A stretch of DNA of 57,651 nt, from positions 1 through 57,651 of the forward strand of contig JBFLWK010000011.1 in NCBI GenBank assembly GCA_040757695.1, given 5' to 3'. This document shows, one piece after another, positions 1 to 57,651 of this stretch; position 1 is the first letter of the stretch; every line of letters begins with the position of its first letter. The stretch is from Elusimicrobiota bacterium. Lineage in GTDB: Bacteria; Elusimicrobiota; UBA8919. The translations under genes and the position numbers were made by a program. Below the pieces are notes generated by a model. That model was given only the letters and a program-made list of their open reading frames with translations, was not told the DNA's origin and did no database searches.

Positions 1-36
1 TTCAAAATTCAAAGAGCGATTTTAAAGGTCAAACCT

Positions 37-1698
37 TTAATTTGAGTGAATTTGCAAATATATTTTATAGTGGCTCCGACGAGCTATCTCAAAAAAATAG
101 TGTTTATAGCCGTTTTTCAGGTCGATATCTCTATCTTTTTTTACTGATTTCTCTATAATGTTACCAAGGTTCGGAATAAGAGGAAGAAATATTTCTTTTG
201 GTTTAAGTCCACTCCATTCTCTGCTGACCTTGTAATATGGTTTATCAAAAAGATTAAAGAATTTTTCCCAGTAACTGAACATACACAAATAATCAATTTG
301 GAATATTGGTCTGAATGGGATTGTAAGGATTTTTGCTGTCAGTGAAGGTTCCCGCCCTGCAAGAACCGCTAACTCATATTTTGGGAAAAAACAAAGAAGG
401 CCATCTAAAAATTCTATCTCAAATGCACGTTCTGCAAGGAATGCTTTTCTAACTACTATGGTCTTTTGTTGTTTGTAGGAATCTAATTCTGATATTAGTT
501 TATCATATTCTTGATTACTGATTTTTTCGCCTGCGATTATTGTTCTTAAAGTTCTTACAGAAATATTAGAATTCGCAACAGAAATCATTGCTGAAATCAA
601 GAATGGTTGTTGTAAGTATAGATTATTCAGTTTCATACTTGTTTTATAATCATCAAGTGCCTGTTTAATTCTACCATCGTGTTTATACAAAAGTGCCCGG
701 CACATAAGAAGTTTATTTCTACTTATATCTTCACTATAACGAGGTATTTTTATTGCCGGTCCTTTTGTATAATCAGTATTAAACCTAAGATATTTTCTTA
801 GAGACGCTTTCTGCAAAATATCCAACTCTTTTTTGTTTTTTGTAACAACATTTCTAATGAGTTGGACATCTTGTGCATTAAGAACTACTACAGAGGTAGA
901 ACTTGTTGCACCTATTATATCTACAATTTTTTTCTTTTCTTGTTCTGTCCATACAATTTTTTCATATTTTATAGACGGTGTTAACTCAGAGAGGTCAAAA
1001 AGAAAAATATCAGCATTCTCATTATCAGGCACTTCAGGTGGAGCAAGTTCTTTCATACTTGTTGGTTGTCCAGCAGCTTTGATTTTTTGTATCTCTTTTC
1101 TTATCTTTATACTGAAAACAAAATTCAAAATACCATATACCACAACCACAAAAACTAAAACTACTACTCCCAAAATTTTTAATCCTTTTTTAGAAAATAA
1201 TTTTAACGATACTCCCAAACCAATAAAACTACCGCCTATCATTCCACCTATTGCAGTTGAAACGACTGTTTCTAAACCTATCAGTCCTCCTATTAAACCA
1301 CCTATCCCACCACCTAACAAACCAAATACTATCATTAGTATTGTTTTAGTGATAGATCTCCTGGTAATACCTAATCCTAATCCAATAAAAGCACCAATCA
1401 TTGCACCGGCTATCATCACGCCTATAGGGTGTGCAATCTTTGCTGTGCATATTGTCATCAGTCCACCAAGAAATCCAAATACTGTTCCCCAGAGCAATTC
1501 GCGTTTAGACTTTCTGGCGATACCGATTCCTAAGCCAATAGCAGTGCCACATATCGCAAAACCTATTACTCCAGATACCAGCCATCCTGCTAATTTAAGT
1601 GTGATATCTGCTGACAGTTTACCTATCACTCCACCTATTGCACCGCCAATTGCACTACCTATAATTTCCATTGGAAACTTTGTTTTCGTATCTTCCAT
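37..1698 (-). CDS. Glycine-zipper multi-pass membrane protein, function unknown
   Basis: I do not recognise a named family. Residues 1-200 are hydrophobic and very rich in Gly/Ala/Ile, with GxxxG-type spacing, and appear to hold three tandem units of about 50 residues. Each unit contains an IGLG(I/L/V) stretch followed by a short basic loop (ARKSKR, TRRS, LFSKKG). Residues 173-196 form a last membrane helix. Residues 200-553 are soluble, start with a KIKAAGQPTSMKELAPP linker and look mostly helical. The ATG at 1698 has AAGGGG a few bases upstream. The gene lies downstream of the fumarase gene after about 110 bases, so it may not belong to that operon. The internal repeat suggests a self-associating membrane domain; that is inference. 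Confidence 0.75.
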   Translation of the reverse strand: MEDTKTKFPMEIIGSAIGGAIGGVIGKLSADITLKLAGWLVSGVIGFAICGTAIGLGIGIARKSKRELLWGTVFGFLGGLMTICTAKIAHPIGVMIAGAMIGAFIGLGLGITRRSITKTILMIVFGLLGGGIGGLIGGLIGLETVVSTAIGGMIGGSFIGLGVSLKLFSKKGLKILGVVVLVFVVVVYGILNFVFSIKIRKEIQKIKAAGQPTSMKELAPPEVPDNENADIFLFDLSELTPSIKYEKIVWTEQEKKKIVDIIGATSSTSVVVLNAQDVQLIRNVVTKNKKELDILQKASLRKYLRFNTDYTKGPAIKIPRYSEDISRNKLLMCRALLYKHDGRIKQALDDYKTSMKLNNLYLQQPFLISAMISVANSNISVRTLRTIIAGEKISNQEYDKLISELDSYKQQKTIVVRKAFLAERAFEIEFLDGLLCFFPKYELAVLAGREPSLTAKILTIPFRPIFQIDYLCMFSYWEKFFNLFDKPYYKVSREWSGLKPKEIFLPLIPNLGNIIEKSVKKDRDIDLKNGYKHYFFEIARRSHYKIYLQIHSN

Positions 1699-1806
1699 AG
1701 CATTCCCCTTAATTTTGGAATCCCAATCAATATATCAATTCTTTTTAAAATATCATATTTTGCCTTGCTCATTAAAACTTTTCATGTTGTCGCTAACGCG
1801 GAAACA

Positions 1807-2649
1807 TTAAATTACAACTGTATATCGTCTACAGGCATGGCATTGGATATTTACAGCAACAGGGATTGCTGTTATATGACACGGATATGTTTCTATCAAA
1901 ACAGCAAGTGCTGTGATTCTGCCACCGAGACCCTGTGGACCGATTCCGAGATTATTTATTTTTTCTAAAAGTTCTTTCTCTAAATCAGCGTATAATTTAT
2001 TAGGATGAGAAGAATCTAATGGTCGCAATAATGCTTTTTTGGCAAGATATGTCACCATATCAAAACTGCCACCGATACCAACACCTACAACAATCGGTGG
2101 ACAAGGGTTGGAGCCAGCTTTTTTTACAACATCTATTACAAACTTTTTTACTCCTTCAACTCCTGCTGATGGCGGAAGCATCGCTACCTGTGACATATTT
2201 TCAGACCCACCACCTTTAGGTAACACAGTAATTTTCAGTTTGTCCCCAGCAACAATTTCTGTATGAATCATCGCAGGTGTATTATCATTTGTATTTTTTC
2301 TTACAAGCGGGTCGGAAACAACCGATTTTCTCAAATAGCCTTCTGTATACCCTTCCCGCACACCTTGATTGATTGCATCATTTAGATTCCCACCAGTAAT
2401 ATGCATCTCCTGACCTATTTCAACAAAAATACAAGCAAGTCCTGTATCCTGACACATCGGTATTCTCTCTTCCTCAGCGATTCTATTATTTTCCATTATT
2501 TGTTTGAGATCTTCTTTACCGACGGACGATTCTTCTGTTAATTCTGCTTCCTTTAATTTTTGCCATACATCATCAGGTAAAATAAAATTTGCATCCTGAC
2601 AGATTTTTTTTACTGCTTTTGTGATTTCTTTAACATTTATTTCTCGCAT
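1807..2649 (-). CDS. Class I fumarate hydratase, alpha (N-terminal) subunit
   Basis: Catalyses fumarate/malate interconversion as the catalytic half of two-subunit, iron-sulfur class I hydro-lyases (fumarase or L(+)-tartrate dehydratase type). The 280 residues match the usual alpha-subunit length. Three cysteines expected to bind the 4Fe-4S cluster are visible: C66 in PMCQDTG, C183 in NPCPP and C270 in NIQCHA. The GIGGSFD and ETYPCHITAIPVAVNIQ stretches are typical. The beta subunit, usually encoded just downstream, is missing: the next gene is an unrelated membrane protein. Lying beside lactate and methylmalonyl-CoA genes, it fits a succinate/propionate route. Tartrate dehydratase alpha is the main alternative. 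Confidence 0.93.
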   Translation of the reverse strand: MREINVKEITKAVKKICQDANFILPDDVWQKLKEAELTEESSVGKEDLKQIMENNRIAEEERIPMCQDTGLACIFVEIGQEMHITGGNLNDAINQGVREGYTEGYLRKSVVSDPLVRKNTNDNTPAMIHTEIVAGDKLKITVLPKGGGSENMSQVAMLPPSAGVEGVKKFVIDVVKKAGSNPCPPIVVGVGIGGSFDMVTYLAKKALLRPLDSSHPNKLYADLEKELLEKINNLGIGPQGLGGRITALAVLIETYPCHITAIPVAVNIQCHACRRYTVVI

Positions 2650-2658
2650 AATAATTCC

Positions 2659-2756
2659 ATTCGCTTCGCTTCACCCCGACTGAAGTCGGGGCTACATTAT
2701 TGTTTGATGCATCGGGCATAACCAGATGGGTTGAAACCCATCTATGCCCTCGCATC
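2659..2756. repeat. Intergenic palindromes between fumarase and FAD dehydrogenase genes
   Basis: Two strong inverted repeats fill this gap. At 2674-2691 CCCCGACT and AGTCGGGG flank a 2-base centre GA. At 2706-2756 a nested hairpin has arms GATGC/GCATC, then GGGCAT/ATGCCC, then AGATGGGTT/AACCCATCT around another GA centre. ATTCGCTTCGCT at 2659-2670 is the start of a dispersed repeat also found inside the LarA gene. The nested hairpin is followed by TTTT on the plus strand, but no plus-strand gene uses it. The pieces look like mobile repeat remnants rather than a dedicated terminator. Confidence 0.8.
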
Positions 2757-2791
2757 TTTTTATCACCCAAATGAATTCGGAGAAAACAATT

Positions 2792-4369
2792 CTATTCACT
2801 TAAAAATGATTCGGGAAAAATATTGCCTCTGTTTAATATACACTTCGGGTCAAGTAATTTTTTTATTTCAACCATCTGTCTTAATCCGTTTCTTCCATAC
2901 ATTACTTCCAAATATGGGATTTTGATTTTGCCAACACCGTGCTCGGCAGATATTGTGCCACCTAATGAAACCGCCTTCTTAGCAAAATCTAAATGAAGTT
3001 CTTTTGCCTGTTCAAATTCTTCAGTGTTTCTTGGTAAGATATTCATATGTAGATGACTTTCGCCGATGTGTCCGAAAAGTGTGTATATAAAACCTGACGG
3101 GACTAATTTTGATTTGTAATACTCAATCATTTCCAGTAATTTATTTTCAGGCACTGCAATATCTGCAGAAATTTTATGTAGTGCTGGGTAATTTCTTTTA
3201 TTTCTGGCAATTGTTTCATTTATACCTTCGGGTAAGGCGTGTCTCATCGCTCTGATTTTTAATTTGTCTTTTTCTTCAAGTGCAGCAAGCGCGGTATCTA
3301 TTGACGATTTATTATTTACAAGCAGTTTATCAAGTGTAGTTGAAATTTGGTCAAGTGTTTCGTCGGTATATTCCAATTCTAAAAAAATGGCTGCATTTGT
3401 TTTTTGAGGAAAATCAGGCACAGCCAAGTTTACGCCTTCATCTTGTTTTTTTTCTCGTAAAATGTTCAAGCCACCTGAATCAAAATACTCAAAAACGAGT
3501 GCCGATGTAAGCATTTGCTTACATTTGAAAAAAAAGTTTAGTGCATTCTGTTCTTCAGGAAAAAAGGCAATGATTGACATTATATTTTCAGGTTTTTTTG
3601 TCAGTGCGACTTCTACTTCTGTAATTACTCCGAGTGTGCCTTCAGAACCAATAAAAAGATCTATCAAGTCCATTTCAGGTTTTGCATAATAGCCCGACGC
3701 ATTTTTTACATCAGGCATTTTATAGGTTGGTATTTTAACAACAACTCTTTCCTCATTGCTAAATACAATTTCAAGTTGATTATTCTCAGCAAAAATTTTG
3801 CCACGCTCAATTTCAAGCACTTCGCCGTTTGAAAGAACAACTCTCAACGATCTTATCCATTTTCTTGTCGGACCGTATTTAAAACTTCTTTCTCCAGATG
3901 CATTTGTAGAAACTGTTCCGCCAATACGTGCGCTTGTTTCAGTAACATCTACTGGATAAAAACAACCGCCTGTAATACTTTGGCTTTCCTTGTGAAGATT
4001 CTCCAGCACAACACCTGCCTGACATTTAACCCATATTTCGTCACCGACATATCTATGTCCAAGTATTTTATCCATTTTTTCAACTGTCAGAAGCGCACCT
4101 GATTTCGGTATAGCACCACCAACAACACCAGTTCTGCCGTTAGAGATTGTAACTGGTATATTTTTTTCAGACATATTTTTCAAAAAATCAGATACCTGTT
4201 TTTCCGTCTCTGCAAATACTAAATACTGAATCTCTCCTGCTGAAAGTTTAGACTCGTCTTGCAGATAAACGAAGTAACCTTCCAAAATTTTTTCCTTCCC
4301 TTCAATAATCTGCATCGGCTTTTGTTGGGCTGTGTCCTGTCTCAGTTTAATTGCGGATATCTTATTCAT
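2792..4369 (-). CDS. GlcD-type FAD-linked oxidase (lactate/glycolate dehydrogenase family)
   Basis: Oxidises a 2-hydroxy acid such as D-lactate or glycolate with FAD. The FAD-binding (PCMH) domain spans about residues 60-260, with VSTNASGERSFKYGPTR and GSEGTLGVITEVEV. The C-terminal oxidase domain contains FGHIGESHLHMNILP and the closing AEHGVGK signature. At 525 residues it is longer than GlcD (about 460-480), mainly at the N-terminus. The LarA-type racemase gene lies 12 bases upstream and ends just before this start, so the pair could make D-lactate and oxidise it to pyruvate. A palindrome lies inside the reading frame at 3506-3523. Substrate is not fixed by sequence. Confidence 0.9.
   Translation of the reverse strand: MNKISAIKLRQDTAQQKPMQIIEGKEKILEGYFVYLQDESKLSAGEIQYLVFAETEKQVSDFLKNMSEKNIPVTISNGRTGVVGGAIPKSGALLTVEKMDKILGHRYVGDEIWVKCQAGVVLENLHKESQSITGGCFYPVDVTETSARIGGTVSTNASGERSFKYGPTRKWIRSLRVVLSNGEVLEIERGKIFAENNQLEIVFSNEERVVVKIPTYKMPDVKNASGYYAKPEMDLIDLFIGSEGTLGVITEVEVALTKKPENIMSIIAFFPEEQNALNFFFKCKQMLTSALVFEYFDSGGLNILREKKQDEGVNLAVPDFPQKTNAAIFLELEYTDETLDQISTTLDKLLVNNKSSIDTALAALEEKDKLKIRAMRHALPEGINETIARNKRNYPALHKISADIAVPENKLLEMIEYYKSKLVPSGFIYTLFGHIGESHLHMNILPRNTEEFEQAKELHLDFAKKAVSLGGTISAEHGVGKIKIPYLEVMYGRNGLRQMVEIKKLLDPKCILNRGNIFPESFLSE
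3506..3523. repeat. Palindrome inside the FAD dehydrogenase reading frame
   Basis: TGTAAGCA and TGCTTACA flank a TT centre: 8-bp perfect arms with a 2-base centre, the same design as the intergenic palindromes. It is read in frame and encodes KCKQM in the oxidase domain. It does not interrupt the protein. Confidence 0.7.
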
Positions 4370-4381
4370 AAAGTATGTTCC

Positions 4382-5788
4382 CTATTCCAACGGCTTAACC
4401 AGATATCCCGGGTTGTTCAGCACAGTAATTGTTTTGTTTTGTAGATATTTTTGAACCCATGTGTTGAGTCGTTCCTGCGGTGATTGAGTATTTTTTCCCC
4501 AGAATAGAAACGGTAAAAGATGATAATCGCTTTCAGGGATGCCATCTTGTATAATATGCAAATTACCCCAGCCGAGATAATTCAGTATTTGGAAAATGTC
4601 AACCGGTTTCTGTTTACCGATTTTGTAATCCGCACTTACAACCTCAACGACTTTTGTTAGCGCTTTTTTGATTCTATTCGCTTCGCTCACCCTACATTTA
4701 TCATCGTGTTTATTTAATTCATCCATCCCGATTTTCATCAGATTTTTGAACTCCTCATTACCCCAACTCTGATTACAGGGTGCGACTACTAATATCGTCC
4801 CGCCTTTTTTTACCGCTCTATATGCTGCGTGGGTTGCTTTACCCATCTGATAGAGATTCACACCCCATGCACTTGCGCCAGCAATAATAATATCCGCCTG
4901 TTTTTCAGTATAAACCGTCCATACATTTTTCAGCACCTCTGCGGCACGACGATGCGCTTCAAACAGTTCGCCGCCTTCTAAATAAACCAAATCGTCTTCA
5001 GTATCTATGATTGATACGATTGTATAGACCTGTTTTCCCTGCTTTCGCAGTGATTCCAAAATTGTTTTAACAATTCTTACTTTTGTCTCAAAAACAGGAT
5101 TTTTATCCATAATTCCAAGCCCGACATTTTTAGCAAAACCTTCAGGCCCGAACATTTGCAAGTGCTCATATCTGATGGTATCCATATCACATACACCAGG
5201 ACAGAATGATTTTGGACCACCTGCGACACCAGCGAAATAATGGTTTTCCACATCGGTTAACGGGATTATTATGTCAGAATTATACACCACTGAATCAATT
5301 TTTATTTTTTGGCCATTCAGTTCGCCAACCTCAATATTGTTTTCTTTGCATTTATGGATTACATAATTGACTTTGCCGAACATTTGTTCGCCTAAAATTT
5401 TTTTAAGTTCATCATCCGTAGGCGGTCTGTGTGTTCCAGTTGCAATAACAACCTTTATTTTAGTAAGTGGTAAGTGGTAAGTAGTAAGTAGTAAGTCAAC
5501 AAGTATTGGTAGGAGCAGTCGTGTATGAATGTTTGGTCTATCGTGGTCATCGGTAATAATACAAATATCACCATCTTTATAGTTTTCTTTGATAAGAGAA
5601 CTTAATGGTTTCTGTTTGCCAATTGGTTTTTCAAGTGCAGAGAGCAATTTCTCTTTGACATTTTTTATCACAGGTAGTTTTTGTGGAAGAATTAACGGTA
5701 GAAACTTTTTTTCGTCAATCGTTTTTTGTGGAATGAAATCACGGAGAACTTGCGCGCCATAATTTAATACAATCTCATTAGATAACAT
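4382..5788 (-). CDS. larA: LarA-type nickel-dependent lactate racemase homologue
   Basis: Member of the LarA family (DUF2088). Lactobacillus LarA interconverts D- and L-lactate with a nickel-pincer nucleotide cofactor. The LarA residues can be placed: GTHRP with H120, H183 in NHYFAG, K193 in GGPKS (matching the cofactor-binding Lys184) and H209 (matching the Ni ligand His200). The K193 to H209 spacing of 16 equals the LarA spacing. The protein is 468 residues versus about 424. Two repeat-derived stretches add unusual sequence: residues 97-110 (LLLTTYHLPLTK region, from a 7-bp tandem repeat) and about 365-373 (CRVSEANRI). The start overlaps the CoA-transferase stop by 11 bases. No larB, larC or larE is in the window. 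Other LarA-family substrates are possible. Confidence 0.85.
   Translation of the reverse strand: MLSNEIVLNYGAQVLRDFIPQKTIDEKKFLPLILPQKLPVIKNVKEKLLSALEKPIGKQKPLSSLIKENYKDGDICIITDDHDRPNIHTRLLLPILVDLLLTTYHLPLTKIKVVIATGTHRPPTDDELKKILGEQMFGKVNYVIHKCKENNIEVGELNGQKIKIDSVVYNSDIIIPLTDVENHYFAGVAGGPKSFCPGVCDMDTIRYEHLQMFGPEGFAKNVGLGIMDKNPVFETKVRIVKTILESLRKQGKQVYTIVSIIDTEDDLVYLEGGELFEAHRRAAEVLKNVWTVYTEKQADIIIAGASAWGVNLYQMGKATHAAYRAVKKGGTILVVAPCNQSWGNEEFKNLMKIGMDELNKHDDKCRVSEANRIKKALTKVVEVVSADYKIGKQKPVDIFQILNYLGWGNLHIIQDGIPESDYHLLPFLFWGKNTQSPQERLNTWVQKYLQNKTITVLNNPGYLVKPLE
4675..4696. repeat. Dispersed repeat read in frame in larA
   Basis: The sequence around ATTCGCTTCGCTCACC matches the ATTCGCTTCGCTTCACC found between genes at 2659-2675. 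On the coding strand it is read as CRVSEANRI, about residues 365-373 of the racemase homologue. This hydrophilic stretch looks foreign to the family. Confidence 0.7.
5464..5498. repeat. 7-bp tandem repeat (five units) inside larA
   Basis: Plus-strand units are taagtgg, taagtgg, taagtag, taagtag, taagtca. On the coding strand they give the LLLTTYHLPLT peptide. Seven is not a multiple of three, so loss or gain of a unit would shift the reading frame. Confidence 0.85.
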
Positions 5789-6968
5789 TTTCTTTCCTCA
5801 AATTTTTTATAGTTTCATCATTATAGCCAATTATTTTTTTGAGAACTTCTTCTGTATGCTCGCCGAGCATTGGAGGCGGCATCTGCGGAGCGCCTTTTGT
5901 TTCAGATAGTTTTACAGGGATACCTGTGAGTTTTATTCTGCCTATTTTAGGATGCGGCATTTCTATTATCATATCTCTTGCTTTTGTTTGTGGATGTTCA
6001 ACAACTTTATCAATTGAAAGTATATCTCCTGCTGGGATACCGTTATCATCAAAAATTTTTAGCCACTCGTTAACGGTTTTTTTTATTATCACATTAGCGA
6101 TAATGTGAAATAACTCATCTCTATTTTTTACTCGTTCAGGATTGGTTAAAAATTTTACTTCGTTTTTTATATTTTGTAATCCAACTAAATCACAAAATTG
6201 CTGCCAGAGTTTGTCGTTACCAATAGCGATATTTATGTAGCCATCAGATGCTTGAAATGTCTCATATGGACAGATTGTTGGATGCTGATTGCCTTTTCGT
6301 TGAGGAATTTTTCCTGTGGTGAAATAAATCCCTGCCTGAAATGTTAAAAGTGAAATTTGTCCGTCAAGCATTGCGACATCTACATACTGACCTTTACCCG
6401 TTTTTTCTCTCGCTAAAAGCGCTAAAAGAATTCCCTGCACGGCATAGATACCGGAAAGCAAATCCGCTTGCGAAACTCCAACTTTATATGGTGAACCATC
6501 AGCAGGACCTGTTAAATCCATTATCCCACCCATACCTTGAACAACCAAATCATACCCGGGACGAAATTTTTCGGGACCTGTTTGACCAAAACCAGAAATT
6601 GAGCAGTAAATTATTTTAGAATTTATAGAACAAATGTCCAAATAACCGAATCCAAGTTTTTCAGCAGTTCCAGGTCGAAAATTCTCCAAAAAAACATCAC
6701 ACTTCGGAATCAAATCACGAATAATTTGTTTTCCTTTTTCTTCTTTAAGATTTATACAGACAGATTTTTTATTCCTGTTTATTGATAAAAAATATGCGGA
6801 CTCGCCTTCTATAAACGGCGGACCAAATGCGCGGGTGTCATCACCACCATCAGGATTTTCTATTTTTATGATTTCAGCACCGAAATCGCCAAGTATCATT
6901 GAGCAGTAAGGTCCTGCTAATACTCGCGATAAATCCAAAACTCTAATTCCGTCTAATGGTTTTGCCAT
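5778..6968 (-). CDS. CaiB/BaiF family III CoA-transferase
   Basis: Moves CoA between acids; family III enzymes act through an aspartyl-CoA intermediate. The catalytic aspartate falls at D169 in VSQADLLSG, the position of Asp169 in formyl-CoA transferase. Other family signs are LDLSRVLAGPYCSMILGDFGA at the start, ENFRPGTAEKLG and GQYVDVAMLDG. The 396 residues are standard. It follows the restriction cassette after 4 bases and overlaps larA. Near methylmalonyl-CoA genes it could transfer CoA between succinate, propionate or lactate-type acids, but sequence does not decide the substrate. Confidence 0.93.
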   Translation of the reverse strand: MAKPLDGIRVLDLSRVLAGPYCSMILGDFGAEIIKIENPDGGDDTRAFGPPFIEGESAYFLSINRNKKSVCINLKEEKGKQIIRDLIPKCDVFLENFRPGTAEKLGFGYLDICSINSKIIYCSISGFGQTGPEKFRPGYDLVVQGMGGIMDLTGPADGSPYKVGVSQADLLSGIYAVQGILLALLAREKTGKGQYVDVAMLDGQISLLTFQAGIYFTTGKIPQRKGNQHPTICPYETFQASDGYINIAIGNDKLWQQFCDLVGLQNIKNEVKFLTNPERVKNRDELFHIIANVIIKKTVNEWLKIFDDNGIPAGDILSIDKVVEHPQTKARDMIIEMPHPKIGRIKLTGIPVKLSETKGAPQMPPPMLGEHTEEVLKKIIGYNDETIKNLRKENVI

Positions 6969-6972
6969 AAAA

Positions 6973-7323
6973 TTATCTTTTTGTTACAATGACAAATGTC
7001 ATACTTCTACGTTTACACCAATTCTGTGCTGACTCATGCTTTCGTTTTGTGTCTGGGTTTTCCAAAAATTGTCCACCCTTTACTTCATGGAGTTCTTTCT
7101 TTCCATCAATTCTTTCAACTAAAAAATCAGGGCGATAGCCACGCACATTTCCTGCCTCAGTGACATATTGAATTACTATACCATGATTTTTTGTCCATTT
7201 TCTAACTGTTTTATCTTTTTCTAATTTTTTCATATATTCAAGTTCCCATATAGATTCATATCTCTCAACAGAATATGGGCTCTTTTTAGGATTTTCAAAA
7301 TCTCCTTTTTCACTTATTGGCAT
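6973..7323 (-). CDS. Small PD-(D/E)xK nuclease paired with the DEAD/DEAH helicase
   Basis: A 116-residue nuclease resembling TnsA-N or the nuclease tail of type III restriction subunits. Candidate catalytic residues are D66 (YRPDFLVE), E80 and K82 (ELHEVKGG), giving the PD...ExK pattern. The start overlaps the helicase stop by 14 bases, so the two are probably translated together and act as a split restriction (Res) subunit. Normal type III Res proteins carry helicase and nuclease in one chain of about 900-1000 residues. The CoA-transferase gene starts 4 bases downstream. Confidence 0.8.
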   Translation of the reverse strand: MPISEKGDFENPKKSPYSVERYESIWELEYMKKLEKDKTVRKWTKNHGIVIQYVTEAGNVRGYRPDFLVERIDGKKELHEVKGGQFLENPDTKRKHESAQNWCKRRSMTFVIVTKR

Positions 7324-9310
7324 AATTCAATTCCTTTTTGTATTTAACGATGCTTGTAACAAGTCCTGGCTTATCCTTAAAATTGTGAAACAGTGTGTGT
7401 CTATGATTTAATGCGTGTTTCATATTTTCTAATGTTGCGGTTCCAACAGTCTTGCCATCTAAAAATTTTTCTCTTATATGGTCCATTAGCACTCCATAGA
7501 AATATCCAAGTTCATCAGAACCGATACCTTCTTCAGCAAGTAAATCTGAACCAATATCGCGAATTGTCCCTTTTAGTTTTTCTCCCAAGATTATTTCATT
7601 GTTTTCTTCTGGTTTATTTCTTACTTCAGGTGAGAATCCCGGGGCTTCAATTAATTCAATAAAATTTGTCTCATCGGCAAGTTTTTGCCCGAGCACCTTT
7701 TCAATTTCTACTCTTGAAATCTCTACCTCAGGACCATACTCAAAACCTGCCAGTATTTCCTTCCAGTTAGGATAATCATCTTGAATTACTTCAATATTTT
7801 CCAAATCATCTAAAAAATTTGTATCTTCATCACCCGTCGGTTCTGGAATTTGTATCAATAAATCAGGATTAACTAAAATCTGCGGTTTCCTTTTTGGTGG
7901 TAAGTCATCTTCAATACCAAATAAAGTTCCTTGAACAATATCCTTTTTAACCTTTGCACCTACTATATCCCACAACCATTGATGGTCAAGTTTCTCATGG
8001 TCAACCATTGCACAGAATTCCTGAGTATCTTCTTCACGAACATTGAGACGAAGCCCTCTTCCAATTACTTGCTGTCCGTATACGCGTGACGAAAATTTTC
8101 TTAAAAGTAAAATCACACAAACTTCAGGAACATCCCATCCTTCTCTTAACATTAAAACACTCACAACCGCATCATAAGGACTATCCTTTTTACCTAATAT
8201 CCTTGCTGCTTCACGGTCTTCTTCATCAGATTTTTCTGTAACAAGCAGTGTTTTAACATTAAATTCCTTTTCTAACATATCTCTTGCTGATTCTGCATCT
8301 TTTATACAAATAGCAACTACAAACAGGATAGGTCTATATTTCCCACCAGCAAGAGTATCTGCTCTTCTTTTTTGTTCATCAAGTCTATCAAGGGCAATCT
8401 TTATTTGTTTTCTCATCGGGTCAGGGTCAGTTACCCATTGAGTTGAAGTTAAACCCTTTTCTATCTTTTCAAATTCCTCATCCATTTCATCAATAGTTCT
8501 TTTCTCACCTTTGTCACTTGTATAAGTCAATTGCACAAAACTTACTTTAGGTTGATATACAACAACACTTTTTATAATTGGTGGGACTTCCGCCTGCGCA
8601 TCTGCAATGGAATATTCAAAAATCATTTTTGAATCAGGTGTTTTTCCGTCAGCACGGTCTGGAGTTGCGGTTGTATCAAGTCGGAATTTTACTTTTTTTG
8701 ATAACAAATGAAGGACACTATCATATTCAGGTGCAGGTGTATTATGCGCTTCATCATTAAAAATTGCTATTTCTTCTACATAATTCATAATGTAAGCAAG
8801 ATTTCTCTTTCCATTTATATTTGATGGATAGAGTTGGTGAATATTCCCTAATATTATTCCATTTTCAAGAATACCTTGTGGTGCTGATCCGGGTTCCATC
8901 AGATGTAATCCCAAATCGTTGGTATAATGCTCACACCCGGATGGGAAAAAACCAAACTCACGGAAAACCTTTGTATTGCGGAAATCATATTCAAGACGGT
9001 CACGGACAATTGTATTGGGACATAAGACAAGGAATTTGTGTATATTATGACAGGTTTTTAGCCAAGATATTATTGCACCAATAATTGCTGTTTTTCCACC
9101 ACCCGTAACTATGTTTAATAAAACATTTCTCATTTGTAAAAGTTCATATACATAAATTGCACGGAAAATTGCTTCTTTTTGGTGGGCCCATAATTTTCCT
9201 AATGCTTTAAGATGTTCAAGGAAATCCCGGGTTAATGGACCAACATCCGGAAAATCCGCATCTTTCCATTGTCTAAAATCCTGCTCATATTTAGCAAATG
9301 AATTATACAT
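7310..9310 (-). CDS. DEAD/DEAH-box helicase, type III restriction Res-like
   Basis: Superfamily 2 ATPase/translocase of a restriction system. Visible motifs in order: Walker A TGGGKT (about 69-74), DEAH in FNDEAHNT (about 189), TATP in LDTTATPDR, and motif VI QQVIGRGLRL. It lacks the C-terminal nuclease domain, which is encoded by the overlapping downstream gene. The 666-residue length fits helicase alone. A PIN-domain gene ends 8 bases upstream, and the methyltransferase gene lies further upstream in the same direction. Confidence 0.9.
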   Translation of the reverse strand: MYNSFAKYEQDFRQWKDADFPDVGPLTRDFLEHLKALGKLWAHQKEAIFRAIYVYELLQMRNVLLNIVTGGGKTAIIGAIISWLKTCHNIHKFLVLCPNTIVRDRLEYDFRNTKVFREFGFFPSGCEHYTNDLGLHLMEPGSAPQGILENGIILGNIHQLYPSNINGKRNLAYIMNYVEEIAIFNDEAHNTPAPEYDSVLHLLSKKVKFRLDTTATPDRADGKTPDSKMIFEYSIADAQAEVPPIIKSVVVYQPKVSFVQLTYTSDKGEKRTIDEMDEEFEKIEKGLTSTQWVTDPDPMRKQIKIALDRLDEQKRRADTLAGGKYRPILFVVAICIKDAESARDMLEKEFNVKTLLVTEKSDEEDREAARILGKKDSPYDAVVSVLMLREGWDVPEVCVILLLRKFSSRVYGQQVIGRGLRLNVREEDTQEFCAMVDHEKLDHQWLWDIVGAKVKKDIVQGTLFGIEDDLPPKRKPQILVNPDLLIQIPEPTGDEDTNFLDDLENIEVIQDDYPNWKEILAGFEYGPEVEISRVEIEKVLGQKLADETNFIELIEAPGFSPEVRNKPEENNEIILGEKLKGTIRDIGSDLLAEEGIGSDELGYFYGVLMDHIREKFLDGKTVGTATLENMKHALNHRHTLFHNFKDKPGLVTSIVKYKKELNYANK

Positions 9311-9318
9311 ATTATCTT

Positions 9319-9753
9319 TTACTCAAACTCTTGAATACTTTTTATTAATCCTATTCCATCAATTGTTTTTCCCGTTAATCGGTTATCATTGGTATAGAAA
9401 ATATCAACTCCAAATGCTGAAGCACAGGCAAGTTGTATTGCATCAGGCGGTGCAATTTCCTGCCGGGTAAATTTGGCGCGAATTTTTGCATAATTTTCTG
9501 CTACTTTCGCATCAAATTCTACCATTTCAACTGCTTTAGATGTTAAAAGTTGCCGATATTGATTTGCTAAATCAAGACGGTTCATTTGAAATGGTTTCGT
9601 CAATAATTCTCCAAGTGTTAAAGTTGAAGTTACAAATATGTCTTTGTTCTCTATCATTTTAATGCGTAGATTTTTTACTTTTTCGTAATTACTCTTTTGT
9701 TCAATAAGGTATATAAAAAGTGGAGTGTCCCAAAAAACAATGCTCATTTCCAT
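9319..9753 (-). CDS. PIN-domain ribonuclease, VapC-like
   Basis: 144-residue PIN domain with the expected acidic residues: D9 (FWDTPLF), E49 (TLGELLTKP), D104 (PPDAIQLA) and D123 (YTNDNRL). VapC-type toxins cleave RNA and are held by an antitoxin encoded just upstream. Here the upstream gene overlaps by 10 bases and ends in an antitoxin-like tail. It lies within the restriction cassette, between methyltransferase and helicase genes. Confidence 0.87.
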   Translation of the reverse strand: MEMSIVFWDTPLFIYLIEQKSNYEKVKNLRIKMIENKDIFVTSTLTLGELLTKPFQMNRLDLANQYRQLLTSKAVEMVEFDAKVAENYAKIRAKFTRQEIAPPDAIQLACASAFGVDIFYTNDNRLTGKTIDGIGLIKSIQEFE

Positions 9754-10649
9754 CCCTCTCTAAGTTTTCGAACATATTCATCAGGATCAACATCTTTCCA
9801 AATTTCTTTTCCTAATCCAGATAACATTAAAATAGGGTCGTTTTCTTGTGTAAATATTTTTTTTTCTTCTATAATTTCTTCTTGTTCAAGAATTTCTATG
9901 TGTCTTATCTTCAAATTTTCTGGTAAAGTCTTACTTGGTAAAAATTTACCTTCTCCACTTACACGAACACGATGTTTTAATCCTTCAACTAAAAGTGACT
10001 CCATCTCTTGTTCATAATTGCATTTAATATATTCTGTTTCAGTTGGAAAGATTTGGCAGGTACTTTTTTCAATATTAAGTTCTAATAGAACACCTCGTAT
10101 ATTTGTCATTCCTTTAGTAGGTTCTTGCAAAAGTTTAACAACCCTATCCCGAATTATAGGATTGAATCTTGCTTTTGTAACTTTTTCATCTTCTTGTAAA
10201 TTGAAATCTATAACATCAATACCACAAGATAAATTCCGACCAAGGTCCTCAAGCGTTAGTAATACACCTTGATTGAAATACAAGGGAATAGCAAGAGGGT
10301 CTTTACCTAAAGAATCAACACCTTGAATAAAATATTCTAATGCCTGCCTCCCAATTTGATGTTCTTCAAATAGATCTGGCTCACCCTTTGTTAACTCTAA
10401 ATCTACTTGAACACTTCCCGGTTTATATCCAATAAGTTCAAGTGTGCATGCTTTATCAATACTTTTAATATCCTTTGATGGCCTTCCTCTTTTTATTTCT
10501 TCGCTTTTTCCAAGAATGCTTACGGCTAAACGTTTAATTGCCGTTTGTGTTTTTGACATAATTTGTATAAAATCAGGCAAAGAAATTTTATTTTCTTTGA
10601 CCATTAGTCCCTCCAAATGAATATTCAGTAACGATTTTTTAATTTTCAT
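9744..10649 (-). CDS. Large putative antitoxin or partner of the PIN protein
   Basis: I do not recognise the main fold of this 301-residue protein. The last 25 residues (GLGKEIWKDVDPDEYVRKLREGW) resemble the toxin-binding tail of VapB/Phd-type antitoxins, and the stop overlaps the PIN gene start. That suggests an antitoxin with an extra N-terminal domain of about 270 residues containing a basic KRGRPSKD segment. The 136 AT-rich bases upstream include TATAAT on the minus strand (10710-10715), so the pair may have its own promoter. Role is inference from the tail and the overlap. Confidence 0.55.
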   Translation of the reverse strand: MKIKKSLLNIHLEGLMVKENKISLPDFIQIMSKTQTAIKRLAVSILGKSEEIKRGRPSKDIKSIDKACTLELIGYKPGSVQVDLELTKGEPDLFEEHQIGRQALEYFIQGVDSLGKDPLAIPLYFNQGVLLTLEDLGRNLSCGIDVIDFNLQEDEKVTKARFNPIIRDRVVKLLQEPTKGMTNIRGVLLELNIEKSTCQIFPTETEYIKCNYEQEMESLLVEGLKHRVRVSGEGKFLPSKTLPENLKIRHIEILEQEEIIEEKKIFTQENDPILMLSGLGKEIWKDVDPDEYVRKLREGWK

Positions 10650-10709
10650 TTTAAGTACCTCGCTTATAAAGTTTTATATAAATTTTTATTTTTTATGATA
10701 TTTTCTGTC

Positions 10710-10715
10710 ATTATA
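10710..10715 (-). promoter_or_regulatory. Possible -10 box for the PIN/antitoxin-like pair
   Basis: TATAAT on the minus strand about 60 bases upstream of the 10649 start, in a very AT-rich gap. No convincing -35 box is visible at 16-18 bases, so this is a weak call. Confidence 0.3.
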
Positions 10716-10785
10716 GTCGTTTTCTATCCGATTATCTTTACATAAAATATAAGTTTTTTATATTTTTATATAAAAACATAAAATT

Positions 10786-12680
10786 TTACTTTACCTCCAA
10801 TTCTAAAATAACTGTTTTTTCACCACCCTGGTCATCCTGAACAGAACAGGCGATTGTCTGTTTTCCTGTTTTTGGAAATTCATATTCAACAACTAAAATA
10901 GGTTTACCAGTAGTTTTATCTCTTAAAAATGAATATCCTTCTGTTGACGAAAATTTACCTGTGTAATTAAAATCCCATTGGACATTAGCAATCATACCGT
11001 CTTTATTAAAAGATACTGATTCGGAAACATCAAATTTATACTTCAATTTACTAATCCTGTTAATTTTGACTTGGACATCAGGTGGCTGGACAAAACTTAA
11101 TAATCCACCGTAGTCCTTATGTTTTGTTATAATATGTTCACGGTATTCATTTGATTCAAGACGGATTAGAGATAAACGGACAAAATCTATTCGCTTGTTT
11201 TCTCTTGCTGCTAATATCTCTGCTGCTCTTTTTGCATCAGGAGCAAAGTTCCATGCCAGCATTGTTCCAAAATTAGTTTTTCTATCCTTAAAAATTGCTT
11301 GAGAAAATTTTTTTACATCTTCCTGTGTAATTTTTGTTTTTCTGGATGGTTCGCCTACTAAAGAGGCACTCCTGCCCGTGAACCATGAATATTTGGTGAA
11401 ACATTTTCTGGCTTTCCGCCAAACGTCTTGACCACAAATTCCCTGAATTCTTCTTTTGACAATTTTTCAAGACGTGGTATCTCATAAATACCCCAGTGTT
11501 CAACTGTAAAATCTGGGATTGCTAGTAGTGATTGTTGAATCAATTGTTTTTTCTTTCCTTCTTCCTCCACTTCACCACACAAGTCTTCAACCACTCTACA
11601 AATTCTATCAGCAGTAATAGCAACAGCAATCCTTGACTGGTCGCAACCTATCCATCTGCGGTTAAGTTTCTGCGCCACCGCTAATGTAGTCCCACCACCA
11701 CAGAAAAAATCCGCTACAATATCGCCCTCATTAGATGATGCTTTGATAATTCTAACAACTAATGCTTCTGGTTTTTGAGTGGGGTAACCTATTCTCTCGA
11801 GATTGTCAGGTTCTGTGCCCAGAACATTAATGTCTTCCCATACATCTCGTGCTATTGCGAGGTGGTACCACTTTTGCTCTTTTTCATCAAAATGCTCTGG
11901 ATATTTCTCACTGAAGTTATATTTTTTCTGTTGCCAAGATTTGTAGTGCTGAACATTAAAATTGTATTTGTCTGTCTTTGTGTAAAATAAAATGACATCG
12001 TGTTTCCTTGCGAAAGTCTTTTTACTTGTTCCTCCGGTACGGTAACCCCATACAATTTCGTTTCTAAAATTATCACTTCCAAAAATTTTATCCATTTCAA
12101 CTTTTACATAATGACTTGCATGCCAGTCAAGATGGACATATATTGAACCAGTATCTTTCAATAATCGTTTCGTTTCATATAACCGAGCATTTAACCACAC
12201 CAGATATCCCGGCATACCACCTTCCCAGATATCAGAAAAAGAACGGATTTCGTTTTTGTCGCCAAATATAACATTATAATTCCGACCAGAAAAGAATGGT
12301 GGGTCAATATAAATTAGGTCAATTGATTTTGACGGTAACTGTCTCATTATGTGCAAGTTATCACCAAAAAATAGTCGGTTTGCACCTTTCGGGAAAAGTT
12401 CAGATAGATTCCCGCTTTCGCGGGAATGACAGGAAGGCGAAAATTTTTCGCTATGCCCAAACTCAACTTTTCGGACTTCCTGAAATGGCAGGAAAATACG
12501 AGGATAGGTATGCTCAAACTTGGTTATTTTTGTCTTTCTTGATTCTATTTCAACTTCCCAACCAAGAGGTGCTTCATCAACCGGGACAGAACCAAATCTG
12601 GCAGGTATTTTATAAAACTCCGCTTGTTTTGGTATCTCAACTTCTACAGAGATGGTTTTATTATTTTCATTTTCACTCAT
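10786..12680 (-). pseudogene. Type III-like Mod DNA methyltransferase, broken by a one-base frameshift
   Basis: Beta-class DNA methyltransferase (motif IV before motif I). Motif IV IDPPF is at about residues 125-129 and motif I DFFCGGGTT at about 324-332. The first frame stops at 11358-11360, straight after GVPL. One base over, the frame continues as VGEPSRKTKITQEDVKKF and runs through 10786, giving a C-terminal domain of about 190 residues. A single missing base between TTTA and GTAGGC explains it; the intact protein would have about 630 residues. The start ATG overlaps the epimerase stop (ATGA), so translation is coupled. Residues 84-92 (CHSRESGNL) come from a palindromic repeat. A sequencing error cannot be excluded. 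Confidence 0.85.
12408..12427. repeat. ATTCCCGC...GCGGGAAT palindrome inside mod
   Basis: 8-bp arms around TTTC. The same kind of palindrome lies between genes at 30642-30661 and 53540-53605. Here it is read in frame as part of CHSRESGNL, a peptide typical of translated repeats of this class, in the N-terminal part of the methyltransferase. Confidence 0.85.
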
Positions 12681-13078
12681 ATTTTTTGTACCAATTCTAT
12701 CAATACGCCACCTGTTGATTTCGGATGAGCAAATGCAACTTTTGTATTATGTGCGCCTTCGCGGGGTTTTGTATCAATCAGAGTATAGCCCGCTTGCGCA
12801 ATTTCAGAAAGTGCCTTTTCAATATCGTCAGTTTCAAACGCAATATGATGGATACCTTCGCCTTCTGTTTCAATAAATTTTGCTATAGGACTTTCAGATG
12901 TCAACGCTTCTAAAAGTTCTATATTGGTTTTACCGATTTTTAGAAATGCAACCTTTACTTTGGCAGAAGCGACTTCTTCAATACCACTGAATTCAAGTTT
13001 AAGCGTATCCCTGTAAAGTTTAAGTGCACTCTGAATACTTTTTACCGCAATACCGATATGATTGATATTTTTCAACAT
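12677..13078 (-). CDS. mce: Methylmalonyl-CoA epimerase (VOC family)
   Basis: Interconverts the 2R and 2S forms of methylmalonyl-CoA. The chain begins [15 protein letters not shown] and contains GEGIHHIAFETDDIE and LIELVQK, the usual VOC metal-site segments (His in NHIGIAV and HHIAF, Glu in LIEL). I chose the ATG at 13078 over an upstream GTG because the family starts at this point. The ATG overlaps the MeaB-like stop. The gene's own stop overlaps the methyltransferase start. Length about 133 residues is normal. Confidence 0.95.
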   Translation of the reverse strand: MLKNINHIGIAVKSIQSALKLYRDTLKLEFSGIEEVASAKVKVAFLKIGKTNIELLEALTSESPIAKFIETEGEGIHHIAFETDDIEKALSEIAQAGYTLIDTKPREGAHNTKVAFAHPKSTGGVLIELVQKI

Positions 13079-13782
13079 TTTGTCCCATGAACAAAACACG
13101 AATTCACACGAATATTTTCTATGGTTTCTACTAATTGTCCAATACCTTTTTTTTGTGTAGCAACTGTTAAAATTACGGGAATACCGAGTATTGATTCTAG
13201 ATGTTCAACAGATACATTGTTGTTTAAATCAGTTTTGTTCACAACGAGCACATCAGCAATTTCTATAATACCTGCTTTTAATAATTGTATATCGTCAAGT
13301 GTATCGGCAGTAGTCACTAAAACAACCGCATCAGCAATTTTTTTGATTTCTGTCTCATTCTGACCTGCACCAACTGTTTCAATGATAACAATTTCATAGC
13401 CAGCATTATCCAGAATTTTTACTGCCGGCTCAACCGCTTTTGACAAACCACCGAGAGAACCACGAGTTGCAAAACTTCTGATAAAGACATCTTTATCAAG
13501 TGTATGCGATTGCATTCGGATTCTATCGCCGAGCAATGCACCTTTTGTTTTTGAACTTGACGGGTCAATAGCGAGCACCCCAATTTTTTTGTTTTCTTTT
13601 CTGTATTCGGCTATAAGACAATTTATGAGTGTACTTTTCCCACAACCGGGCGGTCCTGTTATGCCTATTACGGCTGTTCTTTTTTTGTAATTTTTGAGTT
13701 GTTGAAGTATTTTTTTGCCGTCGGGTGTTTTATCTTCAACAGCACGGATTTGTTCAGCAATTTGATTAATATTGAGGTTCAT
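13072..13782 (-). CDS. MeaB/ArgK-type G protein, shortened
   Basis: GTPase chaperone that guards and reloads methylmalonyl-CoA mutase with B12. P-loop GPPGCGKST is at 43-51; [24 protein letters not shown] and VNKTD follow. It has 236 residues against about 300-330 for MeaB, because it ends soon after the G domain. The last residues ([14 protein letters not shown]) are encoded by a CACGAATTCACACGAAT-type repeat, so the C-terminal arm used for dimerisation appears lost or replaced. ATGA overlap with the small mutase subunit. Confidence 0.9.
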
Positions 13783-14165
13783 AATAACTTAAAATATTTT
13801 TTAAGATATTCTATGATTTTGGTTGTTGGTGTACCTGGTGTAAAGATTTCGTCAATACCCTTTTTTTTCAGAAATTTAATATCTTTATCTGGAATAATTC
13901 CACCTGCAAAAACAATTTTTTTTATACCCTTTTTTTTCAGCAGATTTGTTATTTTCGGAAGCAAAACATTGTGTGCACCTGAAAGTATAGAAATGCCTAT
14001 AGCATCAACATCTTCTTGAATTGCTGTTTCAACAACCATTTCCGGCGTCTGCCTTATGCCTGTATAAATAACTTCAAAACCCGCATCTCTTAAGGCACGG
14101 GCTACAATTTTTGCGCCTCTATCGTGTCCATCAAGACCCGCTTTTGCAATCAAAATCCGAATCAT
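13779..14165 (-). CDS. Methylmalonyl-CoA mutase, B12-binding small subunit
   Basis: Cobalamin-binding domain of the split mutase. It begins [19 protein letters not shown], where H14 in the DxHxxG motif is the cobalt ligand. SILSGAHN and FAGGIIPD follow. I chose ATG 14165 because GAGGT sits just upstream and the family begins here; an upstream extension to 14249 reads through a palindrome. Overlaps the MeaB-like gene by ATGA. Works with the large subunit encoded upstream. Confidence 0.93.
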
Positions 14166-14305
14166 CACAACCTCTAAAACGCTGATTACCGCTGATTTGA
14201 TGGCGAATGACATACTCCCCGCAGCAAGCTGCGGGGTATTCGGCGACATTTAAATAAATTCGTCCCTACCACGCAGATTTACACGGATTTTTTTTCAGCG
14301 TTGGT
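14166..14305. repeat. Repeat-filled gap between the two mutase subunit genes
   Basis: Contains CCCCGCAGC-AA-GCTGCGGGG at 14217-14236 (9-bp perfect arms, 2-base centre). It is flanked by degenerate gctgatta/gcagattta/cacggatt units (about 14180-14200 and 14264-14290) like those at 36449-36500 and 53480-53545. No gene seen. The palindrome could pause transcription or shape the mRNA between subunits. Confidence 0.7.
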
Positions 14306-15967
14306 TTAAATCACTCTGCTTGGTTGATATTCGCCGAATACATTCCTTAAAACATCGCATATCTCGCCGACGGTTGCATAATTTTCAACTGCTTCAATTA
14401 TCACAGGCATTAAATTCTCATTCATTTTGGCAATTTTTTCTATTTTTTTGACTGCGCTTTCAACTTTTTTATTATCACGCTTGCTCTTTAGTTTCCTTAA
14501 ATTAAGAACCTGTTTTTTTTCAACTGTTTGTGAAACTTTCTGGAGTTTCTGTTTCGGTTTTTCATCTGTTTGATATCTATTCACGCCAATAACGGTCATC
14601 TCGCCTGTTTCAATTGCTTTCTGATATTGATATGCGGATTCCTGAATCTCTTGCTGAATAAATCCGTTTTCTATCGCTTTAACCATTCCACCTATTTCAT
14701 CAATCTTTCGGATATACTCTGCGGCTTGTTTTTCAATTGAATCGGTCAATGTTTCAATAGCATATGCGCCGCCTAACGGGTCAATCGTATCGCAAACTCC
14801 GCTTTCTTCCGCAATGAGTTGCTGGGTTCTTAAAGCAATCCGAACCGATTCTTCCGTCGGTAATCCCACCGCTTCATCTTTGGAGTTTGTATGAAGTGAT
14901 TGCGTTCCGCCTAAAACGGCAGCGAGTGCCTGTAAAGTAACACGCACGATATTATTCTCCGATTGCTGTGCGGTTAGTGTACAGCCATCCGTTTGAGTAT
15001 GAAATCTTAACATCTGTGATTTCGGATTTTGCGAGTGAAATCTTTCTTTCATTATTTTTGCCCAGAGCCGTCTTGCAGCACGGAATTTTGCGACTTCTTC
15101 AAGAAAATTATTATGGCAGCCGAAGAAAAAAGAGAACTGTGGTGCGATACTGTCAACGGATAAGCCCGCTTTTATACAATGGTTGAGATACTCAATCCCA
15201 TCCGATAGAGTAAACGCAACCTCTTGAACCGCATTAGCACCCGCTTCTCTTATATGATAACCACTTATTGATATAGCATTCCATTTGGGCAAATTTTTTG
15301 AACAGTAAGAGATTATATCCGTAGTTAAACGAAGCGATGGCTCAGGCGGAAAAATATAAGTGCCTCTGGCGATATATTCTTTAAGAAGATCGTTCTGAAC
15401 GGTTCCTGAAAGTTTTGAGATATCTATATTTTGTTTTTTTGCAACGATTATGTACATCGCTAAAATTATCGCAGCGGTAGAATTGATTGTCATAGAAACC
15501 GTTACTTTATCCAATGGGATTCCATCAAATAATTTTTCCATATCAAAAAGCGAATCAATCGCAACACCGACTTTGCCAACTTCACCTTCTGATAATTGAT
15601 GGTCAGAATCATAACCTATCTGTGTAGGCAGGTCAAAAGCAACTGAAAGACCCGTCTGACCTTGTTTCAAAAGATATTTGTATCTTTTATTTGTATCTTC
15701 AGAAGTCCCGAACCCAGCATACTGCCGCATCGTCCACAGCCGTCCACGGTACATCGTCGGTTGAACCCCACGAGTATACGGGAACTCGCCTGGAAACGAA
15801 AGTTTCGCAAGGTAATCAAACTCGTCTAAATCTGACGGAGTATACAGGCGAGCGATTTCTAGTGATGAAGTTTCAAACTTTTTTTTTCTTTCTGGATGGG
15901 CAGATAACAATGGAGCAACCTTTTCCGCTTCCCATTTTTGTTTGGCTACTTTTATTTTTTCATTCAT
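14306..15967 (-). CDS. Methylmalonyl-CoA mutase, large (catalytic) subunit
   Basis: Converts succinyl-CoA and methylmalonyl-CoA with B12. The TIM-barrel segment carries the family mark [20 protein letters not shown] near residue 66. [28 protein letters not shown] and [15 protein letters not shown] follow. At 553 residues it lacks the B12 domain, which the downstream gene supplies, as in archaeal and many bacterial split enzymes. A related isobutyryl-CoA-type mutase cannot be fully excluded, but the epimerase and MeaB neighbours support methylmalonyl-CoA. Confidence 0.95.
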
Positions 15968-15984
15968 CTATTTATGAAACATAA

Positions 15985-16002
15985 AGCACCCCTGTGGGTG
16001 CT
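15985..16002. repeat. Hairpin between carbamoyltransferase and mutase genes
   Basis: AGCACCC and GGGTGCT arms around CTGT. It lies in the 134-base gap and belongs to the same variable-stem palindrome type as elsewhere. No good T-run follows on the minus strand, so a terminator role for the carbamoyltransferase operon is only possible. Confidence 0.55.
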
Positions 16003-16101
16003 CTATGATATCTCTATTTTTGTAGACCAACCAGTTTTACACAGATGGATTGCACATATTGGTTTTTATTTTTGTTTTAATTTATACCTTTAACCTAACT
16101 T

Positions 16102-17178
16102 TTACAATCTTCCACCCATTATCATTGTCATTATTGCCTTGTGTGCGTGAAGACGGTTTTCTGCTTCATCAAATACTACTGACTGTGGACCGTCAATCAC
16201 ATCGTCGGTAACTTCCATATCTCTATCCGCAGGCAAGCAGTGCATATAAATTCCCGATGGTTTTATAAGTTTCATCTTTTTTGAATCGCATATCCAGTGT
16301 TTGTTCTGGTCAAACAGTTTCTTCATTCCATCAAGGTCTTCTTTTTTGACTATTTTTCCATTCGCATCAACCTGAGCAAAATACTTACCAGAACCCCAGC
16401 ATTTCGGATACACAACATCCGCACCTTTGAATGCATCCGTCATACTATCCGTTTCCTTAAATGAGCCGCCGGTTTGTTTCACGAACTCTTTACATTTTTT
16501 GATAACTTCCGGGTCAAGTTCAAAACCTTTCGGTCTTGCGAAAACAACATCCATACCCATCTTGCACGGTGCGAGAACAAGCGATTGAGGAACTGCGTAG
16601 GGTTTATGTGTTGAACCCGAATATGCCCAAGACATAACGAATTTTCGCTTCTTGAACTCGCCAAATTTTTCTTTAATAGTAATCATATCCGCGAGTGCCT
16701 GCGTCGGATGGAATTTATCACATTCCATATTGATAAGTGGAATGTCAGAGTAGTAAGCAAACTCTTTTATCATCGCATTAGTGAAGCCATAAATCCACTG
16801 CCCAACCTCACCGTATGCTCTTATAGCAATCGCATCACCAACGCGGGAAAGCATCTGAGCGACATCGCAAATTCGTTCTGTTTTATAAGGCACTTCATAA
16901 CCCTTTCTTGCGGGTGTATATGTTTTGCCCGGCTCTAAATCAACATGGAAACCGCCTAATTGCTGAATGCCGGCTGCGAATGTGCTTCTTGTCCTTAATG
17001 ACTGATTGAAAAACATCGTAAATAATGTTTTCCCTCGCAGTATATGCGTCTGGTCTTCATTCATCGCATGCCGACGCTTTAACTCCAGCCCAACATCAAT
17101 CAATGTTTCCCATTCCTCTTTTGTAAAATCCAGCTCCGCATCAATCCAATCCCGTCCCAAAAACTTGTTAGACCTCAT
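16102..17178 (-). CDS. Carbamoyltransferase, AOTCase/YgeW-like
   Basis: Transcarbamylase using carbamoyl phosphate. The phosphate-binding motif SLRTR is at 60-64 and the end carries MHCLPADRDMEVTDDVIDGPQSV. The central WAYSGSTHKPYAVPQ and MDVVFARPKGFELDPEV stretches resemble N-acetylornithine carbamoyltransferase and the YgeW group rather than plain OTC. The window also has a YgeY-like peptidase and a PLP enzyme upstream, recalling E. coli ygeW-ygeX-ygeY. Substrate unknown; ornithine, acetylornithine or a ureido compound are possible. HEPN gene 15 bases upstream. Confidence 0.85.
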   Translation of the reverse strand: MRSNKFLGRDWIDAELDFTKEEWETLIDVGLELKRRHAMNEDQTHILRGKTLFTMFFNQSLRTRSTFAAGIQQLGGFHVDLEPGKTYTPARKGYEVPYKTERICDVAQMLSRVGDAIAIRAYGEVGQWIYGFTNAMIKEFAYYSDIPLINMECDKFHPTQALADMITIKEKFGEFKKRKFVMSWAYSGSTHKPYAVPQSLVLAPCKMGMDVVFARPKGFELDPEVIKKCKEFVKQTGGSFKETDSMTDAFKGADVVYPKCWGSGKYFAQVDANGKIVKKEDLDGMKKLFDQNKHWICDSKKMKLIKPSGIYMHCLPADRDMEVTDDVIDGPQSVVFDEAENRLHAHKAIMTMIMGGRL

Positions 17179-17193
17179 AACTCCGTCCTCCTT

Positions 17194-17598
17194 TCACAAT
17201 AATTTTGGTATAAATTCTTTTATCAGGTTAACAAACTCTTCTGCTACCGATAAACTTTTTTCTGCAACTTCTTTTGTGGATATTATTTTATGTTTGTAGT
17301 CTGCATCTTCTCTATACTTTTTTATATTCTTAAATAATCTAATATGTTTCTTATCTATAATACCAGGTTTGATAAAATATAAACTGAATTTATCTATTAC
17401 ACCTGCGTGTGACTGACAAATAATGTTTTTAGCAAGCAGCGCAGCGGTTGCAGCATCAAGCATGGCATAATAAGAGCGTGAAATAGAACCACCATATAAC
17501 CCAGTATTTAGAAGCGTTTTTGATTCTTCCAATCTTACTTGCGCAGAGTTCAAGTAATGATTTGAGTTAGCGACTTTGTTTTCTTTCCGTATTTCCAC
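17194..17598 (-). CDS. HEPN-domain protein (toxin-like partner of MNT)
   Basis: 134 residues, all helical, with SRSYYAMLDAATAAL and KYREDADY typical of HEPN proteins. HEPN proteins of such pairs are RNases or RNA binders that the MNT partner neutralises by nucleotide transfer. It overlaps the MNT gene by 49 bases. The pair sits between the peptidase and carbamoyltransferase genes with almost no spacing. Confidence 0.85.
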   Translation of the reverse strand: MEIRKENKVANSNHYLNSAQVRLEESKTLLNTGLYGGSISRSYYAMLDAATAALLAKNIICQSHAGVIDKFSLYFIKPGIIDKKHIRLFKNIKKYREDADYKHKIISTKEVAEKSLSVAEEFVNLIKEFIPKLL

Positions 17599-17933
17599 AG
17601 GATTATTCCTTCTTGATTTACATTAAGTATAAATGGCAATTGACGATGCTGCATCCAGTTGTATTCTTTAACAGTCATCGGATGTATAGACAGATGCGAT
17701 TTGTAATCATATTTATCACCAGTTTCCAATTCCAAATCAACAATTTTATCCCAAATTTTTTTATCAACCTTATTCATTACTATAAGTAAATCTACATCTG
17801 ATTCTCTATGTCTGTCACCGCGTGCTTTTGAACCATAGAGAATAACAAATTTTAGGTAATTACAAAACTCTTGTGTTAATTTGTTTATGAATTCTACTAA
17901 TGCTTTCTTTTCTATTTTAGTTAGCCACGCCAT
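17550..17933 (-). CDS. MNT-type minimal nucleotidyltransferase
   Basis: 127 residues with the Pol beta nucleotidyltransferase signature ILYGSKARGDRHRESDVDLLI (GS then DxD). Antitoxin-like partner of the overlapping HEPN gene. Starts 4 bases after the stop of the M20 peptidase gene, so it seems co-transcribed with the metabolic genes. Confidence 0.88.
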   Translation of the reverse strand: MAWLTKIEKKALVEFINKLTQEFCNYLKFVILYGSKARGDRHRESDVDLLIVMNKVDKKIWDKIVDLELETGDKYDYKSHLSIHPMTVKEYNWMQHRQLPFILNVNQEGIILWKYGKKTKSLTQIIT

Positions 17934-17937
17934 GTTA

Positions 17938-19056
17938 CTATTTTATTTTTTTTTCTGAAAAAGTCAATGGAAAAATGGAATAAAACTTTATTGCAGACAA
18001 AACATCAGAAAACCTTATCTGTTCATTTGCGATATGTGCATATTTCGGTTCTCCGGGTCCAAAACCAATAGTCGGTATTTTTCTTTCTCCCATTGTAAAT
18101 GACCCATTCGTGCAGAAAGGCCAGAGTATAACATCAGCAGATTTTTTATATGCCTTCCCAAATGTTCTAATCGCCGATTCAACTAAATAATTTTCTTTTG
18201 GCAAAAGCCAGGCATTAAAAAATTTTTTAAGATACTCAATTTTTACTGATGTGCCACATACTTTTTTAATCTCAATCTCAATCTGTCTTTTTGTCTCATT
18301 TTCAACGGTTCTTCTATCAATATAAACTGAGCAGTTATCAGGGATAGTATTTATTGACGCATTTTTCGTCTCAATTTGTGTGACAGAAATTACTGGCCTG
18401 CCAAGTGGAGAATTCATTTTATATTTTTTATTCAGCAAATCAATTGCTTTTATGAGTGGTATTGTTTTGTAAATCGCATTCTCTCCTTTTTCAGGAATAC
18501 TTGCATGTGCTGATTTACCAGAGACGGTGATTTTTATTTCTGCTCTGCCTTTGTGTCCTCTTACAATTTTTAAGTTTGACGGCTCACCAATTATTACACA
18601 ATCCGGTCTGAATTTCAAATGTTTCAGAAGATAATTTATCCCGTAGCCCTCCGCAACCTCTTCCTGAACGGAACAAGAAACATAAAGCGTAAAATCACGC
18701 CGCTTTTTTATCAACCCACCTGCATAAACCATAGCGGCAACGCAACCCTTGTCATCACAGGCGCCCCGTCCATAAACAATCCCGTTTTTATATACTGCTT
18801 TGAATGGGTCTGTTTTCCACTGTTCTATATCAGAAATACCGACGGTATCAATATGGGCATCATACAAAATTTTTTTTCTGCCGTTTCCAATCCTACCGAT
18901 AACATTTCCGAGTTTATCAATTTTTACATCGTCGTAATTCAAGTCGCGCATTTCTTTCGCCACAATTTCAGAAACCGATTGCTCCCGTTTTGATAAACTT
19001 TTTGTTGAGATAATTTTTAGCAAAAACTTAAAGCAATTATTTTCAAATTTATTCAT
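17938..19056 (-). CDS. M20 family metallopeptidase/deacylase, YgeY-like
   Basis: Zinc hydrolase of the ArgE/DapE/YgeY group. Metal ligands are visible as H68 and D70 in YDAHIDTVG, D101 in GRGACDDKG, and E132/E133 in CSVQEEVAEG; GEPSNLKIVRGHKGRAE and IGFGPGEPKYAHIANEQI follow. The 372 residues are normal. The neighbourhood (carbamoyltransferase, PLP enzyme) resembles the ygeW-X-Y cluster, so its substrate may be an N-acyl or N-carbamoyl amino acid. Peptidase activity is not implied. Confidence 0.85.
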   Translation of the reverse strand: MNKFENNCFKFLLKIISTKSLSKREQSVSEIVAKEMRDLNYDDVKIDKLGNVIGRIGNGRKKILYDAHIDTVGISDIEQWKTDPFKAVYKNGIVYGRGACDDKGCVAAMVYAGGLIKKRRDFTLYVSCSVQEEVAEGYGINYLLKHLKFRPDCVIIGEPSNLKIVRGHKGRAEIKITVSGKSAHASIPEKGENAIYKTIPLIKAIDLLNKKYKMNSPLGRPVISVTQIETKNASINTIPDNCSVYIDRRTVENETKRQIEIEIKKVCGTSVKIEYLKKFFNAWLLPKENYLVESAIRTFGKAYKKSADVILWPFCTNGSFTMGERKIPTIGFGPGEPKYAHIANEQIRFSDVLSAIKFYSIFPLTFSEKKIK

Positions 19057-19115
19057 AAAAAATGACTCTCTTTAACAATTGTTAGATATTTCTGACAATA
19101 AAACTCAGGACCAAT

Positions 19116-20600
19116 TTATAGTTTTGCTAACAGACCTGTTTTCTTATTAAACTCTTCAATTAGTTTATCCCAGACGGGAATTTGAGCAAAAACCTCATCC
19201 CAGAATTCTGGATTCCACAGGGCATTTATTTCATCCACTGTTTTGCCCTGTTGTTCAACCCAGGTGAAATATTTCAAGTTGTGCAGCGCCTTCTGGTCCC
19301 GGTAAGAAAGTTCCTTTACCCAGTCAATCCCAACGCCCTGTAAATATCTTTCAAAATCAGTAATCGCATCCTTCTCGCTGTATTTTCCTCTCTCGTCCTC
19401 AAGTTCTTTAAGCCGTGATTTATACATATCTGATGAGTCAGTGAGTATTGTGAAAACAACATCATTTTCACTAAACTCATAATACTTCGCAATTTTAATT
19501 GACGCGAGAAGATTACATATACTTGAAATCCCAAGAATTGGAAGTTTTTCTATTAACTCTTTTTTCACACCTTCTTTTTCAAGCAGTTTTTTTCCTGCCT
19601 CTTCATTGAATAATCTCAAAAGCCGCATAGTGTTTTCATCATCAATCGCAACTACATTGTTCGTGTTTCGGACATTATGTATCCACGGGACATGCTTGTC
19701 GCCAATACCTTCAATCCTGTGCCCACCAAAACCGTTGAGATAAAGTGTGGGACATTGAAGCGCTTCGGTTGCTGCAATTTTTATCAATGGAAATTTTTTT
19801 CGCAAATATTCACCTGCACCTATAGTTCCTGCAGAACCCGTTGCGGAAATATATCCACTCATTTTTAATTTTGCATTTTTAATTTTTAATTGATTAAAAA
19901 TCTCTTCAATCGCAGCGCCGGTTATTTCATAATGCCAGCAGGTATTCCCGAACTCATCAAACTGATTAAATATAACAATCTTGTTACCACGTTCTTTACG
20001 AAGTTCCCAGCATTTGTCGTAAATCTCCTTCACATTTGATTCGCATCCCGGTGTTGCAAAAATTTCTTTCGTTCCGATTTCTCTAAGCCATTCAAACCTT
20101 TCTTTGCTCATTTCTTCGGGCAGAATTGCAATTGCATCACAAGCAAGAAGCGCACAATCAAACGCACCACCACGACAGTAATTTCCTGTTGACGGCCAGA
20201 CCGCTTTCTGTGTGGTTGGGTCAAACTCGCCAGTTACAAGCCGTGGCACAAGACAACCAAATGCAGCACCAACTTTATGTGCGCCCGTTGGGAACCATTT
20301 ACCAACAAGCCCGATAATTTTTGCCTTAACACCGGTAAGTTCTGTCGGCATTTCAATATAATTCACACCGTGAAACAAACCGTCTCCACCATTTTCTTTC
20401 GGATTATTTTTCCAAGTAATCCTGAAAAGATTTAACGGATTAACATCCCAGAGACCTATATTTTTCAGTTTTGCCTTTATTTTTTCCGGTATTTTCGTCG
20501 GGTCTTTCTGTTGCTCAAAAGTCGGAATTATAATCCCCCTATCCCTGCATCTTTGAACCGTTTTTTCCAACACCTTCTCATTCACATTCAGTTTTGTCAT
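19116..20600 (-). CDS. TrpB-like (fold type II) PLP-dependent enzyme
   Basis: 494-residue PLP enzyme of the tryptophan synthase beta/threonine synthase/diaminopropionate lyase superfamily. The PLP lysine is K109 in FPTGAHKVGAAFG; GNYCRGGAFDCALL and SATGSAGTIGAGEYL form the cofactor and phosphate sites. It is longer than YgeX (about 400) and not clearly the same family, though it holds the ygeX place in the cluster. Residues about 234-245 (QLKIKNAKLKM) come from an AT-rich dispersed repeat. Reaction unknown; a lyase or replacement reaction on an amino acid is likely. Confidence 0.8.
   Translation of the reverse strand: MTKLNVNEKVLEKTVQRCRDRGIIIPTFEQQKDPTKIPEKIKAKLKNIGLWDVNPLNLFRITWKNNPKENGGDGLFHGVNYIEMPTELTGVKAKIIGLVGKWFPTGAHKVGAAFGCLVPRLVTGEFDPTTQKAVWPSTGNYCRGGAFDCALLACDAIAILPEEMSKERFEWLREIGTKEIFATPGCESNVKEIYDKCWELRKERGNKIVIFNQFDEFGNTCWHYEITGAAIEEIFNQLKIKNAKLKMSGYISATGSAGTIGAGEYLRKKFPLIKIAATEALQCPTLYLNGFGGHRIEGIGDKHVPWIHNVRNTNNVVAIDDENTMRLLRLFNEEAGKKLLEKEGVKKELIEKLPILGISSICNLLASIKIAKYYEFSENDVVFTILTDSSDMYKSRLKELEDERGKYSEKDAITDFERYLQGVGIDWVKELSYRDQKALHNLKYFTWVEQQGKTVDEINALWNPEFWDEVFAQIPVWDKLIEEFNKKTGLLAKL
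19863..19893. repeat. AT-rich repeat read in frame in the PLP enzyme gene
   Basis: Alternating TTTTTAATT and TTGCATT units on the plus strand give QLKIKNAKLKM in the protein. Such sequence usually lies between genes; here the frame stays open through it, just before the SGYISATGSAG motif. Confidence 0.6.
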
Positions 20601-20613
20601 AACTCCCCCCTTT

Positions 20614-20814
20614 TCAAATTCTTACATTTTTATAGACGACAAATTTTCGTTGTGGATATACCTGATAAATTTCTTGTATCGCTTGAAGCCAATTTATGTA
20701 TTCTTCAAACGACATTTCTTTATGAATACGCCGGCATTCCCGGAAATTTAACATTCGTTCTTTATTTTTTCCGTCTTCAAGCATTTCTTTTTTTTCAACT
20801 TCCGAAAGGTTCAT
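20614..20814 (-). CDS. Small protein paired with the upstream nucleotidyltransferase
   Basis: 66 residues if started at the ATG at 20814 (MNLSEVEKKEMLEDGKNKERM), overlapping the nucleotidyltransferase end by 20 bases. A longer start at 20856 is possible. Charged, helical, no known motif seen. The overlap suggests a two-gene toxin-antitoxin-like unit. Function unknown. Confidence 0.6.
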   Translation of the reverse strand: MNLSEVEKKEMLEDGKNKERMLNFRECRRIHKEMSFEEYINWLQAIQEIYQVYPQRKFVVYKNVRI

Positions 20815-21346
20815 TTGTTTTCTCCAAAATTTCATCAAGTTCTTTTTCTCTTTCAAATAATTTGAAATATTCTCTCACGAGTTCTAAATCTAACTTTTTG
20901 AGATTCGCTGTGATAATACCTTCTATATCTGCCATGTCTTTATGGTATCTTTGCGGGTCGTTGGAACTTGATTGAACTTTTAATCCAATTAAATCTTCTG
21001 GTTTTGCGACTTTTATTTTGAACCTGAAAATGTTTCTTAATTCTGCTCTTTTCAATATCTCTAATGCATATTTTCTATGAGCAAACAAAAAATCTACCTG
21101 ACCGAGTTCGGCAAGTTGAGATAAATAATTTGCCACATCTTGCGTTTTATGAGCAGCACGATAGCCATATTTTCTCATAATATCATCAACAATATCCGCT
21201 TGTTCCAATAATACTGCAAAATCAATATCAACCGTTGTCCGTTCAAGACCGGCAAAACTCAAAGCATGTCCGCCAATCAATACAAACTCAATTTTGTTTT
21301 TCTGGAATTCAGTAATTAATATCTCAAAAACCTTTTTGAAGTCCAT
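20795..21346 (-). CDS. AbiEii/DUF6036-like nucleotidyltransferase
   Basis: 183 residues with a Pol beta-type site: IGGHALSFAGLERTTVDIDFAV (GG then DxD) near residues 23-45, and KPEDLIGLKVQSSSND typical of this group. Proteins of this type act as toxins or antitoxins by transferring nucleotides. It sits with a small overlapping partner gene upstream of the PLP enzyme and about 50 bases downstream of pfkA. Confidence 0.75.
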   Translation of the reverse strand: MDFKKVFEILITEFQKNKIEFVLIGGHALSFAGLERTTVDIDFAVLLEQADIVDDIMRKYGYRAAHKTQDVANYLSQLAELGQVDFLFAHRKYALEILKRAELRNIFRFKIKVAKPEDLIGLKVQSSSNDPQRYHKDMADIEGIITANLKKLDLELVREYFKLFEREKELDEILEKTNEPFGS

Positions 21347-21395
21347 ACAAACCCATCTTTATAATTCGTTTCAATTCCCGGTCAACACTCTTCGT

Positions 21396-22310
21396 TTATA
21401 CTGCCAACGCCGCTATAAGTTGCAATGTTTTTTTATCTATTTCTTTTTCAGCATAGGTTACTTCTTTTACAGGGATAGATTTTATATTGCTGTTTTGGAT
21501 AACAACAGCCCTGTTTTTTTTGCCCTGCAGAATAAGGTCAACTGCAAAACTCCCGAAACGGCTCGCAAGATTTCTGCTTCTCGCCGATGGATTGCCACCA
21601 CGCTGAATATATCCAAGATTACTTACCTTTACATCAATCCCTGTGTAATCAAAAATCTGCTTCGCAATCTTTCTGGCATCACCACAACCTTCAGCGAATA
21701 CAATTATTACAGATGTCTTTTTTTTCTGCTGGTCTGTTTTGAGTTGTTCACATACTTTTTTGATATCGTATTTTATTTCTGGAATAAAAACAAACTCTGC
21801 ACCACTGGCAAGACCCACCTCTAACGCCAGAAAACCATGTTCACGACCCATCACCTCAACAATAAACACACGGTCAAAACTGGTTGCTGTATCACGGATT
21901 TTATCAATTGCATCCACTGCTGTATCTATCGCAGTATCAAACCCGATTGTCTCATCGGTCGCAAAAACATCGTTATCTATACTTGCAGGAATACAGATAA
22001 CAGAGATACCAAAATGAGAAATCTTTTCAGCTGCTTTGATTGAACCATCACCACCAATTACAACAAGATAATCAATTTTGTTTTTTTTAAGCGCCTTTAT
22101 TGCTTTTGCTAAACCAGTCGGAGTTTTTATTTCTGCACATCTTGAACTTTTCAGGATTGTACCGCCATGTTGAATTATTCCGCTAACAGAACGCAGGTTC
22201 ATCTTAAAAATACTCTCATCTATAAGCCCCTGATAGCCGTTCATCACACCGAAAACTTCAAACCCGGACGAAATAGCCCGACGGACAACCGCTCTTATAC
22301 ATGCATTCAT
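21396..22310 (-). CDS. pfkA: 6-phosphofructokinase, start unresolved
   Basis: Phosphorylates fructose 6-phosphate. VVIGGDGSIKAAEK, SIDNDVFATDETIGFDTA (substrate site), VEVMGREHGFLALE and LGYIQRGGNPSARSR are clear. The first ATG, 22310, is too late: the essential TPGGDAPG just upstream is encoded in the same frame to about 22358, followed upstream by a stop and no ATG, GTG or TTG. Either an ATT near 22346 with CAGGA before it starts the gene, or the A7 run at 22346-22352 lost one A. With eight A's, ATG 22366 would read MGLSGKKIAIVTPGGD. ATP versus pyrophosphate use is not resolved. Confidence 0.9.
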   Translation of the reverse strand: MNACIRAVVRRAISSGFEVFGVMNGYQGLIDESIFKMNLRSVSGIIQHGGTILKSSRCAEIKTPTGLAKAIKALKKNKIDYLVVIGGDGSIKAAEKISHFGISVICIPASIDNDVFATDETIGFDTAIDTAVDAIDKIRDTATSFDRVFIVEVMGREHGFLALEVGLASGAEFVFIPEIKYDIKKVCEQLKTDQQKKKTSVIIVFAEGCGDARKIAKQIFDYTGIDVKVSNLGYIQRGGNPSARSRNLASRFGSFAVDLILQGKKNRAVVIQNSNIKSIPVKEVTYAEKEIDKKTLQLIAALAV

Positions 22311-22366
22311 TCCTGGCGCATCACCACCGGGTGTAACAATCGCAATTTTTTTCCTGATAATCCCAT

Positions 22367-22911
22367 ACGATATTTATTCTACAAAATTTTTCAGAAAAAG
22401 GCAATAAAAAAATGACTGTCATACGCCCAGCCATTTTTTGTTGTCATTGCGAAGCCGATTTTATCGGCTGTGGCAATCTCACACAAATTGTCATTCCATG
22501 TTTGACACAGAATCTAAAAGGAAAAAGGGACCGTCCCCTTTTTCCTTTTTCCCTTTTTCCATTCCGAGAATCAGTGTGTCATTTCATCTTGCTACGGAAT
22601 CTATTATCATTGTCAAACAAGTTTGAAAATTTCAAGTCTGGCACCATTTTCCTATTTCAAGTCTGGCACCATTTTCCACCATTTTGCCATTTTGGGCCTG
22701 GCACCATTTTGGGCACCATTTTGGCACCATTTCCCCCCATTTCCCCACTGGCACCATTTCCACCTGACACCATTTCCACCATTTCGGACTGACACCATTT
22801 CGCATTTTCTATAAGCACACTTTATTATTTTTTCTGATATCTTATTTTCTAACTCTAAGCCGTCTCTTTGTGTTTTTGTGGCTTTGTGGTTTGTAGTTTT
22901 CATACATACTT
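22367..22911. repeat. Gap of about 545 bases filled with several repeat families
   Basis: No gene seen. 22441-22483 holds AGCCGAT/ATCGGCT in a CATTGCGA...GGCAATCTC context. 22519-22560 holds AAAAAGGGAC/GTCCCCTTTTT-like symmetric sequence. 22625-22805 has about ten imperfect copies of GGCACCATTT, spaced irregularly, some preceded by CTGGCACC or CTGACACC. 22860-22895 has a TTTGTGTTTTTGTGGCTTTG repeat. Open frames here on both strands come only from repeats. Confidence 0.8.
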
Positions 22912-23595
22912 TCATTTAAATATATCTCCCGTTTCTTTATACCATAACAGTAAATCAAGATAGTTCATTGGTATATTTATTTCACTTGCGAATTTCATCA
23001 TCTTATTCTCTATTTCAAAATATCTTTTCTTGGATAAGGAATTCGGAACTTCATCTATTACGCCGAGTAAATATAAGTTCTTTAATATATGTCTATCAAG
23101 AATTGCCATATTTTTGCCTAATCCAATGTTTCTTAGAAAATGACTTGCTTCTTTGAAACCTAATCCTTTTACATTCCGGACTAACCACTCTCTGAGCTTG
23201 TAAGTGTCATTGAATAGTTTAAGTTTGGATTTGATAACGATTTTGCCATTGTTTGAAAAAAGTTTCCTTGCCTCAACGATATACAAAGCCTTTTTGTTTT
23301 TAAATCGAACACCTACTAATTCGTTTCTAATGTGGTTTATATCTCCATTCCATAACAAACCTTTTTTGTTAAGATTGACCACCACATCCCAACAAGTTCT
23401 TGCTTTTGATTGTGGTGTTAACAGGCAAAAGACCAACTCATTAAAAATCTCATCATCTTTTTTTTCCCAAACACGCTTAAAATCCCCTAACCTTAAGCGG
23501 ATTTCATTTTGTTTGGCAGAAAATATCCTTTTTATCTCCCCCACGATATTTTTGTTCCTTTCTACAACTAATGATGTATTAACCATTCTTATCAC
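22912..23595 (-). CDS. N-glycosylase/DNA lyase, Ogg2-type
   Basis: Removes 8-oxoguanine; helix-hairpin-helix superfamily. VKGLGFKEASHFLRN is the HhH with a catalytic lysine, and NMAILDRHILKNL holds the conserved aspartate. The end LDLLLWYKETGDIFK is typical of archaeal-type Ogg2. 227 residues is normal. Start could be 23595 or three codons later. A stand-alone gene flanked by repeats and the chelatase operon. Confidence 0.88.
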   Translation of the reverse strand: MIRMVNTSLVVERNKNIVGEIKRIFSAKQNEIRLRLGDFKRVWEKKDDEIFNELVFCLLTPQSKARTCWDVVVNLNKKGLLWNGDINHIRNELVGVRFKNKKALYIVEARKLFSNNGKIVIKSKLKLFNDTYKLREWLVRNVKGLGFKEASHFLRNIGLGKNMAILDRHILKNLYLLGVIDEVPNSLSKKRYFEIENKMMKFASEINIPMNYLDLLLWYKETGDIFK

Positions 23596-23671
23596 TCGTT
23601 TATACTCCCGAATTGGTATATTTTGCGAACTACTTCGCTTACTCTGTTAGATAGTAAACATCTAACGAGGT

Positions 23672-26600
23672 CTACAGTTGCTCTTCTATCCAGCCTTCAA
23701 TCTCAAGATATGATTGTTTAAGTTTGTCTAGCTGCTCATGAGTAGCATCCCAGTAACCGCGTTTATTAGCCTCAAAAAGTCTATTGATTATCTCAGCAGT
23801 TGCCCAACGGTTATTCTCAACTAATCTCTTTCTCATTTCTTCATCAAAAATATAACGCTCGGCAATTTTATCAAACATCCAGTTATCCACTGCACCTGTG
23901 GTAGCAGCAAATGCAAAAACATATTCCACTCTATCTTTGATATGCTGAGCACCGTGATATTCATGTTTTAGCATCTCATCTATCCATTTTGGATTAAGAA
24001 CCCTTGTCCTGACTCCACGACGAATCGTCTGTTCAACAGATTCTGTGTGGATAAATTCCTTAGTTGAATCGGAATAATACATCTCAGGTTTTTTACCTGA
24101 TTCAACCTCTACAGCTTTAGATGCGCCGCCAAAAAATTCATAATAATGGTCTAAATCAATCACTTCATATGCATGATGGCTTCTTATTTGAGAGACAATA
24201 TCTACTCTTGAGAGAAGTTTTCGATAAATTTTGTCTGCTCTTTCACAATGAAGATTATCTGCATATACATAATTAACACTTTTTATGAAGACATCAGCAA
24301 TCTGTTCCTCTTTTTCCCAGTTAGAAGTTTCAATTAAAGGTCTTACCCTGGTAGCATATTCTCCAGGAGGAGGACCATATATTCGTGCATGAGATATCTT
24401 TTTTGCTGTCTTTTCATCAAACTCTTTTTTTGCATCTTCAAAAATTTCTTTTGAATGTAGTTTTACATAATTCATCTCATCCGGTTCATCCAGACCCGCT
24501 ACCATCTTGAAAGCATCATCCATCATTGTAATTAAATTGCCGAACATATCTCTGAAAAAACCACAAATTGTAATACAAACATCAATTCTGGGTCTTTTAA
24601 GTTCTTCAAGAGGAATGATTTCGGGAGTTTTAACTATACCTTTTTTCTTAATCCGCACCCCTACATATCTCAATACCTGAGCAATGGTCTCACCATAAGT
24701 CTCTGATGTTTCAAAGGCCCAGAGAGTTACATTTACTGTTTGAGGATATTTATTATGTTTTTTGAAGTATTCTTTTATAGTATTCTCCGCAACTTCTGCC
24801 CCTCTCTGATAAGCAATATCAGTTGGAATAAGATTTGGCTCAAATTCATAAGCATTCCTTCCTAAAGGAAGAACCTCGGGTGTTCTTATAGGATCTCCAG
24901 CTAAACCAGCATCTGAATATTCACCATTCATAAGTCTGGATAAAGTATTCATCTCTTCTGTTTTATTCAAATTATCTACAACTTTTTTTGCAAATTCTAA
25001 AGTATTTTTAAGATCTTCCCGGCTCGTACCAGAAATTTTTATTCTGCTTAATGTTTTACCGACTCCCATTGTAATGAAATTTTCTACTATTTCTTTAACC
25101 CGACTATCTATTTCGGCTAAAATTTCTGCATTTGTTCTGTTATTACTTTTCTTTGACGGATTCTTATAGATATATTCATAATCAAGCCCTTTTTTTTCCG
25201 CAAGAATTCTGTTTAATGATTTTATCTCTCCCCGATCATATCTAAGTACAGAAATAATAAAGTTTATAGTATCTTCTTCATCATATTTTTCGTCAAAGAT
25301 ATGAAGCCCTTTTGGGATAAGTGACCTTTTTGCCATATATAGCTGATCATAAATTGAATCAATATCTCCTCCTTCAAAATTTGCTTTTTGAGCAACTTCC
25401 AATATTTTTTTATAAACCATTTCTGCCCTTCCTGGATCATGGGTTCTTGCTTGATAATATTCTCTGATAAGTTCATCAAGGTCCGCAAGTTCATCATAAA
25501 GTTCAGAAGGAACGTAAGCGGGAGACAGGTGAGTATCCATTATTCCATAACCACGCCGATGGGCAACAGTACCTTCAGAAGGAGCATTTATTATATGATA
25601 GATATACAGATGAGGCATATTGCCGATTAAAATGTCCGGGTAACAGTTTTCAGTTAACCCATTCTCTTTACCAAACAGAAGTTCTAATGTTCCATGTGTC
25701 CCAACATGTACACATATATCTGCTTCCCATTTTTCTTCAAGCCACCTGTAGAAGCCGATATACTGATGGTGGGGTGGAAGTTCCTTGTCATGATAAACTT
25801 TCTCAGGATCTTCATGTATTCCTCTTGACGGCTGAAGTCCAATAAATATGTTTCCAAGTTCTATACCGGGAAAATATAAATTATTATCCCAACACATTAT
25901 CTTTCCTGGCAATTCTCCCCACGAAGGGAACATTTTTTTCTTAGCTTCCTCTGGCAATTTCTCAAATAATCTTTGATATTCATCTCTATTCAACCACTTC
26001 CCTTTGAATTTTTCCTTTGGTATCCATTTACCAGAATTTACAATACCCCAGTCAGTAAACAGCTTGTGCAGTTTCTCCTTTGGAAGTTCACCGACATTAT
26101 ATCCTTCCTGTTTTAATCTTTTCAGTATTTTTTCCATACTGGCAAATGTATCAAGGTATCCTGCACATCCCAAATTATCTTCACCTGGTGGATAATTAAA
26201 CATTATAAAAGCAACTTTTTTCTCTGAATTAGGTTTTTCTCTTATTTTTAACCAGTTTGATACTCTTCCTATCAACCTTTCAATACGGTCTTCAATTGGT
26301 TGCATTGTGTTTATTTCACCAATTTTTTCATACTTTCCTTTCGAAAGACCACTTATAGGAATAGGTTCAACACAAGCATCAATTTCCGGGAAAGCAATAC
26401 CTGATATTACCTGTGGTGGATTAAAACCTTCTTTTGAATTTAACCAATCATCTATTTCCTGAATTACCATTGGTTTGGTATTAAAAACAGGGACATTAAG
26501 TTCCTTGAGGAGTTCTATCGTATCCTGACCACCAGCAAAAGGTGAACCTTCAGTCATCCTCCAGTATTGAAGATTTATTATTCCATCTAATTTTATCAGT

Positions 26601-27442
26601 TTTCCCTTTCTGGTAAGGAGTTTCCTGAACATATCTACATTCTGAATGGATGAGAATACAGGAATTATATTTGCTTTTTTCTCTAATTTATCAAGAAAAA
26701 AATTTATTGTTTCTAAGCATTCTTCGTAAAACCATCTTCCATAATAAAGTATAGCCAAAATAGGTTTAGTTTTATCAAAATAATATTTGGAAAGAAATCC
26801 ATCTAGACTTGTAAATGTTCTTTCGATTTTAGGATGATAGATTGCCATATCAGGATTTTTTATCGGTTTTTTCACATATTTAAGTAGATGTTTATGTCCG
26901 CCATACTCTCCTAAAAGTAATAAAAGTAAACTTTTGAAATTTTCTTTTCCTCCATAATTGTAATAATCCATTATTTGGGTCCAGTTTCTTCCATCTCTTA
27001 AAGCGCCTATCGGTAGAAGTCCTCCCAGCCGGCTAATGACTTTTTTCATAAACTGTCCTCTTCTAACATAGTTCTTTGTTTCTAAGAAATCCATCTCTTC
27101 TTTTTTTATTTTGCTGCCTAAATGAAACGAACCAATTCTTGCCATTTTCATTGTATCAAAATCGCCACCAATAGGGATAAAGATATTATCTTCGTTCCTT
27201 AAAGCCTCGCACAATATTAAACCCGCTTTCCCAAAACTTTGACCTGCTGTGTAGATTACCACGTCCGCCTCTTTTGTTTCTTTTTTTACTATTTCGTCGT
27301 CAAGAATTTCAAAGTCAATCTTAGCAGACTGGAAATATTTCAGCTCCAAGATATTACCATATTCTTTTTGAATTTCATCATATGCAATAAGTAAATTTTT
27401 AACAAATGAGCCAGTATGTCCTGAAACAATTACTATTTTCAT
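23672..27442 (-). CDS. CobN/BchH-family metal chelatase large subunit
   Basis: 1256-residue porphyrin/corrin-binding subunit of a class I chelatase, which inserts a divalent metal with help of an AAA+ motor. [18 protein letters not shown] and [15 protein letters not shown] match the conserved core; the sequence has both CobN-like (GTHGTLE) and BchH-like ([11 protein letters not shown]) marks. The start overlaps the ChlI-ChlD fusion stop by 4 bases. Cobalt for B12 (used by the mutase here) is the plain guess. However the operon is controlled by NikR-type sites, so nickel is possible. No other corrin genes are nearby. Confidence 0.9.
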
Positions 27443-29358
27443 AGGGTTACCTCCGAACGGACAATGGTTGCAAGTTTTTCTGCTTCTAATTCATCAAGAT
27501 GATAATATTTTGCATCGCAATTCTGGGCAAATTCTTTTGCTAAACCAAGACGGGGATAACCAGATTCTGTATCTATAACGATTGTGTGCAGATTCCTCTT
27601 TTTTATTTCTTCAGCACAGGTTTTGAGTTCACTCAATATATTCCCTTTTGTTGAAACATTTCCTTTGCCGTCAGTTATCAGCACCAGTATAGGAATTAAA
27701 TTATCGTTTTTGACAATTTCGTTTTTAATTGTTTCTATCCCTCTAATAATCCCTGCAGGCAAAGGAGTTTTTCCACCAGTGGGTAGTTCTCTAAGCCGCT
27801 TTACTGCCAGATCTTTACTTCTTGTAGGTGGAAGCAAAGTATACGCATCTTCGTTTCTGAAAGCAATCATAGCAACTCTATCCCGTTTTCGATAAGCTTC
27901 CGTAAGTAATGAAAGGATAGCTCCTTTTGCTGACTTCATTCTTTCCTTTGCTCCCATAGAGCCACTTGCATCTACAACAAAGGTAATTAAAGATGCACTT
28001 TTGGCTACTCTTATCTTCTCACGAATATCTTCCATTTCTATTTTGAACTCACCATTTTTGCTCCTGCCAGCAGCAGCTCTAACTGTTGCATCAATGGCAA
28101 TATCTTTAATTTTTTCCTGAGGTATTTTTGCTTTTATGTATTTGCCCTGTTTTGATTTTGTTAGTGTTTTTGAACTTCTGCCCATTGATCTCCGATAAAC
28201 CTTGTCTTTTCTCCTCTCAAGAATCTTTTCTGCCTTTACGATTGCACCTATATCAAAAACCTCTTCTTTTGGGATTTGAGCTTCTAAACTAGATTTTTTT
28301 CCTTCCGGTTTCACTTTTTGTGCTTCTCTTGACTTTCCAAAAGCTTGTTTCAGTTTTTCCTTACTAATTTCGGGCTTTTCAAATGGTTGCTTCCTCATTC
28401 GGTGTTCAAGGCTAAATTCCAACGCTTCAAGAACATCTGCTTCTATTACTTTTCTTCTTCCATTAAAAGCGGCAATAGCCTTTGCAGTCTTAGTAGTAAT
28501 AATATCAGCCCTTAAACCATCTACAGCAAAATCTATGCATACCTGACTTATCATTGATAGAAATTTATCAGAGATACGAACACCCGTTAGGAGTTTCCTT
28601 GCCTGCAATATTTTCTGACGGAGTTCAGCTTGGGCTTTTTCAAATTCTTTTTCAAACAAGAAATGCTCTCTATCAAATTTTTCACGGAGTTTCACAACCT
28701 TAATCCTTTGGTTTTTATCTTCAATTCTTTCAACTCTAACGCTCAAGCCAAACCTGTCTAAAAGCTGTGGCCTGAGTTCTCCTTCTTCAGGATTCATTGT
28801 TCCGATAAGAATAAATTTAGACGGATGATAGACACTTATACCTTCTCTTTCTACAACATTCACTCCCATTGCTGCAGCATCTAAAAGAACATCAGCAATA
28901 TGATCATCTAATAAATTAACCTCATCAATATATAATATCCCTCTGTTTGCTTCAGCAAGTATCCCTGGTTCAAGGGCTCTTATACCATCCCTTAAAGCCT
29001 TTTCAATGTTCAAAGCTCCAATTACCCTATCTTCAGTCGCGTTGATTGGCAGGTCTATCACAAGCATCTTCCTTTTTTTAATCGGTAATCTTTTACCGGC
29101 TTTTTTTCTTTCCTGGCAGGTTTTACACATCTCTTTCAAATTATGAGGATTACAACTGAAGGGGCAATCAGCAACCACTTCTACTTCTGGAAGCAAATCA
29201 GCAAGTGACCTTACTGCTGTAGATTTTGCCGTTCCCTTTTCGCCTCTTATCAATACACCGCCAATCTTCCAATCAATTGCATTCAATAAAAGGGACTTCT
29301 TCATTTTTTCCTGTCCTACAATAGCGCTAAATGGATAAATCACATGTTTATGATGCAT
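27439..29358 (-). CDS. ChlI-ChlD fusion, AAA+ and vWA chelatase motor
   Basis: ATPase partner of the CobN/BchH subunit. AAA+ domain: Walker [10 protein letters not shown], Walker [33 protein letters not shown] Cys cluster (CPFSCNP...CKTC) lies near the start. A basic linker (about 340-450) leads to a vWA domain with [16 protein letters not shown] use ATG 29358, with AAGGAG 11 bases upstream; a GTG at 29370 lies too close to that site. Bacterial cobaltochelatases of the CobN + ChlID type have this architecture. Confidence 0.9.
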
Positions 29359-29399
29359 TTTTATTTCCACTCCTTATGGATATTATGTTTTTCTAATTC

Positions 29400-29427
29400 G
29401 TGTTACTATCAAACAAAAAAATAATAC
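29400..29427 (-). promoter_or_regulatory. NikR-type operator before the chelatase operon
   Basis: Read on the minus strand: GTATTAT-N14-GTAACAC. One half is a perfect GTAACAC, the other matches GTGTTAC at five of seven bases. It lies in the 70-base gap between nikR and the ChlI-ChlD gene, about 40-70 bases before the start codon. Confidence 0.65.
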
Positions 29428-29430
29428 TAC

Positions 29431-29844
29431 CTATATTTCTTTACCAGTTGTCGCCATAGTTAAAGAACCGTGTTTTACACCTTTGGTAGATTTTAGTTTA
29501 TCAGCCAGGTTTTCAACTTCTTTAGGATTGCCTTTTACTACAACCATCTCTAAACAATTATCTTCATCTAAATGCACATGCTGAGAAGAAATAATCAAAT
29601 CATGAAACTTGTGTTGAATATTGGTTAAATTATTTACCAGTTCTCTTTTATGGTGATTATAAACCAATGTAATTGTTCCTGCTACTTCTTTACCTTCAAT
29701 CCATTCCTTTTTGACAAAATACTCATTGATTAAATCTCCTATCGCTTTGGACCTGGTAGGATAATTTTTCTCTCCAATCTCTTTATCAAACTTTGTTACA
29801 AGGTCATCATCAAGTGAAATGTTGAACCGTTTCAATTTAGACAT
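29431..29844 (-). CDS. nikR: Nickel-responsive regulator NikR
   Basis: Ribbon-helix-helix repressor (residues 1-45, RFNISLDDDLVTKFD) with a C-terminal ACT-like nickel domain. All four Ni ligands are present at the E. coli spacing: H78, H89, H91 and C97 in QHVHLDEDNCLE. 137 residues is standard. It is transcribed toward the chelatase genes. A NikR-type site overlaps its promoter, so it probably represses itself. AGGGA ribosome site 8 bases before ATG. Confidence 0.95.
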   Translation of the reverse strand: MSKLKRFNISLDDDLVTKFDKEIGEKNYPTRSKAIGDLINEYFVKKEWIEGKEVAGTITLVYNHHKRELVNNLTNIQHKFHDLIISSQHVHLDEDNCLEMVVVKGNPKEVENLADKLKSTKGVKHGSLTMATTGKEI

Positions 29845-29860
29845 TTTTAATTCCCTGTTA

Positions 29861-29906
29861 GTGTTACATTATTTATAATTGTAACATATTAATAAACAAA
29901 AATCAA
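29861..29906 (-). promoter_or_regulatory. nikR promoter with overlapping NikR-type operator
   Basis: Operator GTGTTAC-N13-GTAACAT at 29861-29887 matches the GTGTTAC-N13/14-GTAACAC form I recall for NikR of delta-proteobacteria. A sigma-70 promoter on the minus strand overlaps it: TTGATT at 29901-29906, 17-base spacer, TACAAT at 29878-29883. Nickel-bound NikR would cover the -10 box and start site. Confidence 0.8.
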
Positions 29907-30044
29907 GTCAAATTAAATGTTAATTTTAATTTTGCCATAAGGTTTTTTTCCTTCTGGGAACGTAATCATATTTTTTCTCCTGAAGTTTTTTTTACCGACG
30001 ACCGAAGTTTTGGTTCAGTAAGTCCATATTCTTCTTTGAATTTT

Positions 30045-30434
30045 TTAGGATTTTTTTATCTCCTCCATTTGGATTTCGCCTATTTGGTCTAACAATTCAA
30101 CTATCCGTTTATTAAGTTCCCTTACCTGTTGTATATTCTGACAAAATAGACGATACGCTTCTGTTAATTTCTTTACATTTTCAATCTCGTTTTGTGGAAC
30201 ATATTTGTAGATATTTCTACCTTTGTAAAAACAGGTAAGATATCCGTAATCTTTATATTCTACGTTAGGACTGATTGTTTTTATAGATTGAAGAACCTTC
30301 TGCCCTTTGACCCGAGCTCGGAAAATTAAACAGGCCGGTAACATCCTGCCTGTCATCTCACACCGCCTTTCCGCATATTGCCGCCTTTGCCTTAATTTAC
30401 TTATTTCATTCATTAAATCCTGTTTTCTGTCCAT
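30045..30434 (-). CDS. DUF6788-like coiled-coil protein
   Basis: 129 residues: helical N-terminus (SKLRQRRQYAERRCEM), a short beta part (YGYLTCFYKGRNIYKYVP), then a helical tail. This resembles DUF6788, often found near transposases or as orphan genes; no transposase is seen here. After the final AAAAAAA run the other frame stays open for 25 codons (NPKKFKEEYGLTEPKLRSS), so slippage or an indel could extend it. A perfect 11-bp palindrome lies just upstream. Function unknown. Confidence 0.6.
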   Translation of the reverse strand: MDRKQDLMNEISKLRQRRQYAERRCEMTGRMLPACLIFRARVKGQKVLQSIKTISPNVEYKDYGYLTCFYKGRNIYKYVPQNEIENVKKLTEAYRLFCQNIQQVRELNKRIVELLDQIGEIQMEEIKKS

Positions 30435-30463
30435 CCCATCACCCCCCTATATTTTTATTGTAC

Positions 30464-30489
30464 ATTAGTAATATATTTATATTACTAAT
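30464..30489. promoter_or_regulatory. Perfect inverted repeat upstream of the DUF6788-like gene
   Basis: ATTAGTAATAT and its reverse complement flank ATTT: 11-bp perfect arms, starting 30 bases before the gene start. The AT-rich arms suit an operator overlapping a promoter. No T-run of terminator type. Possible autoregulation. Confidence 0.5.
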
Positions 30490-30769
30490 ACTATTTTAGC
30501 AAAAAAACAATAGGGTGTCAAGCCCTGCAAAAAAATTTTCGCTTTTACCGACCGTACCTATCCCTTATGGCAAATCTTGAGTGACTGTCTCTAACCCAGC
30601 CATTTTATCGTTACCGATTGTCATTCCGAATTCAATATGTCATTCCCGTGTAAACGGGAATCCATAAATAAAGTTCCAATCGGATTGGGAATAACCTCCG
30701 TGTTATCTACGGACCCAAAAAGGACCTATCCCATTTTTCCTTTTTTCCCAGATATAATCTTGCTTTTTG
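30490..30769. repeat. Gap with dispersed repeats
   Basis: No gene seen. ATTCCCGT-GTAA-ACGGGAAT at 30642-30661 is the intergenic form of the palindrome found inside the mod gene. TTCCAATCGGATTGGGAA follows near 30673-30690. The rest is low-complexity sequence with CATTCC-type repeat starts. Confidence 0.65.
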
Positions 30770-31300
30770 TTATTTAAGTTTTGCCCCACACTTGTCACAA
30801 AATCTTGCGTTTTTGGGGTTTTTAGAACCACATTGAGGACAATAAATAACTTCATTATCATATTCCAGTTTTTTCTTTTTAACTGGCGTATAAGTGCTTA
30901 TCCTATAAATACCGGGCAAAGGACAGGTAAATTCAAACACTATATCATCATCTATATCATAATCTTCTGCACTATATTTGTAATTATCAGAAAGAAAAAA
31001 AGTAATCCTGTGACTCCCGGGTGTTATTTTGATTCTTTTTTCTTCTCCGAACAGTATAGGAAATTTTGCATCAACAGATTGTACATTCATCCCATCAATT
31101 CTAATCCCGGCTATTTTAACTTTTTTTACTCCACCGAAAAGAGTTTTATATGACATTTTATTTTTTATTGTCATTACAACTCCATTTTGTGGTTCTTGGT
31201 AAACCTCTTGTTTGCCAAACCAACTAAACTCTTCTTGTATACCAGCACATCCAGACAACAAACCAACTGCTAAAAAACCAACACAAATAATTGAACCCAT
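30770..31300 (-). CDS. Lipoprotein with a C-terminal zinc ribbon
   Basis: Signal MGSIICVGFLAVGLLSGC with lipobox LSGC, so it is probably lipidated and exported. The middle has beta-rich sequence (GVKKVKIAGIRIDG, ITPGSHRITFFLSDN) like a PEGA-type surface domain. The last 30 residues hold CPQCGSKN...FCDKCG, a double-CxxC zinc ribbon. I start at ATG 31300 after GGAGG; a TTG at 31330 would add ten residues before the signal. Gene ends of the neighbour at 31331 make it the second gene of a pair. Function unknown. Confidence 0.75.
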   Translation of the reverse strand: MGSIICVGFLAVGLLSGCAGIQEEFSWFGKQEVYQEPQNGVVMTIKNKMSYKTLFGGVKKVKIAGIRIDGMNVQSVDAKFPILFGEEKRIKITPGSHRITFFLSDNYKYSAEDYDIDDDIVFEFTCPLPGIYRISTYTPVKKKKLEYDNEVIYCPQCGSKNPKNARFCDKCGAKLK

Positions 31301-31330
31301 AAACTCATCTACCTCCTTTTTCCCGCACAA

Positions 31331-32527
31331 TTAAAAACTAAAAACAAGACCAATATCTAAAGTCGGACCTGAAAAATTTAATTCAAAAGGAACATTAGTT
31401 GTTAAAAGTACCTTTTGACCATACGGATTTGTTAGATCTTCAATATTGGCAAATAGATATCCTAAATTTATAAACCCGCCTATACTGGCTTTTTCGTCTA
31501 AGTATCCTTCCCATCCACCTTTCAGCGTGAAACCGATAGCAGAACCTTTACAGGTGTCATTATATACTAAACTACCTATTGTAATTTGTTCCTCATAATT
31601 GCCTGATACACTGACCGGTCCGCCTCCAAGATAAAAAGAGCTTTTTTTATCACCCGATTCAAGTAATAATTCACCACCAACCAATATGCCCTTAACCGTG
31701 ATATCCATATATCCTTTATTATAGTAGGAACCATATTCAAAATCAAAATTTGTACCACCTTTTATACTTTCAATATATGGCTTTATTGAATAAGTTTCTG
31801 AAAGTTTAAGTTTGAATGCACCACCCCAACCATAGATTTCAGTCAACTCATCAGTTTTTGTGATTCCAGAAAAAAGAGCTTTAATATATTCATTTACTCT
31901 ATCCATTTTTACACTTTGTAATATCCAGTATATTTGAAAATTTGTACGACGAAGTATTTCATCTTTTGTTGGAATTGTATCTTTGACTAAAGAAGATGGG
32001 TTAGAAGATGTTTGCATCTGAGATGGTTCAATTTGTTCTTCTCGGGCAGGAGCATAATCTCCTGAGTTTTGTAATTGCCCACCACAAAATGCACAATATT
32101 TCGCAGTTGGTTTATTTTTATTACCACAATTTGGACAAATTATTTTTCTTTCTGATTCTAAATCATTAATATTTTCTTCTGCTATTGTAAAACTCCATAA
32201 TTGTGATGGCACACTCCATCTATTACCCTTCTGCACTGCTACTCTCCAAAAATATGTATTTCCTTTTTCAAGATAACCAGAAGGTACTTTATATGGTGGT
32301 GATACATCAGTTTTTTTAAGTACTTTTATCCTGCAGAATTCATCAGTATAAATTGCAATTGTATACGAGTCGGCATCATCTATATCTTCCCAATCCATCG
32401 TAGGTGTTGTTATCTGAACGATTGAACCGTCCAGTGGACTAACAAGTTGTGGTTGTGGGGGTTTTTGTGAAAAAACGAAATTTGAACCTACAACAAACAA
32501 AAGCCAGAAAACAAAATATTTTTTCAT
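31331..32527 (-). CDS. Exported protein: fibronectin-like domain, zinc ribbon, barrel-like C-terminus
   Basis: Signal peptide MKKYFVFWLLFVVGSNFVFSQ. Residues about 25-115 resemble a fibronectin III/Ig repeat (LVSPLDGSIVQITTPTMDWEDI, YFWRVAV). A zinc ribbon CPNCGNKN...YCAFCG follows near 133-150. From about 215 the chain alternates like an outer-membrane beta-barrel and ends in LVFSF, a terminal aromatic typical of such proteins. The next gene also encodes an exported zinc ribbon. A zinc ribbon in an exported protein is unusual. A structured RNA leader precedes the gene. Confidence 0.8.
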   Translation of the reverse strand: MKKYFVFWLLFVVGSNFVFSQKPPQPQLVSPLDGSIVQITTPTMDWEDIDDADSYTIAIYTDEFCRIKVLKKTDVSPPYKVPSGYLEKGNTYFWRVAVQKGNRWSVPSQLWSFTIAEENINDLESERKIICPNCGNKNKPTAKYCAFCGGQLQNSGDYAPAREEQIEPSQMQTSSNPSSLVKDTIPTKDEILRRTNFQIYWILQSVKMDRVNEYIKALFSGITKTDELTEIYGWGGAFKLKLSETYSIKPYIESIKGGTNFDFEYGSYYNKGYMDITVKGILVGGELLLESGDKKSSFYLGGGPVSVSGNYEEQITIGSLVYNDTCKGSAIGFTLKGGWEGYLDEKASIGGFINLGYLFANIEDLTNPYGQKVLLTTNVPFELNFSGPTLDIGLVFSF

Positions 32528-32550
32528 AACTACTCCTTGCCCATGAAAAC

Positions 32551-32656
32551 AAAAAGGGCGACAAATTCACCCTCAGTAACCAGTCAGGAAAACTGAGAAA
32601 TGACCGTCGCCCATCAGCGACAGCCATTTCCTTACTGACTGGTTAGAGGATTTTTT
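32551..32656 (-). promoter_or_regulatory. Structured leader RNA with intrinsic terminator (riboswitch-like)
   Basis: On the minus-strand RNA: a 10-bp stem AACCAGTCAG (32635-32644)/CTGACTGGTT (32578-32587) encloses GAAATG/CATTTC (32625-32630/32597-32602) and GTCGC/GCGAC (32617-32621/32606-32610). Then GGGTGA-ATTTG-TCGCCC followed by five T's (32551-32572) forms a terminator ending 23 bases before the start codon. GGGCGAC at 32606-32612 can also pair perfectly with GTCGCCC of the terminator (32556-32562), giving two exclusive folds. I do not match it to a known riboswitch class. Confidence 0.7.
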
Positions 32657-32718
32657 CCTCTTTAAGGAAATACTGTTAAAAAATAGTACAAAAAACAAAG
32701 AACGATTTTATTCAAAAT

Positions 32719-33102
32719 CTATTTGATTAAACTTTTAATTTTTTCTAAAACTTTTCTTGCCGACTCAATAGCCTCTGTTGCTTTATCTTTGCTGAATTCT
32801 ATAGCAAATGGGTATCGGGTCGGTATGTATAGTTTATCAAGAGTTTCTAACTTTTCTATTATATCAGTTAAGGAATTATCATATTTTAAGCAATCTTTTA
32901 GCAATTCCTTTAATGGATGAATTTTTCTTGGCACTTCTCTATAATAAACCAAGAATGCTTTTAATGATTTTTCAGCTATTTGTTGACAATGAAAACAAAT
33001 ATCAGCATAAAATTCACTTGTATTCAACAAATGTTCTGCTACTGCTAAATCTTGTTCTGCTTTTTTTAACCAATCGCTTGCTGATAGAATATCATTTTTC
33101 AT
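32719..33102 (-). CDS. HEPN-domain protein, second HEPN/MNT pair
   Basis: 127 residues with the HEPN pattern: SDWLKKAEQDLAVAEHLL, CFHCQQIAEKSLKAFLVY and LDKLYIPTRYPFA. It overlaps the MNT gene by 11 bases. Toxin-like or substrate partner of the nucleotidyltransferase. It differs clearly from the HEPN protein at 17194-17598, so the two pairs are not recent copies. Confidence 0.87.
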   Translation of the reverse strand: MKNDILSASDWLKKAEQDLAVAEHLLNTSEFYADICFHCQQIAEKSLKAFLVYYREVPRKIHPLKELLKDCLKYDNSLTDIIEKLETLDKLYIPTRYPFAIEFSKDKATEAIESARKVLEKIKSLIK

Positions 33103-33412
33103 ATAATATTTTTCCCTCTCTCAATATAACTTCTGCAAAAAGCCGTTCTTCAAATTGCATTTTTTGGAATTCTTCGGGAGTCAACACAATTGGTTCCACC
33201 GGTAAAGGATTGTTTCTTAACAATTTTAGCACTTCGCCAATCCTATCAAATATGTCTTTATCAGTTTTTTTAATTATTAAAAGATCTATATCTGACTGTT
33301 CAGTGAATTCGCCTCTTGCTGCAGAACCATAAAGTATAATCTTTTCCGGTTCGTATCCAATTATGTCATTTATTGTCTGCTGTAAGTTAGATTGCCAAGT
33401 ATTCGTTCCCAC
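33092..33412 (-). CDS. MNT-type nucleotidyltransferase, second HEPN/MNT pair
   Basis: Signature IILYGSAARGEFTEQSDIDLLII with GS and DxD. I place the start at GTG 33412, which has GGGAG seven bases upstream; a TTG at 33475 would add an odd hydrophobic stretch. Partner of the overlapping HEPN gene, probably its antitoxin. Confidence 0.85.
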   Translation of the reverse strand: MGTNTWQSNLQQTINDIIGYEPEKIILYGSAARGEFTEQSDIDLLIIKKTDKDIFDRIGEVLKLLRNNPLPVEPIVLTPEEFQKMQFEERLFAEVILREGKILYEK

Positions 33413-33502
33413 AAATTTTCTCCCAACTCCAATTTTTATATTTTTAATTGTATAAAAAAGATTGCAAAAAAGCAAGATAAAAACTTTGCTTCTGAACGAC
33501 GG

Positions 33503-34993
33503 CTATTTTTCCTTTGTGATATTCACAATCCTGCTTTCAAGTTGTGCTTTTATCGGTGAGTAACTTTTTACAAATTGAATTTGAGCATCTCTGTCTATAA
33601 TTCCGGTATCACGAATCTCTTTTCCTTTTTTGAATGTATCAAATCCGTCGCCGCCTTTCGCAACAAATGAGTTGGTAGCAACTTTATAGTATTTTTTCGG
33701 ATTTATCGGCTGGTTCCTAACGGTAATCTCAACAACTTTATCAGCCGCTTTTCTGTTTCTATCATACTTGAATTTCAAGCCCGCTACCTGAAGCATCCCG
33801 AACCTGCCGGAGACGGAACTTTCTAAAATCTCTTTTATCTGCGAACCTGTAAGTTTCATCGTAAAAATCGTATTGCCAAACGGTGAAAGTTCGTAGAGGT
33901 TTCTCAAAGTAATTTTACCTTCTGGCAGGTCAGCCCGAATCCCGCCGGCGTTCTGGAAAGCGATATCCGAATTCGTTATTTTTCTGAATACATCCGCCTG
34001 CCAGTTACCCAGCGGAATTTCGCCGTTTTTATCCGTTACAGAATGTGAAAGTTTCTGTGCCGATGAACCTATAATACTTTCCATTTTGGCAGAAATTTGC
34101 TCGGTAAGTTTTCCAATTTTCGTTTTAAGTTCTGTGTCCTCGCCAAGTTTCTTTCTGTTTAATGGTATCAATTTGTATTTTTTACTGACGATTTTTCCTT
34201 TTCTTATTTTTATTACTATTTGGCCAACGCATTTTCCGTAGCAACCTGCTTGAACAATCATTGTATTTTTTACCAGAATCGGCTTTTTCAAGAAATTATG
34301 TGTATGACCACCAATAATAATATCAATACCATCAGTGTTTTCGGCTAAAAAAACATCGTCTTCAAACTCACCTTCTTTTGCAAGTCCAATATGGGTTAAT
34401 GCAACAACGACATCACATTTTTGTTTCAGAAGCGGGATATAATTTTTGGCAACATCTGTTTCTTTCCGGAATTCTAATCCCCGACGGACTTCCGGCATCG
34501 TGATATACGGCATTGCAGAAGTAGTCAGTCCAAGCACGCCTATTCTTACACCGTAAATTTCTTTTATATAATACGGCTCAAGCCATTTTACGATATTCTT
34601 CGTTTTCTTATCAATAACATTTGCACCCAATACTGAAAAGTTTGCCATTTCTACAAGTTTTTTTAACCGCTTCTGTCCTTTGTCAAACTCGTGATTACCA
34701 ACTGTAAGCGTATCGTATCCAAGTTCATTCATTACTTTTACACAAACCTCGCCATTTGTTAAATCGCCTTCCGGTGTGCCTTGAAAAATATCACCTGCAT
34801 CAAGCAAAATATACGGCTTTTGTTGTGATTTCAAGAAATTGGACAGAACCGTACTTGTTTCTATATGCCCGTGAACATCATTAGTATGAAAAATAACAAT
34901 CTTTGTAGTAGCCAGTTCAACTGAATAGAAAAAATACAAGCCAACTACAATTGCAACTACAAGAATACCAATTAGTTTTCTTAAATTTTTCAT
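33503..34993 (-). CDS. 5'-nucleotidase/2',3'-cyclic phosphodiesterase family (UshA-like)
   Basis: Exported metallophosphoesterase. An N-terminal signal or anchor (LIGILVVAIVVGLYFFYS) is followed by the metal site: IFHTNDVHGH, LLDAGDIFQG, VGNHEFDKG and GGHTHNF. The C-terminal 5'-nucleotidase domain has NAGGIRADLPEG, LYELSPFGNTI and FVAKGGDGFDTF. 496 residues is normal. It likely hydrolyses nucleotides outside the cytoplasm. Its promoter places the transcript start about 4 bases before the ATG. Confidence 0.93.
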   Translation of the reverse strand: MKNLRKLIGILVVAIVVGLYFFYSVELATTKIVIFHTNDVHGHIETSTVLSNFLKSQQKPYILLDAGDIFQGTPEGDLTNGEVCVKVMNELGYDTLTVGNHEFDKGQKRLKKLVEMANFSVLGANVIDKKTKNIVKWLEPYYIKEIYGVRIGVLGLTTSAMPYITMPEVRRGLEFRKETDVAKNYIPLLKQKCDVVVALTHIGLAKEGEFEDDVFLAENTDGIDIIIGGHTHNFLKKPILVKNTMIVQAGCYGKCVGQIVIKIRKGKIVSKKYKLIPLNRKKLGEDTELKTKIGKLTEQISAKMESIIGSSAQKLSHSVTDKNGEIPLGNWQADVFRKITNSDIAFQNAGGIRADLPEGKITLRNLYELSPFGNTIFTMKLTGSQIKEILESSVSGRFGMLQVAGLKFKYDRNRKAADKVVEITVRNQPINPKKYYKVATNSFVAKGGDGFDTFKKGKEIRDTGIIDRDAQIQFVKSYSPIKAQLESRIVNITKEK

Positions 34994-35002
34994 AGTATTT
35001 AT

Positions 35003-35031
35003 ATTTTACTTAACAAAGTAGCAAAAATCAA
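35003..35031 (-). promoter_or_regulatory. Sigma-70 promoter of the 5'-nucleotidase gene
   Basis: TTGATT (35026-35031), 17-base spacer, TAAAAT (35003-35008) on the minus strand. The expected start, about 7 bases on, is only 3-4 bases before the ATG at 34993, and no ribosome site fits between. Predicted leaderless mRNA. Confidence 0.65.
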
Positions 35032-35039
35032 CTAAAAAA

Positions 35040-35068
35040 TTGACAAATTGACTTATTTTTTATATAAT
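35040..35068 (+). promoter_or_regulatory. Consensus sigma-70 promoter of the ATP-cone kinase gene
   Basis: TTGACA (35040-35045), exactly 17 bases, TATAAT (35063-35068). The expected start is near 35075, with the ATG at 35078 and no Shine-Dalgarno site, so the mRNA should be leaderless. The promoter overlaps any longer reading frame from TTG 35048, which argues for the ATG start. Confidence 0.85.
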
Positions 35069-35077
35069 TTTTATGCA

Positions 35078-36451
35078 ATGGTAAATAACGAACTATTCCC
35101 TGAAAAAGAACTTGAAAGTTATAAAATCAAAAAAGTTATCAAGCGTGATGGCCGAATCGTTACATTTAACAAAGATAAAATTACAGATGCTATTTTCAGA
35201 GCGGCTGTAGAAGTTGGCGGGGCTGACTGTGAACTTGCAGATTCGTTAGCCAGAAAAGTTGTTCAGATGATAAATGATAATTATCCGACAGACGCTACAC
35301 CGGCTGTTGAAGAGATTCAGGATTTAACCGAAAAGGTGCTGGTTGAAAATGGCCATTATACAACTGCTAAGGCCTATATTTTATATAGGGCACAACATAA
35401 ACAACTCCGTGAAGGTCGGGAAGCAAATATCCAGGTTCAGGATAATATACCTTACAAGATTTTATGGAAGTATTTCACATGGAATGTTGACCATAACTGT
35501 GATACTATTGAAAAACTGAACTTGCAGATAAAAAACGGGACAATCAAACAACTTATAGACGATGCAGAATCGCTTTACCAAGATGAAATAGAAAAAGTTG
35601 CCCTAAAAATTATTGAAAATACAGACAGAATCCGAATGATAATTGTAGCAGGCCCTTCTTCAAGTGGAAAGACCACAACTACCACAAAGATTAGTGAGGT
35701 TCTTCAAAAGAAAAATATTAGTTTCGTACTTCTGAATCTTGACAATTATTTTAAAGACCTTGAAAACCATCCAAAAGACGAATATGGCGACTACGATTTT
35801 GAGACGCCTGAAGCACTGGATTTGCCGTTAATTAATCAACATCTTTTTGACCTGCTTAAAGGCAAAACAATCAAAATGCCTTATTATGATTTTAAGATTG
35901 GGAAACGATTTTTAGATAGAACCGAATTCAAACTTCAACCAAACCAGATTCTTTTGATTGATTCTCTGCACGGGCTTTACGACGAGATGACAAAAAGTAT
36001 CCCGCATAATATGAAGTTCAAATTCTACATAGAAGCAATCTGCCAGATAAGAGATAAAAACAATGAATTCGTCCGCTGGTCTGATTTAAGAATGCTTCGG
36101 CGGATGGTCAGAGACATTTGGCATCGTGCTTATAATCCAATGCGAACTGTCGGGCATTGGCATTATGTCCGTCGGGCAGAAATGAAATACATTGTTCCAT
36201 TTATAAACAAAGTAGATTTTGTCTTTAACGGCGCGATGCCGTATGAATTGCCATTACACAAAAAATATATGCTGAAAGAATTCCCGCAAATTATCAAAGA
36301 ATATGAGGCTGACCCGAAAAAAATCGATGCCTATATTAGAGCAAAACGGATTTTTACGGTCCTACAGGAATGTGACGAGTTTGATGAAACACTTGTTCCT
36401 AAAAACTCGCTTGTTAGAGAATTTATCGGCGGAAGTTGTTATAAGTATTGA
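35078..36451 (+). CDS. ATP-cone domain fused to a uridine kinase-like P-loop kinase
   Basis: The only clear plus-strand gene. Residues about 15-110 form an ATP-cone (VIKRDGRIVTFNKDKITDAIFRA, KVLVENGHYTTAKAYILYRA), a nucleotide-sensing domain best known from ribonucleotide reductase. Residues about 180-400 are a uridine kinase/phosphoribulokinase-type kinase with Walker A AGPSSSGKTTTTTK, LNLDNYFKD and LIDSLHGLYDE. Start ATG 35078 as set by the promoter. The substrate is unknown; the fusion suggests a kinase under ATP/dATP allosteric control. Confidence 0.85.
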   Translation: MVNNELFPEKELESYKIKKVIKRDGRIVTFNKDKITDAIFRAAVEVGGADCELADSLARKVVQMINDNYPTDATPAVEEIQDLTEKVLVENGHYTTAKAYILYRAQHKQLREGREANIQVQDNIPYKILWKYFTWNVDHNCDTIEKLNLQIKNGTIKQLIDDAESLYQDEIEKVALKIIENTDRIRMIIVAGPSSSGKTTTTTKISEVLQKKNISFVLLNLDNYFKDLENHPKDEYGDYDFETPEALDLPLINQHLFDLLKGKTIKMPYYDFKIGKRFLDRTEFKLQPNQILLIDSLHGLYDEMTKSIPHNMKFKFYIEAICQIRDKNNEFVRWSDLRMLRRMVRDIWHRAYNPMRTVGHWHYVRRAEMKYIVPFINKVDFVFNGAMPYELPLHKKYMLKEFPQIIKEYEADPKKIDAYIRAKRIFTVLQECDEFDETLVPKNSLVREFIGGSCYKY

Positions 36452-36533
36452 AGCCGCAGATATACGCAGATTAAAAGCACAGATTACACAGATGACAGTA
36501 TTGCTGTCATTCCAGAGCGGTTTTATCAGGAAT
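36452..36533. repeat. Degenerate gcagatt repeat between convergent genes
   Basis: Units GCAGATATACGCAGATT, CACAGATTACACAGATGA and a CATTCCAGAG...AGGAATC piece, the same families as at 14166-14305 and 53474-53661. Lies between the convergent ends of the kinase and bioY genes. No clear terminator. Confidence 0.6.
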
Positions 36534-37061
36534 CTATTTCTTTTTTAAGAATTTTAAAATAGAAACTGTGGCAAGAATTTTCATTAAATCACCGACAATA
36601 AACGGAAACACACCCAAAACTATTGCATTTTTAAGCCCTCCAACAAAACGAGAAAGATTGATTGCACCACAGGTAAGAATAATTAAATCAGCGACGAGCA
36701 GCGAATAGAAAACTTTCCATTTTTTCTCAATCGTAAAACCAACAAACCAACTTGCGATAACAAAACCGATAATATAGCCGCCAGTAGGACCCCATAAAGC
36801 ACCGCTACTTGTAAAAAACGGTAGTCCTAACCCACCGAGCAAAAAGTACAGAAATTGAGAAAGCCCTCCATATTTTTTGCCAAGCATTGCACCACTTAAC
36901 AAAACAAAAAATGTCTGCAAAGTCAAAGGTACCGGTGTAAAAGGCAATGGAATTCTTGCATAAGCTCCAAACGCAGTCGCCAACACAAAAAACGAAACCC
37001 AGATAACTTTCTCGATTTTTTCATCCCGAACAATCACCCTGTTAAGAACCATACTGCTCAT
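36534..37061 (-). CDS. bioY: BioY, biotin ECF transporter substrate-binding component
   Basis: Integral membrane protein that binds and imports biotin. Family marks: ARIPLPFTPVPLTLQTFFVLLSGAMLG and LGLPFFTSSGALWGPTGGYIIGF; about six helices. Start ATG 37061 has AAGGAG at good distance; the ATG at 37097 would run into DapL. The energising EcfAT genes are not here. Biotin would serve carboxylases such as those linked to the methylmalonyl-CoA route (inference). Confidence 0.93.
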   Translation of the reverse strand: MSSMVLNRVIVRDEKIEKVIWVSFFVLATAFGAYARIPLPFTPVPLTLQTFFVLLSGAMLGKKYGGLSQFLYFLLGGLGLPFFTSSGALWGPTGGYIIGFVIASWFVGFTIEKKWKVFYSLLVADLIILTCGAINLSRFVGGLKNAIVLGVFPFIVGDLMKILATVSILKFLKKK

Positions 37062-37090
37062 TTTTTTCTCTCCTTCCGATTTTTCATATC

Positions 37091-38257
37091 TTACCACTTA
37101 ATTTTGGAGATGCGGTCAACCGCGAGTTTAAGACGGGATTCAGGGACTGTCAGGGCGAAACGGATATAACCTTCGCCGGAAGGCCCCAGACCATTACCCG
37201 GTGTGCAGACAATTCCCGCTTCATCCAAAAGTTTGTTAACTGTGTCAACGGATGTATAACCGTTTGGCACTTTTGCCCAGATATAAAATGTCGCAGATGG
37301 TTTTTTAATAGCCCAGCCAAGTTTATTTAAACCATCAACAAATATATCTCGCCTTTTTTGATAAATTTTTCGCATCTCTTCTACACAATTTTGTGAGGAT
37401 GTCAACGCAACAACACCTGCTTCTTGTACAGCACCAAACACACCAGAGTCATAATTGTCTTTTACTTTTGCAAGCCAAGCAATTATTTCAGCATTCCCAC
37501 AAACCCAGCCTATTCGCCAGCCGGTCATATTGTATGTTTTGGAAAGCGAGTGAAACTCTACACCAATACTTTTTGCACCTTCTACTTCAAAAAAGCTGTA
37601 GGGTTTTATGTTATCAAAATAAATTTCAGAATATGCTAAATCACTACAAACAATAATATTATATTTTTTTGCAAATTTTACAACTTTCCTATAAAACTCT
37701 AAAGTCGCTGTTGCTGATGTAGGATTATTGGGATAATTTATAAAAAGTATTTTTGATTTTTTTGCAATTCTTTTAGGAATCTTTTTGAAATCAGGAAAAA
37801 ATTTGTTTTTTTCTGTCAGTGGTAGAAAGCATGACTGACCATCTGCAAAAATTGTCCCGCAATTATACACAGGATAACCCGGCTCGGGAACTAAAACAAT
37901 ATCGCCAGGATTTACAAATCCAAGATGAATATGTCCGATACCTTCTTTTGAGCCAATTAAAGAATGAATCTCATTATCAGGGTTTAGATCAACATTGAAC
38001 CTCGCTTTATACCAATTACTCACTGCTTTTCTAAACTCAATAAGCCCAGCACCAAAAGGATACTGGTGATGTTTCGGTTTCTCAACAGCATTTTTCATTG
38101 CGTCAATAATGTGCTTCGGCGTTGGTAAATCCGGGTCACCGACACCAAGAGAAATGATATCAACCCCTTTCTCAATTGCTGCTTTTTTCTTTCTGTCAAT
38201 TTCTACAAACAGATATGGTGGCAGTTTTTTTAATCGTTCAGAAAATTCAAATCTCAT
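37091..38257 (-). CDS. dapL: LL-diaminopimelate aminotransferase (DapL)
   Basis: Makes LL-diaminopimelate from tetrahydrodipicolinate in one step, bypassing the acylated intermediates. Fold type I aminotransferase with SLGVGDPDLPTP, NYPNNPTSATA and the PLP lysine in SLSKTYNMTGWRIG. GNGLGPSGEGYIRFAL at the end is typical of DapL. 388 residues. DapA and DapB genes lie nearby in the same direction, supporting DapL over other aminotransferases. Confidence 0.9.
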   Translation of the reverse strand: MRFEFSERLKKLPPYLFVEIDRKKKAAIEKGVDIISLGVGDPDLPTPKHIIDAMKNAVEKPKHHQYPFGAGLIEFRKAVSNWYKARFNVDLNPDNEIHSLIGSKEGIGHIHLGFVNPGDIVLVPEPGYPVYNCGTIFADGQSCFLPLTEKNKFFPDFKKIPKRIAKKSKILFINYPNNPTSATATLEFYRKVVKFAKKYNIIVCSDLAYSEIYFDNIKPYSFFEVEGAKSIGVEFHSLSKTYNMTGWRIGWVCGNAEIIAWLAKVKDNYDSGVFGAVQEAGVVALTSSQNCVEEMRKIYQKRRDIFVDGLNKLGWAIKKPSATFYIWAKVPNGYTSVDTVNKLLDEAGIVCTPGNGLGPSGEGYIRFALTVPESRLKLAVDRISKIKW

Positions 38258-38338
38258 TTTTTGTATTCCATATAATGAATGAATAGTTTCAGTTGAAAAA
38301 CTAACAGAAATTATTTAGGACTTCGGGTTTAGAATTTA

Positions 38339-39034
38339 TCATATCATCTCTTGCATATCTGAAAATTTTATTAGTTGAATATTTTGAGTAGATAAATAAG
38401 TTCTTAAATCATACTGGCAGCTGTGTGCAAGTTCTAATTCACGCCACAATTCACCGTAGCCGGGATGCGTCATCAGTTCTGCAATTTCATAATTTTCGTC
38501 AATATTACCCCAGTACCAGCCCTCAATAAAATGTGGAACAAATTTCAAGTTATAACCCTGTAAAACTTGTTTCTGTTTTTCAAATTCATCTTGTGACAAA
38601 TAAAATTTTCTGAAAAATCTTATATTCTGAATTTTATACTGACTTGCAACCTCGCAGGCAGCTGGCAAAACTAATGGATGAAGATGCGAATGATGATGGC
38701 TGTCTAAATGGTCACATTGTAACGAAAACGAAAGGTATTTTTCAATCTGGTTTCTGATTTCAGTTTTGAGTTCATCAAGGTTCTGCTGCGGATTTTTTAG
38801 TTCCACAATTCTGCCTTGTTTGTGGTCGACTTCAAAAAAATCGTCTAAATCTAAATGAATCCCAACCCCTAAATTCTGGTTTTCTTTTGCATATCGGACA
38901 GCATCGTCAGTAAATGGTTTATTAACAAACAAACTTGTGCTTGTAACTACCCCTTTCTGATATGCATATACTATCCCGCGATTTATCCCATCAGAATAAC
39001 CAAAATCATCAGCATTAACAATAAGTTTTTTCAC
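38339..39034 (-). CDS. YdjC/ChbG-family carbohydrate deacetylase
   Basis: Metal-dependent deacetylase family (ChbG, HpnK). Metal and catalytic residues are seen in NADDFGYS (near the start), DHLDSHHHSHLHP and ELMTHPGY. The 231 residues are a little short against about 250. Likely acts on an N-acetylated sugar or glycolipid. Neighbours give no clear substrate. Confidence 0.88.
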   Translation of the reverse strand: MKKLIVNADDFGYSDGINRGIVYAYQKGVVTSTSLFVNKPFTDDAVRYAKENQNLGVGIHLDLDDFFEVDHKQGRIVELKNPQQNLDELKTEIRNQIEKYLSFSLQCDHLDSHHHSHLHPLVLPAACEVASQYKIQNIRFFRKFYLSQDEFEKQKQVLQGYNLKFVPHFIEGWYWGNIDENYEIAELMTHPGYGELWRELELAHSCQYDLRTYLSTQNIQLIKFSDMQEMI

Positions 39035-39067
39035 TCCGCTATCCCTCCATTTATATTAACCTCTTGT

Positions 39068-39454
39068 CTAATCCCGTGGATTCCGTGCGCTCTGTGGCTG
39101 TTCTCCTTTAACAATTTTCACAATACGCCAGACTAACAGGCACAAAAACAGAAGTGCAACAACATTTGTTATCCAACCTTCAAAGATACCCATCTCGTAA
39201 GGATAACCTTCGTAGCCAAAACTAGCAAGTGTTTTAGATGTAAAAATGACACTTAAAAACGGGATTATTTTGCTGACAAGTCCGCCTTTATAGACGAGCA
39301 GCGACCAGAAAAGCCAGTATAGAATTGAAATCCCGAAAAGTGTGAGCACAATCATTGATGCGATGTGCACAGGCTCGTAAATCGGTTCGTCAGGGTTTTC
39401 TTCATCGGAAAAAACATCGCAAAACCACAACCAGATTTTTTTCAGCATAATCAC
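39068..39454 (-). CDS. Small membrane protein, function unknown
   Basis: 128 residues with helices at about 31-53 and 93-112, and an acidic N-terminal part (SDEENPDEPIYEP). I do not recognise the family. Its ATG overlaps the FAH-family stop, so the two are coupled. The tail GEQPQSARNPRD is encoded by a repeat-like sequence (CCGTGGATTCCGTGCGC), so the C-terminus may be a repeat-derived extension. Confidence 0.65.
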   Translation of the reverse strand: MIMLKKIWLWFCDVFSDEENPDEPIYEPVHIASMIVLTLFGISILYWLFWSLLVYKGGLVSKIIPFLSVIFTSKTLASFGYEGYPYEMGIFEGWITNVVALLFLCLLVWRIVKIVKGEQPQSARNPRD

Positions 39455-40080
39455 TCCTTAACGACATAATTCGTAAGTGTGCCAATTTTTTCTATTTTTA
39501 CATCTATTCTATCACCAATTTTAACAGGTCCTACACCAACAGGTGTCCCAGTTGCTATTATATTATATTTTTCAAGTGTCATAATTTTTGAAACAAACGA
39601 GATAAGCTTGGGAATTTTAAAAATTAGATTCTTGGTGTTTGAAGATTGTTTCAATTTTCCATTCAAAAAAAGTTCAATTTTCAGATTATGCGGATTTATG
39701 CCGGAAACGATATGCGGACCCACCGGACAAAAAGTATCAAACGATTTTGCTCGTGTCCACTGCCCGTCTTTTTTCTGCAAATCCCGTGCTGTTACATCAT
39801 TGAAACAGGTATATCCAAGAATATATTTTTTTGCATTTTTCACTGAAACATTTTTGCACTGTTTTCCAATCACAACTGCAAGTTCGGCTTCATAATCAAC
39901 CTGTTTTGCCATTTTCGGATATACAATTTTTTGGTTGTTGAAAATTACTGCCGACGGTGGTTTTAGAAAAATGACTGGCTCAGCGGGAATTCTCATGTTG
40001 AGTTCTTTCGCATGCTCAATATAATTTAGCCCAACTGCAATAATTTTTTCTGGAATTTTTTCAAATTTATAAATTCTCAT
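39451..40080 (-). CDS. Fumarylacetoacetate hydrolase (FAH) family enzyme
   Basis: About 209-residue FAH-domain enzyme. IAVGLNYIEHAKEL, FLKPPSAVIFNNQKIVYP, VDYEAELAVVIGK (metal-binding Glu) and YTCFNDVTARDLQKKDGQWTRAKSFDTFCPVGP are classic. Family members hydrolyse or decarboxylate 3-oxo or hydroxydienoic acids; short ones are often oxaloacetate decarboxylases or tautomerases. I start at ATG 40080. The repeat pair at 40092-40143 lies directly upstream. Confidence 0.88.
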   Translation of the reverse strand: MRIYKFEKIPEKIIAVGLNYIEHAKELNMRIPAEPVIFLKPPSAVIFNNQKIVYPKMAKQVDYEAELAVVIGKQCKNVSVKNAKKYILGYTCFNDVTARDLQKKDGQWTRAKSFDTFCPVGPHIVSGINPHNLKIELFLNGKLKQSSNTKNLIFKIPKLISFVSKIMTLEKYNIIATGTPVGVGPVKIGDRIDVKIEKIGTLTNYVVKE

Positions 40081-40091
40081 TTTATACATTA

Positions 40092-40143
40092 CAGAGCACT
40101 TGCTCTATATGTTTTCTCGTCGGTGTATAGAGCAAGTGCTCTA
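40092..40143. repeat. Bipartite palindrome element B
   Basis: Two 16-base palindromes built on AGAGCA/TGCTCT with 2-base centres (CT and AG), centres exactly 36 bases apart, separated by 20 bases whose reverse complement contains GACGAGAAAA. It lies between the HTH gene ending at 40146 and the FAH-family start. The element at 41657-41708 has the same geometry and core but different stems. Confidence 0.85.
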
Positions 40144-40145
40144 TA

Positions 40146-40379
40146 TTACCGAATTCTTATTTTTAAGCCGCGGGCTACTCGTTTATTACAAGAACCAATT
40201 CTGAATTTTAAATGCCCTTTTTCTTTAAGTTGTCTGATATAGTAATGTGCTGTGTTTCTGGAAGAAAACTTAAAATACTTACATATTTCTCTTTCTGTTG
40301 GTGGAAAACCTCGTTTTTTTATTGAATTATTTATAAAAGAAAGTATTTTCTTTTCTACTTTTGTTAAGTATTTTTCCAT
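40146..40379 (-). CDS. LexA-like winged-helix protein without protease domain (copy 1)
   Basis: About 77 residues matching only the N-terminal DNA-binding domain of LexA: KILSFINNSIKKRGFPPTEREI and SSRNTAHYYIRQLKEKGHLK. The self-cleaving peptidase domain is absent, so RecA-induced cleavage is not possible. The end SCNKRVARGLKI mimics the LexA linker. Start ATG 40379 with AAGG close by. A paralogue lies at 41706-41939. Target sites unknown; see the palindromes beside both genes. Confidence 0.8.
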   Translation of the reverse strand: MEKYLTKVEKKILSFINNSIKKRGFPPTEREICKYFKFSSRNTAHYYIRQLKEKGHLKFRIGSCNKRVARGLKIRIR

Positions 40380-40383
40380 AACC

Positions 40384-40851
40384 TTAAAACTTAACCAACC
40401 AGTTTTCAAAATTGGCAACGATATATTTTTTGCCTTTTTGGATTATTTTATGTCCTTCTTTTTCTAAAAGTTTTTTTTGAGAGACGATACCACCAGGATA
40501 TTTCTCGTTAAGTTCTCCATTTGATTTCAATGTTCGCCAGTAAGGAGTAATATCTTTTTTCCATTGAGCTTTCATTTCTTCAGCAGCATGTGCAGAAATT
40601 TTTGCAAAAATTCCTGTAGTTATTGGACAACCAATCGTAGCATGATGTTTTTTAGCAAGTATTTCGCGAATTTGATTTATTGTAATAAATTTGCCGAACG
40701 GAACTTTATTCATAATCTCATCCACTTCTATTGGTGCAGGAATAACAATTGTGCCATTGCCCCATCTTTTGCTCATTTTTTCTGGAATTTTTACCACTTT
40801 TGGTAAATCTTTAGAGTCATGTAATTTCTCCTGCCAAGTTTTTTTACCCAT
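40384..40851 (-). CDS. MGMT-fold alkyltransferase-like protein
   Basis: 155-residue protein related to the DNA-binding domain of O6-alkylguanine methyltransferases. ITINQIREILAKKHHATIGCPITTGIF and PYWRTLKSNGELNEKYPGGIVSQKKLLEKEG fit this group. The usual PCHR active-site motif is not present in that form (GCPITTG instead), so it may bind damage without transfer. Sits between DapB and an HTH gene. Confidence 0.75.
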   Translation of the reverse strand: MGKKTWQEKLHDSKDLPKVVKIPEKMSKRWGNGTIVIPAPIEVDEIMNKVPFGKFITINQIREILAKKHHATIGCPITTGIFAKISAHAAEEMKAQWKKDITPYWRTLKSNGELNEKYPGGIVSQKKLLEKEGHKIIQKGKKYIVANFENWLVKF

Positions 40852-40861
40852 CTTTGCCTCC

Positions 40862-41635
40862 CTATAATCCTAAAACATCTTGCATACTGTAAAGTCCTGG
40901 TTTTTTGCTGAAAATCCATTTTGCAGCTTTAACCGCCCCTGCGGCGAATGTTTCACGCGAATGCGCACGATGAATTAGTTCTAATCGTTCACCGGATCCA
41001 GCAAAAATTACTGTATGCTCACCGACAATATCACCTGCTCGGACTGCATGAATACCAATTTCTTTTTTTCTTGGACCTGTAATACCGGTTCTTCCATAAA
41101 TTTTTGATAGTTTAAGTTTACCTGAAATAATATCTGCAATTTTTACTGCTGTGCCTGATGGTGCATCCTTTTTTTGGTTATGATGTGCTTCAACTATTTC
41201 TACATCGTAATTTGACAATACACCTGCTACTTCATCAACAAGTTTAAATAAAAGATTCACACCAGCCGACATATTGGGCGAAAAAACTATTGCGCAAGTG
41301 TTTGATACTTCTTTTATTTTTTCAAGACCTTTTTCGGAAATACCGGTAGTTCCAATCACGAAAGCAGGGCAAGACCCTGCCACTACATTTCTTATGGCAA
41401 TTCCCAAATGTTCAAGTGTCGCTTCTGGATTTGTAAAATCAATCACAACATCTGTGTTTTTGATAACAGTTTCTATATTATCTGTAATTTTTATTTTATT
41501 GATCATTTGCTCTATAAAAGGATGCCCTTTTTTTTCTACTGCACCTACAAGTTTTAATTCATTATCAGTAAGAATTCTATCAATTATCATTTTACCCATT
41601 TTTCCACAAGCACCACAAACTGTAAGTTTTAACAT
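40862..41635 (-). CDS. dapB: 4-hydroxy-tetrahydrodipicolinate reductase (DapB)
   Basis: Second enzyme of the diaminopimelate pathway. N-terminal NAD(P) site (VCGACGKMGKMI), VIDFTNPEATLEH, VIGTTGIS, and the substrate motif EAHHNQKKDAPSGTA; GRTGITGPRKKEIGIHAVRAGD near the end. 257 residues. Residues about 84-91 (VVAGSCPA) are encoded by a GCAGGG/CCCTGC palindrome and seem a few residues longer than usual between the helix and VIGTTG. The palindrome element at 41657-41708 is upstream. Confidence 0.93.
   Translation of the reverse strand: MLKLTVCGACGKMGKMIIDRILTDNELKLVGAVEKKGHPFIEQMINKIKITDNIETVIKNTDVVIDFTNPEATLEHLGIAIRNVVAGSCPAFVIGTTGISEKGLEKIKEVSNTCAIVFSPNMSAGVNLLFKLVDEVAGVLSNYDVEIVEAHHNQKKDAPSGTAVKIADIISGKLKLSKIYGRTGITGPRKKEIGIHAVRAGDIVGEHTVIFAGSGERLELIHRAHSRETFAAGAVKAAKWIFSKKPGLYSMQDVLGL
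41364..41380. repeat. Palindrome inside dapB
   Basis: GCAGGG and CCCTGC around CAAGA, read in frame as GSCPA just before the VIGTTG motif. A small in-frame insertion relative to normal DapB is suspected. Confidence 0.65.
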
Positions 41636-41656
41636 AACCTCTCCATCTGAAACTTA

Positions 41657-41708
41657 TAGGACAGATGTCCTAATTAGTGACGACAAAATTTATAGGACAA
41701 ATGTTCTA
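41657..41708. repeat. Bipartite palindrome element A
   Basis: TAGGACA-GA-TGTCCTA and TAGGACA-AA-TGTTCTA, centres exactly 36 bases apart, with a 20-base middle containing GACGACAAAA. Same length and core as the element at 40092-40143 (opposite strand) but with different stems. The second palindrome covers the stop codon of the HTH gene at 41706-41939. Confidence 0.85.
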
Positions 41709-41939
41709 CTTGTGTTTGATTTTTAATCCGCGTGACACTCTTCTATTGCAAGAACCCATCCTGAATTTTAAACAACCTTTTTCTCTAAGTATTTTGATAT
41801 GATAGTGTGCAGTATTCCTTGAAGCAAACTTAAAATATTTTGCTATCTCTCTAACTGTTGGTGGGAATCCTCGCTTTTTTACTGAATTGTTAATAAAAGC
41901 AAGTATTTTCCTTTGCAAATCTGATATTTTATCGTTCAT
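41706..41939 (-). CDS. LexA-like winged-helix protein without protease domain (copy 2)
   Basis: 77 residues: KILAFINNSVKKRGFPPTVREI and ASRNTAHYHIKILREKGCLK. Very close to the copy at 40146-40379, including the recognition region SRNTAHY and the tail SCNRRVSRGLKIK. Lacks the LexA peptidase domain. It starts 4 bases after the permease stop. Likely a DNA-binding regulator of local genes; targets unknown. Confidence 0.82.
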   Translation of the reverse strand: MNDKISDLQRKILAFINNSVKKRGFPPTVREIAKYFKFASRNTAHYHIKILREKGCLKFRMGSCNRRVSRGLKIKHK

Positions 41940-41943
41940 AGTA

Positions 41944-43275
41944 CTAAAAATATCTTAAATACAAATACAGATTACAGATTGCCACAACTATAACCATTGC
42001 AGGAAGTGCAAATTTACAATATCTTGGCCAGCCGACTTTGTAGCCCTTTTTCTCTGCAATTGCAATCCCTACAACATTAGCAGACGCACCAATTGGCGTT
42101 CCATTACCACCAATATCAGTTCCTAAGGCAAGCGACCAACTCAATGTTTCTAATGAGATTCCAGTTTTAGAAAGATTGAACACAACCGGCACCATTGTAG
42201 CAGCAAATGGTATATTATCAACTATTGCGGATGCGAAAGCAGAAGTCCACAAAATTATTGAAACAATCACAAATGCATTCCCTTTTGAAATTTCTCCTAT
42301 CCAATGTGCAAGTTTTTCAAGCACACCGGTATATTCAAGTCCACCAACACAAATAAACAACCCAACAAAAAACAGAAGTGTTCTCCAATCAATCCGTCTG
42401 ATAATTTTCTGATGTGATTTATACGCACAAGCCAATGTCAAAAATGCGGCGATAACACCAATAAGTGCGACTGAAAGTCCCGTCCAGCCATGAGTAACAA
42501 GCAAAATTACTACAAAAAGGAAAACGATTGAATAAATTACAAATAATTGTTGATGTGCAACTGCTTCTTTAGGCTCAGGATATTTATCAGGTTGTGTTTT
42601 GTCGTTGGCTACTAATTCCTTTTTAAATACGAGATAAAAAAATCCGAGTGTAAAAAACATACCAATCCAGGCAACTAAACCTGTATTTTTTAAGAAATCA
42701 AAAAATGAAAATCCAAATGCCGTTCCAATAATAATATTAGGCGGGTCGCCACACATTGTAGCACTACCGCCGGTATTGGCAGCAAAAATCTCGGCAATAA
42801 TCACAGGTATCGGGTCAAATTTTAAGAGTTTCGCAAGTTCTATTGTTACCGACGACAGAAAAAGCAAAACGGTGATGCTATCAATAAACATTGATAGAAA
42901 ACCAGAAAGTAACATAAATGCAATAAAAATCGGGATTACTTTATATTTCACAAGTTTGGCAACATAAAGGCAGAGCCATCTGAAAAATCCGACCCGTGTG
43001 AGTCCTTCTATCATTGTCATCATCCCGGCAATAAAAATGATTGTCTGCCAGTTGATACCGTGTGAGACCTCTTCTTTTATTCCTTTTGTTATCCAGAAAG
43101 ATGACTGAAAAATCTCTTTTAAGTTCAAAACCCATAGTATTGCATCTGGTGTTCTTAAAACAAAAATTATTGTAAGAACCGCGCCAACAAGTGCAGAAAT
43201 ATACCTATGCCATTTTTCCAGCATTATTGAAACAAACATCGCCAAAAAAATTATAACTGACAGAATTTGTGTCAT
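41944..43275 (-). CDS. ArsB/NhaD/SLC13-superfamily ion permease
   Basis: About 443 residues and 11-12 helices. ANTGGSATMCGDPPNIIIGTAFGF and GTDIGGNGTPIGASANVVG are the two substrate-site repeats of the ion transporter superfamily. Members move Na+/H+, arsenite, citrate or dicarboxylates; the closest look is the ArsB/NhaD/P-protein group. I start at ATG 43275 because the 14 residues before it derive from the palindrome at 43301-43336. Confidence 0.85.
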   Translation of the reverse strand: MTQILSVIIFLAMFVSIMLEKWHRYISALVGAVLTIIFVLRTPDAILWVLNLKEIFQSSFWITKGIKEEVSHGINWQTIIFIAGMMTMIEGLTRVGFFRWLCLYVAKLVKYKVIPIFIAFMLLSGFLSMFIDSITVLLFLSSVTIELAKLLKFDPIPVIIAEIFAANTGGSATMCGDPPNIIIGTAFGFSFFDFLKNTGLVAWIGMFFTLGFFYLVFKKELVANDKTQPDKYPEPKEAVAHQQLFVIYSIVFLFVVILLVTHGWTGLSVALIGVIAAFLTLACAYKSHQKIIRRIDWRTLLFFVGLFICVGGLEYTGVLEKLAHWIGEISKGNAFVIVSIILWTSAFASAIVDNIPFAATMVPVVFNLSKTGISLETLSWSLALGTDIGGNGTPIGASANVVGIAIAEKKGYKVGWPRYCKFALPAMVIVVAICNLYLYLRYF

Positions 43276-43300
43276 AGTTATAGGAATTCCCCTTTTTCTC

Positions 43301-43336
43301 AATTTCCAAATTTCCAAATTTGGAAATTTGGAAATT
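43301..43336. repeat. Perfect 36-base palindrome at the dapA stop codon
   Basis: 18-base arms made of two AATTTCCAA-type units meet without a loop and include the dapA stop. No T-run follows on the minus strand, so it is not a standard terminator. It could be an operator or a repeat insertion. Confidence 0.7.
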
Positions 43337-44213
43337 ATGATTTTAATAAACCGTTATCTTTCATTACTTTTACAAGTTTTTCCTTGTTCTTATCGTCCAT
43401 ATTGCACATTGGCAAACGCAGTTCATCGGAACACAAACCCATTAAACCCATTGCTGTCTTAATGGGTATAGGATTGGTTTCAATAAACATCGCTTTTATT
43501 AACTCAAAAAGTTTGAAATGAAGTTCTCTGGCTTTTTCTGTTTCACCTTTAAGATACGACCAAACCATGTCTGAAACATCTTTTGGTACAATGTTTGCTA
43601 CGACGGATACAACACCTTTACCACCGATAGATAAAAGCGGAAGTGTCAAAGCATCGTCGCCAGAAAGCATATCTATTTCAGGACATAGAAGCCGTATTTT
43701 TGTCATCTGCTCTAACGAGCCACTTGCTTCTTTTATTGCAACAATATTTTCACAATCAGAATACAACTTTGCAACCGTTTCTGGCTCTATATTAACTCCG
43801 GTTCTGGACTGTATGTTGTAAAGCATTATAGGGATGGCTATTTCATTCGCAACCTTTTTGAAATGGAGATACAGTCCTTTTTGTGTTGGTTTATTGTAAT
43901 ATGGCGAAACAAGAAGCACACCATCAGCGCCAACCTTTTTAGCAAATGCAGTCATCTCAATTGTTTCTTGTGTACTATTGGAGCCGGTTCCAGCGACAAC
44001 CTTTATCCGACCTGCCACTTGTTTAACAACAATCTCAATCACCTTTTCATGCTCTTCATAATTCAGCGTTGCTGACTCACCTGTTGTTCCGCACGGCACA
44101 ATACCATTGGTCCCATTTTTTATATGAAACTCAACAAGTTCGCCTAATGTTTCAAAATCAACTTTTCCATTCTTGAATGGTGTAACAATTGCTACATAAC
44201 TTCCCTCAAACAT
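43335..44213 (-). CDS. dapA: 4-hydroxy-tetrahydrodipicolinate synthase (DapA)
   Basis: First enzyme of lysine/diaminopimelate synthesis, class I aldolase. GTTGESATLNYEEH, AGTGSNSTQETIE, SPYYNKPTQKG, LYNIQSRTGV (the YN..RTG motif) and the Schiff-base lysine in IVAIKEASG are all present. 292 residues is normal. The stop lies in a perfect palindrome. A short gtgattagtgaatta repeat lies upstream (44233-44262). Confidence 0.95.
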   Translation of the reverse strand: MFEGSYVAIVTPFKNGKVDFETLGELVEFHIKNGTNGIVPCGTTGESATLNYEEHEKVIEIVVKQVAGRIKVVAGTGSNSTQETIEMTAFAKKVGADGVLLVSPYYNKPTQKGLYLHFKKVANEIAIPIMLYNIQSRTGVNIEPETVAKLYSDCENIVAIKEASGSLEQMTKIRLLCPEIDMLSGDDALTLPLLSIGGKGVVSVVANIVPKDVSDMVWSYLKGETEKARELHFKLFELIKAMFIETNPIPIKTAMGLMGLCSDELRLPMCNMDDKNKEKLVKVMKDNGLLKS

Positions 44214-44244
44214 AAAACCCCCGATAAAGACAGTGATTAGTGAA

Positions 44245-44769
44245 TTAGTGATTAGTAAAAACTATATTGTAAAACTTTTTGTAGACCTGTAAATCGGTTT
44301 CTGAAAAAAGAACAATTATTATTTTATCAAAAACAGATTTTTTTTCAACAAATTTTTTAATCTCAGATAAGGCGATTTGCGCTGCTTTTTCTATCGGGAA
44401 ACCATATGCACCTGTGGATATTGACGGGAATGCAATAGATTTGATTTTGTTTTTTTCAGCAAGTTCTAACGAATTTTTGTAGCAAATTTTAAGTAGTTTT
44501 TTTTCGTTAAAATTGCCACCACGCCATATCGGACCTACAGTATGAATAACATACTTTGGAGGCAGATTGTAGCCCTTTGTAATTTTTGCTTCACCGGTTT
44601 TACAGCCACCAAGTTTCTTGCATTCTTCTAAAAGTTGATGGCCGGCAGCACGATGGATTGCTCCGTCAACCCCACCGCCACCTAAAAGCGTAGTATTAGC
44701 CGCATTGACAATTGCATCCACTTTAATTTTTGTAATATCACCCAGAACAAGTTCAATTTTTGTATTCAT
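44245..44769 (-). CDS. Macrodomain protein (ADP-ribose-related hydrolase)
   Basis: About 174 residues. Ligand site marks: GDITKIKVDAIVNAANTTLLGGGGVDGAIHRAAG and AFPSISTGAYGFP. Removes ADP-ribose or O-acetyl-ADP-ribose from substrates in the cytoplasm. Start ATG 44769 overlaps the end of the TPR lipoprotein gene. The end (NIVFTNH) is encoded by a gtgattagtgaatta repeat. Confidence 0.92.
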   Translation of the reverse strand: MNTKIELVLGDITKIKVDAIVNAANTTLLGGGGVDGAIHRAAGHQLLEECKKLGGCKTGEAKITKGYNLPPKYVIHTVGPIWRGGNFNEKKLLKICYKNSLELAEKNKIKSIAFPSISTGAYGFPIEKAAQIALSEIKKFVEKKSVFDKIIIVLFSETDLQVYKKFYNIVFTNH

Positions 44770-45670
44770 AGTTCCCAAGTTGAATATTACTTCTGGAAAA
44801 AGTTGCAGATTCGCTTTCAGGTTGTAGTTCTATTGCCTTCAGAAAATCTTTTTTGGCAAAATCATATCTTTTAGAAACAAGGTGAATAGCACCTCTATTA
44901 TTATATGCCATTGCATAGGCAGGGTCAAGTTTTATCGCCCTGTTAAAATCAGAAAATGCCTGATTGGAATCACCCAATTCATAATAAGTTAGCCCACGGT
45001 TATTATACGCTTTTGAAAATTTTGGATTCAATTTGATTGCCATATTATAATCACGGATTGCAAGACTGTAATTTTTAGCTGCGTGATATGCAAGACCTCG
45101 GTTCATATATGCTTTAGCAGATGGTTCAAGTTCTATAACCTTATCAAAATCAGCGATTGCTAAATTATATCTACCTGTATTATAATATGCCTCTCCACGA
45201 AAATAGGAACATTTTACTATATATTTATTGTCAAGTTTAATACTTTTGGTATAATCTTCAATCGCTTGGTTATACTCTTTATGAATAAAATAGACAGACG
45301 CTCGTTTGAAATAATCTCTTGCAGTTTTAGGAATTATTGAATTTCCAATTTTAAATATTTTATATATACCAGATGCTTTATTGAAACAAGTTATTGCTTG
45401 ATTGTGGTCATATAACTGTGTAAAAGCCCAACCGTTTGATTCCCATGTATATGCATTGTTGGGATTAAGTTCAATGGATTTAGCGTAACATTCTATCGCT
45501 TTTTCAAAGTTATAAGTTTGATAATACATGTCTCCTTTTTTTCGCCAGTCCTGCGAAGTCATAGAAACATCGTCTTGAACCTGTTGTATTTCGTTAATAC
45601 CCGGCTTTTTCTGATTACATCCTAAAACAATTATTACGAATAAAAACAACGGATATAACATATAATACAT
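44753..45670 (-). CDS. TPR-repeat lipoprotein
   Basis: Signal MYYMLYPLFLFVIIVLGCNQKK with a lipobox at LGC, then about seven tetratricopeptide repeats (for example AKAYMNRGLAYHAAKNYSLAI and AKAYNNRGLTYYELGDSNQAF). Scaffold for protein-protein contacts on the envelope. I start at 45670 or 45661; a longer start at 45712 precedes the signal. It overlaps the membrane protein gene upstream. Partner unknown. Confidence 0.85.
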   Translation of the reverse strand: MYYMLYPLFLFVIIVLGCNQKKPGINEIQQVQDDVSMTSQDWRKKGDMYYQTYNFEKAIECYAKSIELNPNNAYTWESNGWAFTQLYDHNQAITCFNKASGIYKIFKIGNSIIPKTARDYFKRASVYFIHKEYNQAIEDYTKSIKLDNKYIVKCSYFRGEAYYNTGRYNLAIADFDKVIELEPSAKAYMNRGLAYHAAKNYSLAIRDYNMAIKLNPKFSKAYNNRGLTYYELGDSNQAFSDFNRAIKLDPAYAMAYNNRGAIHLVSKRYDFAKKDFLKAIELQPESESATFSRSNIQLGNYEYKN

Positions 45671-47448
45671 AATGTCAATCCCGCGATGACAAAGGTTAAT
45701 TTTACTTTCCAAGAAGGTGAATATCTTAAACTGAACATCTCTGTTTTCATTATTGGAAATTTATCAGAGAGGTCAAGTAATAATAAGCCCCATTTATCTG
45801 GTGTCCAGTTGGAATTTAGTGTTAACCCATGTAAGTTAGGAATAATTTGCCAGCCGGGAAAATAATTTATATTTATAGGGATTGTTATATGCTCCGGTTT
45901 TGTTTTAAGCACTTTTACAAAAATTTTTGATGGGGAAAGCCATTCTATTTTTATATTCGGTTCGCTATTAAACATATCTATTCTGCCTTCTTTGACAAGA
46001 GAATGTTTCTTAAAAACATATGGTCCATACCCGAGTAAAGTATCATAAAAATGTAAAATACCTTGATTTTTCTGGAGATAGCCGCTCATTGAATCAATCT
46101 CAAAACTTTGTGGTTCTATAAAAACCCAATCAGGACCTTCGTTGTATTCAAAAGTATTGTCTTGATTAAAATAATACCTGCTGGCAAGAGCACAAGTTTG
46201 TGTTGCTGTTTTTATATTATATAAATTTGCCCTATAATAATCTAAGAATACAGCAATACAAATTCCAAAAAGAATAATGTTTACTTTTTTCTTTATATTT
46301 TTTACAAATATCCAAAGCCCAAGAGTTGAAAAAACGGCAATTGGTAATACAACCAAACCGATAAACCTCGTTGGGATATGGAGAGAACCAAACACTAAAT
46401 TTTTTGATAATATCTGCCAGACAGGATTCAATTCACCCAGATATAAAAAAAGAGCAATTCCTGTAATCATCAGCATAGAAACGACAACTCGTCGGTAAAA
46501 ATAGTTCTTATACTTGAAAAAAATATATATACAAAATCCTGCTAACAAGACGGGAAGAATTCCTATATAGCCATTTATCTCGTGCATGTTTGATGATAAC
46601 CATTTATCAGTAAGGCATTTAAATGGCCAACTATTCGGATTTTGAACAGGCCAGACAAGAGCAGACAGCAAGACAGTATATGTTTTAACTACTGAATTTG
46701 CTACATAACCCATATTACATTTTTTAGGGAACCAGGATAACAATTGATATGAAGGAATAATTTTGGGCGCTGCTAAGATAAAGCCGAGTAGGATATAAAT
46801 TAACCATCTTTTGAATTTACAAAAGAAAAGTAAAGATATTAAAATAATTATTACAAATACTGAAGTGATATGCAGTCCTGCGTATATCATTATTGCTAAC
46901 CATATTGGAATAGCAAAAGAAAACTTATTATTTTTATATGACCATATAAACGAAGATACAAGCCATGGGATATAAATTATATTATGGAATATAATGTGCC
47001 CGATAATCATTCTGGCAACAAAAAAACCAGAAAATGTATAGATAATTGCGCCGAATAATTTTAACCCGAAATTTTGTATTTCAAGTTGTTTTAGCAGATT
47101 AAACATTCCTAACATACTGATTGTTGTTAAAACCAGAATTGTAATCCGAATAGCCAACCATTGATTCTTAATTATTATTGAAAAAAATTGTGGAACCGAA
47201 AAAAACATATTTTGTGGATTTGCCCATAGAGGAAAACCACCACCGATATAAGAACTAAAAAACGGGAATTCGTGAAAATATAAAAATGAGATTTTATTCG
47301 CAAAAAGATAAGTTATAGTAAAATCAAAATCTCCATACAAATGTCGGAACGGATTTATGAATAATCGGTTCCAGAACAGAAATGAAGCCGTTAAACAACA
47401 TAATATCTCTAACCATATAGTAGACAGAAACTCTTTTATTTTCTGCAT
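45634..47448 (-). CDS. YfhO-like multi-pass membrane protein
   Basis: 604 residues with about 11-12 helices and an extracytoplasmic domain near the end (residues about 430-580). HLYGDFDFTITYLFANKISF and GGGFPLWANPQNMF, near the start, match the first loop of YfhO/GT-C-type membrane glycosyltransferase-like proteins. Likely acts on lipid-linked sugars or polymers in the envelope; substrate unknown. A methyltransferase and HAD phosphatase precede it. Confidence 0.7.
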   Translation of the reverse strand: MQKIKEFLSTIWLEILCCLTASFLFWNRLFINPFRHLYGDFDFTITYLFANKISFLYFHEFPFFSSYIGGGFPLWANPQNMFFSVPQFFSIIIKNQWLAIRITILVLTTISMLGMFNLLKQLEIQNFGLKLFGAIIYTFSGFFVARMIIGHIIFHNIIYIPWLVSSFIWSYKNNKFSFAIPIWLAIMIYAGLHITSVFVIIILISLLFFCKFKRWLIYILLGFILAAPKIIPSYQLLSWFPKKCNMGYVANSVVKTYTVLLSALVWPVQNPNSWPFKCLTDKWLSSNMHEINGYIGILPVLLAGFCIYIFFKYKNYFYRRVVVSMLMITGIALFLYLGELNPVWQILSKNLVFGSLHIPTRFIGLVVLPIAVFSTLGLWIFVKNIKKKVNIILFGICIAVFLDYYRANLYNIKTATQTCALASRYYFNQDNTFEYNEGPDWVFIEPQSFEIDSMSGYLQKNQGILHFYDTLLGYGPYVFKKHSLVKEGRIDMFNSEPNIKIEWLSPSKIFVKVLKTKPEHITIPININYFPGWQIIPNLHGLTLNSNWTPDKWGLLLLDLSDKFPIMKTEMFSLRYSPSWKVKLTFVIAGLTLCIICYIRCFYS

Positions 47449-47460
47449 AAATTCCGAATT

Positions 47461-48357
47461 TTATCTTACTGCTACAATTTCCAAAGAATCTTTCGTGTTA
47501 ATATAAGCGAGTTTTTCATTCAAAGCAAATGCATCAACAACATACTTAACTGTTTTATAAATCAATTTCGGATAATGATGTAAGCGGCTAAGCCAGTAAC
47601 TATATGGAAATACCCGTCCATATGATTTCATCTGTTTTATTTTAAACCCATTTTTTTTTAGTAATTGGGTTAAACTATTTTTTGAAAAATAATAAAGATG
47701 TGCGGGTCTTAAGCCCCACCAATAACCTCTTAAAATTTTTGCAGCAAGCCCGTCAATATCCGGTACTACTAAATAAAACAGCCCGTTAAGTTTCAAAATC
47801 TTGTAAACCTCCGCAACAGTACTTTGAGGGTCTGTTAAATGTTCTAAAGTATCTATCATACTGACAACATCTACCGAGCTGGGTTTGAGTTGCAATTCTT
47901 CAAGTGTGCCTTCAAAAACATTTATTCCCCAAGTTCTTCTTGTAAATTCAGTTGCCCAATGAGAAAGCTCTACACCTGATACTTCAAAATCTTTTTTTGC
48001 TGAATTTAGAAAAAAACCGCAGGCAGAACCTATATCCAAAAGTGTTCCTTGTTTTTTGTACTTTTTGATAGTATGAAGAGAAAACTGAGCGTTTATATTA
48101 CGGCTTTCTTGCTCTGAAACATAATCTCGGTCGTCCATAGATTTATATGCTTGTATAATTTGATTGTTGGGAAACCGTGGTGTCGTATATACAAGCCCAC
48201 ATCTTTTACAACGAACTATCTGCCCATATGAATTATACATATCAGTTGTTATCTTGATTCGGTCTGGTTCAAAAGAATAAACTTTTTTATACAAAATCTT
48301 ATAGTCATTTGAGCCACAAAGATTACATGGTATGTTTTTGTATTCTAAAAAATTCAT
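47461..48357 (-). CDS. SAM-dependent methyltransferase with N-terminal zinc site
   Basis: 298 residues. N-terminal CNLCGSNDY...CKRCGLVY zinc pair, then SAM fold LLDIGSACGFFLNSAK, SMIDTLEHLTDP and LKLNGLFYLVVPD. This is a common class near surface sugar genes. The C-terminal part may be a second small domain. Overlaps the HAD gene by 35 bases. Confidence 0.85.
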   Translation of the reverse strand: MNFLEYKNIPCNLCGSNDYKILYKKVYSFEPDRIKITTDMYNSYGQIVRCKRCGLVYTTPRFPNNQIIQAYKSMDDRDYVSEQESRNINAQFSLHTIKKYKKQGTLLDIGSACGFFLNSAKKDFEVSGVELSHWATEFTRRTWGINVFEGTLEELQLKPSSVDVVSMIDTLEHLTDPQSTVAEVYKILKLNGLFYLVVPDIDGLAAKILRGYWWGLRPAHLYYFSKNSLTQLLKKNGFKIKQMKSYGRVFPYSYWLSRLHHYPKLIYKTVKYVVDAFALNEKLAYINTKDSLEIVAVR

Positions 48358-48892
48358 CTACTTCATCCCAGTTTTTTACTCGGTAAAGGTTTGCTTGTTC
48401 TTCATCGGACTGGTTCCATGGATAATCAAGCAACAACACTTTGATCCCTGCCTTTGCCATCTCTTGCGCATAATCTAATCGGTCTTCTATAAAATATGTG
48501 ATATTTAAGTCCTTAATAATTTTCAATTTAGGTTGACTGTCGGTCAAAATCAGTTTATCGTAGTTAACTTTATACCTATCAAGCCATCTTCGGGTGATTT
48601 TTTCTAAAAAAACAGGCCTTGATGAAACCACAAAAATTTTATTTTTTGTTGCAAATTTATTCAAATACTTAATTGCACCGACTACAGGTTTTATTTTATT
48701 CCAACCTTGTTCTCTATTAAAAAATTCCCAAACCTTGTTCATTTTGTCAATAGTTATTCCAAGACAATCCTCGTAAAAAAACGATGTTACATCTTTTCTT
48801 TTTAGTTCTTGCCCCAAAAATTTTTTTATAAAAAACCGGTAGACAGGGTCGCTGTCTGCGATAACACCGTCTAAATCAGTTCCGATATTCAT
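48323..48892 (-). CDS. HAD phosphatase, 5'(3')-deoxyribonucleotidase-like
   Basis: 189 residues. HAD motif I is GTDLDGVIADSD, motif II VVSSRP, and the late motif TYFIEDRLDYAQ. Similar to small nucleotidases of the NT5C group. Overlaps the methyltransferase start by 35 bases. Substrate unknown. Confidence 0.85.
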   Translation of the reverse strand: MNIGTDLDGVIADSDPVYRFFIKKFLGQELKRKDVTSFFYEDCLGITIDKMNKVWEFFNREQGWNKIKPVVGAIKYLNKFATKNKIFVVSSRPVFLEKITRRWLDRYKVNYDKLILTDSQPKLKIIKDLNITYFIEDRLDYAQEMAKAGIKVLLLDYPWNQSDEEQANLYRVKNWDEVDEFFRIQKHTM

Positions 48893-48929
48893 ATTGTTAC
48901 TTTTTTTTGTACTTCTGATTTTTTCATTT

Positions 48930-49151
48930 TTATACTGCTTCTACAGATTTTATTTCAGGGACTTCCTGTTTTATGGCTTTTTCAATTCCGTTTTTTAATG
49001 TCATTGATGCCATCGGACAACCCGCACAAGCCATCAGAAGTTTTACTTTGACAATCCCATCTTCTGTGACATCCACAAGTTCAACATCACCGCCATCTCT
49101 TTGTAGAAACGGCCTGATTTTTTCAAGTGCTTTTTCCACTTTCTCTCGCAT
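48930..49151 (-). CDS. NifU C-terminal-domain iron-sulfur scaffold protein
   Basis: 73 residues. RPFLQRDGGDVELVDV and ACAGCPMASMTL with the CxxC pair that holds a cluster. Small stand-alone Nfu-type carriers deliver Fe-S clusters, here possibly to the fumarase. Starts 19 bases after gatA. Confidence 0.92.
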   Translation of the reverse strand: MREKVEKALEKIRPFLQRDGGDVELVDVTEDGIVKVKLLMACAGCPMASMTLKNGIEKAIKQEVPEIKSVEAV

Positions 49152-49170
49152 AGAATCCTCCGTCTGAAAA

Positions 49171-50631
49171 CTATATCATTTGCGGATTTTTTTTATGATA
49201 ATCAGTACTTTTTTGAAAATTATGTGCTGCTCTTAAAATCGTTTTTTCATCAAATGCTCTACCTAAAAGCTGGAGTCCTATTGGCAAATTGGCAGACGAG
49301 AACCCACAAAGGATTGAGAGCCCGCAAATCCCGGCAAGATTACAAGAGATTGTAAAAACATCCGAAAGATACATCTGTAACGGCTCGGCAGTTTTTTCAC
49401 CAATTTGGAATGCAGTTGAAGGCGTTGTAGGTGTCATAATAACATCTATATTCTCGAACGCTTCATCAAAATCATTTTTTATCAATGTCCGAACCTTCTG
49501 TGCTTTTAGATAATAAGCATCGTAATAACCAGCCGAAAGCGTATATGTTCCGAGCATTATTCTTCGTTTCACTTCACTACCAAACCCGACTGACCGTGTT
49601 TTTTCATACATTTCCATGAGTGAGTCGGTATCAGCGCGGAAGCCGTATTTCACGCCATCATATCTTGCAAGATTTGCAGATGCTTCAGATGGTGCAATAA
49701 TATAATAAACGCTAACTGCATATTTTGTATACGGTAGCGAAATTTCTTTTATCTGGCAACCTAATCCTTCAAAAACTTTTAGTGCTGAGAATATCGCATT
49801 TTGAACCTCTTTATCCAGCCCTTCTACAAAGTATTCTTTTGGAATACCGATTTTAAGTTTTTTTATATCTTTTTCAATTTCAGAAAGATAGTCATCTACA
49901 GGCAGATTGGCGGATGTGGTATCATTTACATCGTAGTCCGATATATTCTGTAAAACCAGTGCTACATCTTTCACATTTTTTGCCAAAGGTCCTATCTGGT
50001 CAAGTGAAGATGCAAACGCTACGAGCCCATAACGAGAGACCCTTCCATATGTAGGCTTCAAGCCGGCGAGCCCACAAAATGCGGCGGGCTGTCTGATAGA
50101 GCCGCCTGTATCCGAGCCTAGTGCTACAGGCGAGATAGACGCTGCAACTGCTGCGGCGCTTCCGCCGGAAGAACCGCCTGGAACACTTTTAAAATCCCAC
50201 GGATTTTTTGTTATACAAAATGCTGAATTCTCAGTTGACGAGCCCATTGCAAATTCATCCATATTTGTTTTGCCAATAAGAATTGCGTCTTCTTTTTCAA
50301 GTTTTTCAATGACAGTCGCATTATAAGGTGCAATATAATTTTCAAGAATTTTAGACGAACAAGTTGTCTTTTCGTCTTTAATACATATATTATCTTTTAT
50401 AGCGACAGGGATGCCAGCAAGTGCGCCGAGATATTTTCCTTTTTTGATTTTGTTGTCAATTTCATCCGCTTTTTTCAGTGATTTTTCAGCAAAAACAGAA
50501 TTGAATGCATGAATTTTGTGGTCAAATTTTTTAATACGCTCTAAATAACATCTAACAATTTCGCTGGCAGAAATTTCTCTTTTTTTTATTTTCTCAACAA
50601 TTTCACAAGCAGCCAGGATATGAAGTTCCAT
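49171..50631 (-). CDS. gatA: Aspartyl/glutamyl-tRNA amidotransferase subunit A (GatA)
   Basis: Amidase that supplies ammonia for making Gln-tRNA or Asn-tRNA. Ser-Ser-Lys site: K in AIKDNICIKD, Ser in PGGSSGGSAAAVAAS, and GSDTGGSIRQPAAFCG. 486 residues. gatC lies 23 bases upstream; gatB is not in the window and must be elsewhere. Confidence 0.96.
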   Translation of the reverse strand: MELHILAACEIVEKIKKREISASEIVRCYLERIKKFDHKIHAFNSVFAEKSLKKADEIDNKIKKGKYLGALAGIPVAIKDNICIKDEKTTCSSKILENYIAPYNATVIEKLEKEDAILIGKTNMDEFAMGSSTENSAFCITKNPWDFKSVPGGSSGGSAAAVAASISPVALGSDTGGSIRQPAAFCGLAGLKPTYGRVSRYGLVAFASSLDQIGPLAKNVKDVALVLQNISDYDVNDTTSANLPVDDYLSEIEKDIKKLKIGIPKEYFVEGLDKEVQNAIFSALKVFEGLGCQIKEISLPYTKYAVSVYYIIAPSEASANLARYDGVKYGFRADTDSLMEMYEKTRSVGFGSEVKRRIMLGTYTLSAGYYDAYYLKAQKVRTLIKNDFDEAFENIDVIMTPTTPSTAFQIGEKTAEPLQMYLSDVFTISCNLAGICGLSILCGFSSANLPIGLQLLGRAFDEKTILRAAHNFQKSTDYHKKNPQMI

Positions 50632-50654
50632 ACAAGTTTTACATTTGCTCTAAT

Positions 50655-50942
50655 TTATTCTATGACTTTTTTGACCTTAAAAAATCTGTCTTCTTTTGAT
50701 GGCGCATTTGAAATTATATCTTCTGCTATATCAGATTTCTTTATTTTATCTTCACGAAAAACATTTTTTATCTTAATTACACTGGCAGTTGATAGCACAT
50801 TTGAAGTATCAACCTTGTTTAATTCATCCATATACTCCAGAATTGAATTTAATTGGATAGTATATTCCTTTTTTTCTTGTTCTGTTAATTCAAGTTGTGC
50901 AAGTTTTGCTACATATTCAACATCTTTTATTGTGATTTTCAT
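50655..50942 (-). CDS. gatC: Aspartyl/glutamyl-tRNA amidotransferase subunit C (GatC)
   Basis: 95 residues: VEYVAKLAQLELTEQEKK and ILEYMDELNKVDTSN match the GatC wrap around GatA. In operon order C then A. The helicase gene lies 24 bases upstream. Confidence 0.94.
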   Translation of the reverse strand: MKITIKDVEYVAKLAQLELTEQEKKEYTIQLNSILEYMDELNKVDTSNVLSTASVIKIKNVFREDKIKKSDIAEDIISNAPSKEDRFFKVKKVIE

Positions 50943-50966
50943 GAACGCAGAACATGCAGATTTTTT

Positions 50967-53147
50967 TTAATCTATTTCTACTTTTTTTAGATTAGCGTAT
51001 TTTACGAAAAGTTTTTTCCAGAAACCAGCCTCAAACTGAACAGTAATTTTTAAATCGTCTCCAGAACCGTTTACATCAACAATCTTGCCATTACCGAATT
51101 CAGAATGTCTTACCCGAAGTCCTTTATAAAATGGTAATGGTGCAGCATCCCGATGGGAATCAGGATATAAATTTAATATCCCGTTTATTTCTTGACTATT
51201 TTCCTTGATTTTTTTAAGCCCGATTTCTTTCAGGAATCTTGACGGGATACAATACCGCATTTCGCCATATACTCTTCTCTGTGCTGCGCTTGTAAGATAG
51301 AGCTGCTTTTGGGCACGGGTCATCCCAACATAACAGAGCCGTCGTTCTTCTTCAAGTTCTTCTAAAGTATATACATGATTCACATGTGGAATATATCCTT
51401 CTTCAAGTCCGGTTATAAAAACACTCGTGAATTCCAGCCCTTTAGCAAGATGGAGTGTCATTAGTGTAACAAATTCTTTGTTTTCAGCCCAGACATCTAC
51501 ATCGGAGATAAGTGCGATATTTTCCAAAAATGCTGAAAGTTTTTTATTTTCTTTCTCTTCAGTGTTTTGTTCAAAATCAACAATTGCAGATACAAGTTCC
51601 TCTATATTTTCTATTCGGGAATACGATTCAATACTATTTTGTTCTTCTAAAAGTTGAACATAGCTGGTTTCTTCAATTATGATTTTTGCGATTTCTGAAG
51701 CGTTCATATTTTCTTTTTCTGCAATCATAGAATCAACAAGTTTCACAAATTTTTCAGCTTTTGGAATCTGTCCATTTTGATACATATCTTTTGCGGACTC
51801 ATAGAGTGTTAATCTTTTTTCGGCTGCATTTTTTTCTATAGATAGCAGTGTTACTTTCCCAATTCCTCTGGCAGGTGTATTGATTATTCTCGTAAAACTT
51901 ATATTATCTGCTGGATTGTTAATCAACCGTAAATAACTTAAAATATCTTTTACTTCTGTACGTTCATAAAACCGCTGACTGCCGACAACAACAAATGGGA
52001 TACCTGTCCGGGTGAACACCTCCTCAAAAATTCTGGATTGTGCATTAGTCCGATAGAAAACAGCAAAATCAGAAAGTGCTGCATTTTCTGTCTCAACTGC
52101 TGATTTTATTCTATTAGCGACATATTCTGCTTCTTTAATCTCGCTGGCGAGTTCTATGTAGACAACCTCATTACCATGTTTTTTATCTGTCCATAATTTT
52201 TTAGGTTTTCGGTGATGGTTATTTTGTATAAGTTGCCAGGCACAGTCCAGTATATTTTTTGTAGACCGATAATTCCGTTCCAGATAGATAACGGTTGTTT
52301 TAGTCCAGTCCCGTTCAAACTCTAATATATTTCTGATATCCGCACCACGCCAGGAATAGATTGCTTGGTCATCATCGCCGACAACGCAGATATTTTTATA
52401 CTTGGCAGCCAGCAGTTTGGTCAGCACATACTGGGCATAATTAGTATCCTGATATTCATCAATCATAAGGTATTTGAACCGCTGCTGATATTTTTCTAAA
52501 ACTGACTGATTATTTTTGTACAGTTCAACTGTGTATCTTAGCAAATCGCCAAAATCACAGGCGTTCATTTCTTTAAGTTTTTTCTGATAAAGTTCATAAA
52601 TATCTGCGGTAATTTTCTTGAATGATTCGTTAGTAGTCATTGCATGAACAATATATGATTCAGGGTCTAATAGTTTATCTTTTGCTAATGAAATTATTTC
52701 ATAGAGAAGTGACGGCTTGAATCTGTCAGAATCATAATTTAATTCTTTAAGGCAGTGTTCTATAAGTTTCTTGGAATCGGTTTCGTCATAAATTGTAAAA
52801 TCGTGGTTTAAGGCAATATTTGATGCTTCTATCCGCAAAATTCTGGCACAAAACGAATGGTATGTAGAAATCCAGATATTTGCATCATAGTCAATAAGTT
52901 TATTGATTCTATCTCGCATCTGGCTTGCGGCTTTATTTGTGAATGTCATTGCAAGAATGTTCCACGGCTTGACTCCGTTTTGTAAAAGATAAGCAATCCG
53001 ATAGACAATAACGCGTGTTTTACCGCTACCGGCACCTGCAAGAATCAAAAGCGGTCCTTCTGTACATCTTACCGCTTCCTGTTGTTTCTCATTTAAATCA
53101 TCAAACAGGTTTTTTTTCGCAGAATATGATTTTGTTTCACTCAACAT
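50967..53147 (-). CDS. UvrD/PcrA-type superfamily 1 DNA helicase
   Basis: 726 residues, 3'-5' helicase for repair and replication. NEKQQEAVRCTEGPLLILAGAGSGKT (Walker A), VVGDDDQAIYSWRGAD, YLERNYRST, VTLMTLHLAKGLEF and YVGMTRAQ are all seen. The C-terminal Tudor-like segment (GLRVRHSEFGNGKIVDV) is typical of PcrA/UvrD. The PilZ gene overlaps its start. Confidence 0.96.
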   Translation of the reverse strand: MLSETKSYSAKKNLFDDLNEKQQEAVRCTEGPLLILAGAGSGKTRVIVYRIAYLLQNGVKPWNILAMTFTNKAASQMRDRINKLIDYDANIWISTYHSFCARILRIEASNIALNHDFTIYDETDSKKLIEHCLKELNYDSDRFKPSLLYEIISLAKDKLLDPESYIVHAMTTNESFKKITADIYELYQKKLKEMNACDFGDLLRYTVELYKNNQSVLEKYQQRFKYLMIDEYQDTNYAQYVLTKLLAAKYKNICVVGDDDQAIYSWRGADIRNILEFERDWTKTTVIYLERNYRSTKNILDCAWQLIQNNHHRKPKKLWTDKKHGNEVVYIELASEIKEAEYVANRIKSAVETENAALSDFAVFYRTNAQSRIFEEVFTRTGIPFVVVGSQRFYERTEVKDILSYLRLINNPADNISFTRIINTPARGIGKVTLLSIEKNAAEKRLTLYESAKDMYQNGQIPKAEKFVKLVDSMIAEKENMNASEIAKIIIEETSYVQLLEEQNSIESYSRIENIEELVSAIVDFEQNTEEKENKKLSAFLENIALISDVDVWAENKEFVTLMTLHLAKGLEFTSVFITGLEEGYIPHVNHVYTLEELEEERRLCYVGMTRAQKQLYLTSAAQRRVYGEMRYCIPSRFLKEIGLKKIKENSQEINGILNLYPDSHRDAAPLPFYKGLRVRHSEFGNGKIVDVNGSGDDLKITVQFEAGFWKKLFVKYANLKKVEID

Positions 53148-53473
53148 TTTTCAGAATCTTCAAATACAATTTTTTTAAGTTTTATAGCGTCCGACATTTT
53201 TATTCTTGAATATTTTAAGCCGTACCGGTAAACCCCGGTTTGGGCATCCTCGCTTTCTGACCGGATAATCCGGCATAATATCTCCATCGGGATATTCATC
53301 CGTATAAAAAACGGCTTGGTTTTATCCAGTTTCAGATTGGTTTCAAGTGCGATACCGGATTTTGATAAATCAAAGATACAGCCTTTACCTTTTAACTCAA
53401 GCGTAGCAGCATCATAAATATCTGCAATAATTGTCGTTGGTAACCGTTTATGTTTCCTTTTTTCTTTTGACAT
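53141..53473 (-). CDS. PilZ-domain protein, probable c-di-GMP receptor
   Basis: 110 residues. The c-di-GMP motifs are RKHKR (R6-x3-R10) and DLSKSG (DxSxxG). A stand-alone PilZ protein, so output is through another partner. It lies near a GGDDF response regulator and a cyclase regulator. Its stop overlaps the uvrD/pcrA start. Confidence 0.88.
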   Translation of the reverse strand: MSKEKRKHKRLPTTIIADIYDAATLELKGKGCIFDLSKSGIALETNLKLDKTKPFFIRMNIPMEILCRIIRSESEDAQTGVYRYGLKYSRIKMSDAIKLKKIVFEDSEKC

Positions 53474-53661
53474 TTTTTGCCTCCGTAATCGCTAATTACC
53501 GCTGATTTTTTATACGCAGATTATCGCGGATTGCCGCGGATTTGTCATTCCCGAATGCCCCTGTCGGGAATCTACGTCTTTAATGGATTCCCAATAGAAC
53601 CTTTTGGGAATGACACCCCCGATAGAGTCATTTGGGGGCAGGATTTATGTCATCTGCGTTA
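53474..53661. repeat. Repeat mosaic between PilZ and cyclase genes
   Basis: No gene seen. Degenerate gctgatt/cgcagatt/cgcggatt units at 53487-53543 lead into CATTCCCGA...TCGGGAATC, then ATTCCCAA...TTGGGAAT (53586-53611) and CCCCC...GGGGG (53616-53638). Same families as at 14166-14305, 30490-30769 and 36452-36533. Confidence 0.7.
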
Positions 53662-54711
53662 TTACCATAACATCCCTATAAGTTCAAAAACCTCTATTTC
53701 TTCTTCTTTACCTTTGAATTTTACTTTACCAATTGATTCCAGTTTACAAAAGTTTTTCAGTTTCTGCGCAGTTATTTCTGATATATAAATTTTATTTCGT
53801 GCAATCGCTTGAAGTCGTGCAGCAATATTAACGGTATTGCCGATTAAAGTATATTCCATCTTTTTTTCAGAGCCAATAAGTCCTGCTACAACGATACCGG
53901 TATTGATACCAATTCCTATACTACTAAAAACGGCTTTATTGTTTTTCTCGCGGTCAATATTATATTTTTGCAGTGCTGAAAGCATCTCCAACGCACACCG
54001 TGCTGCTTTCAATTCATGATTCGCCTGATTAAATGGTGCATTCCAGAAAGATAGTATTGCATCACCCATAAACTTGTCAATCACACCATCACATTTTATA
54101 ATTATAGCAGTCATCATTTTGAGATACTCATTAAGCATATTCACAACCTCGGTTGGCGGCAGTTGTTCTGAGTATCTTGTGAATTCCCGTATATCCGAGA
54201 ATAAAACAGTAACCTCCCGTTTTTCACCTTCAAGTATTGGTGTATTTCTTTTTTCCATCAGTACTTTTAGTATATCTTTAGAAATATAGCCGCGTAATGT
54301 ATCGCGAATAAACTCTTTTTCTTTGGTTTCTTCTTCTCTTCGTTGAAAAATCCGTTCCAGTTTTGCTTTCAGTTCCTGCTGGTCAAACGGTTTTGTTAAG
54401 AAATCGTCCGCACCAATAGACAGTCCTTTTGATTTAGTGTCTGAGTCAATTCTACTTGAGGTATAAAGAATAACAGGCACTGCGTGTGATTTCGGGTTGG
54501 CACGCAGTCGTCTTAAAACCTCATAGCCGGTTGTATGTCTTAAAATCAGGTCAACAAAAATCAAATCAGGCAGTGTAATATCAATACTTTTAAACAACTC
54601 TTCAACTGATGAAAAGCCCTTAACAATATAGCCGTAACAGGTAAGCAGGAGTTCCATATAGGCAACAGATGCTGATTCGTCATCAATAACGAAAATAAAT
54701 TTCTTTTCCAT
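53662..54711 (-). CDS. Response regulator with class III adenylate/guanylate cyclase
   Basis: Receiver domain 1-120 with phospho-acceptor D54 (LIFVDLIL) and K in FLTKPFD. The cyclase domain (about 160-345) has VTVLFSDIREFT and FMGDAILSFWN, both with the metal aspartates, and EYTLIGNTVNIAARL. Should make cAMP (or cGMP) under control of a histidine kinase not in the window. It lies 1 base after the next regulator, which has the same receiver layout. Confidence 0.92.
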   Translation of the reverse strand: MEKKFIFVIDDESASVAYMELLLTCYGYIVKGFSSVEELFKSIDITLPDLIFVDLILRHTTGYEVLRRLRANPKSHAVPVILYTSSRIDSDTKSKGLSIGADDFLTKPFDQQELKAKLERIFQRREEETKEKEFIRDTLRGYISKDILKVLMEKRNTPILEGEKREVTVLFSDIREFTRYSEQLPPTEVVNMLNEYLKMMTAIIIKCDGVIDKFMGDAILSFWNAPFNQANHELKAARCALEMLSALQKYNIDREKNNKAVFSSIGIGINTGIVVAGLIGSEKKMEYTLIGNTVNIAARLQAIARNKIYISEITAQKLKNFCKLESIGKVKFKGKEEEIEVFELIGMLW

Positions 54712-54712
54712 A

Positions 54713-55648
54713 TTATATCTTCATCACGAAACTGCCTTTAGGTCTATTGGGTTCTCTTTTTGCTTTTGATTTCAACTCTGCCATTTTTTCAATCATTTGA
54801 GATAACGGTGGAAATGGCGATTTCTCGTTTGTAAGCACACTAATTGAAATCGTCATAAGCGGAAAATTTTTGAGCCGGTCATCGCGGTCTCTCGCAGTGA
54901 TATAGCCTTTTTTAACATCTTCTTCATCGTAGTACTGGAATATAAACTTATCAAACCGTTTTGTAGCAAGTTCACAGACAGTATCTACTTTATCTACAGT
55001 TGTTATGAAAATAAAATCATCACCACCAATATGCCCGATAAAATCGTCCGGGTTGCCGGCTTCTGTGATTGCTTTCTTTATAACATCAGCAGTAAACAAA
55101 ATTGCATCGTCACCCTTTTTGAACCCGTAGAGGTCGTTATATACCTTAAAATTATCAATATCTAAATAGCAGAATGTGAAAGACCCTTTTTTACTAAGCC
55201 GTTCTTTGAACTCTTTTTCTATAAAAAAGTTGCCCGGCAGTTTCGTCAACGGATTATAGCCCATATCTTCGCTGCGCCGTTTGAAAAGCCGCTCTAACCG
55301 CGCTTTTAATTCCTGCGTGTTGAACGGTTTGGTAAGAAACTCATCCGCACCGAGTTCTATCCCTTTGGCTTTTTCTTCAGAACCTATTCGGGCTGCGGTA
55401 TACAAAATAACCGGGATTGATGCAGTTCGCAGGTTTGCTTTCAGCCGACGACAAACTTCATATCCAGACATTTTAGGCATCATCAAATCCAGAAAAATTA
55501 AATCAGGCGGTGAAGCATCTACTTTTTTTAATCCTTCCTCGCCAGACAAAGCACCTTCCATCACATATCCGTAAATTGCCAATAAAAATTCAAGATAACC
55601 AACAACCGACGGGTCATCATCTACAACAAGGATTCGTTTTTTTTCCAT
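54713..55648 (-). CDS. Response regulator with GGDDF diguanylate cyclase-like domain
   Basis: Receiver domain with phospho-acceptor D54 (LIFLDLMMPKM). The GGDEF domain has NPLTKLPGN, CYLDIDNFKVYNDLYGF and IGGDDFIFIT. The signature is GGDDF rather than GG(D/E)EF, and the upstream I-site is NPDD rather than RxxD. So either the activity is altered and without product inhibition, or it binds GTP without turnover. Pairs with the PilZ protein and the cyclase regulator downstream. Confidence 0.9.
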   Translation of the reverse strand: MEKKRILVVDDDPSVVGYLEFLLAIYGYVMEGALSGEEGLKKVDASPPDLIFLDLMMPKMSGYEVCRRLKANLRTASIPVILYTAARIGSEEKAKGIELGADEFLTKPFNTQELKARLERLFKRRSEDMGYNPLTKLPGNFFIEKEFKERLSKKGSFTFCYLDIDNFKVYNDLYGFKKGDDAILFTADVIKKAITEAGNPDDFIGHIGGDDFIFITTVDKVDTVCELATKRFDKFIFQYYDEEDVKKGYITARDRDDRLKNFPLMTISISVLTNEKSPFPPLSQMIEKMAELKSKAKREPNRPKGSFVMKI

Positions 55649-55686
55649 AAAAAATGTAAATTTGTAATATATCGGGCATTTTTCAC

Positions 55687-56835
55687 TTATTTTATTATAA
55701 AAAATTTCTGAAAATTGTCATAACTATCTGCTCTTGCAAAATCAATCTTAAAATTATTCTCGTCCATTTTTGTTATACGAACACTATCTATTCCTAAAGT
55801 TTTCAACTTTTCATATGTCAGCAACTCCCCTTCTTTAAGTTCCAAAACTTTCCGCAGCAACCAATCGGAAAGTGCATTGTTCGGATTGGTCATTAAAGCT
55901 TTTGAATTTTCCTGACATATTTTTGCGTTTAAAATCTCACCGGTAGGAATATGCAAATTAAACGGTTTTTCTCTGGGCGGTAAAAAATCTGGAAAATTTT
56001 TATGAATTTGTATCGGTATGGGAATATAAACTTCTCCGATATCTCTTTCTCTGTCACCGGCATTCCATTGATTCAAACCGCTTTTTTCTGCAACTACTTT
56101 GTTATTTTTTTTACTTTCTCTTAACGAATATAAAGGTAAAATTACAAAATCTTTTCCGGGAATTTCTAAAAGGGGTTGTCTTACTACTCCTTTTTCAAAC
56201 AATGTCAAAATTAATTCATATGGATCATCTAAAATCTGTATAGGTAAGTCAATTGATGTATCGGAAATTTCAAATTTTTTAAATAAGGTACTTTTAGAAA
56301 AATTAAAGGCATATTCGTTTTTAGTATCCTTGAATTAAATGCCCGCTTTTGAAGATTTTATATCTTTTATTGTGTTTTTATCAATTAATTCATAATCGGT
56401 TTCAAATATTTTGAGTATTTTTTTTCTGCGAGCAATACAATGATAAATAGAACTTTTAATACCATATGTTCTTTTAGCAAATTCAATTCTTTCATTCCTT
56501 AAATCAGACAACCGCAAAACTAATTTTTCATTATTTAAGTTTCTTAATTCTTTGCTGAATGCATTAAATTCGGCAATTTTTTCTGTTTTATATTCCCCTC
56601 TTGCTGTAAAAGTTTTTAACCCAATACCAATATCATCTTTTTTTGCATCAAATGCCAAATCATCTCTTGAGAGATTAACAGCATTAAAAGATTTACAAAA
56701 AATATTCTCTGCCACTCTGTAATACAAATATGGGACATCTTTATCACTAAACAATTTTGACAAAGAACAGATTGCTTTTAAGTAATCAAAATAAAGTTTC
56801 TTCAAATTATCTGGTTGCGATGTAATGAATATCAC
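55687..56835 (-). pseudogene. NgoFVII-type restriction endonuclease split by an in-frame TAA
   Basis: The first part (56835-56335, 166 codons) has YLYYRVAENIFCKSFNAVNLSRDD and IYHCIARRKKI. A TAA at 56335-56337 ends it. The same frame then continues FKDTKNEYAFNFSKSTLFKKF and runs to 55687 through GLNQWNAGDRERDIGEVYIPIPIQIHK, CQENSKALMTNPN and GIDSVRITK, all typical of the C-terminal domain of this endonuclease group. One base change (such as TCA to TAA) explains the break. Full length would be about 382 residues. The start overlaps the methyltransferase end by 29 bases. Confidence 0.82.
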
Positions 56836-57651
56836 TCTGGTAAATCTCCTTTACTGGTAGTTCATTTTCAATTGTTTTTTCTGAATTTAATATCCTTTCC
56901 TCTGTTAATTTGCAAAATTTTTCATTTATTTCAAAACCAACATAATTTCTGTTTAATTTCACGGCGGCAACAGCAGTCGTACCACTTCCCATAAAAGGAT
57001 CTAAAACTAAATCTTTTTCCTTTGAAGTTGTCAAAATCAGTGGTTTTATCAACGACAGCGGAAAAGATGCTTGATGCTCTCCAAAAGGTTCTATGCCACA
57101 TCTTATTATATCCCTGTGATGATTGAGATGTTTGGCAATATTTAAGTTAAAATAATACCTTTTTGATTTTACAAAATGAAAAATGTGTTCATAAACTGGG
57201 TACCGTCTGTCCGGTGAGTAAGATGGAACGGGATTGGGTTTTTCCCAAATAATTTTATTGCGTAAAATCCAACCCTGTTCCTGCATTCCCATTGCAATCC
57301 TTTCCGGCAACATTAAAAGTTGCTTGTATTGTAAATATTTGCCATCGGGTTTGACTATTTTATGCTCCTTATAATGTTTGTCCGTTTTTCTAGCATATCT
57401 CCCTTTATTCCTAATAAAACCTTTGGTACCGAAATAAACATCACCTATATTAAGGTAAAAAGAACCTTCTTTATATAAAACCCTTTTTAATTCTTTTGTA
57501 TATTTTAACAGATTGGCAACGTATCCCAATGGATGTTCTTCTCTGCCTAATGTTTCATTTCCGTAAACTCTGCAACCAAAATAAGGCGGACTTGTAATGA
57601 TTAAATTTATAAAATTATCCGGTAATTTTTTTAATAATTCTATCGACCTGA
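56807..57651 (-). CDS. Type II DNA methyltransferase (beta class), 5' end cut by the window
   Basis: The frame is open to the window edge and includes ELLKKLPDNFINLIITSPPY, so motif IV (TSPPY) lies before the first internal start at 57529. Motif I DPFMGSGTTAVAA is near the C-terminus. The order IV then I makes it an N4-cytosine or N6-adenine enzyme of the beta class. It should protect the DNA from the downstream endonuclease, which appears broken. The true start lies beyond 57651. Confidence 0.92.
   Translation of the reverse strand, partial: RSIELLKKLPDNFINLIITSPPYFGCRVYGNETLGREEHPLGYVANLLKYTKELKRVLYKEGSFYLNIGDVYFGTKGFIRNKGRYARKTDKHYKEHKIVKPDGKYLQYKQLLMLPERIAMGMQEQGWILRNKIIWEKPNPVPSYSPDRRYPVYEHIFHFVKSKRYYFNLNIAKHLNHHRDIIRCGIEPFGEHQASFPLSLIKPLILTTSKEKDLVLDPFMGSGTTAVAAVKLNRNYVGFEINEKFCKLTEERILNSEKTIENELPVKEIYQSDIHYIATR

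Follow-up and report, generated by a model that had tools for sequence, protein, structure and literature searches.

Two chelatases of the CobN/ChlID type in the genome of an Elusimicrobiota bacterium are tied to the nickel-responsive regulator NikR and stand beside nickel importers, which suggests that, when the metal is scarce, they extract it from nickel-containing molecules taken up by the cell. One of them is encoded in the window, the whole stretch of 57,651 nucleotides (57.6 kb) analyzed here. The sequence-based part of this reading comprises the operators, the anatomy of the nikR cassettes, the gene content, a missing biosynthetic pathway and the enrichment of sites across lineages, and at this level the control of the chelatase operon by NikR and nickel is well supported. 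We further infer that NikR would bind and repress at the predicted operators, and that CobN/ChlID would work in the direction of release, on a chelate of nickel that may be a tetrapyrrole.

The nikR gene (29431–29844, minus strand) encodes a regulator of 137 residues that scores 183 bits against NCBIfam model NF003381, with a cut-off of 105. A sequence-only reading of the window had assigned it all nickel ligands, and an alignment to the NikR proteins from P. horikoshii (PDB 2bj1) and E. coli (1q5v) confirmed that all four are retained (H76, H87, H89 and C95 in E. coli numbering); the protein combines an RHH with an ACT-like domain, and it is predicted to bind its operators in a nickel-dependent manner. 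It is followed by a ChlI-ChlD fusion (27439–29358, minus strand), representing the ATPase component (AAA+ and vWA) of a class I chelatase, with the Pfam domains AAA_lid_2, VWA_2 and Mg_chelatase and a TIGR02442 score of 770 bits, slightly below the cut-off of 779. Judging by the ribosome-binding site AAGGAG, the ATG at 29358 is a more likely start than the GTG at 29370. The large subunit of the CobN/BchH family (23672–27442, minus strand, 1256 residues) overlaps the ChlID stop by 4 bp. It matches PF02514 with 1116 bits and exceeds the cut-off of the BchH model TIGR02025 (903 versus 829 bits), but not that of the CobN equivalog TIGR02257 (679 versus 822 bits).

Two predicted NikR operators accompany these genes. 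The first, GTGTTAC-N13-GTAACAT (29861–29887, no strand assigned), matches the published delta-proteobacterial operator GTGTTAC-[N13/14]-GTAACAC (PMC545781). As the earlier reading had proposed, it overlaps the –10 box of nikR, where the best promoter before the gene is of the sigma-70 type, TTGATT (29906–29901)-N17-TACAAT (29883–29878), on the minus strand (29878–29906). Note that the promoter scan as a whole, this promoter included, was not above shuffles (10 versus 8.4); in the equivalent position, two paralogous cassettes have TTGACT/TTGACA-N17-TATAAT. The second operator, GTATTAT-N14-GTAACAC (29400–29427, minus strand), fits the published consensus too and has the position and sequence given to it before, but its placement ahead of the chelatase genes needs refinement: it sits between nikR and chlI, in a gap of about 72 bp, and nikR-chlID-cobN is therefore probably a single operon that is already under the control of the N13 site. 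No strong or evident sigma-70 promoter was found at the N14 site. With 7-bp half-sites scored so that A/G and C/T were permitted at variable positions, the two repeats were the only 14/14 sites in the window, against 0.4 in block shuffles. The exact N14 form occurs just three times in the 2.89-Mb genome, each about 3 bases past the stop of one nikR copy, whereas the pattern at two mismatches did not rise above a reversed control genome-wide (86/91 versus 83/111) and is noise.

The genome, for which our statements rest on family searches and sequence stretches, holds three nikR cassettes that are 88–91% identical, and in every one of them inverted half-sites of the GTGTTAC type form predicted operators, spaced by 13 on the cassette's own promoter and by 14 right past the nikR stop. 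The cassette in the window feeds ChlID-CobN, the second an array of TonB receptor, BtuFCD-type ABC importer, Gate, CobN, ChlID, ExbBD and TonB, and the third stands before a CbiM/NikM-CbiQ operon for NikMQ-type uptake. A fourth nikR, 61% identical, precedes another TonB receptor.

In none of 76 related loci does nikR adjoin CobN, an arrangement confined to two genomes from the phylum, so the linkage elsewhere was tested via operator sites. The earlier reading had called for a scan of related genomes for the motif before chelatase genes; in NikR-bearing genomes unrelated to the host, mostly archaea, NikR-like sites were indeed enriched before CobN, PBP and ChlID genes (8 of 31 regions versus 6 of 123 control regions; combined p 4.5e-5 versus 0.996), and 14 permuted consensuses gave 0.46 or worse. 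Held-out copies had sites in 4 of 22 cases, compared to 1 of 33 controls (combined p 0.008 versus 0.57). To see this enrichment, promoter regions have to be set against their own shuffles and against other promoters. Sites in the archaea are degenerate, of mixed orientation and not universal, and strict sites (score at least 12.4) across all related loci were not above shuffles (2 outside this genome versus 2). We found no literature linking NikR operators to CobN/ChlID. In a distant relative from the phylum (G149) a single array beside NiFe-hydrogenase maturation genes runs from nikR, NikM, DUF2162, ExbB, DUF2149 and a CobN that seems to carry a signal peptide to a TonB receptor, a BtuFCD-type ABC system, Gate, CobN, ChlID, ExbBD and TonB; its first CobN looks HmuS-type, with 9d26 as the best PDB match. 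Another relative (G189) was set aside: its CobN is a genuine cobalamin enzyme among cob genes.

Family searches with positive controls found no HemB, HemC or CbiX in the genome, which is 99.0% complete, and RsmI was the only tetrapyrrole methylase, with no precorrin methylases among the hits. Neither the corrin-ring synthesis genes that accompany a cobaltochelatase nor a route to the protoporphyrin or (bacterio)chlorophyll served by BchH/ChlH is present. Large subunits of NiFe-hydrogenases (C19 and C63) imply a demand for nickel. The LarA-family protein of the window (4382–5788, minus strand; Pfam Lar_N 134 bits, LarA_C 28 bits), noted before as a nickel user, is there, but its link to the chelatase goes no further than a possible need for the metal. 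A scan for viral contigs returned nothing.

In the reading to which we assign about an even chance, the locus is a nickel-starvation operon. With nickel plentiful, nickel-loaded NikR would occupy both the operator on the nikR promoter and the one before chlI, and repress; note that the NikR of H. pylori also activates some genes. With nickel scarce, nikR-chlID-cobN would be expressed along with the two sister operons that share the nikR-operator cassette, one for the TonB receptor and BtuFCD-type importer with the second CobN-ChlID, the other for the NikMQ-type nickel importer. Because the cell makes no tetrapyrroles, the CobN/ChlID complexes would have an imported nickel chelate as their target. 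It is most likely a nickel tetrapyrrole, F430-type or some other nickel porphinoid, from which they would pull the nickel at the expense of ATP to supply the nickel enzymes of the cell.

Parts of this scheme have precedents. The CobN homologue HmuS is a proven heme de-chelatase (PMC12583661), and HmuS and BtuS establish that the CobN fold is capable of de-chelation (PMC12583661, PMC6460266). As in these Bacteroidota systems, a large protein of the CobN family is tied here to metal-complex uptake and would serve metal salvage under limitation, and the HmuS-type CobN in G149 comes with DUF2162, ExbB and DUF2149; unlike there, the metal is nickel, by regulation, instead of iron, and the regulator is NikR. 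HmuS is periplasmic, membrane-anchored and devoid of an ATPase partner, whereas the CobN of the window has no obvious signal peptide by eye, adjoins ChlID and has ChlH, not HmuS, as its nearest solved structure; metal removal from a tetrapyrrole is a putative activity of this protein. The subunits are those of the class I chelatases CobNST and ChlHID, a large CobN/ChlH-type protein and an AAA+/vWA ATPase partner, but those serve B12 or chlorophyll synthesis, for which this genome has no pathway. Known CobN/ChlH complexes with ATPase partners work in the direction of insertion and HmuS functions periplasmically without an ATPase, and we accordingly found no direct precedent for ATP-driven cytoplasmic de-chelation by ChlID-CobN. 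The operator consensus and the NikMQ-type importer are shared with delta-proteobacterial NikR regulons (nikMNQO, nikK, hydAB), whose reported members include neither a chelatase nor a BtuFCD-type importer (PMC545781). M. marburgensis makes CobN1 and NikR1 in large amounts solely under nickel limitation (PMC12350162), a parallel from proteomics only, with no operator or mechanism given, and from an archaeon that, unlike this bacterium, makes its own F430 and B12.

Nickel might be released from another kind of chelate. The substrate could be a non-tetrapyrrole nickelophore or a nickel-peptide, with CobN/ChlID as an ATP-driven stripper of altered ligand specificity; the sequence does not specify the ligand, and the PBP and ATPase components match heme/corrinoid and siderophore systems alike, passing no equivalog cut-off. 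As the characterized CobN, ChlH and HmuS members act on tetrapyrroles (PMC12583661), we consider this unlikely, if the best of the alternatives. A little less likely still is a forward nickel chelatase, which would load nickel into a metal-free tetrapyrrole that the cell has scavenged, giving a nickel cofactor. Metal insertion is the normal activity of ChlID-containing class I chelatases, a ring could be taken up through the TonB receptor and ABC genes, and methanogen CobN-type proteins were once proposed as nickel chelatases for F430 (PMC3087415). However, an operon that consumes nickel is not expected to be on solely when nickel is scarce, the genome lacks tetrapyrrole synthesis and CbiX, and no tetrapyrrole-nickel enzyme was identified in it, in a search without Mcr-like genes. 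Nickel insertion into F430 moreover belongs to the class II enzyme CfbA. The functional proposal of the sequence-only reading divides. Nickel-responsive control and a role in nickel homeostasis, rather than in cobalt or magnesium metabolism, are borne out by the three cassettes, two leading to CobN/ChlID and one to NikM/NikQ-type uptake, by the sites in other lineages and by the induction of CobN1 in the methanogen; insertion is less likely than release, as there is no tetrapyrrole made to receive the nickel and a nickel-repressed operon beside importers fits acquisition or release better than consumption.

Salvage of corrinoids, with cobalt inserted or removed for the B12-dependent methylmalonyl-CoA mutase of the window (13072–15967), is improbable. 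In vitro, NikR is able to bind cobalt and other metals besides nickel, and the second CobN (C5) has cobaltochelatase CobN as its best NCBIfam match, below the cut-off of TIGR02257 (811 versus 822 bits). Nevertheless, corrin synthesis is absent, B12 uptake (TonB receptor, BtuCD-type genes) and CobO-CobU-CobT salvage lie elsewhere near cobalamin riboswitches, one of which (C69) scores below cut-off, no such riboswitch was found at the NikR loci, and the G149 system sits with hydrogenase maturation genes and NikM. Equally improbable is mere hitch-hiking, in which the N14 repeat would just have been copied along with nikR as its 3' flank, leaving the chelatase without specific nickel regulation. 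The cassettes are paralogous, their shared flank is in part inherited, and the N14 site has no clear promoter; yet its half-sites are identical in 14 of 14 columns across the three cassettes (12 of 14 for N13) while the 4-fold sites have fallen to 17 of 39, the cassette is found at a nickel importer as well as at two distinct chelatase loci, CobN operons of other lineages have sites before them too, and the chelatase genes in any case follow the autoregulated nikR promoter. A magnesium chelatase for a chlorophyll-like pigment, to which the BchH score, the ChlH structure and a tree position as sister to phototroph BchH might point, is excluded, barring an undetected tetrapyrrole pathway, by NikR control, by the lack of HemB and HemC and by the tree itself, where the protein falls outside the phototroph clade and groups with archaeal and anaerobe proteins, its near relatives being non-phototrophic archaea and one sulfate reducer.

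Methanogens and other anaerobes have many CobN paralogues, and those of methanobacteria are described in the 2025 HmuS paper as not associated with cob genes and of unclear function (PMC12583661). For part of them NikR control provides a concrete, testable answer: nickel. More tentatively, this may be a widespread and so far unrecognized pathway of nickel scavenging, in which NikR governs the uptake of nickel tetrapyrroles (F430, for instance, and its breakdown products released by methanogens) and CobN-ChlID then removes their nickel with ATP; the orphan CobN paralogues of methanogens and Archaeoglobi would then recycle F430 nickel when the metal is short. If nickel tetrapyrroles are de-chelated, a class I chelatase would be running in reverse with ATP, in a new metal-scavenging route that would link F430 turnover to nickel supply in anoxic sediments.

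The operon under study comprises nikR (29431-29844), a ChlI-ChlD fusion (27439-29358) and a CobN/BchH-family gene (23672-27442), all on the minus strand, and both inverted repeats that the sequence-only reading had assigned to NikR were found in place. The predicted operator GTGTTAC-N13-GTAACAT (29861-29887) indeed covers the -10 box of the nikR promoter, TTGATT-N17-TACAAT, located 5' of the gene by promoter scan. The second, GTATTAT-N14-GTAACAC (29400-29427, minus strand), follows the nikR stop codon by 3 bases and precedes the likely chlI start, an ATG at 29358 with the ribosome binding site AAGGAG, by about 42 bases. These two sequence matches alone reach full score in the window (0.4 expected), and in half-sites and in both spacings they are the same as the delta-proteobacterial NikR operator, GTGTTAC-[N13/14]-GTAACAC (PMC545781). 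The encoded NikR retains, as claimed, all of its nickel ligands (H76, H87, H89 and C95). As the three genes are packed head to tail, with a gap of 72 bp and then an overlap of 4 bp, the chelatase would be controlled from the autoregulated nikR promoter whether or not the second site is functional, and we consider NikR control of this operon highly probable.

The 2.89-Mb genome contains three copies of the exact N14 form, each immediately 3' of a different nikR gene. These three nikR genes share 88-91% identity, and in all three cassettes the N13 site lies over a good promoter. In the window this cassette is followed by ChlID and CobN/BchH, on contig C5 by genes for a TonB receptor, a periplasmic binding protein (PBP), a FecCD permease, an ATPase, a Gate protein, CobN, ChlID, ExbB, ExbD and TonB, and on C78 by a 264-aa outer-membrane-like protein, DUF4198, a 148-aa protein, CbiM/NikM and CbiQ/NikQ. 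That the cassettes are recent copies was ruled out, with only 17 of 39 four-fold sites identical across all three. Given this divergence, the conservation of the operator half-sites (14/14 downstream and 12/14 upstream, both differences being C/T changes) suggests that the operators are held by selection. Compared with its two counterparts, the C5 nikR (locus L009, 4472-4894) has three residues (EWI) duplicated in frame immediately behind the DNA-binding domain. A fourth nikR (61%) lies on C4 ahead of another TonB receptor, and variant repeats, GTGCTAC/GTAGCAC, 13 bases apart, are found in the gap between these two genes and at the nikR promoter of genome G149. The variant repeats are direct (C4, 37992, locus L017 5993-8702; locus L033, 3761-3787), and the NikRs there have RFGVSL at the DNA-contacting strand, unlike the RF(S/N)ISL NikRs with operators of the GTGTTAC type.

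NikR is also encoded in 20 of 22 queried genomes with related loci, two of the 20 being Endomicrobia relatives. The sequence-only reading had proposed a motif scan before chelatase genes of related genomes, and this revealed an enrichment. In 18 loci of NikR-encoding genomes outside the phylum, scored against dinucleotide shuffles, NikR-like sites at p<0.05 were present in 8 of 31 regions upstream of CobN, PBP, FecCD, ChlID, Gate and TonB-receptor genes (combined p 4.5e-5), compared to 6 of the 123 remaining promoters in these loci (combined p 0.996; Fisher exact 0.0015), where individual sites had been inspected before the test was fixed and orthologous promoters are non-independent. Permuted consensuses (n=14) yielded combined p values of at least 0.46, and further CobN copies fetched afterwards from the same genomes gave 4/22 (p 0.008) versus 1/33 (p 0.57). 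As judged by eye, the better sites fall on the promoter, for example over a TATA-like box in Archaeoglobus, Baldrarchaeota and DHVE2; many loci outside the phylum are without a site, and orientations are mixed. In Baldrarchaeum (locus L184, 5212-5239) a perfect half-site pair, GTGTTAC-N14-GTGTTAC, direct and not inverted, sits just before a PBP-FecCD-ATPase-CobN-ChlID operon. The regulatory link between NikR operators and the chelatase is well supported, and in the open-licence literature we found no paper that makes it.

Of 295 genomes sampled from the phylum, only 5 have matches to the window CobN. In the tree this protein falls into a 13-member group from Archaeoglobus, Methanothrix, Baldrarchaeota, Thermofilales, Salidesulfovibrio and Elusimicrobiota that is sister to phototroph BchH. 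The C5 CobN groups with methanogen proteins, many adjoining PBP/FecCD/ATPase genes, and actinobacterial cobaltochelatases are placed elsewhere. Genome G149 holds, in a single array, hydrogenase-maturation genes, nikR, NikM, DUF2162, ExbB, DUF2149, a CobN with an apparent signal peptide, a TonB receptor, a BtuFCD-type ABC transporter, Gate, CobN, ChlID, ExbB, ExbD and TonB; its exported CobN groups with DUF2149-linked, HmuS-like proteins. A ZnuABC-type importer adjoins this array on the opposite strand (locus L034, 5523-8163), and NikR adjoins ZnuABC in Methanothermobacter also (PMC3087415). In genome G053 a CobN gene stands ahead of CbiM-CbiQ-CbiO-type genes. Three Methanothrix genomes (G313, G314 and G316) have 6-8 CobN-family matches each, several adjoining PBP/FecCD or ExbB/DUF2149. 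Also recurring beside CobN/ABC genes, in bacteria and archaea, is a membrane protein with a Gate domain (PF07670) that may be a channel for a metal or a ligand (L009 9793-10794, L033 16021-16995, L040, L094).

Insertion of cobalt or magnesium for synthesis is a poor explanation for these chelatases. The cell needs B12, as evidenced by genes for methylmalonyl-CoA mutase, its B12-binding subunit, MeaB and a probable epimerase in the window (12677-15967, minus strand). HemB, HemC and CbiX were not found in the genome, which is 99.0% complete, and its single TP-methylase family member is the 16S rRNA methylase RsmI; each of these searches was positive in 10-14 of 14 control genomes. In the absence of corrin synthesis B12 must be imported, and B12 genes lie elsewhere, with names taken from inspecting translations: on C53 a cobalamin riboswitch precedes a TonB receptor and follows BtuCD-type genes, and on C69 a weak one, below the cut-off, lies upstream of CobO-CobU-CobT-like genes on the same strand. 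No cobalamin riboswitch was found at the NikR loci. Nickel demand is apparent from NiFe-hydrogenase large-subunit matches on C19 and C63 and from LarA, which the sequence-only reading had already pointed out.

That reading had taken nickel control to suggest nickel insertion or nickel/cobalt homeostasis; the control stands, but for insertion we would substitute release. With a repressor sited on its promoter, the operon should be expressed under nickel scarcity, and in M. marburgensis one CobN homologue and one NikR homologue reach high levels only when nickel is limiting (PMC12350162). Heme de-chelation has been proven for HmuS, which shares the fold of CobN, and BtuS1/2 are required to free iron from heme (PMC12583661, PMC6460266). 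On these grounds we infer de-chelation rather than insertion: nickel scarcity would lift NikR repression, a nickel chelate would be imported, and nickel would be released from it in an ATP-driven step. The chelate would most simply be a nickel tetrapyrrole, a guess guided by the chemistry of the family. Metal-salvage chelatases are a known kind, and what is new is their placement in a nickel regulon, which offers a direct route to testing the role of the CobN paralogues in methanogens.

Follow-up and report, generated by a model that had tools for sequence, protein, structure and literature searches.

The window, the whole 57,651-nucleotide stretch of DNA that was analysed, carries two bipartite palindromic elements, A and B, each at the 3' end of a short LexA-like gene (Table 1). 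This raises the question of what the elements are, and why they share one geometry and one core but carry different stems. In both, two 16 bp palindromes stand 36 bp apart, centre to centre, around a 20 bp core that reads GACGACAAAA on the + strand in element A and GACGAGAAAA on the - strand in element B; the two cores have GACGAnAAAA in common. A single stem is used within each element, and the stem differs between A and B. On these points, as on the coordinates, the preliminary description was accurate. The two 16-base palindromes that it had given each element are also present, but one palindrome of each contains one mismatched pair, which is the outermost pair of the left palindrome in element B and in element A leaves TGTTCT instead of TGTCCT in the right palindrome. 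The two genes had further been called near-identical and placed directly against the elements. Their proteins are only 68% identical; the HTH-A stop codon (41706-41708) does lie inside an element A palindrome, and the HTH-B stop codon (40146-40148) is 3 bp away from that of element B. No palindrome was found upstream of the HTH-A and HTH-B start codons, so that simple promoter autorepression is not obvious. Among relatives, G007 keeps the order HTH-element-FAH with one palindrome decayed. In G007 an HTH gene also follows directly after dapB, unlike in the window, where the gene at 40384-40851 lies in between.

Table 1. Coordinates of the elements, genes and single palindromes in the window.
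Feature	Positions	Strand	Description
Orphan palindrome TAAGCATTTGCTTA	3508-3521		Within a 529-codon open frame
Orphan palindrome CGAACATTTGTTCG	5377-5390		Within a 471-codon open frame
FAH gene	39451-40089	-	Fumarylacetoacetate-hydrolase family, directly downstream of element B; Pfam PF01557, 8.8e-69
Element B	40092-40143	-	Palindrome 40092-40107, core 40108-40127, palindrome 40128-40143; stem AGAGCA..TGCTCT
HTH-B	40146-40379	-	Stand-alone LexA DNA-binding domain; Pfam LexA_DNA_bind, 9.5e-14
Gene between dapB and HTH-B	40384-40851		Weak match to methylguanine-DNA-methyltransferase DNA-binding domain (alkyltransferase-like)
dapB	40862-41635	-	Directly downstream of element A; Pfam DapB_N/DapB_C
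Element A	41657-41708	+	Palindrome 41657-41672, core 41673-41692, palindrome 41693-41708; stem AGGACA..TGTCCT
HTH-A	41706-41939	-	Paralogue of HTH-B; Val29, His45

The short genes, here called mini-LexA, encode a LexA-type winged-helix domain. All six scanned in the 2.89 Mb genome (G000) match Pfam PF01726 (LexA_DNA_bind), and profile comparison matched LexA structures in the PDB down to 4e-11. Beyond the wing the genes continue only a short way, with a basic RxARGLK tail after the DNA-binding domain and no S24 self-cleavage/dimerisation domain. HTH-B itself is 77 amino acids long from its ATG (a TTG start further up is possible), has the tail RVARGLKIR and residues Glu29 and His45, and has a near relative in Elusimicrobia CG06_land_8_20_14_3_00_38_11. 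A search of 340 genomes of the phylum, Elusimicrobiota, found short mini-LexA genes in only five, all from the family of G000. In G053, which belongs to another family, one copy sits within a 444-codon frame, and AGTACAAATGTACG precedes the match by 28 bp (L165, contig C34); the remaining matches lay in longer frames, comparable in length to full-length LexA. Phage records searched with the HTH yielded only distant LexA-like proteins, all below 60% identity. G000 also encodes a separate full-length LexA of 210 codons (L005, C36:3616); upstream of it, TTAGCAAATTTGTGCTA, which overlaps a promoter-like stretch, is possibly a different box used by this LexA itself. Elsewhere in G000 (L006:601-1707, C110), tyrA runs without a stop into a mini-LexA domain, the two sharing an open frame of 368 codons, and two CGAACA palindromes lie just past its stop codon. 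The gene directly after tyrA in G004 is aroA, with no mini-LexA between.

The palindromes of A and B belong to a larger class, NNNNCA-NN-TGNNNN. We surveyed palindromes in 1.24 Mb of G000 stretches and took genome-wide counts from pattern searches. Many stems other than the two first described exist: in the 1.24 Mb, the most over-represented were TAAGCA (24 copies), CGAACA (16) and AGAGCA (14), followed by AGTACA (6), AGGACA and AGAACA (5 each) and AGTCCA (4), against a Markov-model expectation of 0 to 0.2 for each of the seven. Perfect copies were far above background, whereas copies with one to four mismatches were near it. Among sampled genomes, CA..TG palindromes exceeded expectation in G000 (111 versus 40), G006 (22 versus 3) and G002 (24 versus 6), and G001, which is without mini-LexA, showed no excess (8 versus 9 expected). 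The core lies within 40 bp, at fixed distances, of 11 of the 14 AGAGCA, 12 of 22 TAAGCA and 4 of 5 AGGACA sites, compared with 1 of 16 CGAACA sites and a background of 9.8%. Its TCGTC/GACGA begins 7, 10 or 14 bp from the 14 bp palindrome, and the palindromes are flanked by TATA, AATT or AAATG. A longer element was seen at eight loci (L032, L034, L066, L072, L091, L100, L102, L115) and consists of a palindrome, about 40 bp containing CCGACGAGCA, and another palindrome whose stem differs and is often TAAGCA; the AGNNCA stem of the element varies symmetrically while the remainder is kept.

Mini-LexA genes commonly carry such a palindrome at their ends. In a set of 21 genes from six genomes (6 in G000 and 15 in G007, G006, G004, G002 and G053), a class palindrome with at most one mismatch was found at the ends of 19, compared with 8.4% of random positions. 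Perfect palindromes were found at 13 (1.7% of random positions), and seven genes had a class palindrome on both sides (0.2%). They frequently overlap the start or stop codon, and the stem differs between loci. AGTCCA, for example, stands on both sides of the gene at C4:10068, (A)GGACA on both sides of C116:1204 and of its G007 counterpart, and TAAGCA on both sides of G006:C83, while TGGACA occurs three times around G002:C62:179129. At the par locus of G004, G006 and G007, the HTH gene next to parB keeps its position, and its palindrome and recognition helix change together. For TAAGCA, despite its 24 sites, and for AGAACA, G000 offers no obvious cognate mini-LexA.

Across the 21 mini-LexA, with stems assigned by hand from the gene flanks and in some cases from decayed copies (C4a, G7C92, G7C31, G6C62), two stem bases covary with protein residues. 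Guanine at position -3 accompanies Glu29 in five of five cases and none of the 16 proteins without Glu29. Likewise, thymine at -4 accompanies Gln45 in five of five cases and His45 in none of 12. In a scan of all columns, both pairings have the lowest p value that the permutations allow (0.0005). Since each base label changed at least three times on the tree, the covariation was not inherited as a single block. High ranks in the scan also went to columns that do not contact DNA, residues 67 and 71 among them, and shared ancestry therefore contributes part of the signal. Mini-LexA residue 45 aligns with Glu44 of E. coli LexA, which contacts DNA (PMC3091678). The stems CGAACA and AGTACA are identical to the published LexA boxes of B. 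subtilis (CGAACN4GTTCG) and of cyanobacteria (AGTACWNWTGTACT), respectively (PMC3091678). The Gln45/T rule predicts Gln for AGTACA, and cyanobacterial LexA, which carries Gln44 (PMC13416735), agrees.

The preliminary description had offered three readings of A and B: paired operators, an RNA switch or a mobile palindrome unit. The matching palindromes at mini-LexA gene ends and the covariation of protein and stem argue for the first. So do the agreement with published LexA boxes, the excess of CA..TG palindromes in sampled genomes that have mini-LexA, and the gene orders kept in relatives. Judged from sequence, A and B are probably the paired operators of two mini-LexA paralogues with diverged specificity, each binding its own palindrome. 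Each mini-LexA would recognise an NNNNCA-NN-TGNNNN palindrome, presumably with one monomer per half-site, and we assume cooperative binding by these proteins, which are without a dimerisation domain. Binding at the gene's own ends is predicted to throttle the mini-LexA gene itself and also read-through into the next gene, that for the FAH hydrolase at element B and dapB at element A. The two paralogues would have arisen by duplication and then diverged in specificity, Glu29 going with AGAGCA and Val29 with AGGACA.

Complete elements form a family of their own. A pattern for the whole element (16-20-16 bp), in which the variable stem bases were left free, has ten matches in the 2.89 Mb genome, of which nine are exact and one carries one mismatch, and none in the control. 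Same-stem palindrome pairs in the 1.24 Mb sample numbered nine at 36 bp and two at the next-best distance, and a fourth-order Markov shuffle produced none at any distance. The accumulation at 36 bp and the lack of control matches show that the family is not due to chance. The geometry first described at this locus thus recurs elsewhere in the genome, and relatives keep the same spacing, with one exact element in G006 and three in G007. The majority of the ten elements do not adjoin an HTH gene, and two lie in frame within genes that are conserved, one being mnmG and the other of the DHH family. At the element in the DHH-family gene, G004 and G008 are without exactly 12 codons (36 bp), corresponding to palindrome plus core, and at the one in mnmG the orthologues have 6-9 codons fewer. 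Three 52 bp copies (L022, L024 and L025, on G000 C6, C14 and C18) remain alike for about 55 bp more on the downstream side, so the unit also occurs in a longer form. Since the 20 bp GACGA core does not change with the stem, it may be read by a factor common to all copies. Palindrome and core would constitute a 36 bp unit that could be added beside an existing palindrome-like site, and bare palindromes might also arise in place within genes.

The dispersed palindromes lie mostly away from promoters, with no promoter bias, at gene junctions and in housekeeping genes. Those in ligA, deoB, tyrA, rtcB and trpE occur singly and without length change relative to orthologues, some of which are near-fits (tyrA of G004 is one base off), and this suggests strong selection or drive on DNA sites in conserved genes. 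We considered a gradual, point-by-point build-up: near-matches at background level make tolerant selection unlikely, yet single palindromes within genes are present without insertion. Closely spaced CGAACA copies also occur. In G000 (L119:9730-9799, C26), three CGAACA palindromes 28 bp apart lie in frame in a linker of a MiaB/MtaB-like gene, about 17 residues longer than its G004 equivalent, and in G006 (L189:6556-6621, C3), four tandem CGAACA palindromes spaced 17-18 bp apart lie in a 789-codon frame.

Beyond operators, mini-LexA might represent a transposase-free, self-spreading class, in which a lone LexA-type domain is the sole gene, its own palindrome marks the ends, copies, either bare or as 36 bp units of palindrome and core, accumulate because of the protein, and drift in specificity gives rise to new, incompatible families; we regard this as possible but doubtful. 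A second alternative treats the palindromes as mobile repeats of REP type, which a transposase or recombinase encoded elsewhere in the genome would spread, the HTH protein being a passenger or a repressor of spread. The great excess of perfect copies over chance, with imperfect ones near background, the DHH-family unit exactly 36 bp longer than its orthologues and the three copies with shared downstream sequence would all fit, and G000 has six Y1 transposase genes (L285-L290). None of the six loci, however, is flanked by palindromes of the CA..TG class. One of them (L288, C2:58378) has CCGACT..AGTCGG and CCCACT..AGTGGG palindromes on both sides; these belong to a different family, NNNACT..AGTNNN, and the locus is likely a RAYT/REP set whose stems vary, distinct from the mini-LexA palindromes. 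Mobilisation of the mini-LexA class by a RAYT was rejected accordingly, the Y1 loci carrying other palindromes or none. The bare palindromes within genes, which show no length change, also speak against REP-like spread, and a passenger HTH would not be expected to covary with the stem. We therefore consider this alternative unlikely. Of the mobile palindrome unit of the preliminary description, what stands is the dispersal of palindromes and a single case of a palindrome-core unit missing from the orthologous gene in relatives.

A third possibility is that mini-LexA proteins are chromosome organisers or transcription roadblocks, like MatP, Noc or phage stoperator repressors, with the sites inside genes as their main function. 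All 16 sampled CGAACA sites lie inside genes, as expected of gene-blind placement and odd for ordinary operators, which counts against the paired-operator reading. Such a role would also agree with in-gene sites arising without length change from orthologues that are often already close, with the strict perfect-copy pattern, and with the HTH gene adjoining parB in three relatives. Against it, several specificities coexist within one genome, TAAGCA sites avoid genes (5 of 24 inside), and regional clustering, in a fragmented genome, lends no support. We consider an organiser or roadblock role rather improbable as the main function; it is compatible with the binding part of the paired-operator explanation.

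An RNA reading, in which two hairpins or one long mRNA hairpin act as a switch or terminator, is very improbable. The palindromes could pair, and element B is located just 5' of a start codon. However, relative to transcription the cores of A and B run in opposite directions, the centre dinucleotides of the two palindromes are complementary in only 2 of the 10 elements, a two-base centre is unfavourable for RNA hairpins, and the stems track residues of a DNA-binding protein. Equally remote is the idea that stem symmetry is a mutational by-product of template switching in quasi-palindromes, copying changes from arm to arm, which would account for symmetric changes within one palindrome and between neighbours but fails on the association with HTH genes, the residue covariation and the same stem at many unlinked sites, and is already largely refuted by these dispersed identical stems.

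If paired operators are the correct reading and the predicted binding holds, the genomes contain a natural library of more than 12 related winged-helix proteins, each genome-tagged with its own operator, and a recognition code (residue 29 with -3, residue 45 with -4) that would be directly readable and testable. The system also bears on how palindromic repeats without a transposase spread and persist. We found no earlier description of a mini-LexA/palindrome system in the open-licence literature.

The closest known system is LexA and the SOS box. The DNA-binding domain family and palindrome geometry are the same, two stems are identical, and Gln44 goes with AGTAC; the 14-16 bp palindromic box is of the Gram-positive or cyanobacterial type (CGAACA, AGTACA). 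Mini-LexA differs in having no protease/dimerisation domain, and hence no SOS cleavage, and in that a single genome contains several paralogues whose boxes differ. Its sites lie at its own gene ends and inside genes rather than at the promoters of SOS genes. Because both the protease domain and SOS placement fail, we do not file mini-LexA as a LexA repressor.

RAYT/REP systems ('REPtrons'; PMC3116915) and REPINs resemble the present one in that a gene is flanked by its own palindrome, with many dispersed copies, doublets of fixed spacing and copies within genes. Here, however, the gene encodes a LexA-type DNA-binding domain and not a Y1 (HUH) transposase, and REP-like genome-wide dispersal is tied to a repressor-type protein; the RAYT that G000 does have is separate and comes with palindromes of another kind, and the foot of the stem carries TATA, AATT or AAATG in place of a GTAG tag. 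CGTC-tagged REPs, including Rickettsia RPE-4/-6 and Neisseria dRS3, are likewise short palindromes with CGTC nearby, some of them in genes, and have no dedicated transposase. Their stem of 8-9 bp has a loop of 4-5 nt, CGTC immediately at its foot and a CCA tail (PMC3733652), whereas here CGTC is at least 4 bp from the stem, the centre is 2 bp, there is no CCA tail, and a cognate HTH gene is present. Mycobacteriophage stoperators, finally, share the many dispersed repressor sites and the divergence of repressor and site together. They are phage-borne and asymmetric, and most of them face the same way with respect to transcription (PMC6550527), in contrast to the symmetric sites of mini-LexA.
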